From: an uncultured Bacteroidia bacterium | Lineage (GTDB): Bacteria; Bacteroidota; Bacteroidia; Bacteroidales; UBA932 | Length of the DNA: 34,683 nucleotides | Reading direction: 5' to 3' | Assembly (NCBI GenBank): GCA_902780175.1 | Contig: CACZEU010000017.1 | Coordinates: 1-34,683 of the forward strand | Shown here: in pieces, positions 1 through 34,683 of the stretch | How positions within the stretch are numbered: the stretch's first letter is position 1 | Layout of the letters: every line of letters starts with the position of its first letter | Made by a program: the position numbers and the translations under genes | Notes under the pieces: generated by a model | The model's input: the letters and a program-made list of their open reading frames with translations, nothing else | The model's database searches: none | What the model was told of the DNA's origin: nothing

Positions 1-666
1 CCTCCCATCGGCAAGACCAACCTCCACTTCCAGCAGATGCTGGGCACCTACGTCAGTTTCAAGCCCGAATGGGGCGATTTTTCAGCGTCCTACTACCGCC
101 AGATGGGCAAGGACGAACACGGCACGCCCATCGAGGCCTGGATGGCAGCCGCCAAGGCCCAGGTCAAGCTTTCCCAGGCGGTGAACCTTACTGCCGGCTA
201 CGATTACCTGAGCGGCGACCCATATTTCGCCGTACCCGGCAAAGGCGGCATAGGGCTTATCCACCACGACAAGATACGCGGATTCAGCTCCCTGTACGGC
301 TCGCACCACAAGTTCTACGGAATGATGGATTTCTTCTACGTGAGCACGTATTTCAATGGCTTCTCTCCCGGCCTGCAGAACGCCTACGCCGGCGGCTCTT
401 TCACCGCCTGGAAGAAACTCACGATGGAAGCCTATTATCACTATATGGCCACGGCAACCAAGCTGGAGGGCCTCGATATGACGCTGGGCCACTGTGTCGA
501 GCTGTCCGCCACTTATCCGTTTACCAAGGATATCATCCTGCGGGCAGGATTCTCATACATGGGCGGCGACCAGACCATGCAGCGGCTCAAGCGCGCCAGC
601 AGCGACGGCAGCATGCGCTGGGCGTGGCTCACGCTAATCGTCAGTCCTACAATACTTTCGCTGTAA
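1..666 (+). CDS. Outer-membrane porin, alginate-export type (3' part)
   Basis: The reading frame is open from the first base, so the start lies outside the window; about 221 residues are present. The protein is rich in alternating aromatic and polar beta-strands. It carries the pattern GYDYLSGD, then LYGSHHKFYG-MMDFF, then a closing strand MRWAWLTLIVSP, as in Bacteroidota alginate-export/porin-like beta-barrels. By family it would be an outer-membrane channel; its substrate cannot be told. It ends 2 bases from the convergent aldolase gene, with no visible terminator between them. Confidence 0.7.
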   Translation, partial: PPIGKTNLHFQQMLGTYVSFKPEWGDFSASYYRQMGKDEHGTPIEAWMAAAKAQVKLSQAVNLTAGYDYLSGDPYFAVPGKGGIGLIHHDKIRGFSSLYGSHHKFYGMMDFFYVSTYFNGFSPGLQNAYAGGSFTAWKKLTMEAYYHYMATATKLEGLDMTLGHCVELSATYPFTKDIILRAGFSYMGGDQTMQRLKRASSDGSMRWAWLTLIVSPTILSL

Positions 667-668
667 GA

Positions 669-1589
669 TTACGGAAGGCAGCGGTCGAGCAGACCTGCCA
701 GTTCTTCGATGTCCTCCGGGGTGGTGGCCCAGCTGGTGGCGAAACGCGTCACGCAGCGCCCGTCCGGGAGCCTTTCCCATATTTCGTACAGGACTTTACC
801 TTCCAGTGCCTCCATCTGGGCCTTGCTCAGGATGGGGAACTGCTGGTTGGTGGGGGAGTCGATGTAGAAGGGGATGCCGCGGTCTTCGAACAGTTTCTTG
901 AGCTCCATCGCACGCAGGATGGCGTTGCAGCTGATGCTGAAATAGAGTCCGTCCGTAAAGAGAGTTTCGAACTGGATGCCGGGCAGACGGCCTTTGGCCA
1001 GCAGGGCGCCGTGCTGCTTGACGGTGGAGAAGAAGTGCTCCGGGGCCTCTTTCGGGAACACGACGGCCTCTCCGCAGAGCGCGCCGACCTTGGTGCCGCC
1101 GATGTAGAAAGCGTCGCACAGCTGAGCCAGCCGGGGTAGCGTAATGTCGCAGCTGTCGCTCGCAAGGGCGTATCCCAGCCGGGCGCCGTCGACGAACAAC
1201 TTCAGCTTGTACTCAAGGCTGATTTCCCGGATACGCTGAAGCTCTTTCTCCGAGTAGAGCGTGCCGTACTCGGTGGGCAGCGACAGATATACCATCCCCG
1301 GCCAGACCATGTGCTCGTGGGCATCGTCGGCATAATAGCGCTCCAGGTACTCCCGGAGCTCGTCAGGGTCGATTTTGCCGTTGTGGGAGGGGAGGGTGAG
1401 CACCTTGTGCCCGCCGAACTCTATGGCCCCCGACTCATGGACGGCGATGTGTCCGGTTTCCGCTGCGATTACCCCTTCATAGCCCTTCAGGAGGGCGTCG
1501 ATGACGGTGGCATTGGTCTGGGTGCCTCCGCAGAGAAGGAATACGGAGGCGTTCGGGATGCCGACAGCGGCGCGTATGAATGAAAGCAC
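669..1589 (-). CDS. Threonine aldolase/beta-eliminating lyase family, N-terminally truncated
   Basis: This is a PLP-dependent fold-type I enzyme of the threonine aldolase family. Visible motifs are LCGGTQTNATVI, AAETGHI-VHESGAIE, FVDGARLGYAL (the PLP-binding Asp) and YIGGTKVGALCGEA (the Schiff-base Lys). Family members are about 340 residues and start 35-40 residues earlier with a D-Y-x-x-G-A-H-P segment and a G-Y-G-x-D-E-Y segment. Here the only possible start is GTG at 1589, because an in-frame TAA lies two codons upstream. The 99 bases before the divergent amylase gene code no convincing missing part. A neighbouring frame reads Q-E-Y-S-G-N just upstream, which would fit a one-base deletion. 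The gene is probably inactive, although its C-terminal 300 residues are intact. Confidence 0.75.
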   Translation of the reverse strand: MLSFIRAAVGIPNASVFLLCGGTQTNATVIDALLKGYEGVIAAETGHIAVHESGAIEFGGHKVLTLPSHNGKIDPDELREYLERYYADDAHEHMVWPGMVYLSLPTEYGTLYSEKELQRIREISLEYKLKLFVDGARLGYALASDSCDITLPRLAQLCDAFYIGGTKVGALCGEAVVFPKEAPEHFFSTVKQHGALLAKGRLPGIQFETLFTDGLYFSISCNAILRAMELKKLFEDRGIPFYIDSPTNQQFPILSKAQMEALEGKVLYEIWERLPDGRCVTRFATSWATTPEDIEELAGLLDRCLP

Positions 1590-1688
1590 TCGTTACCGGA
1601 ATACTCCTGACGCCCGCTTCGACCCTGCGGATCCGCCGCCGCAGCGAGGTGGTCAGGCTGGTGGTTGAATTCTTCAAATAAACCGTCC

Positions 1689-3569
1689 ATGAAAAGGATA
1701 CTTCTCTTATTCGCACTGCTGTCATCATTGTCGCTGGCCGGCCAGCCGGCTCCCGGTTCGTTCACTCAGACCTGGACAAAGGGCCCCGGGTGGCTCCGTG
1801 ATGCCGTCATCTACCAGATTTATCCCTCGTCCTTCAAGGATTCCGACGGCGACGGCAAGGGGGACATCCACGGTGTCCTGTCCAAGATGGACTACATCGA
1901 GAGCCTCGGGATAACGGCCATCTGGTTCAATCCTCTTTTTGTATCCGGCTGGATCGACGGCGGATACGACGTCATCGATTACTACCGGGTGGACCCCCGT
2001 TTCGGCACCAACAATGACCTTGTTGAGCTCATCGGCGAGGCCCACAGGCGCGGTATAAAGGTCCTGCTGGACCTCGTCCCCGGGCACACCTCCGACAAGC
2101 ACCCCTGGTTCGTCCAGAGCGCTGAGGATACTAACCTCCGCTATTCCGATTATTACATCTGGAGCGACCGCCTGCCCGACGAAACCGCCGCGAAGGACCT
2201 TGAGGAAATGCTCAAGGACCCGAATTATATGCAGAACACGCGCGGCAAATGGATGAAGAGCGATTATCCCCGGGACAAGTTCTATTACAAGAACTTCTAC
2301 GCCTGCCAGCCGGCGCTGAACTTCGGTTTCGCCAATCCCGACCCGTCCCGCCCCTGGGAACAGGGCGTAGATGCCCCCGGGCCCCGCGCCGTCAAGCGCG
2401 AGCTTATGAATATCATAGCGTTCTGGTACGACAAGGGCGTCGACGGATTCCGTGTGGATATGGCCGACAGCCTTGTGAAAGGCGATCCCGACAAGGCGGA
2501 GACCATCAAATTCTGGAGGGAGATCCGTGCCTGGTCGGACGCCAATTATCCCGACCACGTACTCATGGCCGAATGGAGCGATCCCAAATTCTGCCTCGCA
2601 TCGGGTATGAATGTGGATATGTACATCAATCGTACGACCAAGACCAACAGGCTGATGTACTTCGACCGCAAGCACCAGGCCAACGGCGGCGCGTATTTCA
2701 CCCTGGACGGCTGCCAACCGTCTGTCAGGGACCTTTATGGGAATTCCTGGCCTGAGGACAAGATCGACCGCAGCGTCACCGCCGCCGGCGCCCTCAAGGA
2801 GTACTACGACCATTACACGGACGCCATAGAATGGACGAAGGACTGGGGCTACTACGCATCCATTACCGGCAACCACGACCATCTCCGCCTTAACACCGGA
2901 GACCGCAACAGCCCGGACCAGCTCCGTGTTATGCTCACCTGGATCCTTACCATGCATCTTCCTATCCTGTACTATGGCGACGAGATAGGTATGCGCTCGC
3001 TTGTGGATATGCCCAATGTGGAAGGGGCCAACCATAACGGCAAAGAGCGCGCCGGGGCTCGTACGCCGATGCAGTGGACCGGCGGTCAGAACGCCGGATT
3101 CAGCACCTGCGCCCCGACGGAAATCTACCTCCCGGTGTGCCCCGAATGGACGACGGCCACATCGTATCCTGCCTATCTGGAATGGAAACACGCCGGGTCG
3201 CATAAGCCTGCCGGCCCCGGTGCGCCCACCGTGGAGAGCCAGGAAAACGACCCCGTGTCTCTCCTCAACTGGACCCGCACCCTCATCGCCTTCCGCAAGA
3301 ATACGCCTGCATTCTGGGCCGACAGCAGCTTTACGCCCGTTTACAATGAGCAGAAGCCCTATCCTATGGTATATACCAGGAGTGACGGGGCGCAGACCTG
3401 GATCGTCGCCCTCAATCCTACCGGAAAGAAGCAGACGGTCTGTCTTCCTGCCGGCACGTGTCCCGGGAAGGAAAAAATAGACCCCGCCATTTCGCATGGC
3501 AAGGTCTCACTGAAAAACGGAAAGCTGTCTATGGGTCCTGTGTCGGTGTTTATCGCACAGTTACCGTAG
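1689..3569 (+). CDS. Exported GH13 alpha-amylase/alpha-glucosidase family protein
   Basis: This 626-residue glycoside hydrolase of family 13 would cleave or rearrange alpha-glucans. The start at 1689 is preferred over a codon 24 bases upstream because it puts a classical signal peptide (MKRILLLFALLSSLSLAG) at the N-terminus, which implies export to the periplasm. The catalytic TIM barrel begins with DAVIYQIYPSSFKDSDGDG. Catalytic residues fit the family: nucleophile D257 in GFRVDMAD, acid/base E295 in LMAEWSD, and H396-D397 in TGNHDH. A C-terminal beta-domain follows. The DSDGDGKGD calcium-type loop and overall form resemble the oligo-1,6-glucosidase/trehalose synthase branch; exact specificity is unknown. 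It stands alone, not in a susC/susD locus. Confidence 0.88.
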   Translation: MKRILLLFALLSSLSLAGQPAPGSFTQTWTKGPGWLRDAVIYQIYPSSFKDSDGDGKGDIHGVLSKMDYIESLGITAIWFNPLFVSGWIDGGYDVIDYYRVDPRFGTNNDLVELIGEAHRRGIKVLLDLVPGHTSDKHPWFVQSAEDTNLRYSDYYIWSDRLPDETAAKDLEEMLKDPNYMQNTRGKWMKSDYPRDKFYYKNFYACQPALNFGFANPDPSRPWEQGVDAPGPRAVKRELMNIIAFWYDKGVDGFRVDMADSLVKGDPDKAETIKFWREIRAWSDANYPDHVLMAEWSDPKFCLASGMNVDMYINRTTKTNRLMYFDRKHQANGGAYFTLDGCQPSVRDLYGNSWPEDKIDRSVTAAGALKEYYDHYTDAIEWTKDWGYYASITGNHDHLRLNTGDRNSPDQLRVMLTWILTMHLPILYYGDEIGMRSLVDMPNVEGANHNGKERAGARTPMQWTGGQNAGFSTCAPTEIYLPVCPEWTTATSYPAYLEWKHAGSHKPAGPGAPTVESQENDPVSLLNWTRTLIAFRKNTPAFWADSSFTPVYNEQKPYPMVYTRSDGAQTWIVALNPTGKKQTVCLPAGTCPGKEKIDPAISHGKVSLKNGKLSMGPVSVFIAQLP

Positions 3570-3578
3570 GACATCCGT

Positions 3579-4118
3579 TTATTTTGCCTTCACCCAGGCG
3601 GCGAGGTCTTCGGGGGTGGCGCCGTTCAGCAGTTTGCCGGGCTTCCAGTTGATTTCCGGGTACTGCTCCTGGAACTGCTTGTCGGCTTTGGCCAAGTCGC
3701 TGCCGCCGGAAGTGGCGAAGAACCTTACCGTCTTGCCCTTGAATCCGTAGGCTTCGATGAACGTGTTGATGATGGTGGGGGCGGTGTACCACCAGACGGG
3801 GAATCCGATGTAGATGAGGTCGTAGCTGTCGGCGTCCTTGAGGTCCTTTACGATGGCGGGGCGGGAGCTCTTGTCCTGCATCTCAATGGAACTGCGGGAC
3901 TGCTTGTCGCGCCAGTCGAGGTCGGCGTCGGTGTACTTCACCTCGGGTTTGATTTCGTAGAGGGTGGCGCCGGCGGCCTTGGCAAGGTCTTTTGCTACGG
4001 CTTCGGTGGTGCCGGTGGCGGAGAAATAGGCGACGAGGGTTTTCATTTCTTTCTTGTTCTGTCCGCAGGCGGTAAGTGCAAGGGCCATTATCGCTGCTGC
4101 AAATGCTAACTTTTTCAT
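3579..4118 (-). CDS. Lipoprotein flavodoxin
   Basis: This 179-residue protein starts with a lipoprotein signal (MKKLAFAAAIMALALTAC, lipobox Cys18), so it should be membrane-anchored outside the cytoplasm. The start at 4118 was chosen over a longer frame because of that signal. The FMN-binding loop follows, in VAYFSATGTTEAVAKDLA, and then DLIYIGFPVWWYTAP, which is typical of the flavodoxin_4 group common in Bacteroidota. Its role is electron transfer with an unknown partner. It converges on the amylase gene with a 9-base gap and shares a divergent promoter region with the phosphatase gene upstream. Confidence 0.88.
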   Translation of the reverse strand: MKKLAFAAAIMALALTACGQNKKEMKTLVAYFSATGTTEAVAKDLAKAAGATLYEIKPEVKYTDADLDWRDKQSRSSIEMQDKSSRPAIVKDLKDADSYDLIYIGFPVWWYTAPTIINTFIEAYGFKGKTVRFFATSGGSDLAKADKQFQEQYPEINWKPGKLLNGATPEDLAAWVKAK

Positions 4119-4175
4119 ATTGTCGTTGTGATTCAGGATTTCAAAAACTGCTAACAATATAAGCATTTTTTGCGA

Positions 4176-4196
4176 CAAATTTAATTGCTAACTTTG
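4176..4196. promoter_or_regulatory. Overlapping divergent -7 promoter elements
   Basis: TAAATTTG on the minus strand (4183 to 4176) faces the flavodoxin gene. TAACTTTG on the plus strand (4189-4196) lies 13 bases before the phosphatase start. Both match the Bacteroidota -7 element TAnnTTTG. The -33 elements are poor: a TTTG at 4169-4172 is closer than the usual 19-20 bases. Confidence 0.6.
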
Positions 4197-4209
4197 CAGG
4201 ACCAGGATT

Positions 4210-5121
4210 ATGAGTTTCCGTTTTTTCATTTTGGTTACAGCGATGGCAGTATCTTCTTCCTTGAACGCCCAGCAGTTCCTTCCGGTAAAGGGTATCGTAA
4301 ACGCCAGGGAACTGGGCGGTTACCCCGTGCAGGGCGGGACGGTCCGCAGCGGACTGCTCCTCCGGACGGCGCACCTGGCGGACGCTACGGACGCGGATAT
4401 CCGGTATCTATCCGGCCTGCCGGTGGTCAAGGTGATAGATTTCCGGATGGAAGAGGAAAAGAAGGGGTCTGCAGACAGGCAGGTCCCCGGCGCCGACCAC
4501 ATCGCACTCCCGGTCGATGCCAGCGGCAACGCCGCCGCGCAGGCCTCGGAGAAGGAGAAGAAGAGGTTCACCGGCGGCAGGAAGTTCGACTACAAGAAGA
4601 TAATCATGCTGGCGGCATTCAACAACCTCGCAAAGAAAATTGCCCGCGGGATGTATCCCACGCTGTTTTTCGACCCCGTCTGCCAGAAGCAGTATGCCGA
4701 ATTCTTCCGCATAGTACTGTCGACGGAAAACGGCGCCGTCCTGTTCCACTGCACCCAGGGAAAGGACCGTGCCGGCATAGCGTCCGCCCTTCTGCTGGCC
4801 GCACTTGGAGCCAGCAGGGAAACCATAATTGCCGACTTCGACGCCACCAACAGGGTCTATGAAGCCGACGTGCGAAAGTACACCCGCCGGGTAAAATTCT
4901 GGGGCGGCAAGGAAGAGGAGATCGGAGTAGTGAAAGCCATCCTGGGCTGCAACACAGACAACTTCGTGAAGGTCCTCGGCCGCATCGACGCCGAATACGG
5001 CTCACTGGAATCTTATCTGGAGAAAGCCCTTGGCGTCAGTGCTGCTGACAGGGAAGTGTTGCGGGGGAGGTATTTGTCCGTATCAGCTGACTCATCACAT
5101 ATTGACAAGTATGCCGAATAG
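4210..5121 (+). CDS. Exported tyrosine/serine protein phosphatase (Y_phosphatase3 type)
   Basis: This 303-residue protein has an N-terminal signal peptide (MSFRFFILVTAMAVSSSLNAQ). The family N-terminal signature G-I-V-N-A-R-E-L-G-G-Y and the phosphatase loop HCTQGKDRAG follow (Cys181, Arg187 of CX5R). By family it dephosphorylates phosphotyrosine, phosphoserine or phosphoinositides; export suggests a periplasmic or surface role. The last dozen codons (VSADSSHIDKYAE) run into sequence of different composition, and the stop overlaps the next gene by 11 bases. The natural C-terminus may therefore have been replaced where the accessory islet joined. Confidence 0.85.
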   Translation: MSFRFFILVTAMAVSSSLNAQQFLPVKGIVNARELGGYPVQGGTVRSGLLLRTAHLADATDADIRYLSGLPVVKVIDFRMEEEKKGSADRQVPGADHIALPVDASGNAAAQASEKEKKRFTGGRKFDYKKIIMLAAFNNLAKKIARGMYPTLFFDPVCQKQYAEFFRIVLSTENGAVLFHCTQGKDRAGIASALLLAALGASRETIIADFDATNRVYEADVRKYTRRVKFWGGKEEEIGVVKAILGCNTDNFVKVLGRIDAEYGSLESYLEKALGVSAADREVLRGRYLSVSADSSHIDKYAE

Positions 5122-7231
5122 ATGTTTATATATCTCGTCATTTGAGGATTTTTTGGAGGAAAATCCTCTGGCTGTTCTTGGTACCCTCCATAGCAATTAT
5201 CATGGCGAAGCACTGACAAGCACCGATGAAGCTTGGAAAGGCGAGATTGATATCTTGCAAGAAGTTCTACAGCCATGGAAAGATGAGGACGCTCAGATTA
5301 TCTTTGAATATGAGATTCCACGGCTTGGTAAACGAATTGATGTTGTCTTGCTCCTTCGTGGCATCATTTTTTGCCTGGAGTTCAAGGTGGGACAGAAGGA
5401 TGCTTTACAAGCTGATGTAGAACAGGTTATGGACTATGCGCTTGACCTGAAAAATTTCCACCGATTCAGCCATGATAGAGTGATTGTCCCGATCTTGATC
5501 CCAACCAGGCACAAGTCATCAACCAAAGAGTTCAAACCATCCGTTTATGAGGATCTGATTTACAATCCACTAATATGTGGAGCCGAACATCTTAAAGCAT
5601 TGATTGCGGGCGTTCTAGATCATGCTGATTCAAAGGATGCCTCAACCATCGACAATTGGGTAATCAGTCCTTACACTCCGACCCCCACTATTATCGAAGC
5701 GGCTCGGGCGCTCTATCAGAACCATTCTGTCGAGGACATAACGCGCCACGAGGCCGACAAGGTGTCTACAGACCGGACTATCAACTACATTCTGCGGGTC
5801 ATCGAGCAGAGCAAAACCGCGAAAAAGAAAAGTATCTGTTTCGTGACGGGAGTTCCTGGTGCAGGTAAGACGCTCGTTGGACTGGATGTAGCCGTAAAAC
5901 AAACTTACAGGAATGGTGAGTTGGACAAAGAAAACGGTGCCGTCTATTTGTCTGGGAACGGCCCTCTGGTGGCAGTCTTGACAGAGGCTTTGGCTCGTGA
6001 TAATCAGAAGAAGTGCTCTGCAAATGGAGAACGGAAAAACCTTTCGGATTCAAGGCGTGAAGTCAGCGAATTCATTCAGATCATTCATCGGTATCGTGAT
6101 AACATGCTGGCTAAAATTAAGAATCCAGTCGAGAATGGAATCGTAGAAATCGACCCCGAAAAGGCAATTCACCTGGAACACACAGGTTATGGAGAAGTGG
6201 AGCATGTCGCCATTTTCGATGAAGCGCAGCGAAGTTGGACCCATAAACGAATCGCCGAATACCTGAAACGCGGTGGTACGTATGGCAATAAGTTGAAAGT
6301 GCCTAACTTCCCGATGTCTGAGGCTGAATTCCTTATCTGGTCGTTGGATCAGCGGGAGGATTGGGCTGTCATTGTCTGTTTGGTAGGGGGCGGCCAGGAG
6401 ATTAACACCGGAGAGGCCGGCATTACAGAATGGATAAAGGCATTAAACTCCATGTTCCGGCATTGGGATGTATATATCTCCGACAAACTCACAGATCCGG
6501 AGTACGCAGAAGGCCATGTGAATGAATTGCTCCAGGGCAATGAAAAAGTGACATTCGCCGAGGATTTGCATCTTGCCGTCAGCTTGCGATCTTTCCGTGC
6601 AGAAACGCTTTCTGCATTCGTCCAATCCATGCTGGCCTTTCATTCTGATGCGTCCAGGCTCTATGAAGACGTTTCGGGCCGAGGTTATCCGATTGTGTTG
6701 ACACGAGATATGAATACGGCAAGAGAATGGCTAAGAAAGCAGGCGCGCGGCACGCAACAAACAGGTGTTCTTGTCACTAAAGTTGCAGCCCGTTTCAAGC
6801 CTCTGGCGGTACACATTCTGGCGCAGGATGAAGAAAATGCTGTGCATTGGTTCCTTGAAGACAAAACTGATATTCGATCCTCTAATTATCTGGAAGACGC
6901 CGCTACCGAGATTCAAGTTCAAGGACTAGAACTGGATTATGCATGTGTGCTTTGGGATGCCGATATGCGCTACGAAAACGGCTCCTGGGGATTCTATAAA
7001 TTCAACGGAAAGAATAAATGGAATCCCGAGAACAATCCAGAGAATCAAAAGTACATGCTAAACGCATACCGTGTTCTCCTGACCCGTGCCCGCCAGGGAA
7101 TCGTTATCTGTGTCCCTAATGGAAACAACCATCTTACACCAGAAGGATTTCCGGAGGATCCGACTCGCTTGCCTGAGTTCTACGACGGCACGTTTGAGTA
7201 TTTAAAAGGGTTGGGGATAGAGGTGATCTAG
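5111..7231 (+). CDS. PD-(D/E)XK nuclease-helicase fusion (DUF2075 type)
   Basis: This 706-residue protein starts at ATG 5111, inside the end of the phosphatase gene; longer frames would read that gene out of phase. The N-terminal part (about 1-200) shows a PD-(D/E)XK-like core: RIDVV (D77), then CLEFKVG (E90, K92). A P-loop helicase domain of the DUF2075/COG3410 family follows: Walker A GVPGAGKT (247-254), Walker B IFDEAQR (D370, E371), LVGGGQEINTGEAG, and the superfamily-1 motif VLLTRARQG near 655-663. Such fusions probably process DNA or RNA and occur in defence islands. It uses AT-richer codons than its left neighbour. Its biological target is unknown. Confidence 0.82.
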   Translation: MPNRCLYISSFEDFLEENPLAVLGTLHSNYHGEALTSTDEAWKGEIDILQEVLQPWKDEDAQIIFEYEIPRLGKRIDVVLLLRGIIFCLEFKVGQKDALQADVEQVMDYALDLKNFHRFSHDRVIVPILIPTRHKSSTKEFKPSVYEDLIYNPLICGAEHLKALIAGVLDHADSKDASTIDNWVISPYTPTPTIIEAARALYQNHSVEDITRHEADKVSTDRTINYILRVIEQSKTAKKKSICFVTGVPGAGKTLVGLDVAVKQTYRNGELDKENGAVYLSGNGPLVAVLTEALARDNQKKCSANGERKNLSDSRREVSEFIQIIHRYRDNMLAKIKNPVENGIVEIDPEKAIHLEHTGYGEVEHVAIFDEAQRSWTHKRIAEYLKRGGTYGNKLKVPNFPMSEAEFLIWSLDQREDWAVIVCLVGGGQEINTGEAGITEWIKALNSMFRHWDVYISDKLTDPEYAEGHVNELLQGNEKVTFAEDLHLAVSLRSFRAETLSAFVQSMLAFHSDASRLYEDVSGRGYPIVLTRDMNTAREWLRKQARGTQQTGVLVTKVAARFKPLAVHILAQDEENAVHWFLEDKTDIRSSNYLEDAATEIQVQGLELDYACVLWDADMRYENGSWGFYKFNGKNKWNPENNPENQKYMLNAYRVLLTRARQGIVICVPNGNNHLTPEGFPEDPTRLPEFYDGTFEYLKGLGIEVI

Positions 7232-7244
7232 GGGCTCGATGGGT

Positions 7245-7268
7245 GAATAGTTGTTATTCGTTTTTTTT
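7245..7268 (+). terminator. Probable intrinsic terminator of the nuclease-helicase gene
   Basis: A short stem GAATA/TATTC around the loop GTTGT is followed by G and eight Ts. The stem is weak and AT-rich but sits 14 bases after the stop codon. Confidence 0.5.
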
Positions 7269-7287
7269 GCAATTCATCTCGTATTTG

Positions 7288-7318
7288 TTTGTTGGTTCAC
7301 TAAATAGTGTTAACTTTG
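7288..7318 (+). promoter_or_regulatory. Consensus Bacteroidota promoter before a dead HTH gene
   Basis: TTTG at 7288-7291, a 19-base spacer, then TAACTTTG at 7311-7318: an exact match to the Bacteroidota consensus. Downstream is only a stop-interrupted HTH reading frame, so the promoter has outlived its gene or drives a leader RNA. Confidence 0.7.
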
Positions 7319-7351
7319 CAAAAAGCGATTCTACGGATTCGCTGCATACTG

Positions 7352-7374
7352 GGCTGACGAGGATTTCGTCAGCC
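7352..7374 (+). terminator. Perfect hairpin in the leader, possible attenuator
   Basis: A perfect 9-base stem GGCTGACGA/TCGTCAGCC with loop GGATT is followed by TTCAGTTTTATAT. It lies between the promoter and the HTH remnant and could end transcription early. The T-tract is interrupted, so this is uncertain. Confidence 0.4.
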
Positions 7375-7389
7375 TTCAGTTTTATATAG

Positions 7390-7620
7390 CAACCGAATGC
7401 TCTTTCCATCGTAAAAACCATCGACGAACTCAAAATATCTCTTGAGCAGACTAAAACCCGCAAGGTTGGAATCAATAAGAAGCAGCTCGGTGTCAACAGC
7501 ACGACTCTTTGGCGTTGGGATTAGGAAAAAAACCTTTGCTCCGTCAAAATCGGAGCGCTACGAAGATACCATCAAAGAGACATCGACGCATTGAAAGTCA
7601 AACGCGGGGGCTGGCGATAA
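7390..7620 (+). pseudogene. Excisionase-like helix-turn-helix protein, interrupted by a stop
   Basis: One frame reads K-K-Q-L-G-V-N-S-T-T-L-W-R-W-D, then TAG (7522-7524), then V-K-I-G-A-L-R-R-Y-H-Q-R-D-I-D-A-L to TAA at 7618. Together these match the winged HTH_17/MerR-like excisionase fold (recognition helix, then R-R-Y-x-x-x-D-I-D-A-L). The same frame has no ATG or GTG start after the upstream TAG at 7387, so both start and continuity are lost. Proteins of this type often belong to mobile elements, which suits the setting. Confidence 0.6.
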
Positions 7621-7635
7621 ACATCCTCCGCTATT

Positions 7636-7665
7636 CCATTGTCCCACCTCTCCCAATTGTCCCAC
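7636..7665. repeat. Short direct repeat
   Basis: CCATTGTCCCAC (7636-7647) and CAATTGTCCCAC (7654-7665) are 12-base copies with one mismatch, 18 bases apart. They sit between the HTH remnant and the XRE-EVE promoter. This may be a protein-binding site; function unknown. Confidence 0.4.
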
Positions 7666-7715
7666 ACCTTTTTAGGAACCAGACATGATTATAGAGATAT
7701 AATTCGCTTGTATAA

Positions 7716-7746
7716 TTTGCAAATTGAATTATTCTTTCTATATTTG
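7716..7746 (+). promoter_or_regulatory. Consensus promoter of the XRE-EVE/CoiA unit
   Basis: TTTG at 7716-7719, exactly 19 bases, then TATATTTG at 7739-7746, a full match to the Bacteroidota promoter. Transcription would start near 7753, about 40 bases before the start codon. Confidence 0.75.
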
Positions 7747-7765
7747 CTCCCGTAATACAGATTTA

Positions 7766-7778
7766 GGGGAAATTCCCC
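7766..7778. promoter_or_regulatory. Palindrome in the leader, candidate autoregulatory operator
   Basis: GGGGAAATTCCCC is a perfect inverted repeat of 6-base arms around one A. It lies just after the expected transcription start and 16 bases before the start codon of a gene coding an XRE-type DNA-binding protein. Operator function is inferred. Confidence 0.5.
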
Positions 7779-7794
7779 GTAGCTATTGAGTATT

Positions 7795-8709
7795 ATGGAA
7801 ATATTAACTAAAGTCAAATTCGTCAGCCTGAATAAGGTGACGGTTGAAACGCCACAAGGTGACCGTTTCACAGTGGGACTAAATAGGGTAGTCCCCATGC
7901 CACTTCAAGAGCAAAACGCTCGTGTCATTGCTTACCTCTTCGACAAATACTACAAAGGAGACCCTTCCGTCATCATGGGACCGATTTATCGGGAGATGAT
8001 TGTGAATGGCTGTTGGGCTGCACCATATTGGTACGGGCCAGATCGTGACAATGAACGTGAGCGAATCGGAGCCCAGATCCGCGCCCTGCGTGAAGAGCGC
8101 CGTCTGGAAGCCAAAGAGTTGGCGGAATACGCCGACATCGATGCCTCCAACCTTTCCCGCATCGAGAAGGGGAAGTTTTCTCCTGGTCTTGATGTTCTTT
8201 GCAAAATTGCTGCAGCTATGGATTGTTCCGTTGAGATTGTTCCGATTGGTGCTGCCAGCAATCATTATGAGATTCACCGCGCCGCCCGTGCAATTCCGGA
8301 GGAGCATCGCAGCCTGATGATTACCGCCAAGAATTCCACTTTCCGCCTGGCGGATTGCCTGGCAAAATATGGCGAATACCACTGGCAACAGACGCGCTAC
8401 AATATCAACATAGGGGATATCGTTTATGTCTATGTGTCTGAAGACCGTGCAATCAAGTATAAGATGACGGTAGAGCAGGTCGATGAACCTTATGACCGCT
8501 GGATGGCAAAGGAAGAGGAATTCTGGGTAGACAAAGGTCGTATTACGGATGAATCCCAGACTAAATACGCCCTCCTTCGTCTGGTTAAAGAATCCCGTTC
8601 CGGCAAGCTCACCGAGGAGAATCTTATGAAACATGGCTTCCTCCGAGCCCCTCAGGGCGTCAAGTATCTGGAGGGGGAGCTCCTTAAGTACATTGAGAGG
8701 AAGTTTTAG
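7795..8709 (+). CDS. XRE-family HTH protein fused to an EVE/PUA-like domain
   Basis: This 304-residue protein starts at ATG 7795; a TTG nine bases upstream is less likely. Residues 1-85 form an unrecognised N-terminal region. Residues about 88-150 are an XRE/Cro helix-turn-helix (IGAQIRALREERRLEAKELA, then ASNLSRIEKGKFSPGLDVLCKIAAAM). Residues about 178-304 resemble the EVE/PUA-like reader domain found beside HNH nucleases: NSTFRLADCLAKYGEYHW, then N-I-N-I-G-D-I-V-Y-V-Y-V, Y-K-M-T-V-E-Q-V-D-E-P-Y and a closing LMKHGFLRAPQG motif. EVE-type domains bind modified bases, so this may be a regulator that senses modified nucleic acid. The next gene starts 2 bases after its stop, so the two form an operon. 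The EVE call comes from motif recall only. Confidence 0.75.
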   Translation: MEILTKVKFVSLNKVTVETPQGDRFTVGLNRVVPMPLQEQNARVIAYLFDKYYKGDPSVIMGPIYREMIVNGCWAAPYWYGPDRDNERERIGAQIRALREERRLEAKELAEYADIDASNLSRIEKGKFSPGLDVLCKIAAAMDCSVEIVPIGAASNHYEIHRAARAIPEEHRSLMITAKNSTFRLADCLAKYGEYHWQQTRYNINIGDIVYVYVSEDRAIKYKMTVEQVDEPYDRWMAKEEEFWVDKGRITDESQTKYALLRLVKESRSGKLTEENLMKHGFLRAPQGVKYLEGELLKYIERKF

Positions 8710-8711
8710 CC

Positions 8712-9701
8712 ATGGGTTCCTTTTTGACCTTTGCGTTGGATGAAAGCGATGCTCTCGTCCACGTCGATGATGTTGCCAAAGGCAATAACTGTAAGTCCCA
8801 CTGTCCGCATTGCGGTGCTCCTCTATGTGCTAAGAATGCCGGTCAATGGCGAAAACATCATTTTGCTCACGCTCACGGACATGAATGTGAGGGAGCGTAT
8901 GAATCCCAGCTCCATCTCCTCGCAAAAGAGGTTTTACAAGAGGCTGGGAGAATAATGCTTCCCGCTTCAGATCGTGGTCGTTTCCCGTCGGGCTCGGTCC
9001 GCATCCGTAATGTTGAGGTTGAGAAATGGGATGACCGCTATAGTATCCGGCCAGATGCCGAAGGCATAATGGAAAACGGGGAGAGACTGTTGATAGAATT
9101 CTACGTAAGCCACAAAGTAGATGGCAAGAAGCGGCAGGTAATCGTCGACAATCATCTCAAATGCATAGAGATAGATATCAACTACCAGGCGCTCGACAAG
9201 CAAGAGTTGAAGGAATTCCTCTGCGAATCTAATGAGGATCGCAAATGGATAGTGTCGATGCCTCCACCGTCCAAACCAGCAGGAGAATCCTTCAGTTACA
9301 GTAGAAATCCAATGTACGAGAAGACAATAGACATTCTCAAGGAAATCTTCGATGAGGGCACCATTACCATCCATCCGTTTGCTTCGTCATTCTCCAAAAA
9401 GAACAAGCCATTCAATCTCCGCGAGGTTGGTTATGACGTATGTGAGGTCAATACGAAGTGGAGGGGCTTCAAATCTGATTTGCTCCTATACCGGAGCCAG
9501 AAAGATAATAAGGGACACATATCAATCAACATTCGGGGTAGAAGGCGATGGGATGGCTTTCGCTACCCCAAAGGTCTCAGAATAATCGACATTGTATTTT
9601 ATGCCATCGGAACCGAAGAGAGCACCAGGCAGCGGCTGAAAGATGGCGACCTAGTTGGAGACTTGGGAATGAAGATAGAATACTTCGGATTCAAAGCATA
9701 A
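8712..9701 (+). CDS. CoiA-like nuclease with zinc-finger N-terminus
   Basis: This is a 329-residue protein. The N-terminus carries a CoiA-type zinc-binding module: C31-P-H-C34, HHFAHAHGHEC (49-59), then SQLHLLAKEVL. A PD-(D/E)XK-like nuclease core follows: IRPDAEG (D115), LLIEFYVSHKVDG (E129, K135). CoiA proteins are competence-linked or defence-linked predicted nucleases. About 150 further residues (from about 180) include a second conserved-looking block ending in GFRYPKGLRIIDIVFYAIG, which I do not recognise. It is translated with the XRE-EVE gene (2-base gap) and probably controlled by it. Confidence 0.75.
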   Translation: MGSFLTFALDESDALVHVDDVAKGNNCKSHCPHCGAPLCAKNAGQWRKHHFAHAHGHECEGAYESQLHLLAKEVLQEAGRIMLPASDRGRFPSGSVRIRNVEVEKWDDRYSIRPDAEGIMENGERLLIEFYVSHKVDGKKRQVIVDNHLKCIEIDINYQALDKQELKEFLCESNEDRKWIVSMPPPSKPAGESFSYSRNPMYEKTIDILKEIFDEGTITIHPFASSFSKKNKPFNLREVGYDVCEVNTKWRGFKSDLLLYRSQKDNKGHISINIRGRRRWDGFRYPKGLRIIDIVFYAIGTEESTRQRLKDGDLVGDLGMKIEYFGFKA

Positions 9702-9711
9702 GAAAAAACAC

Positions 9712-9719
9712 TACCTTTG
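9712..9719 (+). promoter_or_regulatory. Orphan -7 element
   Basis: TACCTTTG matches TAnnTTTG. The only start codon nearby (9733) opens a 13-codon frame, so this looks like the promoter of a lost gene. Confidence 0.35.
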
Positions 9720-9783
9720 TATTTGTAACTATATGAGAAGTAAGAACATGAGAGTATTTTTCTTGGTGAAATAATTACTGTAC

Positions 9784-9879
9784 TCATACTTCACAGCTTT
9801 CCAGCTCTTTGACGATCTGGGCGATGACTCCAGGTATCATCGCAACATTTACCTTACCCATCCTGCCTAAGGTAGTCAT
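9784..9879 (-). pseudogene. Possible C-terminal gene remnant
   Basis: A 31-codon frame reads MTTLGRMGKVNVAMIPGVIA and ends QIVKELESCEV. The frame stays open to an upstream TAA near 9918. The helical ending looks like a real protein C-terminus, but I cannot name the family. The rest of the 9702-10031 gap holds the orphan -7 element and the CCCGAA repeats, and no other gene is visible. Confidence 0.25.
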
Positions 9880-9899
9880 GAAGTTGTTATATACATTCT

Positions 9900-9950
9900 C
9901 CCGAAAAAAAACATACTTTTACCCGAAAATTTTATCAACTTTTTCCCGAA
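9900..9950. repeat. Three phased CCCGAA repeats
   Basis: CCCGAA occurs at 9900, 9922 and 9945, that is every 22-23 bases (two helical turns), in an AT-rich stretch. On the minus strand the units read TTCGGG. They may be operator or element-end sites. Confidence 0.4.
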
Positions 9951-10031
9951 TTGATTGTCTTTACCTCGGAAAATGCTTGATATAGAAGGATATAAGCATA
10001 GAATGTGCTCATCGGCATAGGCGAAAAATGC

Positions 10032-10126
10032 CTACCGCCGGGACGATGTTGTGTACGTGGTCCCTTTGAACACGTGCTCGTTGAAGAACTCAGAATACTT
10101 TTTATTGTGCATGTCGGAGCCGGTCC
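10032..10126 (-). pseudogene. C-terminal remnant of a second CpsB-type phosphatase
   Basis: The minus-strand frame reads G-S-D-M-H-N-K-K-Y-S-E-F-F-N-E-H-V-F-K-G and reaches a stop at 10032. This closely parallels the end of the intact phosphatase at 10638-11282 (GSDLHNKKYSAFFDEYVFG). Only about 31 codons remain; the copy is cut at 10127, where unrelated WYL sequence begins. Confidence 0.65.
10068..10126. repeat. 59-bp repeat, copy A
   Basis: This is about 90% identical (6 mismatches by eye) to 10644-10702 in the same orientation. Most differences are silent or conservative in the CpsB frame, so the copy is a diverged paralogue and not a recent duplication. Confidence 0.7.
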
Positions 10127-10127
10127 C

Positions 10128-10290
10128 TTCTCGCGAGGACGGTAAGTGGGTGCTGCGCTCGACGGTTCAAGCCCTGGAAGGTGTTGGAAGGTTTGTGATT
10201 GGACTGGCGGCGGATGTGAAGATTGTGGAGGGGAAGAAGCTGGTGGAATATGTGAGAAGGTACGATAAGAAGTGGGTGCAGAAGATATAA
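10128..10290 (+). pseudogene. C-terminal remnant of a WYL-domain regulator
   Basis: The frame from GKWVLRSTVQALEGVGRFVI to TAA at 10288 matches the C-terminal extension of WYL-domain transcription regulators (G-V-G-R-F-V-x-G-L then V-K-I-V-E-x-x-x-L-x-E-Y). The rest of the gene is missing. Upstream bases belong to the antisense CpsB fragment, so an ATG at 10051 in this frame is spurious. Confidence 0.5.
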
Positions 10291-10292
10291 GA

Positions 10293-10313
10293 ATCCCCGG
10301 ACGGGCCGGGGAT
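10293..10313. terminator. Hairpin between two convergent gene remnants
   Basis: Stem ATCCCCGG/CCGGGGAT with loop ACGGG. There is no T-tract, so intrinsic termination is doubtful. Confidence 0.4.
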
Positions 10314-10321
10314 GAGAATGC

Positions 10322-10618
10322 TTATTCGGGGAATACCCAGTGGCCTGTCTTGCTGGCTCCATCCCAGTGGATTCCCATTTCATCTTTAAGGATTCGCAGG
10401 TGATACTTGATACCTGTAAGGTTTACGTTACAAAGGTCGGCGAGCTCCTGCCTACTAATGGTGGGGGTAGCTCTCATGATGCGAATCATCTTTGTACGTA
10501 GCTCAGGACCTTTTTCCTTGCGATTTTTGGGGTTAGTTTTGGGGTTAGTTTCATTACTAACCTCACCCGCCTTTCCACCTCTCTTTACGGATCTGCCTAC
10601 CTTCGGCCGACAGTAAGT
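10322..10618 (-). pseudogene. C-terminal winged-helix remnant of an AlbA_2/ATPase regulator
   Basis: The minus-strand frame includes NETNPKTNPKNRK and ISRQELADLCNVNLTGIKYH, and ends KTGHWVFPE. It has the same layout as the C-terminus of the intact gene at 14656-16149 (repeat linker, winged helix, N-G-G-H-W-I-L-L-E-P). Frame and stop are intact, but the AlbA_2 and ATPase domains are missing and the frame runs upstream into the antisense of the cpsB-like gene. The linker holds two identical 12-base units (10525-10536, 10537-10548). Confidence 0.6.
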
Positions 10619-10637
10619 AACGGTGGGGCAGAAGAAA

Positions 10638-11282
10638 CTATCCGAATACGTACTCGTCGAAGAACGCGGAATACTTTTTATTGTGCAGGTCGGAGCCGGT
10701 CCAGTCGTACATGCCTTCGGCGTCCAGAGTCTTTGCACGGGCGGAGACGGCATCGCCGTACATTCCTTCCAGGGCTCCCAGATTGCGCTGGAACTGGACG
10801 CCGGCGTCCTTGAAGGCCCGGTATTCCTCCATCCGGAGGTATAGATATCGTTCCGGATGCGCCAGGACGGGCTGGTAGCCGTTGTCCAGCAGCCAGCGCA
10901 TCTCGGCGAGGGGGATGATGTCGCCGATCTTCGCCGGATCGTGTATGGGGAGTTCTACCAGGATATGATTCCCTTCCCACGGCAGGAGCCAGTTGCTTTC
11001 GCGTACAACCGGCCAGGTTTCGGGTATGAGGCGGTACTCCATCGAGGGGACCAGTTCGAGCCCGATTCCTCTTTGCTCCAGGGCTTGTCTGAGTTTGTCG
11101 GCCGCAGCCCTTACGGTTGCCGGAGTGTTCCGGTACAGGAATGAACAATGGGATGTGCAGACTGCCCGCCGGTAGCCCCATTCCACCAGTTTCCCGGCAA
11201 GAAAGACGGAATCTTCCAGCGTCTGCGCCCCGTCGTCCAGCCCGGGGAGGATATGGCAATGGCAGTCGACCAGCACACTCAT
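10638..11282 (-). CDS. CpsB/YwqE-type PHP tyrosine-protein phosphatase
   Basis: This 214-residue member of the PHP metal-dependent family usually removes phosphate from capsule-regulating tyrosine kinases. Metal-binding motifs are visible: DCHCHILPGLDDG (H8, H10), CTSHCSF, SMEYR, HILVELP, LAHPERY and TGSDLHN. It is somewhat shorter than the roughly 250-residue norm. No capsule genes are near. The promoter faces the DUF4298 gene in a divergent arrangement. Its last 59 coding bases are duplicated at 10068-10126. Confidence 0.85.
   Translation of the reverse strand: MSVLVDCHCHILPGLDDGAQTLEDSVFLAGKLVEWGYRRAVCTSHCSFLYRNTPATVRAAADKLRQALEQRGIGLELVPSMEYRLIPETWPVVRESNWLLPWEGNHILVELPIHDPAKIGDIIPLAEMRWLLDNGYQPVLAHPERYLYLRMEEYRAFKDAGVQFQRNLGALEGMYGDAVSARAKTLDAEGMYDWTGSDLHNKKYSAFFDEYVFG
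10644..10702. repeat. 59-bp repeat, copy B (inside the CpsB-type gene)
   Basis: Partner of 10068-10126; this copy is part of the intact gene. The two copies flank the WYL and AlbA_2 remnants. Confidence 0.7.
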
Positions 11283-11304
11283 GTCCTTATTTGTTTGATG
11301 GCAT

Positions 11305-11341
11305 CAAATTTAGTTATTTTCCGCGAAATGCAGTATTTTTG
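11305..11341. promoter_or_regulatory. Divergent -7 elements for the CpsB-type and DUF4298 genes
   Basis: TAAATTTG on the minus strand (11312 to 11305) faces the phosphatase gene, leaving a leader of about 16 bases. TATTTTTG on the plus strand (11334-11341) faces DUF4298. No clear -33 elements are seen. Confidence 0.55.
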
Positions 11342-11362
11342 CATGAACAGACCGGCACGTAT

Positions 11363-11659
11363 ATGGACACCAGGCAACGAATAGCAAGAATCCGGAAAAT
11401 GGAGACCCGTTTCGAGCGGGTCAAAAAAGCGGTTGAGGCCCTTCACCGGGACCTGGACAGGTATGAGAAACTCCTCGGGAGTGTCGGGGAGTTGGAACGG
11501 TATCAGGAATCCGGCCTGTGGAAGGAGGATTTTGAGGCCGATGAACGGGGCGAACTGCCCGACGGCCTCCGGCGCGGCGTACTCTCCGAAGACGGACTGT
11601 ATGACCTGCTGGAGGACATTTCTGAATTGAATGCCAGGATGACTCTCAGTCGAAAGTGA
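11363..11659 (+). CDS. DUF4298 family protein
   Basis: This 98-residue, highly charged, mostly helical protein starts at ATG 11363. The motifs IRKMETRFERV, ELERYQESGLWKEDFEADE and LPDGLRRGVLSEDGLYDLLE are characteristic of DUF4298, whose function is unknown. The long frame upstream crosses the promoter and the antisense of the phosphatase, so it was not used. Its 3' end overlaps that of the convergent greA-like gene by 14 bases. Confidence 0.85.
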   Translation: MDTRQRIARIRKMETRFERVKKAVEALHRDLDRYEKLLGSVGELERYQESGLWKEDFEADERGELPDGLRRGVLSEDGLYDLLEDISELNARMTLSRK

Positions 11660-12113
11660 TGCTTTCGACTCTCAGGCGCATGGTCCCCGAAGGGGCGGTG
11701 ACCTCGGCGGTTTCGCCGACTCTCTTGCCCATCAGGGCTGCGCCGATCGGGGATTTAAGCGAAATCTTGCCGGCCTCCAGATCCATCTCGTGCGGGCTGA
11801 CGATTTCGAATTTCATACGTGTATTTGTCGAGAGGTTCGTGAATTCGACCCGGCTCAGCAGGCTGACCCTGTCTTTGGGGAGGCGGTCCTGGTCGATTAC
11901 GCGGGAATGCTCCAGGATCTTCTGCAGGAAACGGATACGGCTGATGGTCTTCCCCTGGATGCGCCTCGCTTCACGGTATCCGGCATTGTCGCTCCGGTCG
12001 CCCTGGGCGCTGGCCTCCGCGAGGTCGTCTTTCACCTTAGGGTAGACTACCTCGATAAGGTGGTGCAATTCGGCTGCAATCTCGTCGTATCGTTGTTTTG
12101 ACAGGTATTCCAT
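11646..12113 (-). CDS. greA: Transcription elongation factor GreA/GreB family
   Basis: This 155-residue protein has an N-terminal coiled coil (about 1-75) and a C-terminal FKBP-like domain. The coil tip, which enters the RNA polymerase secondary channel to stimulate cleavage of backtracked RNA, reads AQGDRSDNAGYREARR. It keeps an acidic pair (D-x-x-D) and is closer to the GreB form (GDRSEN) than to the usual GreA DLSENAEY. The C-terminal KISLKSPIGAALMGKRVGE block is canonical. A TATCTTTA sequence at 12142-12135 may be its -7 element. Confidence 0.9.
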   Translation of the reverse strand: MEYLSKQRYDEIAAELHHLIEVVYPKVKDDLAEASAQGDRSDNAGYREARRIQGKTISRIRFLQKILEHSRVIDQDRLPKDRVSLLSRVEFTNLSTNTRMKFEIVSPHEMDLEAGKISLKSPIGAALMGKRVGETAEVTAPSGTMRLRVESITFD

Positions 12114-12230
12114 ATGCGGACATGTTTGACGGAGTAAAGATAATCATTTCTGCACAAGTCTGCATCGTGACTTATCAAGACCAGGGACTGCTTCTGTTTC
12201 TGCGCCTTCACCAGCTTGCGATACTCGGAC

Positions 12231-12383
12231 ATGGCCAACCTGAAGCACCTCTGCCAGCTGGTAGGCTTCAACACGCCCATCACCAAGATCTATCTGGAGA
12301 CCTCGCAGTGCGGCCGGAAACTCTACGAATCGGCCGGATTCACCGCCATGAAGGACATGATGCTCCTGACCTACGGAAAATAA
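12231..12383 (+). pseudogene. C-terminal remnant of a GNAT acetyltransferase
   Basis: The 50-codon frame includes ITKIYLETSQCGRKLYESAG and MKDMMLLTYGK, the last strand-helix-strand of the GNAT fold (I-x-L-E-T-S, G-R-x-L-Y-E-x-x-G-F). The acetyl-CoA-binding motif and the N-terminal half are absent, and sequence upstream to 12113 codes nothing recognisable. Not expected to be active. Confidence 0.6.
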
Positions 12384-12386
12384 TGC

Positions 12387-12394
12387 TAACTTTG
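12387..12394 (+). promoter_or_regulatory. -7 element six bases before the esterase start
   Basis: TAACTTTG ends 6 bases before ATG 12401, so the transcript should start at or next to the start codon (leaderless mRNA). Confidence 0.6.
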
Positions 12395-12400
12395 CAGCCT

Positions 12401-13090
12401 ATGAGCCACGTAATCACGAATATAGGAGGTCGGGAATGTTTCATCATCGCAGATGCCTCCCCAAAGTACATTCTCATTCAGACGCTTGGAAACCATGAAC
12501 GGGGGATTTTTGAAAGCACGGCTCAGTTGATTGCGGAAGATACCGGGGTGCATTTTGTCATGGCCGCTTTCCAAATATTTGACTGGGACCTGGACCTGAC
12601 GCCCTGGCATGACCCCGCCATCAACCGCGACCCGAAAGTGGGAACGATGACCGGCGAGACGCTCAAATATGTCACAGAGTCTCTGCTGCCGCTCCTTTCG
12701 GAACGGTTCGGAGACCTGCCCATCATCCTGGGCGGCTATTCCCTTGGCGGACTCTTCGCCCTATGGTCGGCCACGCAGACGGACCGTTTTGCCGCCATTG
12801 CAGCCGCCTCGCCCTCTTTGTGGATACGGGACTGGCTGGACTTTGCGGGGGAGCACCCTGTCCTGACAAAGAAGGTCTATCTGAGTCTTGGAGATCAGGA
12901 AGAGCACGTGAAGAACCGTTCCATCGCCCGGGTCGGGGAGAGCGTCAGGGGCGAATACGAACTGCTGAAAAGCCAGATCGGCACGGAGAACAGCACGCTG
13001 GTATGGAATCCCGGCGGTCATTTCCAGGACGGAGACAAACGCCTTGCAGCAGCCTTCGTCTGGTGCATTGGCCAACTTGAGAAACAGTGA
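12401..13090 (+). CDS. Alpha/beta-hydrolase, esterase D-like
   Basis: This 229-residue cytoplasmic hydrolase has no signal peptide. The nucleophile elbow is GGYSLGG (Ser114). SLGDQEEH probably supplies the acid and NPGGHF the catalytic His. The overall form fits the putative esterase family (PF00756) that includes esterase D and enterochelin esterases. The substrate is unknown. The start was set by the short distance to the -7 element; the longer upstream frame crosses the GNAT remnant out of phase. Confidence 0.78.
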   Translation: MSHVITNIGGRECFIIADASPKYILIQTLGNHERGIFESTAQLIAEDTGVHFVMAAFQIFDWDLDLTPWHDPAINRDPKVGTMTGETLKYVTESLLPLLSERFGDLPIILGGYSLGGLFALWSATQTDRFAAIAAASPSLWIRDWLDFAGEHPVLTKKVYLSLGDQEEHVKNRSIARVGESVRGEYELLKSQIGTENSTLVWNPGGHFQDGDKRLAAAFVWCIGQLEKQ

Positions 13091-13148
13091 AAGACATCTA
13101 CACATACAAATTCTGGAAGCACAAGTATGGGTAGGTGTATGTGGATAA

Positions 13149-13361
13149 AGAATTGGGAAATGGGCCAAGAAATATATCCTGGACGTGGTTTTCGACGAGG
13201 CCTGTCGCAGACTTCTCTATACGGTCGCTACAATAGACGAAATAGCCGATGCCATGGGCTTCGAAACTTCTACATACTTTATCAGGACCTTTCACACACG
13301 CTACGGGGTCACACCCCTTCAATTCCGCAAACAAGATGAAAATCCAAGAAATCGAGGTTAA
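13149..13361 (+). pseudogene. C-terminal HTH remnant of an AraC-family regulator
   Basis: After an in-frame TAA at 13146 the frame reads KKYILDVVFDEACRRLLYTV, then IDEIADAMGFETSTYFIRTF and YGVTPLQFRK. This is the second helix-turn-helix of AraC proteins. The sensor domain and the first HTH are missing. Its end overlaps the start of the radical SAM gene by 26 bases, which suggests the two were once an operon. Confidence 0.65.
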
Positions 13362-14208
13362 AACCGTCCTCACCAAATCCAACCTTCCGGTATCGGACTA
13401 TGCCGTAAACCCCTATGTGGGCTGCCTCCATGCCTGCAAGTACTGTTACGCCTCTTTCATGAAGCGTTTCACCGGGCATCAGGAGCCCTGGGGGACCTTT
13501 CTGGACGTAAAGAACTGGCCGGAGGTCAAGGACCCTTCCAAATACCGGGGCAAGGAACTGTTCCTGAGTTCCGTCACGGACCCGTATCAGCCCCATGAGG
13601 CCAAGTACAAGCGCACCCGGGCCATTCTGGAGCAGATGCAGGGCAGCGGATGTAAGATAAGCATTTCCACCAAGAGCGACCTCATCCTCCGGGACCTGGA
13701 CCTCATCAAGACCTTCCCGGATGCCCGTGTATCCTGGTCTATCAACACACTGGACGATGATTTTCAGAAGGCGATGGACAAGGGCGTGAGCATCGAGCGT
13801 CGCCTGGGAGCCATGCGGCAGTTCTACGAGGCCGGGGTGCAGACCACCTGCTTCATTTCGCCCATTTTCCCCGGCATCACGGACGTGGAGGCCATCATCG
13901 AACGGGCCAAAGGGCAGTGCAACCTGGTGTGGCTGGAAAACCTGAACCTTCGTGGCGATTACCGTCCTGTCATCCTGGACTGGATACACGAGAACCATCC
14001 TGAACTGGATGGACTCTATCATGCCATCTATTCAAAGAAGGACCGCAGTTATTGGACGGAGCTTGACCTGAAGCTTCGGGAATACACGGCCCGAGAAGGA
14101 ATGCTCTATGTCCGGGACGATGACAGCCAGCGCAGTCCCTTTGGTCAGCCGCCCGTCGTAGCCAATTACTTCTATCACGAGGAGGTGAAGAAATCGGCCA
14201 AGAAATAA
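13336..14208 (+). CDS. SPL-family radical SAM protein (spore photoproduct lyase-like)
   Basis: This 290-residue protein starts at ATG 13336. The [4Fe-4S] cluster motif is CLHACKYCYA (C30, C34, C37), followed by FLSSVTDPYQPHEAKYKRTR, ISTKSDLILRDLDLI and VSWSINTLDD. This is the pattern of the SplB-like radical SAM group (COG1533), widespread in gut anaerobes. The true reaction is unknown for most members, so DNA photoproduct repair should not be assumed. The overlapping AraC remnant upstream may be its former regulator. Confidence 0.85.
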   Translation: MKIQEIEVKTVLTKSNLPVSDYAVNPYVGCLHACKYCYASFMKRFTGHQEPWGTFLDVKNWPEVKDPSKYRGKELFLSSVTDPYQPHEAKYKRTRAILEQMQGSGCKISISTKSDLILRDLDLIKTFPDARVSWSINTLDDDFQKAMDKGVSIERRLGAMRQFYEAGVQTTCFISPIFPGITDVEAIIERAKGQCNLVWLENLNLRGDYRPVILDWIHENHPELDGLYHAIYSKKDRSYWTELDLKLREYTAREGMLYVRDDDSQRSPFGQPPVVANYFYHEEVKKSAKK

Positions 14209-14275
14209 TTGCCGACGACAAATCCTGGAATCCTTGGAACGGATGCAGAAAGTAAAGTGAATGCTGTGTGAACTG

Positions 14276-14542
14276 TTACATGTTCGCGCTGGCCAGGTAT
14301 CGGCACGGGTGTTTGTCTTTGCCCAGCTGGCGGCACCACTCGTTCACGCGGCGGCAGCGCTCGGGCAGGGGGATGTCGTTTTCCTCGGGCACCAGGAGCG
14401 AGGCGTCCAGGCCCCGGGCCCGAAGGGCGGAGACGATGCGGCCTGCGAGGAGCCGGTTCTGGGCGTATTCCAGGAGACGGCCGTCGGGGCTGCGTTTGCC
14501 CGGCGTCTCTCGGCCGTGGCCGTTGTCGATGAGGATCTTCAT
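14276..14542 (-). pseudogene. N-acetylmuramoyl-L-alanine amidase, C-terminally truncated
   Basis: This 88-codon frame begins MKILIDNGHGRETPGKRSPD, the amidase_3 N-terminus with the metal-binding His of N-G-H-G. It continues through L-V-P-E-E-N-D-I-P-L-P-E-R-C-R-R-V-N. After LGKDK the family normally goes on with a V-S-I-H-C-N-A metal-binding segment. Here it ends abruptly with HPCRYLASANM and a stop, losing the second zinc His and the catalytic Glu. It is likely the inactive front half of a phage-type or cell-wall amidase. Confidence 0.65.
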
Positions 14543-14620
14543 AGCTGATTGAGTGTTTAGGTTTCTGTATGTAAGTTACGAAAAATCAGGGAGAAAAGCA
14601 AGTTGTACGAGGTTTATTTC

Positions 14621-14648
14621 TTGATGCGGAGACTTTTTGTTAACTTTG
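14621..14648 (+). promoter_or_regulatory. Promoter of the AlbA_2 gene, leaderless spacing
   Basis: TTG at 14621-14623, 17 bases, then TAACTTTG at 14641-14648. Seven bases separate the -7 element from ATG 14656, so the mRNA probably starts at the start codon. Confidence 0.6.
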
Positions 14649-14655
14649 CATTTGT

Positions 14656-16149
14656 ATGAAAGGATTTGTGTCATATATTCTGGGGTTGTGCCAGAAGAAG
14701 GAAGGAACCGAGGTTGAATTCAAGTCGGCACTCGGCGGTTTTCCGGGGAGTTTCTGGGAGACTTATTCTGCCTTTGCGAATACAAAGGGCGGCGTGATTG
14801 TGCTTGGCGTGAAGGAGAAGAATCATCGATTCACGCCGGATGGGTTCACGGATGAGCAGGTGGACAAGTATAAGAAGACGTTCTGGGATTCTGCCAATAA
14901 CCAGGGCAAGGTGAGTCATTGTCTTCTGATGGATAAGGACGTGATTGAGGGAGAGCTCGATGGGAAGAAGGTTCTAGTGTTTGTCATTCCTCGTGCTCCT
15001 TTCGATGTGAAGCCGGTTTATATCAACGGGAATCCGAATCAAGCATTCAAGCGTAACCATGAGGGAGATTATCTCTGCACGAAAGACGAGATCAGCCGGA
15101 TGTTTGCCGATGCGATGGTTCTTACCAATCCGCAGGATAGCCGGATTCTGAAGAATTTCTCACTAGAGCGGGATTTCGACCAGACCACCATCCGTCAGTA
15201 TCGGCAGTTATTCCAGATGAGGCACGAAGGGCATGCTTGGAATGATTTGGGCGATCTGGAGTTTCTGCAGCGCCTGGGAGGATACCGAGTGGATCAGGAG
15301 ACTGGCGAGAAAGGTTTTACGCTGGCTGGCGTGTTGATGTTCGGGACAGAACTGGCCATTATGGGCGTAATGCCGCGTTACTTCGTTGATTTCCGGGAGA
15401 AACTCAGCAGCGATCCGAACATCCGTTGGACGGACCGAGTCTATCCGGATGGCATGTGGGAGCCGAATCTATATCAGTTCTATCGTCGTGTTCTGCCCAA
15501 GCTTTTCCTCGCATTACCGACTCCTTTCCAGATGGAGGGCGTGTATCGCCAGGATGAGACTACTGCCCATAAAGCCGTCCGAGAAGCGTTGGTGAACTGC
15601 ATTGTCCATGCATCGACACGTCTCTACGAAGGTCCTGTCATTGAACGTTATCCTGACCGGCTGTATTTCTCGAATCCGGGAACGATGCTGGTGAGCGTAG
15701 AAGACTTCTTTGAGGGTGGTCATAGCATTTGCCGCAACTCTGCGCTCCACAAGATGTTTGAGATGATTGGAGGCGGCGAACGTGCCGGTAGCGGTGCCGA
15801 TACTATCAAGAAAGGCTGGGCCGATAACATGTGGCCGGCGCCTGAAATCAAGGAACACTTCGGCCAGAATGATGACCGGGTAGAGTTGACGCTTCGGATT
15901 GGTCAGTCCACCAGTTCACCTGGGAAGAGAACTGAGAGTGAAGAAATCAGGGTAAAAACTAGGGTAAAAACCAGGGTGAAAATCAGGGAGATGATGAGGG
16001 TAAATCCGAAAGTGACAATCCCTGAGATGGCTGCAGAAATCGGAGTTTCTGTCAAAACCATCGAGTGGCATCTAGCAAAGATGAAAGGTGTTGAAATCGA
16101 TCGAGAAGGTCCGGCCAATGGCGGTCACTGGATTCTTCTTGAACCATAA
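14656..16149 (+). CDS. AlbA_2 (Schlafen-type) ATPase with C-terminal winged helix
   Basis: This 497-residue protein has three parts. Residues about 15-130 form an AlbA_2 domain (EVEFKSALGGFPGSFWETYS, AFANTKGGVIVLGVKE). Residues about 310-400 form a HATPase_c_4-like block (TAHKAVREALVNCIVHAS, DRLYFSNPG, GGGERAGSGADTI). A winged-helix domain closes the protein (TIPEMAAEIGVSVKTIEWHL, GGHWILLEP). The two ends are joined by a basic RVKT-repeat linker (DNA repeat 15949-16008). Such proteins are annotated as RNA- or DNA-binding ATPases or transcription regulators; many lie in accessory islands. The true function is unknown. No partner gene is adjacent. Confidence 0.8.
   Translation: MKGFVSYILGLCQKKEGTEVEFKSALGGFPGSFWETYSAFANTKGGVIVLGVKEKNHRFTPDGFTDEQVDKYKKTFWDSANNQGKVSHCLLMDKDVIEGELDGKKVLVFVIPRAPFDVKPVYINGNPNQAFKRNHEGDYLCTKDEISRMFADAMVLTNPQDSRILKNFSLERDFDQTTIRQYRQLFQMRHEGHAWNDLGDLEFLQRLGGYRVDQETGEKGFTLAGVLMFGTELAIMGVMPRYFVDFREKLSSDPNIRWTDRVYPDGMWEPNLYQFYRRVLPKLFLALPTPFQMEGVYRQDETTAHKAVREALVNCIVHASTRLYEGPVIERYPDRLYFSNPGTMLVSVEDFFEGGHSICRNSALHKMFEMIGGGERAGSGADTIKKGWADNMWPAPEIKEHFGQNDDRVELTLRIGQSTSSPGKRTESEEIRVKTRVKTRVKIREMMRVNPKVTIPEMAAEIGVSVKTIEWHLAKMKGVEIDREGPANGGHWILLEP
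15949..16008 (+). repeat. 12-bp coding tandem repeat in the AlbA_2 linker
   Basis: Five degenerate 12-base units start at 15949, 15961, 15973, 15985 and 15997, each beginning AGGG; the first three share AGGGTRAAAAYY. They code the RVKT-type repeats. Since 12 is a multiple of 3, copy-number change would keep the frame. Confidence 0.65.
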
Positions 16150-16202
16150 ATGGATAGCCGTTATCCTGAGAAGATGATATGCAATTATAGTTTTATAGGT
16201 TT

Positions 16203-16948
16203 ATGCCCGTCAAATATTTGAATAATTCGGAAATAGATTTCCGAGCTCCTAAATGTGTACAATAGTTTTTACCATTAGAGCGAGCCCTTCAATTATTGGA
16301 TACGAAGAAGTTGTGGTTTTCTAATCCGGCAAAATGGCCTGATCCATTCGAACGTCGTTTTGTTGATGGCATTTATCCTGGTAATAAGAAGTTTACTTGG
16401 CATGGCCGAGTATATTGTATGTGCGTCACAAATGTTGCAACAAGTGAAGCATCTTGGAAAGCTTATTCGGATAAAGATTTCGCTGTAAAGCTTGAATTTG
16501 ACAGAAACGAGTATGCTGATATTCTGGCGAATGCCGTATCACAGCCAGGTGTTATGGATGTGTTTGTAGGCCAGATGGATTATCAGTAAACCAAGGATAT
16601 TGAGAGGCCGTTAAGTAAGATAATATTTACTGATGGTGCAAGACTGGGGATTAGCACTAAGTTGTTCAAGGCTCGATTGCTTCTCTTAAAAAGAAAGGCC
16701 TTCAAATATGAATCGGAGTTCAGAGCGATTATTGTAAAAAATACAAGAAATCTGCTGCAGAAGGAATAACCATTGATATACCCGATATTTTGCGCTTGAT
16801 TAAGACTGTTACTATAGGACCAACTGTTGGCGATAAGGAATACGAAATGATAAAGCAGTATCTAATTATGAAGTATCATTTTTTGCCGTCTCAAATAATG
16901 AGGTCTAATCTATATAAAGCAAGTAGTAATCCAAAAATTAAGAATTAG
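16203..16948 (+). pseudogene. DUF2971 family protein, multiply interrupted
   Basis: The frame starts at ATG 16203 (MPVKYLNNSEIDFRAPKCVQ), meets TAG at 16263, and resumes FLPLERALQLLDTKKLWFSN. It continues PAKWPDPFERRF, V-Y-C-M-C-V-T-N and EASWKAYSDKDFAVKLEFD until TAA at 16587. It then continues in frame through RKAFKYESEFRAIIVKN. A frameshift in an A-run near 16737 leads to AAEGITIDIPDILRLIKTVT, then IGPTVGDKEYEMIKQYLI, ending at TAG 16946. LWFSNP-x(3)-PDPFE and F-K-Y-E-S-E-F-R are DUF2971 signatures. Two stops and one frameshift make it a clear pseudogene; the 97-codon piece 16296-16589 is its longest open part. Confidence 0.7.
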
Positions 16949-17265
16949 GATTAGTTGTGTTTGTTATTTTTGTAGAAGGATAATACACGTTATAGTTGAT
17001 TAGTAAGTTTCCAGTGTACGGAGGCTAATTAAGTGTTTAATGGGATAAAAGCATCAACAATCAATACTTTTAGCCAGTTATACGAGTGAACAGATTATTA
17101 GAAATTCAGCCAAGATCGACGATTTTTCATCATTTTGACTGAATTTCTGGAAGGGTAAAACGAATATAATTGTATTATGGTCAATTGATTGGCGCAATAA
17201 TGAGGTGCTGTTTATAAAGGAAATGTACAGCACTTTTGGACCTTTTATCGATCTTGCCATAATAA

Positions 17266-17318
17266 CAAAAAAAACGACCCGCCTATTTAAGCATTGTCAA
17301 GAGGCTCGGCGAGTTCTA
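17266..17318 (-). ncRNA. Candidate small RNA or leader with own promoter and terminator
   Basis: On the minus strand a -7 element TATCTTTG (17332 to 17325) is followed after about 10 bases by a hairpin pairing ACTCGCC (17314-17308) with GGCGGGT (17283-17277), then TCG and eight Ts (17274-17267). The unit would make an RNA of about 50 nt. No known RNA family was recognised. It could also be an attenuator for a doubtful 60-codon frame that begins a few bases downstream. Confidence 0.45.
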
Positions 17319-17499
17319 GTGGTACAAAGATAATCAATTCGTCAAAAAGTAGATAAATTTTTCGGGAAAAGTGTACTCTCCGTGTCCAACGGCGACAAAG
17401 CATTTTTGTTAGATTTTGTTTCAGCCCTGTTAGCGTATTTCTAACTGAAAAAATACAAAATATCAAGTCTTTCCAAAAAGCAGTGAGTTTTTAGTTATA

Positions 17500-17530
17500 T
17501 TGCCACATAATTGTCATATATTTGTGGCAA
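17500..17530 (+). promoter_or_regulatory. -7 element inside an inverted repeat
   Basis: TATATTTG (17517-17524) lies within perfect 8-base arms TTGCCACA (17500-17507) and TGTGGCAA (17523-17530), the layout of an operator over a promoter. Downstream is only an 18-codon frame (17587-17643), so the controlled gene may have been lost. Confidence 0.5.
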
Positions 17531-17649
17531 CTGATTGGGGATAACCTCCCAGCAGGACAGTAACGATTTTAACGACAAAAGGAGCTATGGATAAGTCAAG
17601 CAAGCTTGGTAACCATGGTTCTCTATTCTTTACGCCCCATTAAGAAATG

Positions 17650-17716
17650 GTACTAAAATGGTACTATTTTTAATTTTGGTGCTTCTGAAGGTGTACTAAA
17701 AATGTACTAAAATATG
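17650..17716. repeat. Helically phased GTACTAAAA repeats
   Basis: GTACTAAAATG at 17650, GTACTATTTTT at 17661, GTACTAAAAATG at 17693 and GTACTAAAATATG at 17704. Within pairs the spacing is 11 bases; between pairs it is 43 bases (about four turns). They lie within 130 bases of the 3' end of a tRNA gene and could be integrase or excisionase arm sites (inference). Confidence 0.55.
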
Positions 17717-17744
17717 CAATTTTATGCGTAGATTTCTGCGTAAA

Positions 17745-17774
17745 TAGAAAAAGTCGCTGAAAATCAGCGACTTT
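17745..17774 (-). terminator. Intrinsic terminator of tRNA-Ala
   Basis: On the minus strand an 11-base perfect stem (17774-17764 with 17760-17750) and a 3-base loop are followed by TTTTTCT, directly after the tRNA 3' end. Confidence 0.8.
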
Positions 17775-17776
17775 CG

Positions 17777-17849
17777 TGGAGCATAGGAGAATCGAACTCC
17801 TGACCTTTTGAATGCCATTCAAACGCTCTACCAACTGAGCTAATACCCC
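17777..17849 (-). tRNA. tRNA-Ala (anticodon GGC)
   Basis: The 73-nt gene folds into a cloverleaf. The acceptor pairs GGGGTAT with ATGCTCC plus discriminator A (two G-U pairs). The D arm is AGCTCAGTTGGTAGAGC. The anticodon stem TTTGA/TCAAA holds loop ATGGCAT with anticodon GGC. The T arm is AGGAGTTCGATTCTCCT. CCA is not encoded. An accessory stretch abuts its 3' end. Confidence 0.9.
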
Positions 17850-17884
17850 TTTTGGGACTGCAAATATAATACTTTTTTTTAAAA

Positions 17885-18562
17885 TCAATACAATTTTTCT
17901 TCTGCAAAGCTATAAAAGTGTTCGTCTGCTGTTATGATGTGGTCCAGAAGGCGGATGTTGCAGGCGGCGCAGGCGCTCTGTAGCTGACTCGTTTCCGATA
18001 TGTCGCTCTTTGAGGGGGTGGGGTCGCCGGTGGGGTGGTTGTGGACGAGGATCAGGGCTACTGCTCCGCACTCGAGGGCTTTGCGGATTATCAGCGATTT
18101 GTCCATGACCGTAGCCTTGCGGCCGCCTACGGAGACTTTTACAGATTTGATTTCGCGCATTTTTGTGTCCAGCAGGATGATCCAGCTTTCTTCGTGCACC
18201 AGGCCTTTGAGGCGGGGGAGCATATACTCGTAAACCCTGTGGGCATTCGGTAACAAAAGTCCTGTGCCGCTGCTTTCCTGGACGAACCGGCGGCCGAGTT
18301 CGAATGCTGCCAGAAGCGCAGCCGCACGCGAAGGCCCCACTCCTTCCATCGACGCAAGGTAGCCTGCGTCGCATTCGAAGAGTCCCGTGAGCCTGCCGCC
18401 CACCAGCGACAGGAGCCGGTGGGCCATTTCCACGGCGCTTTCGCCGCGGCGGCCGCTGCGGAGCAGTATGGCGAGCAGCTCGGCGTTGCCGAGAGACGCC
18501 CCTCCGAGGGCGAGAAGTTTTTCCCGAGGCCTGTCCGCCTCGCTCATTTCAGATATTTTCAT
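17885..18562 (-). CDS. radC: RadC-like JAB/MPN domain protein
   Basis: This 225-residue protein has an N-terminal helix-hairpin-helix region (about 1-95) and a JAMM metalloprotease-like domain: Glu at 124/125 in VHEESW, then LVHNHPTGDPTPSKSD (H174, H176, D187). Full-length RadC proteins are about 225 residues. The role is unclear; the old DNA-repair assignment is not well supported. The start at 18562 lies 7 bases after a -7 element. Confidence 0.92.
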   Translation of the reverse strand: MKISEMSEADRPREKLLALGGASLGNAELLAILLRSGRRGESAVEMAHRLLSLVGGRLTGLFECDAGYLASMEGVGPSRAAALLAAFELGRRFVQESSGTGLLLPNAHRVYEYMLPRLKGLVHEESWIILLDTKMREIKSVKVSVGGRKATVMDKSLIIRKALECGAVALILVHNHPTGDPTPSKSDISETSQLQSACAACNIRLLDHIITADEHFYSFAEEKLY

Positions 18563-18569
18563 AGCACTG

Positions 18570-18577
18570 CAAAATTA
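18570..18577 (-). promoter_or_regulatory. -7 element of radC, leaderless spacing
   Basis: TAATTTTG on the minus strand (18577 to 18570) is separated by only 7 bases from the radC start codon. Confidence 0.6.
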
Positions 18578-18649
18578 CAATCCAAAACCGCTCCTGCGTG
18601 CTCCCGGTGCGATATTTTTACGATTTTTTAAGAATCGGCCAATAATTGT

Positions 18650-18657
18650 TATATTTG
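18650..18657 (+). promoter_or_regulatory. -7 element of the PycB-like gene
   Basis: TATATTTG lies 23 bases before ATG 18681. It probably drives the whole 18681-22972 cluster, since alr and the peptidase gene follow without gaps. Confidence 0.55.
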
Positions 18658-18680
18658 TGAATTGATTTTTTAAAGACTCC

Positions 18681-20462
18681 ATGGCAAGAGAAATAAAATT
18701 TTCACTCGTTTACCGGGATATGTGGCAGTCTTCGGGCAAGTATCAGCCCCGCGCCGACCAGCTTGTCCGTGTTGCTCCCGCCATCATCGATATGGGTTGC
18801 TTCGACAGAGTCGAAACCAACGGCGGAGCCTTCGAGCAGGTCAACCTCCTGTACGGCGAGAACCCCAACAGGAGCGTCCGCCTCTGGACGGCCCCCTTCC
18901 ATAAGGCCGGCATCCAGACTCACATGCTCGAAAGGGGACTCAACGCCCTCCGTATGTACCCCGTCCCGGCAGACGTCCGCGAGCTGATGTTCAAGGTCAA
19001 GAAGGCCCAGGGCACCGACATCGCCCGTTCCTTCTGCGGCCTCAACGACCACCGCAACCTCCGTCTCAGCGTGGAATATGCCAAAAAGGCCGGAATGATA
19101 AGCCAGGCGGCCCTTTCCATCACCCATTCCCCGGTCCACACCGTCGAATACTATATGGACGTCGTCCGCCACCTGGTGGAGTACGGCACTGACGAGATAT
19201 GCCTCAAGGATATGGCCGGCGTCGGCCGCCCCTCCGTCCTTGGCCGGCTTGTCAGCGAGATCAAGAAACAGTACCCCCATATCAAGGTCCAGTATCACGG
19301 CCACAGCGGCCCCGGGTTCAGCACCGCCTCCATGCTTGAGGTGGCCCGCGCCGGCGCCGATTACCTCGACGTAGCGGTAGAACCCCTTTCCTGGGGCAAG
19401 GTCCACCCGGACGTCATCACCATCCAGCAGATGCTCCGTGCCGACGGATTCCTCGTCAAGGACATCAATATGGACGCATATATGCAGGTGCGCGCCCTCA
19501 CCCAGGAATTCATCGACGACTTTCTCGGCTACTGGATCAACCCGTCCAACTCCAGGATGACCTCCCTTCTCGTAGGCTGCGGCCTTCCCGGTGGCATGAT
19601 GGGCTCGATGATGGCCGACCTGCAGGGCTTCAAGTCCGCAATCAACGCCGCGGAAAAGGCCTCCGGCAAACCGGAAAGCGACATCGACACCCTGATGGTC
19701 CGCCTGTTCAGCGAGGTCGAATACGTGTGGCCGCGTCTCGGCTATCCGCCCCTCGTGACCCCGTTCAGCCAGTACGTCAAGAATACCGCCCTGATGAACC
19801 TTTTCGCACAGGCCCAGGGCAAGCCCCGTTTCTCTTCCATCGACAAGGACACCTGGGGCATGATACTCGGCAGGATGGGACGCCTCCCCGGCCCCCTCGC
19901 CCCCGAAATCGTCGCCCTCGCAAAGGAAAAGGGCCTGGAATTCTACGACGGCAACCCCCAGGACGAATACCCCGACGAACTGCCGAAGTTCCGTGCGATG
20001 ATGGCCGAAGAAGGCTGGGACTGCGGCCCCGACGACGAGGAACTCTTCGAACTTGCCATGCACGAGCGCCAGTACCGCGACTACCGTTCCGGTATTGCCA
20101 AAGAGCGCTTCGAGCACGACCTGGAAGAACTCAAGGCCAAGGCCGGCGCCCCTATCGTGGTCAAGCGTCCGGTGGTCGAGGAGCCCCGGTTCAGCGTTGA
20201 GGAATACGAACGCAGGTTCCCCGGCGCCGTCCCCATCTGCGCACCGTCCAAGGGGCAGATGCTATGGGAAATCGACGTCAAGGACGATTCGACGGCCCCC
20301 GTCCCCGGCACCGCTGTAACCGCCGGCGTCCCCTGCGGATACGTCCAGACCAAATACGGACTCGAAGAAATAATCCCCGCCCGCACCGGCCGCATCGTCG
20401 CGGTAACGGCGCCCCAGGGCAGGGAAGTGGTCAAAGGTGAGATAGTGGCATTTGCTGAATAA
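18681..20462 (+). CDS. Carboxyltransferase: oxaloacetate decarboxylase alpha/pyruvate carboxylase subunit B-like
   Basis: This 593-residue protein has an N-terminal HMGL-type TIM barrel with LVYRDMWQSSGKYQPR (metal Asp), ICLKDMAG (K176, the probable carbamylated Lys) and YHGHSGPGF (metal ligands H206, H208). The conserved PYC/OADA region follows (VTPFSQYVKN, GNPQDEYPD). By family it moves carboxyl groups between biotin and pyruvate/oxaloacetate. The C-terminal domain, about residues 510-593, resembles a biotinyl fold, but the expected M-K-M motif is not seen; the region reads YVQTKYGLEEIIPARTGRI. Biotin may be carried by a separate protein. The next gene starts 3 bases after the stop. Confidence 0.85.
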   Translation: MAREIKFSLVYRDMWQSSGKYQPRADQLVRVAPAIIDMGCFDRVETNGGAFEQVNLLYGENPNRSVRLWTAPFHKAGIQTHMLERGLNALRMYPVPADVRELMFKVKKAQGTDIARSFCGLNDHRNLRLSVEYAKKAGMISQAALSITHSPVHTVEYYMDVVRHLVEYGTDEICLKDMAGVGRPSVLGRLVSEIKKQYPHIKVQYHGHSGPGFSTASMLEVARAGADYLDVAVEPLSWGKVHPDVITIQQMLRADGFLVKDINMDAYMQVRALTQEFIDDFLGYWINPSNSRMTSLLVGCGLPGGMMGSMMADLQGFKSAINAAEKASGKPESDIDTLMVRLFSEVEYVWPRLGYPPLVTPFSQYVKNTALMNLFAQAQGKPRFSSIDKDTWGMILGRMGRLPGPLAPEIVALAKEKGLEFYDGNPQDEYPDELPKFRAMMAEEGWDCGPDDEELFELAMHERQYRDYRSGIAKERFEHDLEELKAKAGAPIVVKRPVVEEPRFSVEEYERRFPGAVPICAPSKGQMLWEIDVKDDSTAPVPGTAVTAGVPCGYVQTKYGLEEIIPARTGRIVAVTAPQGREVVKGEIVAFAE

Positions 20463-20465
20463 AGG

Positions 20466-21572
20466 ATGAACGGAGCGAACGACTTTTCCCGGCTCGAACT
20501 GAGCCTGCCGGCGGCGCGCAGGAATTATCGCTATTTCCGCGGCCTGTTGCGCCAGTCCACCAAACTGCTGGTGCTCGTAAAAGCCAACGCCTACGGACAC
20601 GGAGCGGTGGAATTTGCCTCGTTGATGCAGGCCGAGGGCGCTGATTATCTTGCGGTTGCCCTTCCCGTCGAGGGCGTGGAACTGCGCAGGGCCGGCGTCT
20701 CCCTGCCCATACTTGTGCTTACTGCCGGCACCGATTTCTTCCCGGAAATCGTAGATTACCGCCTGGAGCCCGGCATCCCCAACCTGTACACCCTGAACGC
20801 ATTGTGCGAACTGCTTGACGCCCGCGGCATCAGCGGATTCCCCATACATATCAAGCTCGACACCGGAATGCACCGCCTCGGCTTCGTGCCGGAGGAGCTT
20901 CCGGCGCTGTTCGAATTCCTGAACACCCACCCGCAGGTGCGCGTCAAGTCCGTCTATTCGCATCTCGCAGTTGCGGAAGACCCCTCGCAGGACGAATTCA
21001 CCCTCGGGCAGATACATCTTTTCGAAAAGGGCGCCCAGGCCCTTACGGACGCAATCGGTTACCGTCCGATGTGGCATGTCCTCAATTCCGCCGGCATCGA
21101 GCGTTTCCCTCAGTTCCAGCACGATATGGTGCGGCTGGGCATCGGCATCTACGGCGTCAGCGCACTTCCCGGCGTACGCCTGGCACCGGTCGCACGCCTC
21201 AAGGTCAAAATCCTGCAGATCAAGGACCTGCACGACGGCACCGTAGGCTACGGCAGGCACGGCATCGTCTCCGCCGAGGGCACCCGCATAGCCACCATCC
21301 CCGTCGGGTACGCCGACGGCATAAACCGTCATCTCGGCTGCGGCCGGGCCTCGTTCAGCATCGGCGGCAGGCGCGCTCCCACCATCGGCAACATCTGCAT
21401 GGATATGACGATGCTCGACGTCACCGGCATCCCGTGCGCCCCGGGCGACACCGTCACCATTTTCGGCGAAGACCCCACCGTCAGCGAAATCGCCGCCCTC
21501 CTGGATACTATCCCTTATGAAATATTAACGTCGGTGCCACGCCGCATCGAAAGAATAATCGTACGCAAATGA
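20466..21572 (+). CDS. alr: Alanine racemase
   Basis: This 368-residue PLP enzyme interconverts L- and D-alanine for peptidoglycan synthesis. The PLP Lys is K39 in LVKANAYGHG. HIKLDTGMHRLGF, HVLNSAGIERFP, VGYGRHG and GNICMDMTMLDVT are canonical, the last including the loop contacting the active site. It lies 3 bases after the PycB-like gene and overlaps the peptidase start by 4 bases (ATGA), so the three are translated from one operon. Confidence 0.93.
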   Translation: MNGANDFSRLELSLPAARRNYRYFRGLLRQSTKLLVLVKANAYGHGAVEFASLMQAEGADYLAVALPVEGVELRRAGVSLPILVLTAGTDFFPEIVDYRLEPGIPNLYTLNALCELLDARGISGFPIHIKLDTGMHRLGFVPEELPALFEFLNTHPQVRVKSVYSHLAVAEDPSQDEFTLGQIHLFEKGAQALTDAIGYRPMWHVLNSAGIERFPQFQHDMVRLGIGIYGVSALPGVRLAPVARLKVKILQIKDLHDGTVGYGRHGIVSAEGTRIATIPVGYADGINRHLGCGRASFSIGGRRAPTIGNICMDMTMLDVTGIPCAPGDTVTIFGEDPTVSEIAALLDTIPYEILTSVPRRIERIIVRK

Positions 21573-22972
21573 AACGCCTCCTCACCATCGCGTTCGCTCT
21601 GCTGAGCGTATGCGCCGCTGCACAGACCGGCGGCATCACCCCCGAAATGCTTTCCCGTATCAGCCAGGGCTGGAAGGGAGACGCCGCCGACAAGGCCCTC
21701 CGCAACGCTGCCGGCCAGGTGCCGCTCAACACATTGGCAGTCAATGCCGAGAATGCAGCGATGATCGACACGGAATTCAGCGACCGCGTAAAGACCCGCG
21801 GCATCACCGACCAGAAGCAGAGCGGCCGCTGCTGGCTATTCACCGGGCTCAACGTCCTGCGCGCCGCGGCCATACAGAAGCACGACCTGGGCGACTTCCA
21901 GTTCAGTCAGAACTACAGCTTCTTCTGGGACCAGCTCGAGAAGGCCAACCTCTTCCTGCAGGCCGTCATCGACACCCGCACCCAGCCCATCGATTCCCGT
22001 GAGGTCGAATGGCTCTTCGAGCATCCCATCGGGGACGGCGGCACCTTCACCGGCGTCGCCAACCTTGTGACCAAGTACGGCCTCGTGCCAGCCGACGTCA
22101 TGCCGGAAACCCTTTCAGCCAACAGCACGTCCCAGATGTCCGGACACCTCCGCACCCTGCTCAGGCAGGACGGCCTCAGGCTCCGCGACATGTGGGAGCA
22201 GGGGATGATCAACGCTCCCCGCGGCGCTGCGAAGCTCAGCAAGCACAGCGATACCGTCCTGGCTCTGCTGCAGAAGGAGAAGGAGGGGATGCTGAAAGAC
22301 GTTTACCACGTGCTGGCACTCTGCCTTGGCGTGCCTCCGACAGAATTCGAATGGAAGGGCAAGACCGTCACCCCGGTGCAGTTCTACAAGGACCTTCTGG
22401 GCTACGACCTCGAAGGCGGATACGTAATGCTCATGAACGACCCCAGCCGCGAATACGGCAAGGTGTATGAAATCCAGTACGACAGGCATATGTACGACGG
22501 CCAGAACTGGGTGTACGTCAACCTGCCCGTGGAACGCATCAAGGAGATGGCCATCGAGTCCATCAAGGCCGATGTGGCGATGTACTTCAGCTGCGACGTC
22601 GGCAAGTTCCTGGACCGCAAGAGGGGAGTGGCCGACCTGAACAACTTCGACTACGGCTCCCTCCTGGGCGTCGATTTCACCATGGACAAGAAGCAGCGCA
22701 TACAGACGCACGCCAGCGGCTCCAGCCACGCGATGACGCTCATCGCAGTGGACATCAAGGACGGCAAGCCGCAGAAGTGGATGGTGGAGAACAGCTGGGG
22801 CGCCAAGTCCGGCTACAAGGGCAACATCATCATGACCGACGGGTGGTTCGACGAATACATGTTCCGCCTCGTGGTGGAGCGCCGCTTCGTCCCCGCCGAC
22901 GTGCTGGAAATGCTTAAGCAGGAGCCCGTCATGCTGCCGGCGTGGGATCCTATGTATCTGCCTGAAGAATAG
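21569..22972 (+). CDS. Aminopeptidase C/bleomycin hydrolase (peptidase C1B), exported
   Basis: This 467-residue papain-like peptidase has a signal peptide (MKRLLTIAFALLSVCAAAQ), unusual for the mostly cytoplasmic bleomycin hydrolases but common in Bacteroidota. The catalytic triad is C88 in QKQSGRCWLF, H387 in SGSSHAMTL and N408 in VENSWG. The long insertion and regular length fit family C1B. It probably trims peptides in the periplasm. It overlaps alr by 4 bases. Confidence 0.9.
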   Translation: MKRLLTIAFALLSVCAAAQTGGITPEMLSRISQGWKGDAADKALRNAAGQVPLNTLAVNAENAAMIDTEFSDRVKTRGITDQKQSGRCWLFTGLNVLRAAAIQKHDLGDFQFSQNYSFFWDQLEKANLFLQAVIDTRTQPIDSREVEWLFEHPIGDGGTFTGVANLVTKYGLVPADVMPETLSANSTSQMSGHLRTLLRQDGLRLRDMWEQGMINAPRGAAKLSKHSDTVLALLQKEKEGMLKDVYHVLALCLGVPPTEFEWKGKTVTPVQFYKDLLGYDLEGGYVMLMNDPSREYGKVYEIQYDRHMYDGQNWVYVNLPVERIKEMAIESIKADVAMYFSCDVGKFLDRKRGVADLNNFDYGSLLGVDFTMDKKQRIQTHASGSSHAMTLIAVDIKDGKPQKWMVENSWGAKSGYKGNIIMTDGWFDEYMFRLVVERRFVPADVLEMLKQEPVMLPAWDPMYLPEE

Positions 22973-22979
22973 TAAGTCC

Positions 22980-23768
22980 CTACCGGAACTGAATGTTGAA
23001 GCCTTCGTCCAGCAGCGGCTGCACGAGGGCTTTCATTTCTGCCGTGCTGTACTTCTCCAGGTCCTGCATGGGGGTGGGACGGTCGATGGAGTACAGCTGG
23101 ACCTGACGGGGCCTGAGCGTGCGTACGATGTCCATCCAGGGCACCAGCACCTCGGGGCTTGCGGAGTCGAACCAGTATTCCGCCGGGGCGAGACCGTCAA
23201 GGGTGTGTTTGCGGGCGCGGAGGAACATTGTCTGAAGGATGAAATCGCCATTGAAGCGTTTGAGGGCCTCTACGACGCGTTCTACGCTGTATCCCGGCGC
23301 CGGGCGGTTGATGAGCGCGGCAAGGGCGTCGGTGGGGGCGTCGATCTTCATGCAGGGGTTGTCGACCTTTCTCAGGGCCTCGAAAACCTCGGGAATGTGT
23401 ACCCTTGTGGCGTTGGACAGGACTGAGACTTTGGCGGCCGGATAGAATGCGTCGCGAAGGCGAATGGTGTCCTCGATGATGCGGGGGAATTCCGGATTGA
23501 GGGTGGGCTCGCCGTCGCCGCTGAATGTGATGGAATCTACAGGCGTGCCGTCCAGCAGGAGCGACTGGAGTTTGTCTTCGAGGGCTGACCGTACCTGCGC
23601 TGCGGTTGGAAGGACGGTGTCGCCGCGGCCGTCGGCGTTCCAGCCGCATTCGCAGTAGATGCAGTCGAAATTGCATATCTTCCCTTTGGTGGGCAGGAGG
23701 TTGATTCCCAGGGAACTGCCCAGCCGGCGGCTGTGGATGGGCCCGAATACGGTTTCTTCGCGTAACAT
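22980..23768 (-). CDS. Radical SAM protein, COG0731 group
   Basis: This 262-residue protein has the cluster motif CNFDCIYC (C32, C36, C39) preceded by GINLLPTKGKI, and VDSITFSGDGEPTLNPEF as the SAM-binding GGE-type motif. It belongs to the Fe-S oxidoreductase group related to wybutosine enzymes; the actual substrate is unknown. It is transcribed divergently from folP, and the -7 element lies 7 bases from its start codon. Confidence 0.85.
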   Translation of the reverse strand: MLREETVFGPIHSRRLGSSLGINLLPTKGKICNFDCIYCECGWNADGRGDTVLPTAAQVRSALEDKLQSLLLDGTPVDSITFSGDGEPTLNPEFPRIIEDTIRLRDAFYPAAKVSVLSNATRVHIPEVFEALRKVDNPCMKIDAPTDALAALINRPAPGYSVERVVEALKRFNGDFILQTMFLRARKHTLDGLAPAEYWFDSASPEVLVPWMDIVRTLRPRQVQLYSIDRPTPMQDLEKYSTAEMKALVQPLLDEGFNIQFR

Positions 23769-23775
23769 ATCCTTA

Positions 23776-23823
23776 CAAAGATGCGAATAATTGGCGTCAA
23801 TTGAAAATTAATTGTCATCTTTG
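23776..23823. promoter_or_regulatory. Symmetric divergent CATCTTTG promoter elements
   Basis: CATCTTTG on the minus strand (23783 to 23776) and on the plus strand (23816-23823) each lie 7 bases from the start codons of the radical SAM gene (23768) and folP (23831). Both deviate from TAnnTTTG in the first base. Confidence 0.5.
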
Positions 23824-23830
23824 TACCGTT

Positions 23831-24670
23831 ATGGTGCAATGGATGGGAGTCATAAACCTCACTCCGGACTCGTTCTACGAGCCCAGCAGGGCCGATTCGT
23901 CCAATGTCTCCGACATCCGGGAGCGCATACGCGTGTTCATAGCCGCCGGGGCGTCCATTATCGACCTTGGCGCCGTTTCCACGCGTCCCGGAGCCGCTCC
24001 TGTGCCGGTAGAAGATGAGTGGATGCGCCTGGCCCCTGTGCTGCGTGCCATTGCCGTATCACCTTCCTCATTCGGCCTCGATTCCGCCCTCCTTTCCATC
24101 GATACTACATCCGCGGAAATAGTCCGCCGTGTGTACGACACCGTCGGTCCGTTCATCGTAAATGACATTTCTGCCGGAATAGATGACTCCTCCATGCTCA
24201 AGACTGTCGGTGAACTGGGCCTGACGTATGTGGCGATGCACAAAAAGGGCACGCCCCAGACGATGAATGACCTCACTGACTATCCTGGCGGCGTAATGCT
24301 GGAACTGGTGGGCTACTTCAGGGTTTTCGCCCGCATGGCAAGAGATTACGGAATAGAGAACTGGATACTCGACCCGGGCCTTGGTTTCGCCAAGACGGAG
24401 AAGCAGAATTGGGAAATCCTCCGCAAGCTGAAAAAGTTTACCCTGTTCCGGCGGCCGATCCTCGTGGGCGCTGCCGAGAAGCGGTTTACGAAGAACGTTC
24501 CTCACGGCGTCCTGCGATGGATGGGGAGCGAAGCCGCCCGGGATGCCATCGAACAGTGCGGGGTCGGCGAGGACCCTTCCGGGACCGATGTCGCCAATGT
24601 CCTGGCCGTGGCTAACGGAGCAAGCATCCTCCGGGTGCACTATATTGCAAACCGAATAAAAAGAGGCTGA
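23831..24670 (+). CDS. folP: Dihydropteroate synthase
   Basis: This 279-residue enzyme joins p-aminobenzoate to the dihydropterin pyrophosphate in folate synthesis. Motifs: MGVINLTPDSFYE, IIDLGAVSTRPGA, SIDTTSAE, VNDISAG, LDPGLGFAKT and LRVH. The usual S-R-K loop before the last strands reads A-A-E-K (VGAAEKRF), so the Lys stays but Ser and Arg are changed. An unusually long segment follows (MGSEAARDAIEQCGVGEDPS). The start at 23831 was chosen for homology and promoter distance. The stop codon lies inside the terminator stem. Confidence 0.88.
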   Translation: MVQWMGVINLTPDSFYEPSRADSSNVSDIRERIRVFIAAGASIIDLGAVSTRPGAAPVPVEDEWMRLAPVLRAIAVSPSSFGLDSALLSIDTTSAEIVRRVYDTVGPFIVNDISAGIDDSSMLKTVGELGLTYVAMHKKGTPQTMNDLTDYPGGVMLELVGYFRVFARMARDYGIENWILDPGLGFAKTEKQNWEILRKLKKFTLFRRPILVGAAEKRFTKNVPHGVLRWMGSEAARDAIEQCGVGEDPSGTDVANVLAVANGASILRVHYIANRIKRG

Positions 24671-24694
24671 CCCCGCGGTCAGCCTCTTTCAGTT
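24660..24694. terminator. Strong intrinsic terminator after folP
   Basis: A 13-base perfect stem (24660-24672 with 24677-24689) and loop CCGC are followed by CAGTTTTT. It separates folP from the convergent rubrerythrin gene and probably serves both. Confidence 0.8.
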
Positions 24695-24708
24695 TTTAGA
24701 AGCCTTGG

Positions 24709-25248
24709 CTAATAGTTCTCCGCGTGGATCTCGAAGTAGGCCTGGGGGTGTGCGCAGACGGGGCAGATCTCGGGGGCTTTGGTGCCGACCACGATGTGTC
24801 CGCAATTGCGGCATTCCCATACCTTGACCTCGCTCTTGGCGAAGACTTCCTGTGCCTCGATGTTCTTGAGGAGTGCCCTGTAGCGCTCTTCGTGCCTCTT
24901 TTCGATGGCTGCGACCATGCGGAACTTGGCGGCGAGAGCCTTGAAGCCTTCTTCCTCGGCCGTCTTGGCGAAGCCTTCGTACATGTCGGTCCACTCATAG
25001 TTCTCGCCGGCGGCTGCGGCTGCGAGGTTCTCGGCCGTGGAGCCTATGCCCTCAAGCTCTTTGAACCACAGTTTGGCGTGCTCCTTCTCGTTTTCTGCGG
25101 TCTGGAGGAAGATGGCTGCCATCTGCTCGAAGCCTTCTTTCTTGGCTTTGGATGCAAAATAGGTGTACTTGTTTCTCGCCTGTGATTCGCCGGCGAACGC
25201 TGCTTCCAGGTTTTTCTCGGTCTGGGTGCCCGCATACTTGTTGGCCAT
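24709..25248 (-). CDS. rbr: Rubrerythrin
   Basis: This 179-residue oxidative-stress protein reduces peroxide at a diiron site. The four-helix ferritin-like domain shows [21 protein letters not shown] and [11 protein letters not shown]. The C-terminal rubredoxin-like domain has C-x-x-C pairs in CRNCG and CPVC. It is typical of anaerobes. It has its own promoter. Confidence 0.93.
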
Positions 25249-25279
25249 ATCAGTAATTGTAAAGTGTTTATCGTATCCC

Positions 25280-25310
25280 CAAAAGTAGGTACTTTTTTCG
25301 AGATTAGCAA
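25280..25310 (-). promoter_or_regulatory. Promoter of rubrerythrin
   Basis: On the minus strand TTG (25310-25308), 20 bases, then TACTTTTG (25287-25280). The leader is about 25 bases. The -33 element lies in the 3' end of thiE. Confidence 0.65.
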
Positions 25311-25939
25311 TCTATTGCCGAGGCAATTTCGAGAAGCCGCCGGGCGGCTGCGCATGGGTCGGGCGCGCTGCATATTGCGCTCACCACGGCGATGCCGTCG
25401 GCGCCCGCGGCGAAGACGTCCGCCGCCGTGCGCTCGTTCATTCCGCCGATGGCTACAACCGGATGCCGGGACAGTGCCGCGGCCTTCCGCAGGCCCTCCA
25501 GCCCGAAGGGCTCCGCCGTATCGGTTTTGGTAGGGGTCCCGTAAACGGGGGAGACTGCGACGTAATCCACGTCGAGGGCGTTGGCCTCTGCGACTTCGTC
25601 CATCGTCTCCACCGACAGGCCGATTATCCTGTCGGGCCCGAGCAGGCGCCGGGCGATGGCATAGGGCATGTCGGACTGGCCGATATGGACGCCGTCGGCA
25701 TCAACCGCAAGGGCTACGTCGATACGGTCGTTGATGAGCAGCGGAATGCCCAGCGGGGTCAGCAACTCCTTGAGTTTCAGGCCAAGGGCCACGAAGTCAC
25801 GGGTGTCGGCCTCCTTCTCGCGGAGCTGGACCATGGTCGTCCCTCCGCGTACGGCTTCCGCCACTATCCAGTCCAGGTCCCTGCCAAGGGACAGCGGCCT
25901 GTCGGTGACCAGGTAGAGTCTGAGTTGCTCCGGTTTCAT
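25304..25939 (-). CDS. thiE: Thiamin-phosphate synthase
   Basis: This 211-residue enzyme couples the pyrimidine diphosphate and thiazole phosphate into thiamin phosphate. Motifs: [69 protein letters not shown] and VVAIGGM. The start at 25939 overlaps the thiM stop by one base (TAATG). It is the last gene of the thiamin operon. Confidence 0.93.
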
Positions 25940-26670
25940 TACGGCAGGAGGCTTAATTCGTCGATGAAGTTGACGGCGAGCGAACCGGTGCCGCGGGAAC
26001 TCTCCGCTGCGGCCTGTCCTGCGGTGCCCATTGCGTCCATCGCGTGGACTGCGGCCTCGAACGGGGGCATTACGGCGGCGAATGCGGCGCAGACGGCGCT
26101 GGCGCAGCATCCCATGGTGGTCACTTTCGCCATCAGCGGCGAGCCTTTGTGGCATTCGGCCTCGCGTACGCCGTCGGTGATGTAATCGACCGCGCCGCTC
26201 ACGGCGACGACTGTCCCGTGCTGTGCGGCGAACTCACGTGCGCAGCTGCGGGCCTTTTCCACCGGCTCTGCGCTGTCGACGCCGCGGGTCTCGCAGGCGG
26301 TGCCGTGAAGCACCATTATCTCGGATGCGTTGCAGCGTACGATTGTGGGGTGGTATTTTGTGATAAGCTCGACGGCGGTATCCGTGCGGGCCTTGCTGGC
26401 GCCGACTCCGACGGGGTCAAGGACCCAGGGCTTGCCGTATTTGCCGGCGGCTGCCGCGGCGGCGTGCATCCCGCGGATTTCGTTGTCGTCGAGGCATCCG
26501 ATATTTATGACGAGGGAGCTTGCGATGGCCAGCAGGTCATCCATTTCCTTGTCGTAGAAGGACATGATGGGGGATGCTCCAATAGCGAGGAGCGCATTGG
26601 CGTTGAAGTTCATCGCCACGTAATTGGTGATGTTTACCACCACCGGGGTCTTTTTGCTGATGATTTCCAT
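25939..26670 (-). CDS. thiM: Hydroxyethylthiazole kinase
   Basis: This 243-residue kinase phosphorylates 4-methyl-5-hydroxyethylthiazole for salvage. Motifs: TPVVVNITNYVAMNFNANAL, GASPIMS, WVLDPVGVGA, NASEIMVL and VTTMGCCASA. The last corresponds to the usual V-T-G-T-G-C active-site loop, here with M-G-C-C. It starts one base after the thiD stop. Confidence 0.92.
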   Translation of the reverse strand: MEIISKKTPVVVNITNYVAMNFNANALLAIGASPIMSFYDKEMDDLLAIASSLVINIGCLDDNEIRGMHAAAAAAGKYGKPWVLDPVGVGASKARTDTAVELITKYHPTIVRCNASEIMVLHGTACETRGVDSAEPVEKARSCAREFAAQHGTVVAVSGAVDYITDGVREAECHKGSPLMAKVTTMGCCASAVCAAFAAVMPPFEAAVHAMDAMGTAGQAAAESSRGTGSLAVNFIDELSLLP

Positions 26671-26671
26671 A

Positions 26672-27499
26672 TTATCTTGTTCGGTAGAAGTGATCGACGG
26701 GGCCGTGTCCGTGGCCTATCTGATATCCTGCGCCGGAGACGATCGCGCCGTGGATATAGCCCGTGGCCGCCCGTGCGGCGTCGTCCAGGCTGAGCCCCTG
26801 GGCGAGGTACGATGCGAATGCGGAAGACAGCGTGCAGCCGGTTCCGTGGGTGTTGGGGGTCTGCAGGCGTCTCTGCGTGAGTTCCAGTATGTGGTCGGTC
26901 TCTGCGTTGTAGAAGACGTCTGTGAGGGTGTCTTCCGTAAGGTGGCCGGCTTTCAGGAGGACGGATACGGTGCCGTTGTTGGAGAGCTTGCGGGCAATGG
27001 CAGGAAGGTCCTCCTGTGAATGGATCCTGACGCCGGCGAGGATTTCGGCCTCCGGAATGTTGGGGGTGATGACGCGGGCCATCGGCAGCAGTTCCCGGGA
27101 CAGGACGCGGATGGCGTCGTTTTCTATCAGGCGGTGTCCGGAAGTCGAGACCATGACCGGGTCGAGGACGATGTTGACCGGCCTTTCGAGCCAGCCCTTG
27201 CGGACGGCATCCCTGAGCTCCGTGCGTACTGTCAGTACGACCTCGGCGCTGTGGAGCATTCCTATTTTAATGGCGTCTGCGCCGATGTCGGACAGCACGC
27301 ATCTGATCTGGGCGGCGATGATGCCGACCGGGACCGGATGCACGGCTTCCACGCCCAGGGTGTTCTGGACGGTGACCGCCGTGATGGCGCTTGCGGCGTA
27401 GCTGCCGGTGGCGCTGATGGATTTGATGTCTGCCTGGATGCCGGCGCCGCCGCCGGAGTCGCTGCCTGCGATGGTCAGGACGCGGGGATAAGTCTTCAT
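26672..27499 (-). CDS. thiD: Hydroxymethylpyrimidine/phosphomethylpyrimidine kinase
   Basis: This 275-residue kinase adds the two phosphates to HMP. Motifs: VLTIAGSDSGGGAGIQADIK, AITAVTVQNT, IKIGML, LDPVMVSTSG, ITPNIPEAEIL, KAGHL and NTHGTGCTLSSA. The start at 27499 gives the standard N-terminus M-K-T-Y-P-R-V-L-T-I-A-G; a start at 27532 would overlap thiL. Gaps on both sides are 1-4 bases, so the gene is co-translated in the operon. Confidence 0.93.
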   Translation of the reverse strand: MKTYPRVLTIAGSDSGGGAGIQADIKSISATGSYAASAITAVTVQNTLGVEAVHPVPVGIIAAQIRCVLSDIGADAIKIGMLHSAEVVLTVRTELRDAVRKGWLERPVNIVLDPVMVSTSGHRLIENDAIRVLSRELLPMARVITPNIPEAEILAGVRIHSQEDLPAIARKLSNNGTVSVLLKAGHLTEDTLTDVFYNAETDHILELTQRRLQTPNTHGTGCTLSSAFASYLAQGLSLDDAARAATGYIHGAIVSGAGYQIGHGHGPVDHFYRTR

Positions 27500-27503
27500 A
27501 TCT

Positions 27504-28526
27504 TTAAAAATGTGTAAATCCTTGATAGTCACGGGTGGATCCTGACCAGCGGAGGCCGGGCTCCGGCTCGATGGCGCCTATGGGCGTGCAGCCTTCCGGA
27601 ACTGCCGTGCCCGGTGCGGCCGTGAACAGGAGTTCGTAGTCTTCGCCTCCGCAGGTGGCCAGTTCGATGGGGTCCCAGCCGTGTGCGGTGCAGGTGTCCT
27701 TCAGTTCCGGGGAAAGGGGGATCCGGTTGATTTCTACGGTCGCTCCTGTGCCGGAGGCGTCGAGGATATGGCGGAGGTCGGAGCCGATGCCGTCGGAGAT
27801 GTCCATCATTGCGTGGACGCCGGGGGTGGCGGCAAGCTGCAGGCCGAGTTCCACGCGGGGGACCGGGAGGTAATGTTTCCTGATGAGGTAATCCACCCTG
27901 GGCGCCCCTTCGAGGATGAGCCTGAGGCCGGCGCCGGAGTCTCCCAGCGGGCCGGAGACGTAGATTATGTCGCCGGGACGTGCTGTATTGCGCTTCAAGG
28001 CCTGCCCGTGGGGGCATTCGCCCAGAAGGGTGACGTTGATGAAGAGTTTGTCGTCGGACGCTGATGTGTCGCCGCCTAGAAGGGCCACTCCAAAGCGGCT
28101 GCAGAGTTCGTTGAATCCTGCTATGAAGGCGTCGATCCAGGCCCCGCCCCCTCCCACTTCGTGGGCCCCTCCCTCTCGAAGCCGAGGGCGGCAATGCTTT
28201 CCGGAGGGACTGTTCCAGTTTGCTCCGGGGCCTTCAGTCAGCCCTTCCGGCAGTGCGATGGAGAGGAAGACCGATGTGGGGCGGCCTCCCATTGCGGCTA
28301 TGTCGCTGATGTTGACGGCGGCGCTTTTCCAGCCCAGGTCGTGCGGGGAGACGTCCTGCAACAGGAAGTGGCGGCCTTCTATGAGGAGGTCGGTGGTTAC
28401 GAGGGTGTCGAGCCCTTGCTTCTGGGGGATGACGGCGCAGTCGTCACCGATGCCGGTTATTCCTTCCGGTGTGGGGGTGGCGGCGCTTATGCGCCCGATA
28501 AGTTCGAATTCTCCTATGTGTGACAT
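27504..28526 (-). CDS. thiL: Thiamin-monophosphate kinase with in-frame insertion
   Basis: This 340-residue kinase makes thiamin pyrophosphate, the last step of the pathway. Motifs: GIGDDCAVI, TTDLLIEGRHF, HDLGWKSAAVNISDIAAMGG, LLGGDTSAS, MDISDGIGSDLRHI and TCGGEDYELLF. Between LPEGLTE and AWIDAFIAGF (residues about 99-129) lies a Gly/Pro/Arg-rich segment of 31 codons that homologues lack; it is coded by the palindromic insertion at 28140-28232. All catalytic motifs are outside it, so the enzyme may still work. The start overlaps tenA by 13 bases. Confidence 0.9.
   Translation of the reverse strand: MSHIGEFELIGRISAATPTPEGITGIGDDCAVIPQKQGLDTLVTTDLLIEGRHFLLQDVSPHDLGWKSAAVNISDIAAMGGRPTSVFLSIALPEGLTEGPGANWNSPSGKHCRPRLREGGAHEVGGGGAWIDAFIAGFNELCSRFGVALLGGDTSASDDKLFINVTLLGECPHGQALKRNTARPGDIIYVSGPLGDSGAGLRLILEGAPRVDYLIRKHYLPVPRVELGLQLAATPGVHAMMDISDGIGSDLRHILDASGTGATVEINRIPLSPELKDTCTAHGWDPIELATCGGEDYELLFTAAPGTAVPEGCTPIGAIEPEPGLRWSGSTRDYQGFTHF
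28140..28232. mobile_element. 93-bp palindromic insertion element within thiL
   Basis: This segment interrupts the normal ThiL sequence and is bounded by inverted GGCCCCG (28140-28146) and CGGGGCC (28226-28232). Inside it has CCCAC-TTC-GTGGG and CCCTC/GAGGG-type hairpins. At 93 bases (31 codons) it keeps the thiL frame. It looks like a small structured repeat of REP/MITE type, comparable in behaviour to palindromic elements known to insert in frame in Rickettsia. No second copy is visible in this window. Confidence 0.55.
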
Positions 28527-29182
28527 TTCCTTACGGCGGTATTGACCGCATCAAGTTCAACGGGACAGTATTCGAAGCGGGTGGCTTCGAGGTATGCCGC
28601 CGTCATCTTCTCAACGGTGGCGGGGTCGGCGGCTGCGGCGTAGGAGTCGGCGAGCTTGAGTACTGCGTTTACCCCCTGGGTGAAGGCGTCGTTGCCGTAT
28701 TCCTGTATCCATTCTTTATAAGGGTTGCCTTCGAGGGAGGCGCTCCGGAGGATGTGCAGGCCGACCTCGTTGTACACCCACATGCAGGGGAGCATCGCGG
28801 CGAGGCCGATTTCCTTGCTGCCGGTGCCGATGGCCTCCTGGGTGTGGGAATTGTAGTCTGCGGTAATGGGGGAGGGGACTACCGATGTGTTGATGCCGAA
28901 ACGGTCTATAAGCAGTTGGTGCATGGCCTTTTCGCCCTCGATGCCCTCGCGGGCGAACTCTTCGAACATGGCCTTGCTGGCGGGGTCGTCGATGAGCTCG
29001 GCGAGTTCGAACATCTGACGGCCGTAATTGCCTACGTAGAGCTCGTCCTGCGCGATGTAGCGGTCGAAACGCTCCACCGCAAGGCTGCCGTCGGCGAGTT
29101 CTTTTATGAAGGGATGGTCGATTATTTCGTTGTAGACGGGGAGGGCTTCGGCCCACACTTGCTCAGTCCAGGAAGGTTTCAT
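28514..29182 (-). CDS. tenA: TenA family thiaminase II/aminopyrimidine aminohydrolase
   Basis: This 222-residue all-helical enzyme salvages pyrimidine from damaged thiamin. Key residues match TenA: D46 in YIAQDELYV, C133 in AAMLPCMWVYNEVG, and E204 in ATRFEYCPVELDA. It is the first gene of the thiamin operon. A possible -7 sequence AATATTTG (29211 to 29204) is weak. No TPP riboswitch is seen in the 110 bases upstream. Confidence 0.92.
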   Translation of the reverse strand: MKPSWTEQVWAEALPVYNEIIDHPFIKELADGSLAVERFDRYIAQDELYVGNYGRQMFELAELIDDPASKAMFEEFAREGIEGEKAMHQLLIDRFGINTSVVPSPITADYNSHTQEAIGTGSKEIGLAAMLPCMWVYNEVGLHILRSASLEGNPYKEWIQEYGNDAFTQGVNAVLKLADSYAAAADPATVEKMTAAYLEATRFEYCPVELDAVNTAVRKCHT

Positions 29183-29220
29183 CGCTTATGAAATTATTTT
29201 TTACAAATATTGCCAATTTT

Positions 29221-29251
29221 TTTGATTATTTACGCATAATGGCTACATTAG
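29221..29251 (+). promoter_or_regulatory. Probable promoter of the membrane protein gene
   Basis: TTTG at 29221-29224, 19 bases, then TACATTAG (29244-29251), which departs from TAnnTTTG in one base. The leader is about 35 bases. Confidence 0.5.
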
Positions 29252-29292
29252 CGAATGTTTTGACCTGAAATTATTCTTTAATTCTTATTGAT

Positions 29293-30018
29293 ATGGCAAC
29301 ACAGAAACTCCAAGTCATCCCGACCATCAAGGCCGGCATCATCTATGGCCTCAAGAACATTCCTTCTCTCCTCGGAATGGTCATCCTCTACGTTCTCACC
29401 GTATGGATTCCCTACCTCAACGTAGGTACCACCATCGGCCTGCAGAAGGCTATCATCAAGATCGGCCGCGGCGAGGTCATCAACCCTCTGGACATCTTTG
29501 CCAAGGAGAACCGCCAGAACCTGGGCGACTATTTCCTCCTTATGGGCCTTATGAGCATGGGTATCGCCGGTGCTACGGCATTTATGTTTATCCCCGGCTT
29601 GGTCGTTTCCCTCGCCTGGGGTTTCGCAATGTATTTCTTCCTCGACAAGGGCCTTTCTCCCACCAAGGCGCTCAAGGTCAGCTACAAGTCCACGGACGGT
29701 GAAAAATGGACCATTTTCTGGGTCGTCGTGGTTGCATGCTTCGTCTTCTCGCTGGTCGGAGGTCTCATGTTCGGCCTCTCCGGCATCAAGTATGTCGGCT
29801 GGCTCTTCGCCATCCTCGGCGTCGCCGTCTATCTCATCATGTTCGCCGCCCTCGTCGCCATCGAAGGCGTAATGTACGCCCACTTCTCCGACAAGGCCGA
29901 CGAGATCTTCGCCGACAAGATCGCCGCCAAGGAGGCCTGCGGCTGCGCCGCTCCTGCTCCCGCACCTGCACCGGAGCCGGCCCCCGCACCCGAGGACCCC
30001 GCTGCACCTGCTGAGTAA
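29293..30018 (+). CDS. Multi-pass membrane protein with Ala/Pro-rich tail
   Basis: This 241-residue protein is without a recognised family; it is loosely like small bacterial DUF975/GDPD-membrane-domain proteins. About four or five hydrophobic helices are visible (around 15-50, 75-115, 135-165, 165-195), with G-L-K-N-I-P-S-L and KIGRGEVINPLDIF between them. The C-terminus is acidic with a double Cys (ACGCAAPAP) and a repetitive A-P-E-P tail. It is a single-gene unit with its own promoter and a strong terminator, suggesting good expression. Function unknown. Confidence 0.75.
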   Translation: MATQKLQVIPTIKAGIIYGLKNIPSLLGMVILYVLTVWIPYLNVGTTIGLQKAIIKIGRGEVINPLDIFAKENRQNLGDYFLLMGLMSMGIAGATAFMFIPGLVVSLAWGFAMYFFLDKGLSPTKALKVSYKSTDGEKWTIFWVVVVACFVFSLVGGLMFGLSGIKYVGWLFAILGVAVYLIMFAALVAIEGVMYAHFSDKADEIFADKIAAKEACGCAAPAPAPAPEPAPAPEDPAAPAE

Positions 30019-30036
30019 TTTCCGAAGACGTATATC

Positions 30037-30070
30037 AAAAGCGCCGCACGAGAGTGTGGCGCTTTTATTT
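30037..30070. terminator. Bidirectional intrinsic terminator
   Basis: A 13-base stem (30037-30049 with 30054-30066) and loop GAGA are flanked by T-rich sequence on the plus strand and by AAAA before the stem, which gives T on the minus strand. It serves the membrane gene and the convergent gnd operon. Confidence 0.8.
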
Positions 30071-31479
30071 TACCAAATGGAGTGGAAAAACTCTCCCCTG
30101 GGGCGGTCTATGCGTTCGTAAGTGTGAGCGCCGAACAGGTCTCTCTGCGCCTGAAGCAGATTGGCACCGAGCCTTTGGCATCGGAAACTGTCATAGTACG
30201 ACAGGGCAGATGACAATGCCGGGACGGGGATGCCGCGGCGGGCAGCTTCGCATACGACAGCGCGCAGACTCCCTTGGGCTGAATTGAGAATCGCCGAGAA
30301 ATACTTGTCCAACATTATATTGTCCAACTTCGGATTGCGGTCGTAAGCCTCTTTGATCCTGTCCAGGAAGACGCTGCGGATAATGCAGCCTCCGCGCCAG
30401 AGTCCGGCGATACGGCCGTAATCAAGCGGCCAGCCGTATTCGGTAGCGGCAGAGTGGAGCAGGCAAAAACCCTGGGCGTAAGAGATGATTTTTGCCGCGA
30501 GCAATGCCTCCCGAAGTTGTGTGGTAAATTCCTGTGTGCCAGACGAATCCGCCGATGGCCCGGAAAGGATTTGCGCCGCCGTAACCCGTTCTTCCCGGAG
30601 GGCTGAGATGCAACGGGCAAAAACTGCCTCGCCTATCATAGGGAGAGGGACTCCAAGGTCAAGAGCGGCTTCCACAGTCCATTTGCCCGTGCCTTTCTGC
30701 CCGGCGGTGTCGAGTATCAAATCCAGTATGTAACGTCCGTCGTCGTCCTTTTTGGACAGTATGTCGGCGGTGATGCCGATAAGATAACTGTCGAGTTCCG
30801 TCCTGTTCCAGTCTGCGAATATGTCATGCATCTCGTCATTGCCGAGCCCGAGGCCGTCACGCATTATCTGGTAACATTCGCAAATCAGCTGGATGTCACC
30901 GTATTCGATGCCGTTGTGCACCATCTTCACGAAGTGCCCGGAGCCGTCGGGCCCGATCCAGTCGCAGCAGGGTGTGCCGTCGGGGGCCTTTGCGGATATC
31001 TCCTGGAATATGGGCTTGACTTCCGGCCACGCTGCGGGAGAGCCGCCGGGCATCATCGCCGGGCCTTTCAGCGCCCCTTCTTCTCCTCCTGATACGCCGG
31101 TGCCGACGTACAGAAGCCCTGCTTCTTCCACTCTTTTCGCACGGCGGGCTGTATCCTGATAGTGTGAATTCCCTCCGTCGATAATGATGTCGCCTTTGTG
31201 CAGGACGGGCAGCAATTCGTCGAGAACCTGGTCAACCGCCGCTCCGGCCGTGACCATCAGGAACAGTTTCCGCGGTACCTTCAAGGACGCGGTCAGGGAG
31301 GCGTAACTATATGTGTCACAGATGTTCTTACCTTCCCCGCACTCCTTCATGAAGGCGGTGGTGACTTCCGGAATATAATTGTAAACGCTTACCTGGAATC
31401 CCTTGCTCTCCATATTGAGCGCCAGGCTCCGTCCCATTACGCCCAGGCCTATCAGGCCGATATCCGATAACTCTTTCAT
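30070..31479 (-). CDS. gnd: 6-phosphogluconate dehydrogenase (decarboxylating)
   Basis: This 469-residue enzyme oxidises 6-phosphogluconate to ribulose 5-phosphate, giving NADPH. The Rossmann motif is IGLIGLGVMGRSLALNM. Also present are IIDGGNSHYQDT, GVSGGEEGALKGPAMMPGG, GSGHFVKMVHNGIEYGD (catalytic Lys) and DTAGQKGTGKWT. Length is standard. It is the last gene of a four-gene sugar-acid operon, overlapping the kinase stop by 4 bases. Confidence 0.94.
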   Translation of the reverse strand: MKELSDIGLIGLGVMGRSLALNMESKGFQVSVYNYIPEVTTAFMKECGEGKNICDTYSYASLTASLKVPRKLFLMVTAGAAVDQVLDELLPVLHKGDIIIDGGNSHYQDTARRAKRVEEAGLLYVGTGVSGGEEGALKGPAMMPGGSPAAWPEVKPIFQEISAKAPDGTPCCDWIGPDGSGHFVKMVHNGIEYGDIQLICECYQIMRDGLGLGNDEMHDIFADWNRTELDSYLIGITADILSKKDDDGRYILDLILDTAGQKGTGKWTVEAALDLGVPLPMIGEAVFARCISALREERVTAAQILSGPSADSSGTQEFTTQLREALLAAKIISYAQGFCLLHSAATEYGWPLDYGRIAGLWRGGCIIRSVFLDRIKEAYDRNPKLDNIMLDKYFSAILNSAQGSLRAVVCEAARRGIPVPALSSALSYYDSFRCQRLGANLLQAQRDLFGAHTYERIDRPRGEFFHSIW

Positions 31480-32564
31480 CTTCGTACGCGCGCATTACCT
31501 TTCCATATACTCCAGATCTGCTCTTCGTCGGCAGGTGTGGCATAGTCGGTGTGCAGGCCGGCGACGAATGCACCTGCGGCCCAGCCGAACTGTGCGCATT
31601 TTTCTATCTCCCAGCCCTTCAGCATGCCGTAGAGCAGCCCTCCTACGAATCCGTCCCCGCCGCCTATCCTGTCAAGCACGCGGATTGGCCTTGGGGAAAT
31701 CTCCGACAGGGAAATTCCGGACTCCGAGTCCTCTTCCGCAGAGACGAGCGCACCCCAGAGATGTGAGTTTGCATCCACCGCCTCGCGGAGGGTAGTGGCA
31801 ACTACGCCAGCCGAAGGGAACTGCGCCCTTATATTTCCAATCATGGCGCGGAAGGCTTCACCGTGTGAGGCGATGTCCTTGCCGCCTGCCTGCGGTCCTT
31901 CAATACCGAAGCACAGCTGGAAGTCTTCTTCGTTGCCGATGAGGATGTCGGAGACAGAGGCGATGCGGCGGAACACGTCGCCGAGTCGCTGCTCCTGTCC
32001 TTCCCAGAACGATGCCCGGTAATTGAGGTCGAAACTTATGCGGGTGCCGTTTTTCCGGGCAACTTCTGCGAGCGAAAGGCAGAAATCGGGAGCCAATGCC
32101 GCAATCAGTCCGCTCACATGCATGACGGCTACACCTTCCCGGACGAATATCCGCTCCAGGTCGAACTCCGAGGCGTCCAGGGTACGTCCGACTTCTCCTG
32201 CCCGGTCGTTCCATACCCTTGGCCCCCGCGGGCCGAAGCCGCTGTCTGCCATATTAATCTGATGCCTGTACCCCCAGGGGCCTCCCTGCGGGACTTCCGT
32301 GCCCTCAACGTCCATTCCGCGGGAAAGGAAATCCTGACGGATGAACCTGGCGACGGGACTGCCGGCCACGAAGGCCGTAAGCACCTTGACGCTCATTCCC
32401 AGGTGCGAAGCGACACTGGCTACGTTGGTCTCGGCGCTGGTTGCCTGCATGGAGAACAGGCCTCCCTGATGGAACAACTGTCCTGAAGCCGGAGTAAGAC
32501 GTATGCCGGAACTGGTGGGCACAAGCAGCTGCCAGCGGCATCCCTGTTTGAGATTCAATACCAT
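31476..32564 (-). CDS. PfkB-family sugar (acid) kinase, KDG kinase-like
   Basis: This 362-residue ribokinase-fold enzyme closes with DRIGGGDGFVGGLLYGML (the usual G-A-G-D-A-F anion hole and catalytic Asp). ISFDLNYRASFW and SDILIGNEEDF are typical of 2-keto-3-deoxygluconate kinases. The start at 32564 leaves one base after the transporter stop. The N-terminal strand (VPTSSGIRLTPASGQLF) matches the G-E-x-M-L-R-L region of KdgK only loosely. The substrate could be KDG, gluconate or a ketogluconate; next to gnd, phosphorylation to 6-phosphogluconate is attractive but unproven. Confidence 0.8.
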   Translation of the reverse strand: MVLNLKQGCRWQLLVPTSSGIRLTPASGQLFHQGGLFSMQATSAETNVASVASHLGMSVKVLTAFVAGSPVARFIRQDFLSRGMDVEGTEVPQGGPWGYRHQINMADSGFGPRGPRVWNDRAGEVGRTLDASEFDLERIFVREGVAVMHVSGLIAALAPDFCLSLAEVARKNGTRISFDLNYRASFWEGQEQRLGDVFRRIASVSDILIGNEEDFQLCFGIEGPQAGGKDIASHGEAFRAMIGNIRAQFPSAGVVATTLREAVDANSHLWGALVSAEEDSESGISLSEISPRPIRVLDRIGGGDGFVGGLLYGMLKGWEIEKCAQFGWAAGAFVAGLHTDYATPADEEQIWSIWKGNARVRR

Positions 32565-32565
32565 A

Positions 32566-33825
32566 TTACAACAGTTTACCGAGCGCAAGCATTCCGGTGT
32601 AAGACACCACGCAGGCGAACAGGAACGCCAGGCACATAAGCAATGTGAATACTATGCCCGGCCGTCGGTCTCCCATTACGGAACGTTTGTTGAGCATGAT
32701 AATCATAAGCAGGATTACCAGCGGCAGCACAAAGACAAGTGTGACCTGCGAGGCAATCTGCGTAATGATGGGACTCTTGCCCAGAATGGGGATCGTAAGT
32801 CCCGCCAGGGCGGCGATTCCCGTGAGAATCTTGAAAAGGGGAGTGCCGGTCTGCATCTTCCCGGTTGTGTAGTCGCTTATGAGTTCCGGGGCGAGCATCA
32901 TGATTGGGAAGAGCGATGAAAGCCCAGCGCTGAGCAGGCCGGTTACGAACAGTGCCACGGCGAACCTGCCGGCGATGGGCTGGAGGACGTAGATCATATC
33001 CAGCACCTTTTCAACCTGAAGCCCCCTGGGATGCAGCACGCCGGCGGCGCAGATCATGATGGATGCGCTGATGACGAAGGTAAGAGCGGCGCTGACGATA
33101 GCGTCCCGCCGCTGCAGCCTTCCGTCTTCCTTGCCCCAGCCCTTGCTCTTGAGTATCATGGGGCGGATGACGAAGGTCGGCGACGACATTGTAGTGCCTA
33201 CGAATGCTGCTATGAACAGGCGGGCTTCCGGGGTCTGGGGAATCGACGGAACGAAGCCCCGTACGATGCTTCCGGGCTCCGGAAGTTCGATGAACATTGA
33301 AAGTATGAAGGAAATGCCCATCAGCGTAACAAGTGCGGAGAGAATCTTCTCGAACACGCTGTAATTGCCATTGTTGAGCACGAGCCAGATTGTGCCGGCA
33401 ATGAGAACCGCCATTCCCAGTACAATCCAGTAGGAAGCGGCGGGGGAGAGCCCCGGGATGCAAAGGTAAAGCACCTCGCTCACGGCGTTGGACGTGATGT
33501 TGAGTATGCTGGAAAGGCTGATCCACTGGCTGACGACAAGGCCGATGATAAGTATAATGGCCCAGACCTTGCCTCCGCGAAGGTTCTGCTTGATTCCGTG
33601 AATTGCGGTGTCAGAGGTCACTATGCCGAAGTGTCCGTAGGCCTGGGTCATCACCCAGGTGAAGAATGCGCTGATGGCAAGTACCCAGAGAAGCTGTGTG
33701 CCATATACGCTGCCGGACTTGACCATGGAGGTGACGCTGCCCGTTCCTATGGTAAAGCCCAGGCAAAACAGCCCGGGCCCGACCAGCGCTATCCAGCGCA
33801 ATATGGATTTGAACAGGTTCTTCAT
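32566..33825 (-). CDS. Nramp-family transporter lacking canonical metal motifs
   Basis: This 419-residue integral membrane protein has about eleven helices. The overall form and TM1 start (IALVGPGLFCLGFTIGTGS) align with Nramp proteins. However, the metal-binding D-P-G-N of TM1 reads G-T-G-S, and the M-P-H-N of TM6 reads roughly T-T-M-S-S-P-T (AAFVGTTMSSPTFVIRP). Divalent metal transport is therefore doubtful. Placed between an SDR and a sugar kinase and overlapping the SDR stop by one base, it may carry an organic acid or sugar acid. The C-terminus overlaps nothing. Confidence 0.75.
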   Translation of the reverse strand: MKNLFKSILRWIALVGPGLFCLGFTIGTGSVTSMVKSGSVYGTQLLWVLAISAFFTWVMTQAYGHFGIVTSDTAIHGIKQNLRGGKVWAIILIIGLVVSQWISLSSILNITSNAVSEVLYLCIPGLSPAASYWIVLGMAVLIAGTIWLVLNNGNYSVFEKILSALVTLMGISFILSMFIELPEPGSIVRGFVPSIPQTPEARLFIAAFVGTTMSSPTFVIRPMILKSKGWGKEDGRLQRRDAIVSAALTFVISASIMICAAGVLHPRGLQVEKVLDMIYVLQPIAGRFAVALFVTGLLSAGLSSLFPIMMLAPELISDYTTGKMQTGTPLFKILTGIAALAGLTIPILGKSPIITQIASQVTLVFVLPLVILLMIIMLNKRSVMGDRRPGIVFTLLMCLAFLFACVVSYTGMLALGKLL

Positions 33826-34577
33826 CAGGAGAACAGGCAGCCGCCGTTGATGTCTATGCCGTTACCGGTGATGTAGGATGACTCGTCGCTTGCCAGGTAG
33901 CAGGCGAGGTCTGCAACCTCGGGTGCCTCGCCCTCCCTGCGCAGGGGAGCGCTGCGGTGCAGGGCCTCGCGGCCTTCAGGCTTGGTGAAGGTGTCGTGGA
34001 AATAAGTGTTTATCATGCCGGGGCAGATTGCGTTGACGCGTATGCCCTGAGGGCCGAGTTCCTTGGCCATTGCGCGGGTGTGGCACAGCATGGCTGCCTT
34101 GCCGCAGGCGTAGATGGACGAACCGGGGCCGCCGCCGTCGCGGGCGGCCTGGGAGGAAATGTTGACTATGCTTCCTCCTCTTCCCATATATTTGAGAACC
34201 TCACGCGTGCAGAGCCAGCAACTCTTGAAGTTGAGGTCCATAAGGGAATTGTACCAGTCTTCATCCTGCTCCTGGATGGCCTTGCGGCCCATTATGCCGC
34301 CGGCGTTGTTGATCAGGATATCTACCGTGCCCCAGGCGTCGGCCACCGCCTTGAACAGGGCTTGGACCTCCTTTTCTTTGGTAACGTCTGCCTTGACGGC
34401 AATGGCGATTCCTCCGGCCTCGCTGATCATTTCAAGCGTTTCTGCCGCTTTTGATTCGTCGTGACAATAGTTGATGCAGACCTTCGCCCCTTCTTTTGCA
34501 AGTTTCAGGGCGATGGCACGTCCGATGTCGCGGGAACCGCCGGTCACTACAGCTACTTTTCCAGTCAATCTCATCAT
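33825..34577 (-). CDS. Short-chain dehydrogenase/reductase
   Basis: This 250-residue NAD(P)-dependent SDR has the cofactor motif VVTGGSRDIGRAIALKLA (Asp where Gly is usual), D-V-T near 64, LINNAGG, the catalytic Ser in IVNISSQ, and Y-A-C-G-K (Y-x-x-x-K). The PG motif is in NAICPGMINT. The start is 34577 or 34574 (adjacent ATGs); the longer form at 34601 would precede the transcription start. It is the first gene of the sugar-acid operon, so a ketogluconate or KduD-like reductase role is inferred. Confidence 0.88.
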   Translation of the reverse strand: MMRLTGKVAVVTGGSRDIGRAIALKLAKEGAKVCINYCHDESKAAETLEMISEAGGIAIAVKADVTKEKEVQALFKAVADAWGTVDILINNAGGIMGRKAIQEQDEDWYNSLMDLNFKSCWLCTREVLKYMGRGGSIVNISSQAARDGGGPGSSIYACGKAAMLCHTRAMAKELGPQGIRVNAICPGMINTYFHDTFTKPEGREALHRSAPLRREGEAPEVADLACYLASDESSYITGNGIDINGGCLFS

Positions 34578-34602
34578 CGTATTAATATAGTGTGTCCGCA
34601 CA

Positions 34603-34633
34603 CAAAGGTAGATGGAAAAAAGATAAAAAGCAA
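34603..34633 (-). promoter_or_regulatory. Promoter of the sugar-acid operon
   Basis: On the minus strand TTG (34633-34631), 20 bases, then TACCTTTG (34610-34603), a good Bacteroidota promoter 25 bases before the SDR start. Confidence 0.65.
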
Positions 34634-34663
34634 GAGGGAATGGGTCTGAATTATATTTTTTTG

Positions 34664-34671
34664 TAAATTTG
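34664..34671 (+). promoter_or_regulatory. -7 element of the next gene
   Basis: TAAATTTG ends 6 bases before an ATG at 34678, leaderless spacing as at several other genes here. Confidence 0.55.
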
Positions 34672-34677
34672 CAGCCG

Positions 34678-34683
34678 ATGCAG
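34678..34683 (+). CDS. Start of the next gene (partial, two codons)
   Basis: ATG-CAG at the window edge, placed 6 bases after a -7 element. The product cannot be told. Confidence 0.35.

Follow-up and report, generated by a model that had tools for sequence, protein, structure and literature searches.

A regulator gene and a putative nuclease gene of an uncultured member of the Bacteroidales, located on the 34,683-nucleotide stretch of DNA analysed here (the window), probably represent one version of a small mobile two-gene cassette that combines a nearly constant DNA-binding regulator and its switch region with an exchangeable effector, mostly a presumed DNA-cutting enzyme. The cassette occurs mainly in gut and rumen Bacteroidales. 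As judged from sequence comparison, it consists of a constant module, i.e. an inverted repeat on the -33 element, a leader and a gene for an XRE protein, closely followed by a variable module. The latter is drawn from four or more partner families that show no relationship to each other, and the genomic sites of the cassettes are likewise unrelated. We consider it reasonably likely that this mobile unit is autoregulated and controls an exchangeable nuclease directed against foreign DNA.

The gene pair and its predicted products

Both genes lie on the forward strand. The regulator gene (7,795-8,709; 304 amino acids), assigned by ORF calls, Pfam and profile comparison, is followed after two bases by the putative CoiA-like nuclease gene (8,712-9,701; 329 amino acids). 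Upstream, on the same strand, a promoter of the form TTTG-N19-TATATTTG spans 7,716-7,746, with TTTG at 7,716-7,719, a spacer of 19 bases and TATATTTG at 7,739-7,746; this arrangement recurs in many relatives, and we take it to be of the Bacteroides/Bacteroidetes consensus type. The promoter and the 13-base palindrome that the initial annotation had placed ahead of two closely spaced genes are confirmed in the sequence.

The regulator comprises an N-terminal domain (residues ~1-84), an XRE helix-turn-helix (~91-150), in which Pfam detects HTH_3 at residues 95-147 (E 1.5e-11), and a C-terminal domain (176-304; nucleotides 8,320-8,706, forward strand). An XRE-EVE fusion had been proposed for this protein, together with a structure or profile check of its C-terminal region. 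Pfam gave no match to EVE (PF01878) at E values up to 1, either for the window protein and its C-terminal domain alone or for the relatives L033, L034, L042 and L041. A profile of ten EVE-like sequences, compared with five real EVE proteins, reached P 7.5e-5 (probability 34%) or, with default settings, P 5.8e-5 (probability 66%), and none of 200 column shuffles scored as high; this homology holds only via stand-alone relatives, and the profile of the window's clade alone was undetected against the EVE proteins (probability 0.8%). In the AlphaFold model, built on an alignment that is too shallow, confidence stays below 50 at residues 145-304, one residue excepted. The XRE part of the proposed fusion stands. 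For the C-terminal domain, similarity to EVE comes from profile comparison through stand-alone relatives, not from Pfam, and the structure model is of no use for judging an EVE/PUA fold or a modified-base pocket.

The second protein carries a Cys/His cluster, followed by a CoiA-like core with conserved E64, D115, E129 and H134, of which D115 and E129 are invariant in 21 sequences. CoiA_N is found by Pfam in the window protein under the cut-off (E 0.0036) and above it in five relatives (L030, L036, L038, L044 and L082); the second gene probably encodes a CoiA-like nuclease, as had been assigned earlier. No lysine occupies the usual PD-(D/E)XK position (E+2); CoiA itself is described as PD-EXQ in a passage of PMC1189080. 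The structural model of the protein has a mean pLDDT of 53, and a Foldseek search with it gave a best E of 0.033 and no match with E<=0.001. The first 13 rows of that search are presumably nucleases or nuclease complexes, an assignment made partly from entry names.

Related loci and exchange of the partner gene

Using a profile of the XRE and N-terminal domains, 68 related loci were found; the underlying contig scan, which yielded 169 stretches, 68 of them confirmed, rests on two short peptide patterns, so that divergent members will have been missed. With ORFs called by a simple longest-ORF rule, 65 of the 68 loci harbor a close partner ORF on the same strand that starts at -22 to +21 bases relative to the end of the XRE stop codon, and in three the XRE gene is kept without a recognisable partner. 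Single-linkage BLAST clustering at 1e-4, with Pfam applied to examples only, sorts the partners into CoiA-like (32) and HNH-type (27) proteins and two unknown families (4 and 2). HNH_3 was present in all four HNH-type partners examined by Pfam, and a CoiA-like core suspected in the third family was ruled out, as profile comparison shows nothing. The partner ORF runs off the contig in L057, L086 and L102, is short in L098 and is split in L106, and the XRE protein is short or truncated in L073, L077, L092, L098, L099 and L111.

The adjacency of XRE and CoiA-like genes noted for the window is thus recurrent, also among the EVE-bearing loci, of which 10 of 12 (window included) have a CoiA-like partner; L041 is a fusion of the EVE-like domain with HNH. 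However, the data do not support the XRE-EVE protein together with CoiA as the unit, as had been envisaged. The EVE-like domain is absent from 57 of the 68 loci and 33 have another partner or none, and hence the unit is better defined as XRE plus any of several effectors. The EVE-like domain was gained once in a tree of 67 XRE rows, which rules it out as the core of the system and, as far as the sequences tell, makes it one late addition to a wider XRE family. Replacement of the partner gene argues against a role of the CoiA-like protein in competence or DNA uptake, which is very improbable: it is suggested by the similarity to CoiA_N, yet HNH or other families take the place of CoiA behind the same regulator, and relatives occur in prophage-like contigs and, with HNH, on a plasmid.

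In the XRE tree, from which rows shorter than 150 aa were omitted, the remainder being trimmed to the first 165 residues, and which additionally took in the window, L112, L113 and L164, parsimony counts 19 partner changes. At least eight changes of the CoiA label are forced by strongly supported branches; some placements are unsure owing to long branches. The exchange is clearest between the window and L105, whose XRE proteins are 97% identical, while their nucleases (CoiA-like and HNH, respectively) are unrelated. Their DNA is similar from -95 through six bases after the XRE stop and not beyond. Across 475 locus pairs, similarity starts between -105 and -86, close to the inverted repeat on the -33 element, in 270 and at the start codon rather than the repeat in 77; for pairs with different partners, it ends between 30 bases before and 19 bases after the XRE stop in 205 of 231.

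These data bear on a type II toxin-antitoxin family, in which the XRE protein would act as antitoxin and neutralise the adjacent nuclease toxin. Gene order, spacing and promoter repeat all fit such a system, as do the similarity of the helix-turn-helix, in sequence or fold, to HigA, PezA and HipB and the three loci with an XRE gene on its own. In contrast, specific binding of each toxin is hard to reconcile with near-identical XRE proteins next to unrelated nucleases, and the exchange of partners argues against a strict pair. Control by transcription alone could still be toxin-antitoxin-like; overall, we regard this explanation as fairly unlikely.

C-protein-controlled restriction-modification systems, such as those of C.BclI and C.AhdI, likewise place an XRE autoregulator gene ahead of a nuclease gene. 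In both profile and fold comparisons, the XRE domain is similar to C.AhdI and C.BclI, and its fold is also similar to that of C.Esp1396I, the fold matches having E >0.001. Conceivably, the XRE protein could therefore serve as a C-protein-like timer that delays expression of the nuclease after transfer without sensing, a tentative alternative that overlaps with the explanation favoured here and is in line with the occurrence of the cassettes at different genomic places. Unlike the C-protein systems, the cassette lacks a methyltransferase, none being found among the partner families examined, and features extra regulator domains, a structured leader and several unrelated nucleases; C proteins are not known to carry extra domains of the kind in this regulator, which also counts against a mere timer. 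In favour of both the timer and the explanation preferred here, the distant member L167, which has the operator and the leader and an HNH_2 nuclease gene 49 bases behind XRE, encodes a nuclease whose best PDB match is 6YEX (E 5e-7, within the HNH part), i.e. the EVE-HNH modification-dependent endonuclease VcaM4I. Together with TspA15I, VcaM4I belongs to a known group of such enzymes, as stated in the accessible text of PMC7897488. Like these, the cassette can bring a PUA-like reader alongside a nuclease, as in the L041 fusion, and the L167 partner resembles VcaM4I in its HNH region; in the window, however, the putative reader is part of a regulator that binds DNA, and a CoiA-like protein is encoded separately as the nuclease.

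Putative operator and structured leader

The inverted repeat AATTGGCAAATTTGCCAATT, which overlaps the -33 element, is likely the operator of the cassette. It is present with at least 15 matches in 57 of 68 upstream regions versus 13 of 1360 shuffles, the consensus having been derived from the same regions, which were taken from 64 of the loci described above and from the window, L112, L113 and L164. The window harbors a weak copy at 7,706-7,725 (forward strand) with 14 of 20 matches, a value equalled by 77 of 1360 shuffles, that lies 33 bases ahead of TAnnTTTG, as in relatives; its close relatives L105 and L104 also score low (13 and 12). The initial annotation had instead pointed to the 13-base palindrome GGGGAAATTCCCC (7,766-7,778, forward strand; arms of six around one central base) as a possible binding site. 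An operator role for it did not hold up: near relatives keep the stem, but the length of its centre varies (loop of 3 to 5 bases), and distant relatives have another hairpin at this place.

Rather, GGGGAAATTCCCC may form the inner hairpin of a structured leader (7,751-7,797, forward strand), predicted from fold statistics and stem counts on clade sequences. In its outer stem, 7,751-7,758 would pair with 7,790-7,797, including the start codon. The fold of 7,753-7,797 has a z of -2.16, with 7 of 200 shuffles as good. For outer and inner stem, all 110 cells from ten distinct clade sequences are paired, with double changes at two pairs; pairs with double changes are no more frequent than in shuffles (1, with 359 of 500 as high; 2, with 248 of 500), and other measures of leader pairing may be inflated by relatedness. 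The outer stem was found in 11 of 11 members of the EVE clade (p <=0.015) and in 20 of 57 loci overall (p <=0.05); it is frequent in leaders of the GTGGGGTGCACCAC type and not in those of the GTGGCGRCAACAC type, and two leaders of other types fold barely better than shuffles. Of the two leader alignments, A12 comprises the 28 loci that fit a GTGGCG-type pattern, and A11, with 47 of 65 leaders, was excluded from the counts. A strict leader pattern matched none of 393 genomes of the order, the cassette-bearing G139, G142, G178 and G232 included (G139, G232 and G178 are the genomes of L080, L044 and L104), so that the search had no positive control. At gathering level, Rfam returned a single match for five loci, a tRNA, and no family at threshold in the leaders searched; a lax search of positions 7,600-8,000 of the window gave two matches far under the gathering scores.

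Genomic setting and proposed function

Upstream of the cassette, a nuclease-helicase gene (5,111-7,231, forward strand) matches the PADLOC model PDC-S41 (E 2.1e-246; Schlafen group 3 helicase) and is a candidate defence gene. Its presence had been taken to strengthen a defence reading, but it is no constant neighbour: it adjoins 3 of 12 EVE-bearing loci (window, L103 and L104), where two arrangements occur; of the nine remaining loci, two are without upstream sequence. The gene probably constitutes a separate system. Other neighbours that fit a defence role include an Upx-like gene, a protein with RuvC_1 and REC1, and proteins with GmrSD, ResIII and UvrD domains; against it, many neighbours are housekeeping genes. 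In a PADLOC comparison, 109 immediate neighbours (similarity-reduced from 335 genes within three on either side) were not separated from 109 controls (165 versus 146 families, without per-protein counts); the controls, 109 of 123 proteins from 19 stretches, are not truly random, as in every genome of the order that was used they stem from contig number 5, and their matches include Gabija, Old, AriA and methyltransferases. Among the first 25 Pfam families, helicase, methylase and GmrSD families are commoner near the cassette than in the controls, with N6_N4_Mtase in 2 of the 109 neighbours.

XRE-HNH pairs lie amid phage structural genes in 2 of 20 viral-contig matches (judged by eye), and one, with genes 5 bp apart, is located on a Chryseobacterium plasmid; the XRE protein had no match among phage records. 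Insertion among phage structural genes and between unrelated genes could point to a selfish homing element, whose nuclease cuts empty sites so that the cassette spreads via repair, with the XRE protein limiting the damage. PADLOC homing-endonuclease models were hit by each of the three HNH partners scanned. No such hits came from the CoiA-like partners, however, and flanks differ even among close cassettes, so that no fixed homing target is seen; homing is hence improbable.

Under the favoured explanation, i.e. autoregulated control of an exchangeable nuclease, the XRE protein would bind the AATTGGCAAATTTGCCAATT repeat and repress its own operon, while the leader, with the start codon paired in the window's clade, would keep translation of the regulator and the coupled nuclease low. 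When foreign DNA enters the cell, or shortly after the cassette has been transferred, repression may drop, and the nuclease could attack the invading DNA. The EVE-like domain found in the window's clade may make the repressor responsive to modified bases, such that phage DNA carrying them would titrate the repressor away from its operator, with release of the CoiA-like nuclease as the outcome. A more far-reaching version, which we deem possible but doubtful, is a plug-board defence cassette, in which a single mobile module for control, made up of the operator, a leader RNA that gates the start codon and the XRE protein, accepts any of several nucleases, optionally with a modified-base reader on the regulator, and leader or reader senses infection and releases the nuclease.

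A protein with a CoiA-type domain, comparable to the CoiA-like partners of the cassette, is among the anti-phage systems that Vassallo et al. 2022 (PMC9519451) selected in E. coli; the accessible text of that report describes neither an exchangeable partner nor an XRE-EVE regulator. According to the accessible text of PMC7641849, XRE-ASCH fusions occur in PIN-GNAT-EVE toxin-antitoxin operons, which differ from the cassette in having ASCH in place of EVE and other partners. In the literature covered, with few subscription papers, no XRE cassette with exchangeable CoiA or HNH partners was described, and no paper combined 'EVE domain' and 'CoiA'.

If the favoured explanation is true, whole-gene exchange behind one fixed control module diversifies the effector of a defence system, and this exchange is visible even between almost identical regulators. 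The window's clade would provide a test case for a modified-base reader that belongs to the repressor rather than to the nuclease, and its start-codon-pairing leader adds a possible layer of RNA control. Moreover, the region downstream of the XRE gene would serve as a handle on unknown nuclease or toxin families, two so far.

The XRE cassette and its partner families

Comparison of the related loci demonstrates, at the level of sequence, a constant control module with an exchangeable partner, a conserved promoter repeat and leader stems with compensatory changes. In the window, this cassette consists of an XRE regulator of 304 aa (7795-8709, forward strand) and, just two bases further on as the initial annotation had described, a CoiA-like nuclease of 329 aa (8712-9701, forward strand). 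The regulator's helix-turn-helix at residues 95-147 (HTH_3, E 1.5e-11) is the best-conserved part of the protein and is flanked by an N-terminal domain (about 85 residues) and a C-terminal one (about 130 residues). The second protein itself has only a weak match to Pfam CoiA_N (E 0.0036); relatives pass the cut-off (45.9 vs. 26.3 bits for that of locus L030). Among the residues invariant in 21 CoiA-like sequences are C31, C34, H50, H53, E64, H68, D115, E129 and H134. The structure model of the second protein is of low confidence (mean pLDDT 53), and its best fold match has an E of 0.033, with none at E≤0.001; the first 13 matches are nucleases or nuclease complexes. The nuclease-helicase gene noted 5' of the pair is indeed present (5111-7231, forward strand); its product is PDC-S41, a candidate defence protein that contains a Schlafen group 3 helicase domain. 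Between this gene and the promoter, the stretch 7400-7640 holds no ORF of at least 90 aa and could be a gene remnant.

Within the order, the regulator is matched in 13 of 295 genomes, over its whole length only in the window's own genome and in G178. Genomes G139, G232 and G142 match its N-terminal half, and the remaining ones match either just the HTH or just the EVE-like part. Both G139 and G232 carry an XRE/CoiA-like pair without the EVE-like part, while in G142 an HNH nuclease stands in the place of CoiA. An N-domain/XRE alignment run against 84,980 species genomes (the collection's stated size) returned 68 loci, 66 of them from Bacteroidetes groups and two from Clostridiales or Clostridia (L096, L100) by record title, with many originating from rumen or gut assemblies. 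In 65 of the 68, the next same-strand ORF begins in the interval from 22 bases before the end of the XRE stop to 21 bases after it. All-against-all BLAST sorts these partners into one family of CoiA-like proteins (32), one of HNH proteins (27), in whose tested examples HNH_3 was found, and two further families with four and two members and no Pfam match over cut-off; L062, L075 and L089 have no partner. One of the two smaller families also occurs as third gene behind CoiA or HNH at four loci, and profile comparison did not connect any of the four families with another. An EVE-like domain occurs at 11 of the 68 loci and in the window. Hence, the proposed XRE-EVE/CoiA unit recurs, with CoiA partners at nine of these 11 loci and HNH at two (L103, L105), but it represents one form of a broader cassette.

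Some partners deserve mention in their own right. A family sharing, by eye, the motif HFF-RY-ER (L059 9611-10405, L064 2129-2917, L065 9611-10414, L073 9409-10068, L070 8508-9188 and L084 8497-9237) serves either as XRE partner or as third gene behind CoiA or HNH. Neither Pfam (over cut-off) nor PADLOC gave a match for its members L070 and L084, nor did NCBIfam for L059 and L084; possibly, this is another toxin or nuclease. The other family, of about 275 aa (L078 8498-9322, L085 4003-4827, L092 372-1196, L107 8486-9316), has no profile similarity to the remaining partner families, and L078 has no PADLOC, NCBIfam or over-cut-off Pfam match. In the close relative L106 (8915-9924), the CoiA-like gene is spread over two reading frames and is therefore probably broken or misassembled.

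Partner exchange and cassette edges

In an XRE tree with 67 rows, some long branches of which are unsure, the partner label needs 19 changes, and well-supported branches alone force at least eight changes of the CoiA label. The mean for shuffled labels is 24.9 changes, and only 2 of 200 shuffles need 19 or fewer, so there is inheritance of partners, though weak. For the EVE-like domain, a single change suffices. Partner exchange is both recent and frequent: the XRE-EVE proteins of the window and L105 are 97% identical, yet the former is followed by a CoiA-like and the latter by an HNH partner, and their DNA is similar (90%) from position -95 to six bases beyond the XRE stop and no further. Since almost identical XRE proteins are coupled to unrelated nucleases, the partner is more likely controlled through its expression than through direct inhibition of each nuclease.

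Among 475 pairs from 64 loci, which are not independent of each other, DNA similarity starts between -105 and -86 in 270; in 77 its starting point is the start codon (-5 to +4). It ends from 30 bases before to 19 bases after the XRE stop in 205 of 231 pairs with different partners. Of 213 same-partner pairs, 43 end at most 40 bases from the partner stop and 12 continue for more than 60 bases, while in the others similarity ends within the partner gene. These positions make the inverted repeat at the promoter the left edge of the mobile unit and the XRE stop its exchange point; the right edge is less sharp.

Promoter repeat and leader RNA

The window promoter reads TTTG-N19-TATATTTG, and the inverted repeat AATTGGCAAATTTGCCAATT overlaps the TTTG element. 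At least 15 of 20 positions of AATTGGCAAATTTGCCAATT, a consensus derived from the very loci scored, are matched in 57 of 68 upstream regions vs. 13 of 1360 dinucleotide shuffles. The window's copy, a putative operator at 7706-7725 (forward strand) with the usual spacing of 33, scores 14/20, which is equalled by 77 of 1360 shuffles; the copies in L105 and L104, both close relatives, reach 13 and 12. The palindrome at 7766-7778 (forward strand), originally proposed as the XRE binding site, lies 3' of this putative operator and forms the inner hairpin of the leader, the structured stretch that extends to the XRE start codon. In many other loci its place is taken by GTGGCGRCAACAC, with an A-rich stretch and then CGGY downstream. 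The centre of the inner hairpin varies in length while the stem is kept, a pattern as expected of RNA and not of a protein-bound palindrome.

The exact GTGGCGRCAACAC/A-rich/CGGY motif occurs once each in 26 of 164 loci, mostly gathered around XRE genes; 25 copies lie within the XRE leader and the 26th (L111) just 5' of its XRE ORF. In 28 such leaders (23 distinct), 95.7% of the stem cells are paired, with one pair varying between A-U, G-C, G-U, U-A, C-G and U-G. Ten cells are changed on both sides vs. 1.7 in shuffles (0/500 as high), though double changes fall on only one pair, a count equalled by 359 of 500 shuffles. In the window's clade, i.e. the loci with an EVE-like domain, the outer part of the leader forms eight pairs that take in the start codon. 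Counted together with three inner-stem pairs, 110 of 110 cells are paired in 10 distinct sequences, and seven cells are changed on both sides vs. 2.7 in shuffles (0/500 as high), with double changes at two pairs (248/500 shuffles as high). Five clade leaders fold better than shuffles (z -2.16 to -3.35), all with the outer stem, although the inner parts of L103 and L104 adopt a different register. One GTGGCG-type and one GTGGGG-type leader gave z values of -0.91 and -1.66. A second hairpin type (GTGGGGTGCACCAC-like, then AAAAACG) takes the position of the GTGGCGRCAACAC type in L044-L050, L052, L053, L055-L057, L062, L063, L068 and L069; by eye, its stems vary in a compensatory manner, and these leaders often form an outer stem close to the start codon.

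In the likely mechanism, the XRE protein would repress its own operon and the leader would gate translation, until infection releases expression of the nuclease, which would then cleave foreign DNA. Parts of the cassette have precedents in XRE-ASCH fusions (PMC7641849), a CoiA-domain anti-phage protein (PMC9519451) and EVE-HNH enzymes (PMC7897488); a description of the cassette itself was not found in the literature searched.

The EVE-like domain, distant members and neighbours

An EVE-like C-terminal domain would add modified-base sensing. This domain has no match to Pfam EVE, and its relatives include stand-alone proteins of 130-137 aa (L033, L034, L042) and a fusion to an HNH nuclease (L041, HNH E 8.9e-7); of 178 plasmid records matching L041, four cover at least 80% of it, all annotated as HNH endonuclease. 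Compared with five real EVE proteins from the same order, a profile built from ten of these sequences reached P 7.5e-5 over 128 columns (probability 34%), or P 5.8e-5 over 106 columns (66%) with default settings, and scored 33.7 vs. 20.4 for the best of 200 column shuffles. The stand-alone members by themselves match EVE with P 3.9e-6 and the window's clade with P 1.7e-24, while the clade by itself is not detected (probability 0.8%). The domain is therefore called EVE-like, at the profile level and via the stand-alone relatives; confidence of the regulator's structure model is below 50 over this domain, too low to show its fold or pocket.

Among 345 genomes of the phylum, two had the XRE module, including the window's own; among 338 genomes of the order of G542, three had it. 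Genome G542 combines a perfect operator repeat and a leader with a partner (L167) that lies 49 bases behind XRE and has an HNH_2 domain. The best PDB match of this partner, over the HNH part only, is 6YEX (E 5e-7), the EVE-HNH endonuclease VcaM4I (PMC7897488). At the XRE locus of genome G843 no intact partner was seen. Genome G1035 carries XRE-HNH, and the adjoining genes appear DarTG-like by sequence. Two of 20 viral-contig matches (L112, L113) have XRE-HNH amid phage structural genes, as judged by eye, and the other 18 match the HTH only. On a Chryseobacterium plasmid, a pair 5 bp apart is annotated as helix-turn-helix regulator and HNH endonuclease.

Many cassettes sit between housekeeping genes, and 109 neighbours could not be told apart from 109 control proteins by PADLOC counts. 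Relatives of PDC-S41 adjoin the cassette in L103 (52% identity) and L104 (74% identity). Directly behind the XRE-EVE/CoiA pair of L101 lies a gene for a 1273-aa SEC-C protein (9240-13061), about 500 C-terminal residues of which match anti-phage Upx (E 2.7e-40, far below the family cut-off). By eye, a similar SEC-C protein follows the pair in L097 (9918-13739). One protein among the cassette neighbours has REC1 and RuvC_1 domains, and a Cas12a-like gene seemingly lies directly behind the XRE-HNH cassette of L067 (10005-13772; locus assigned by eye).
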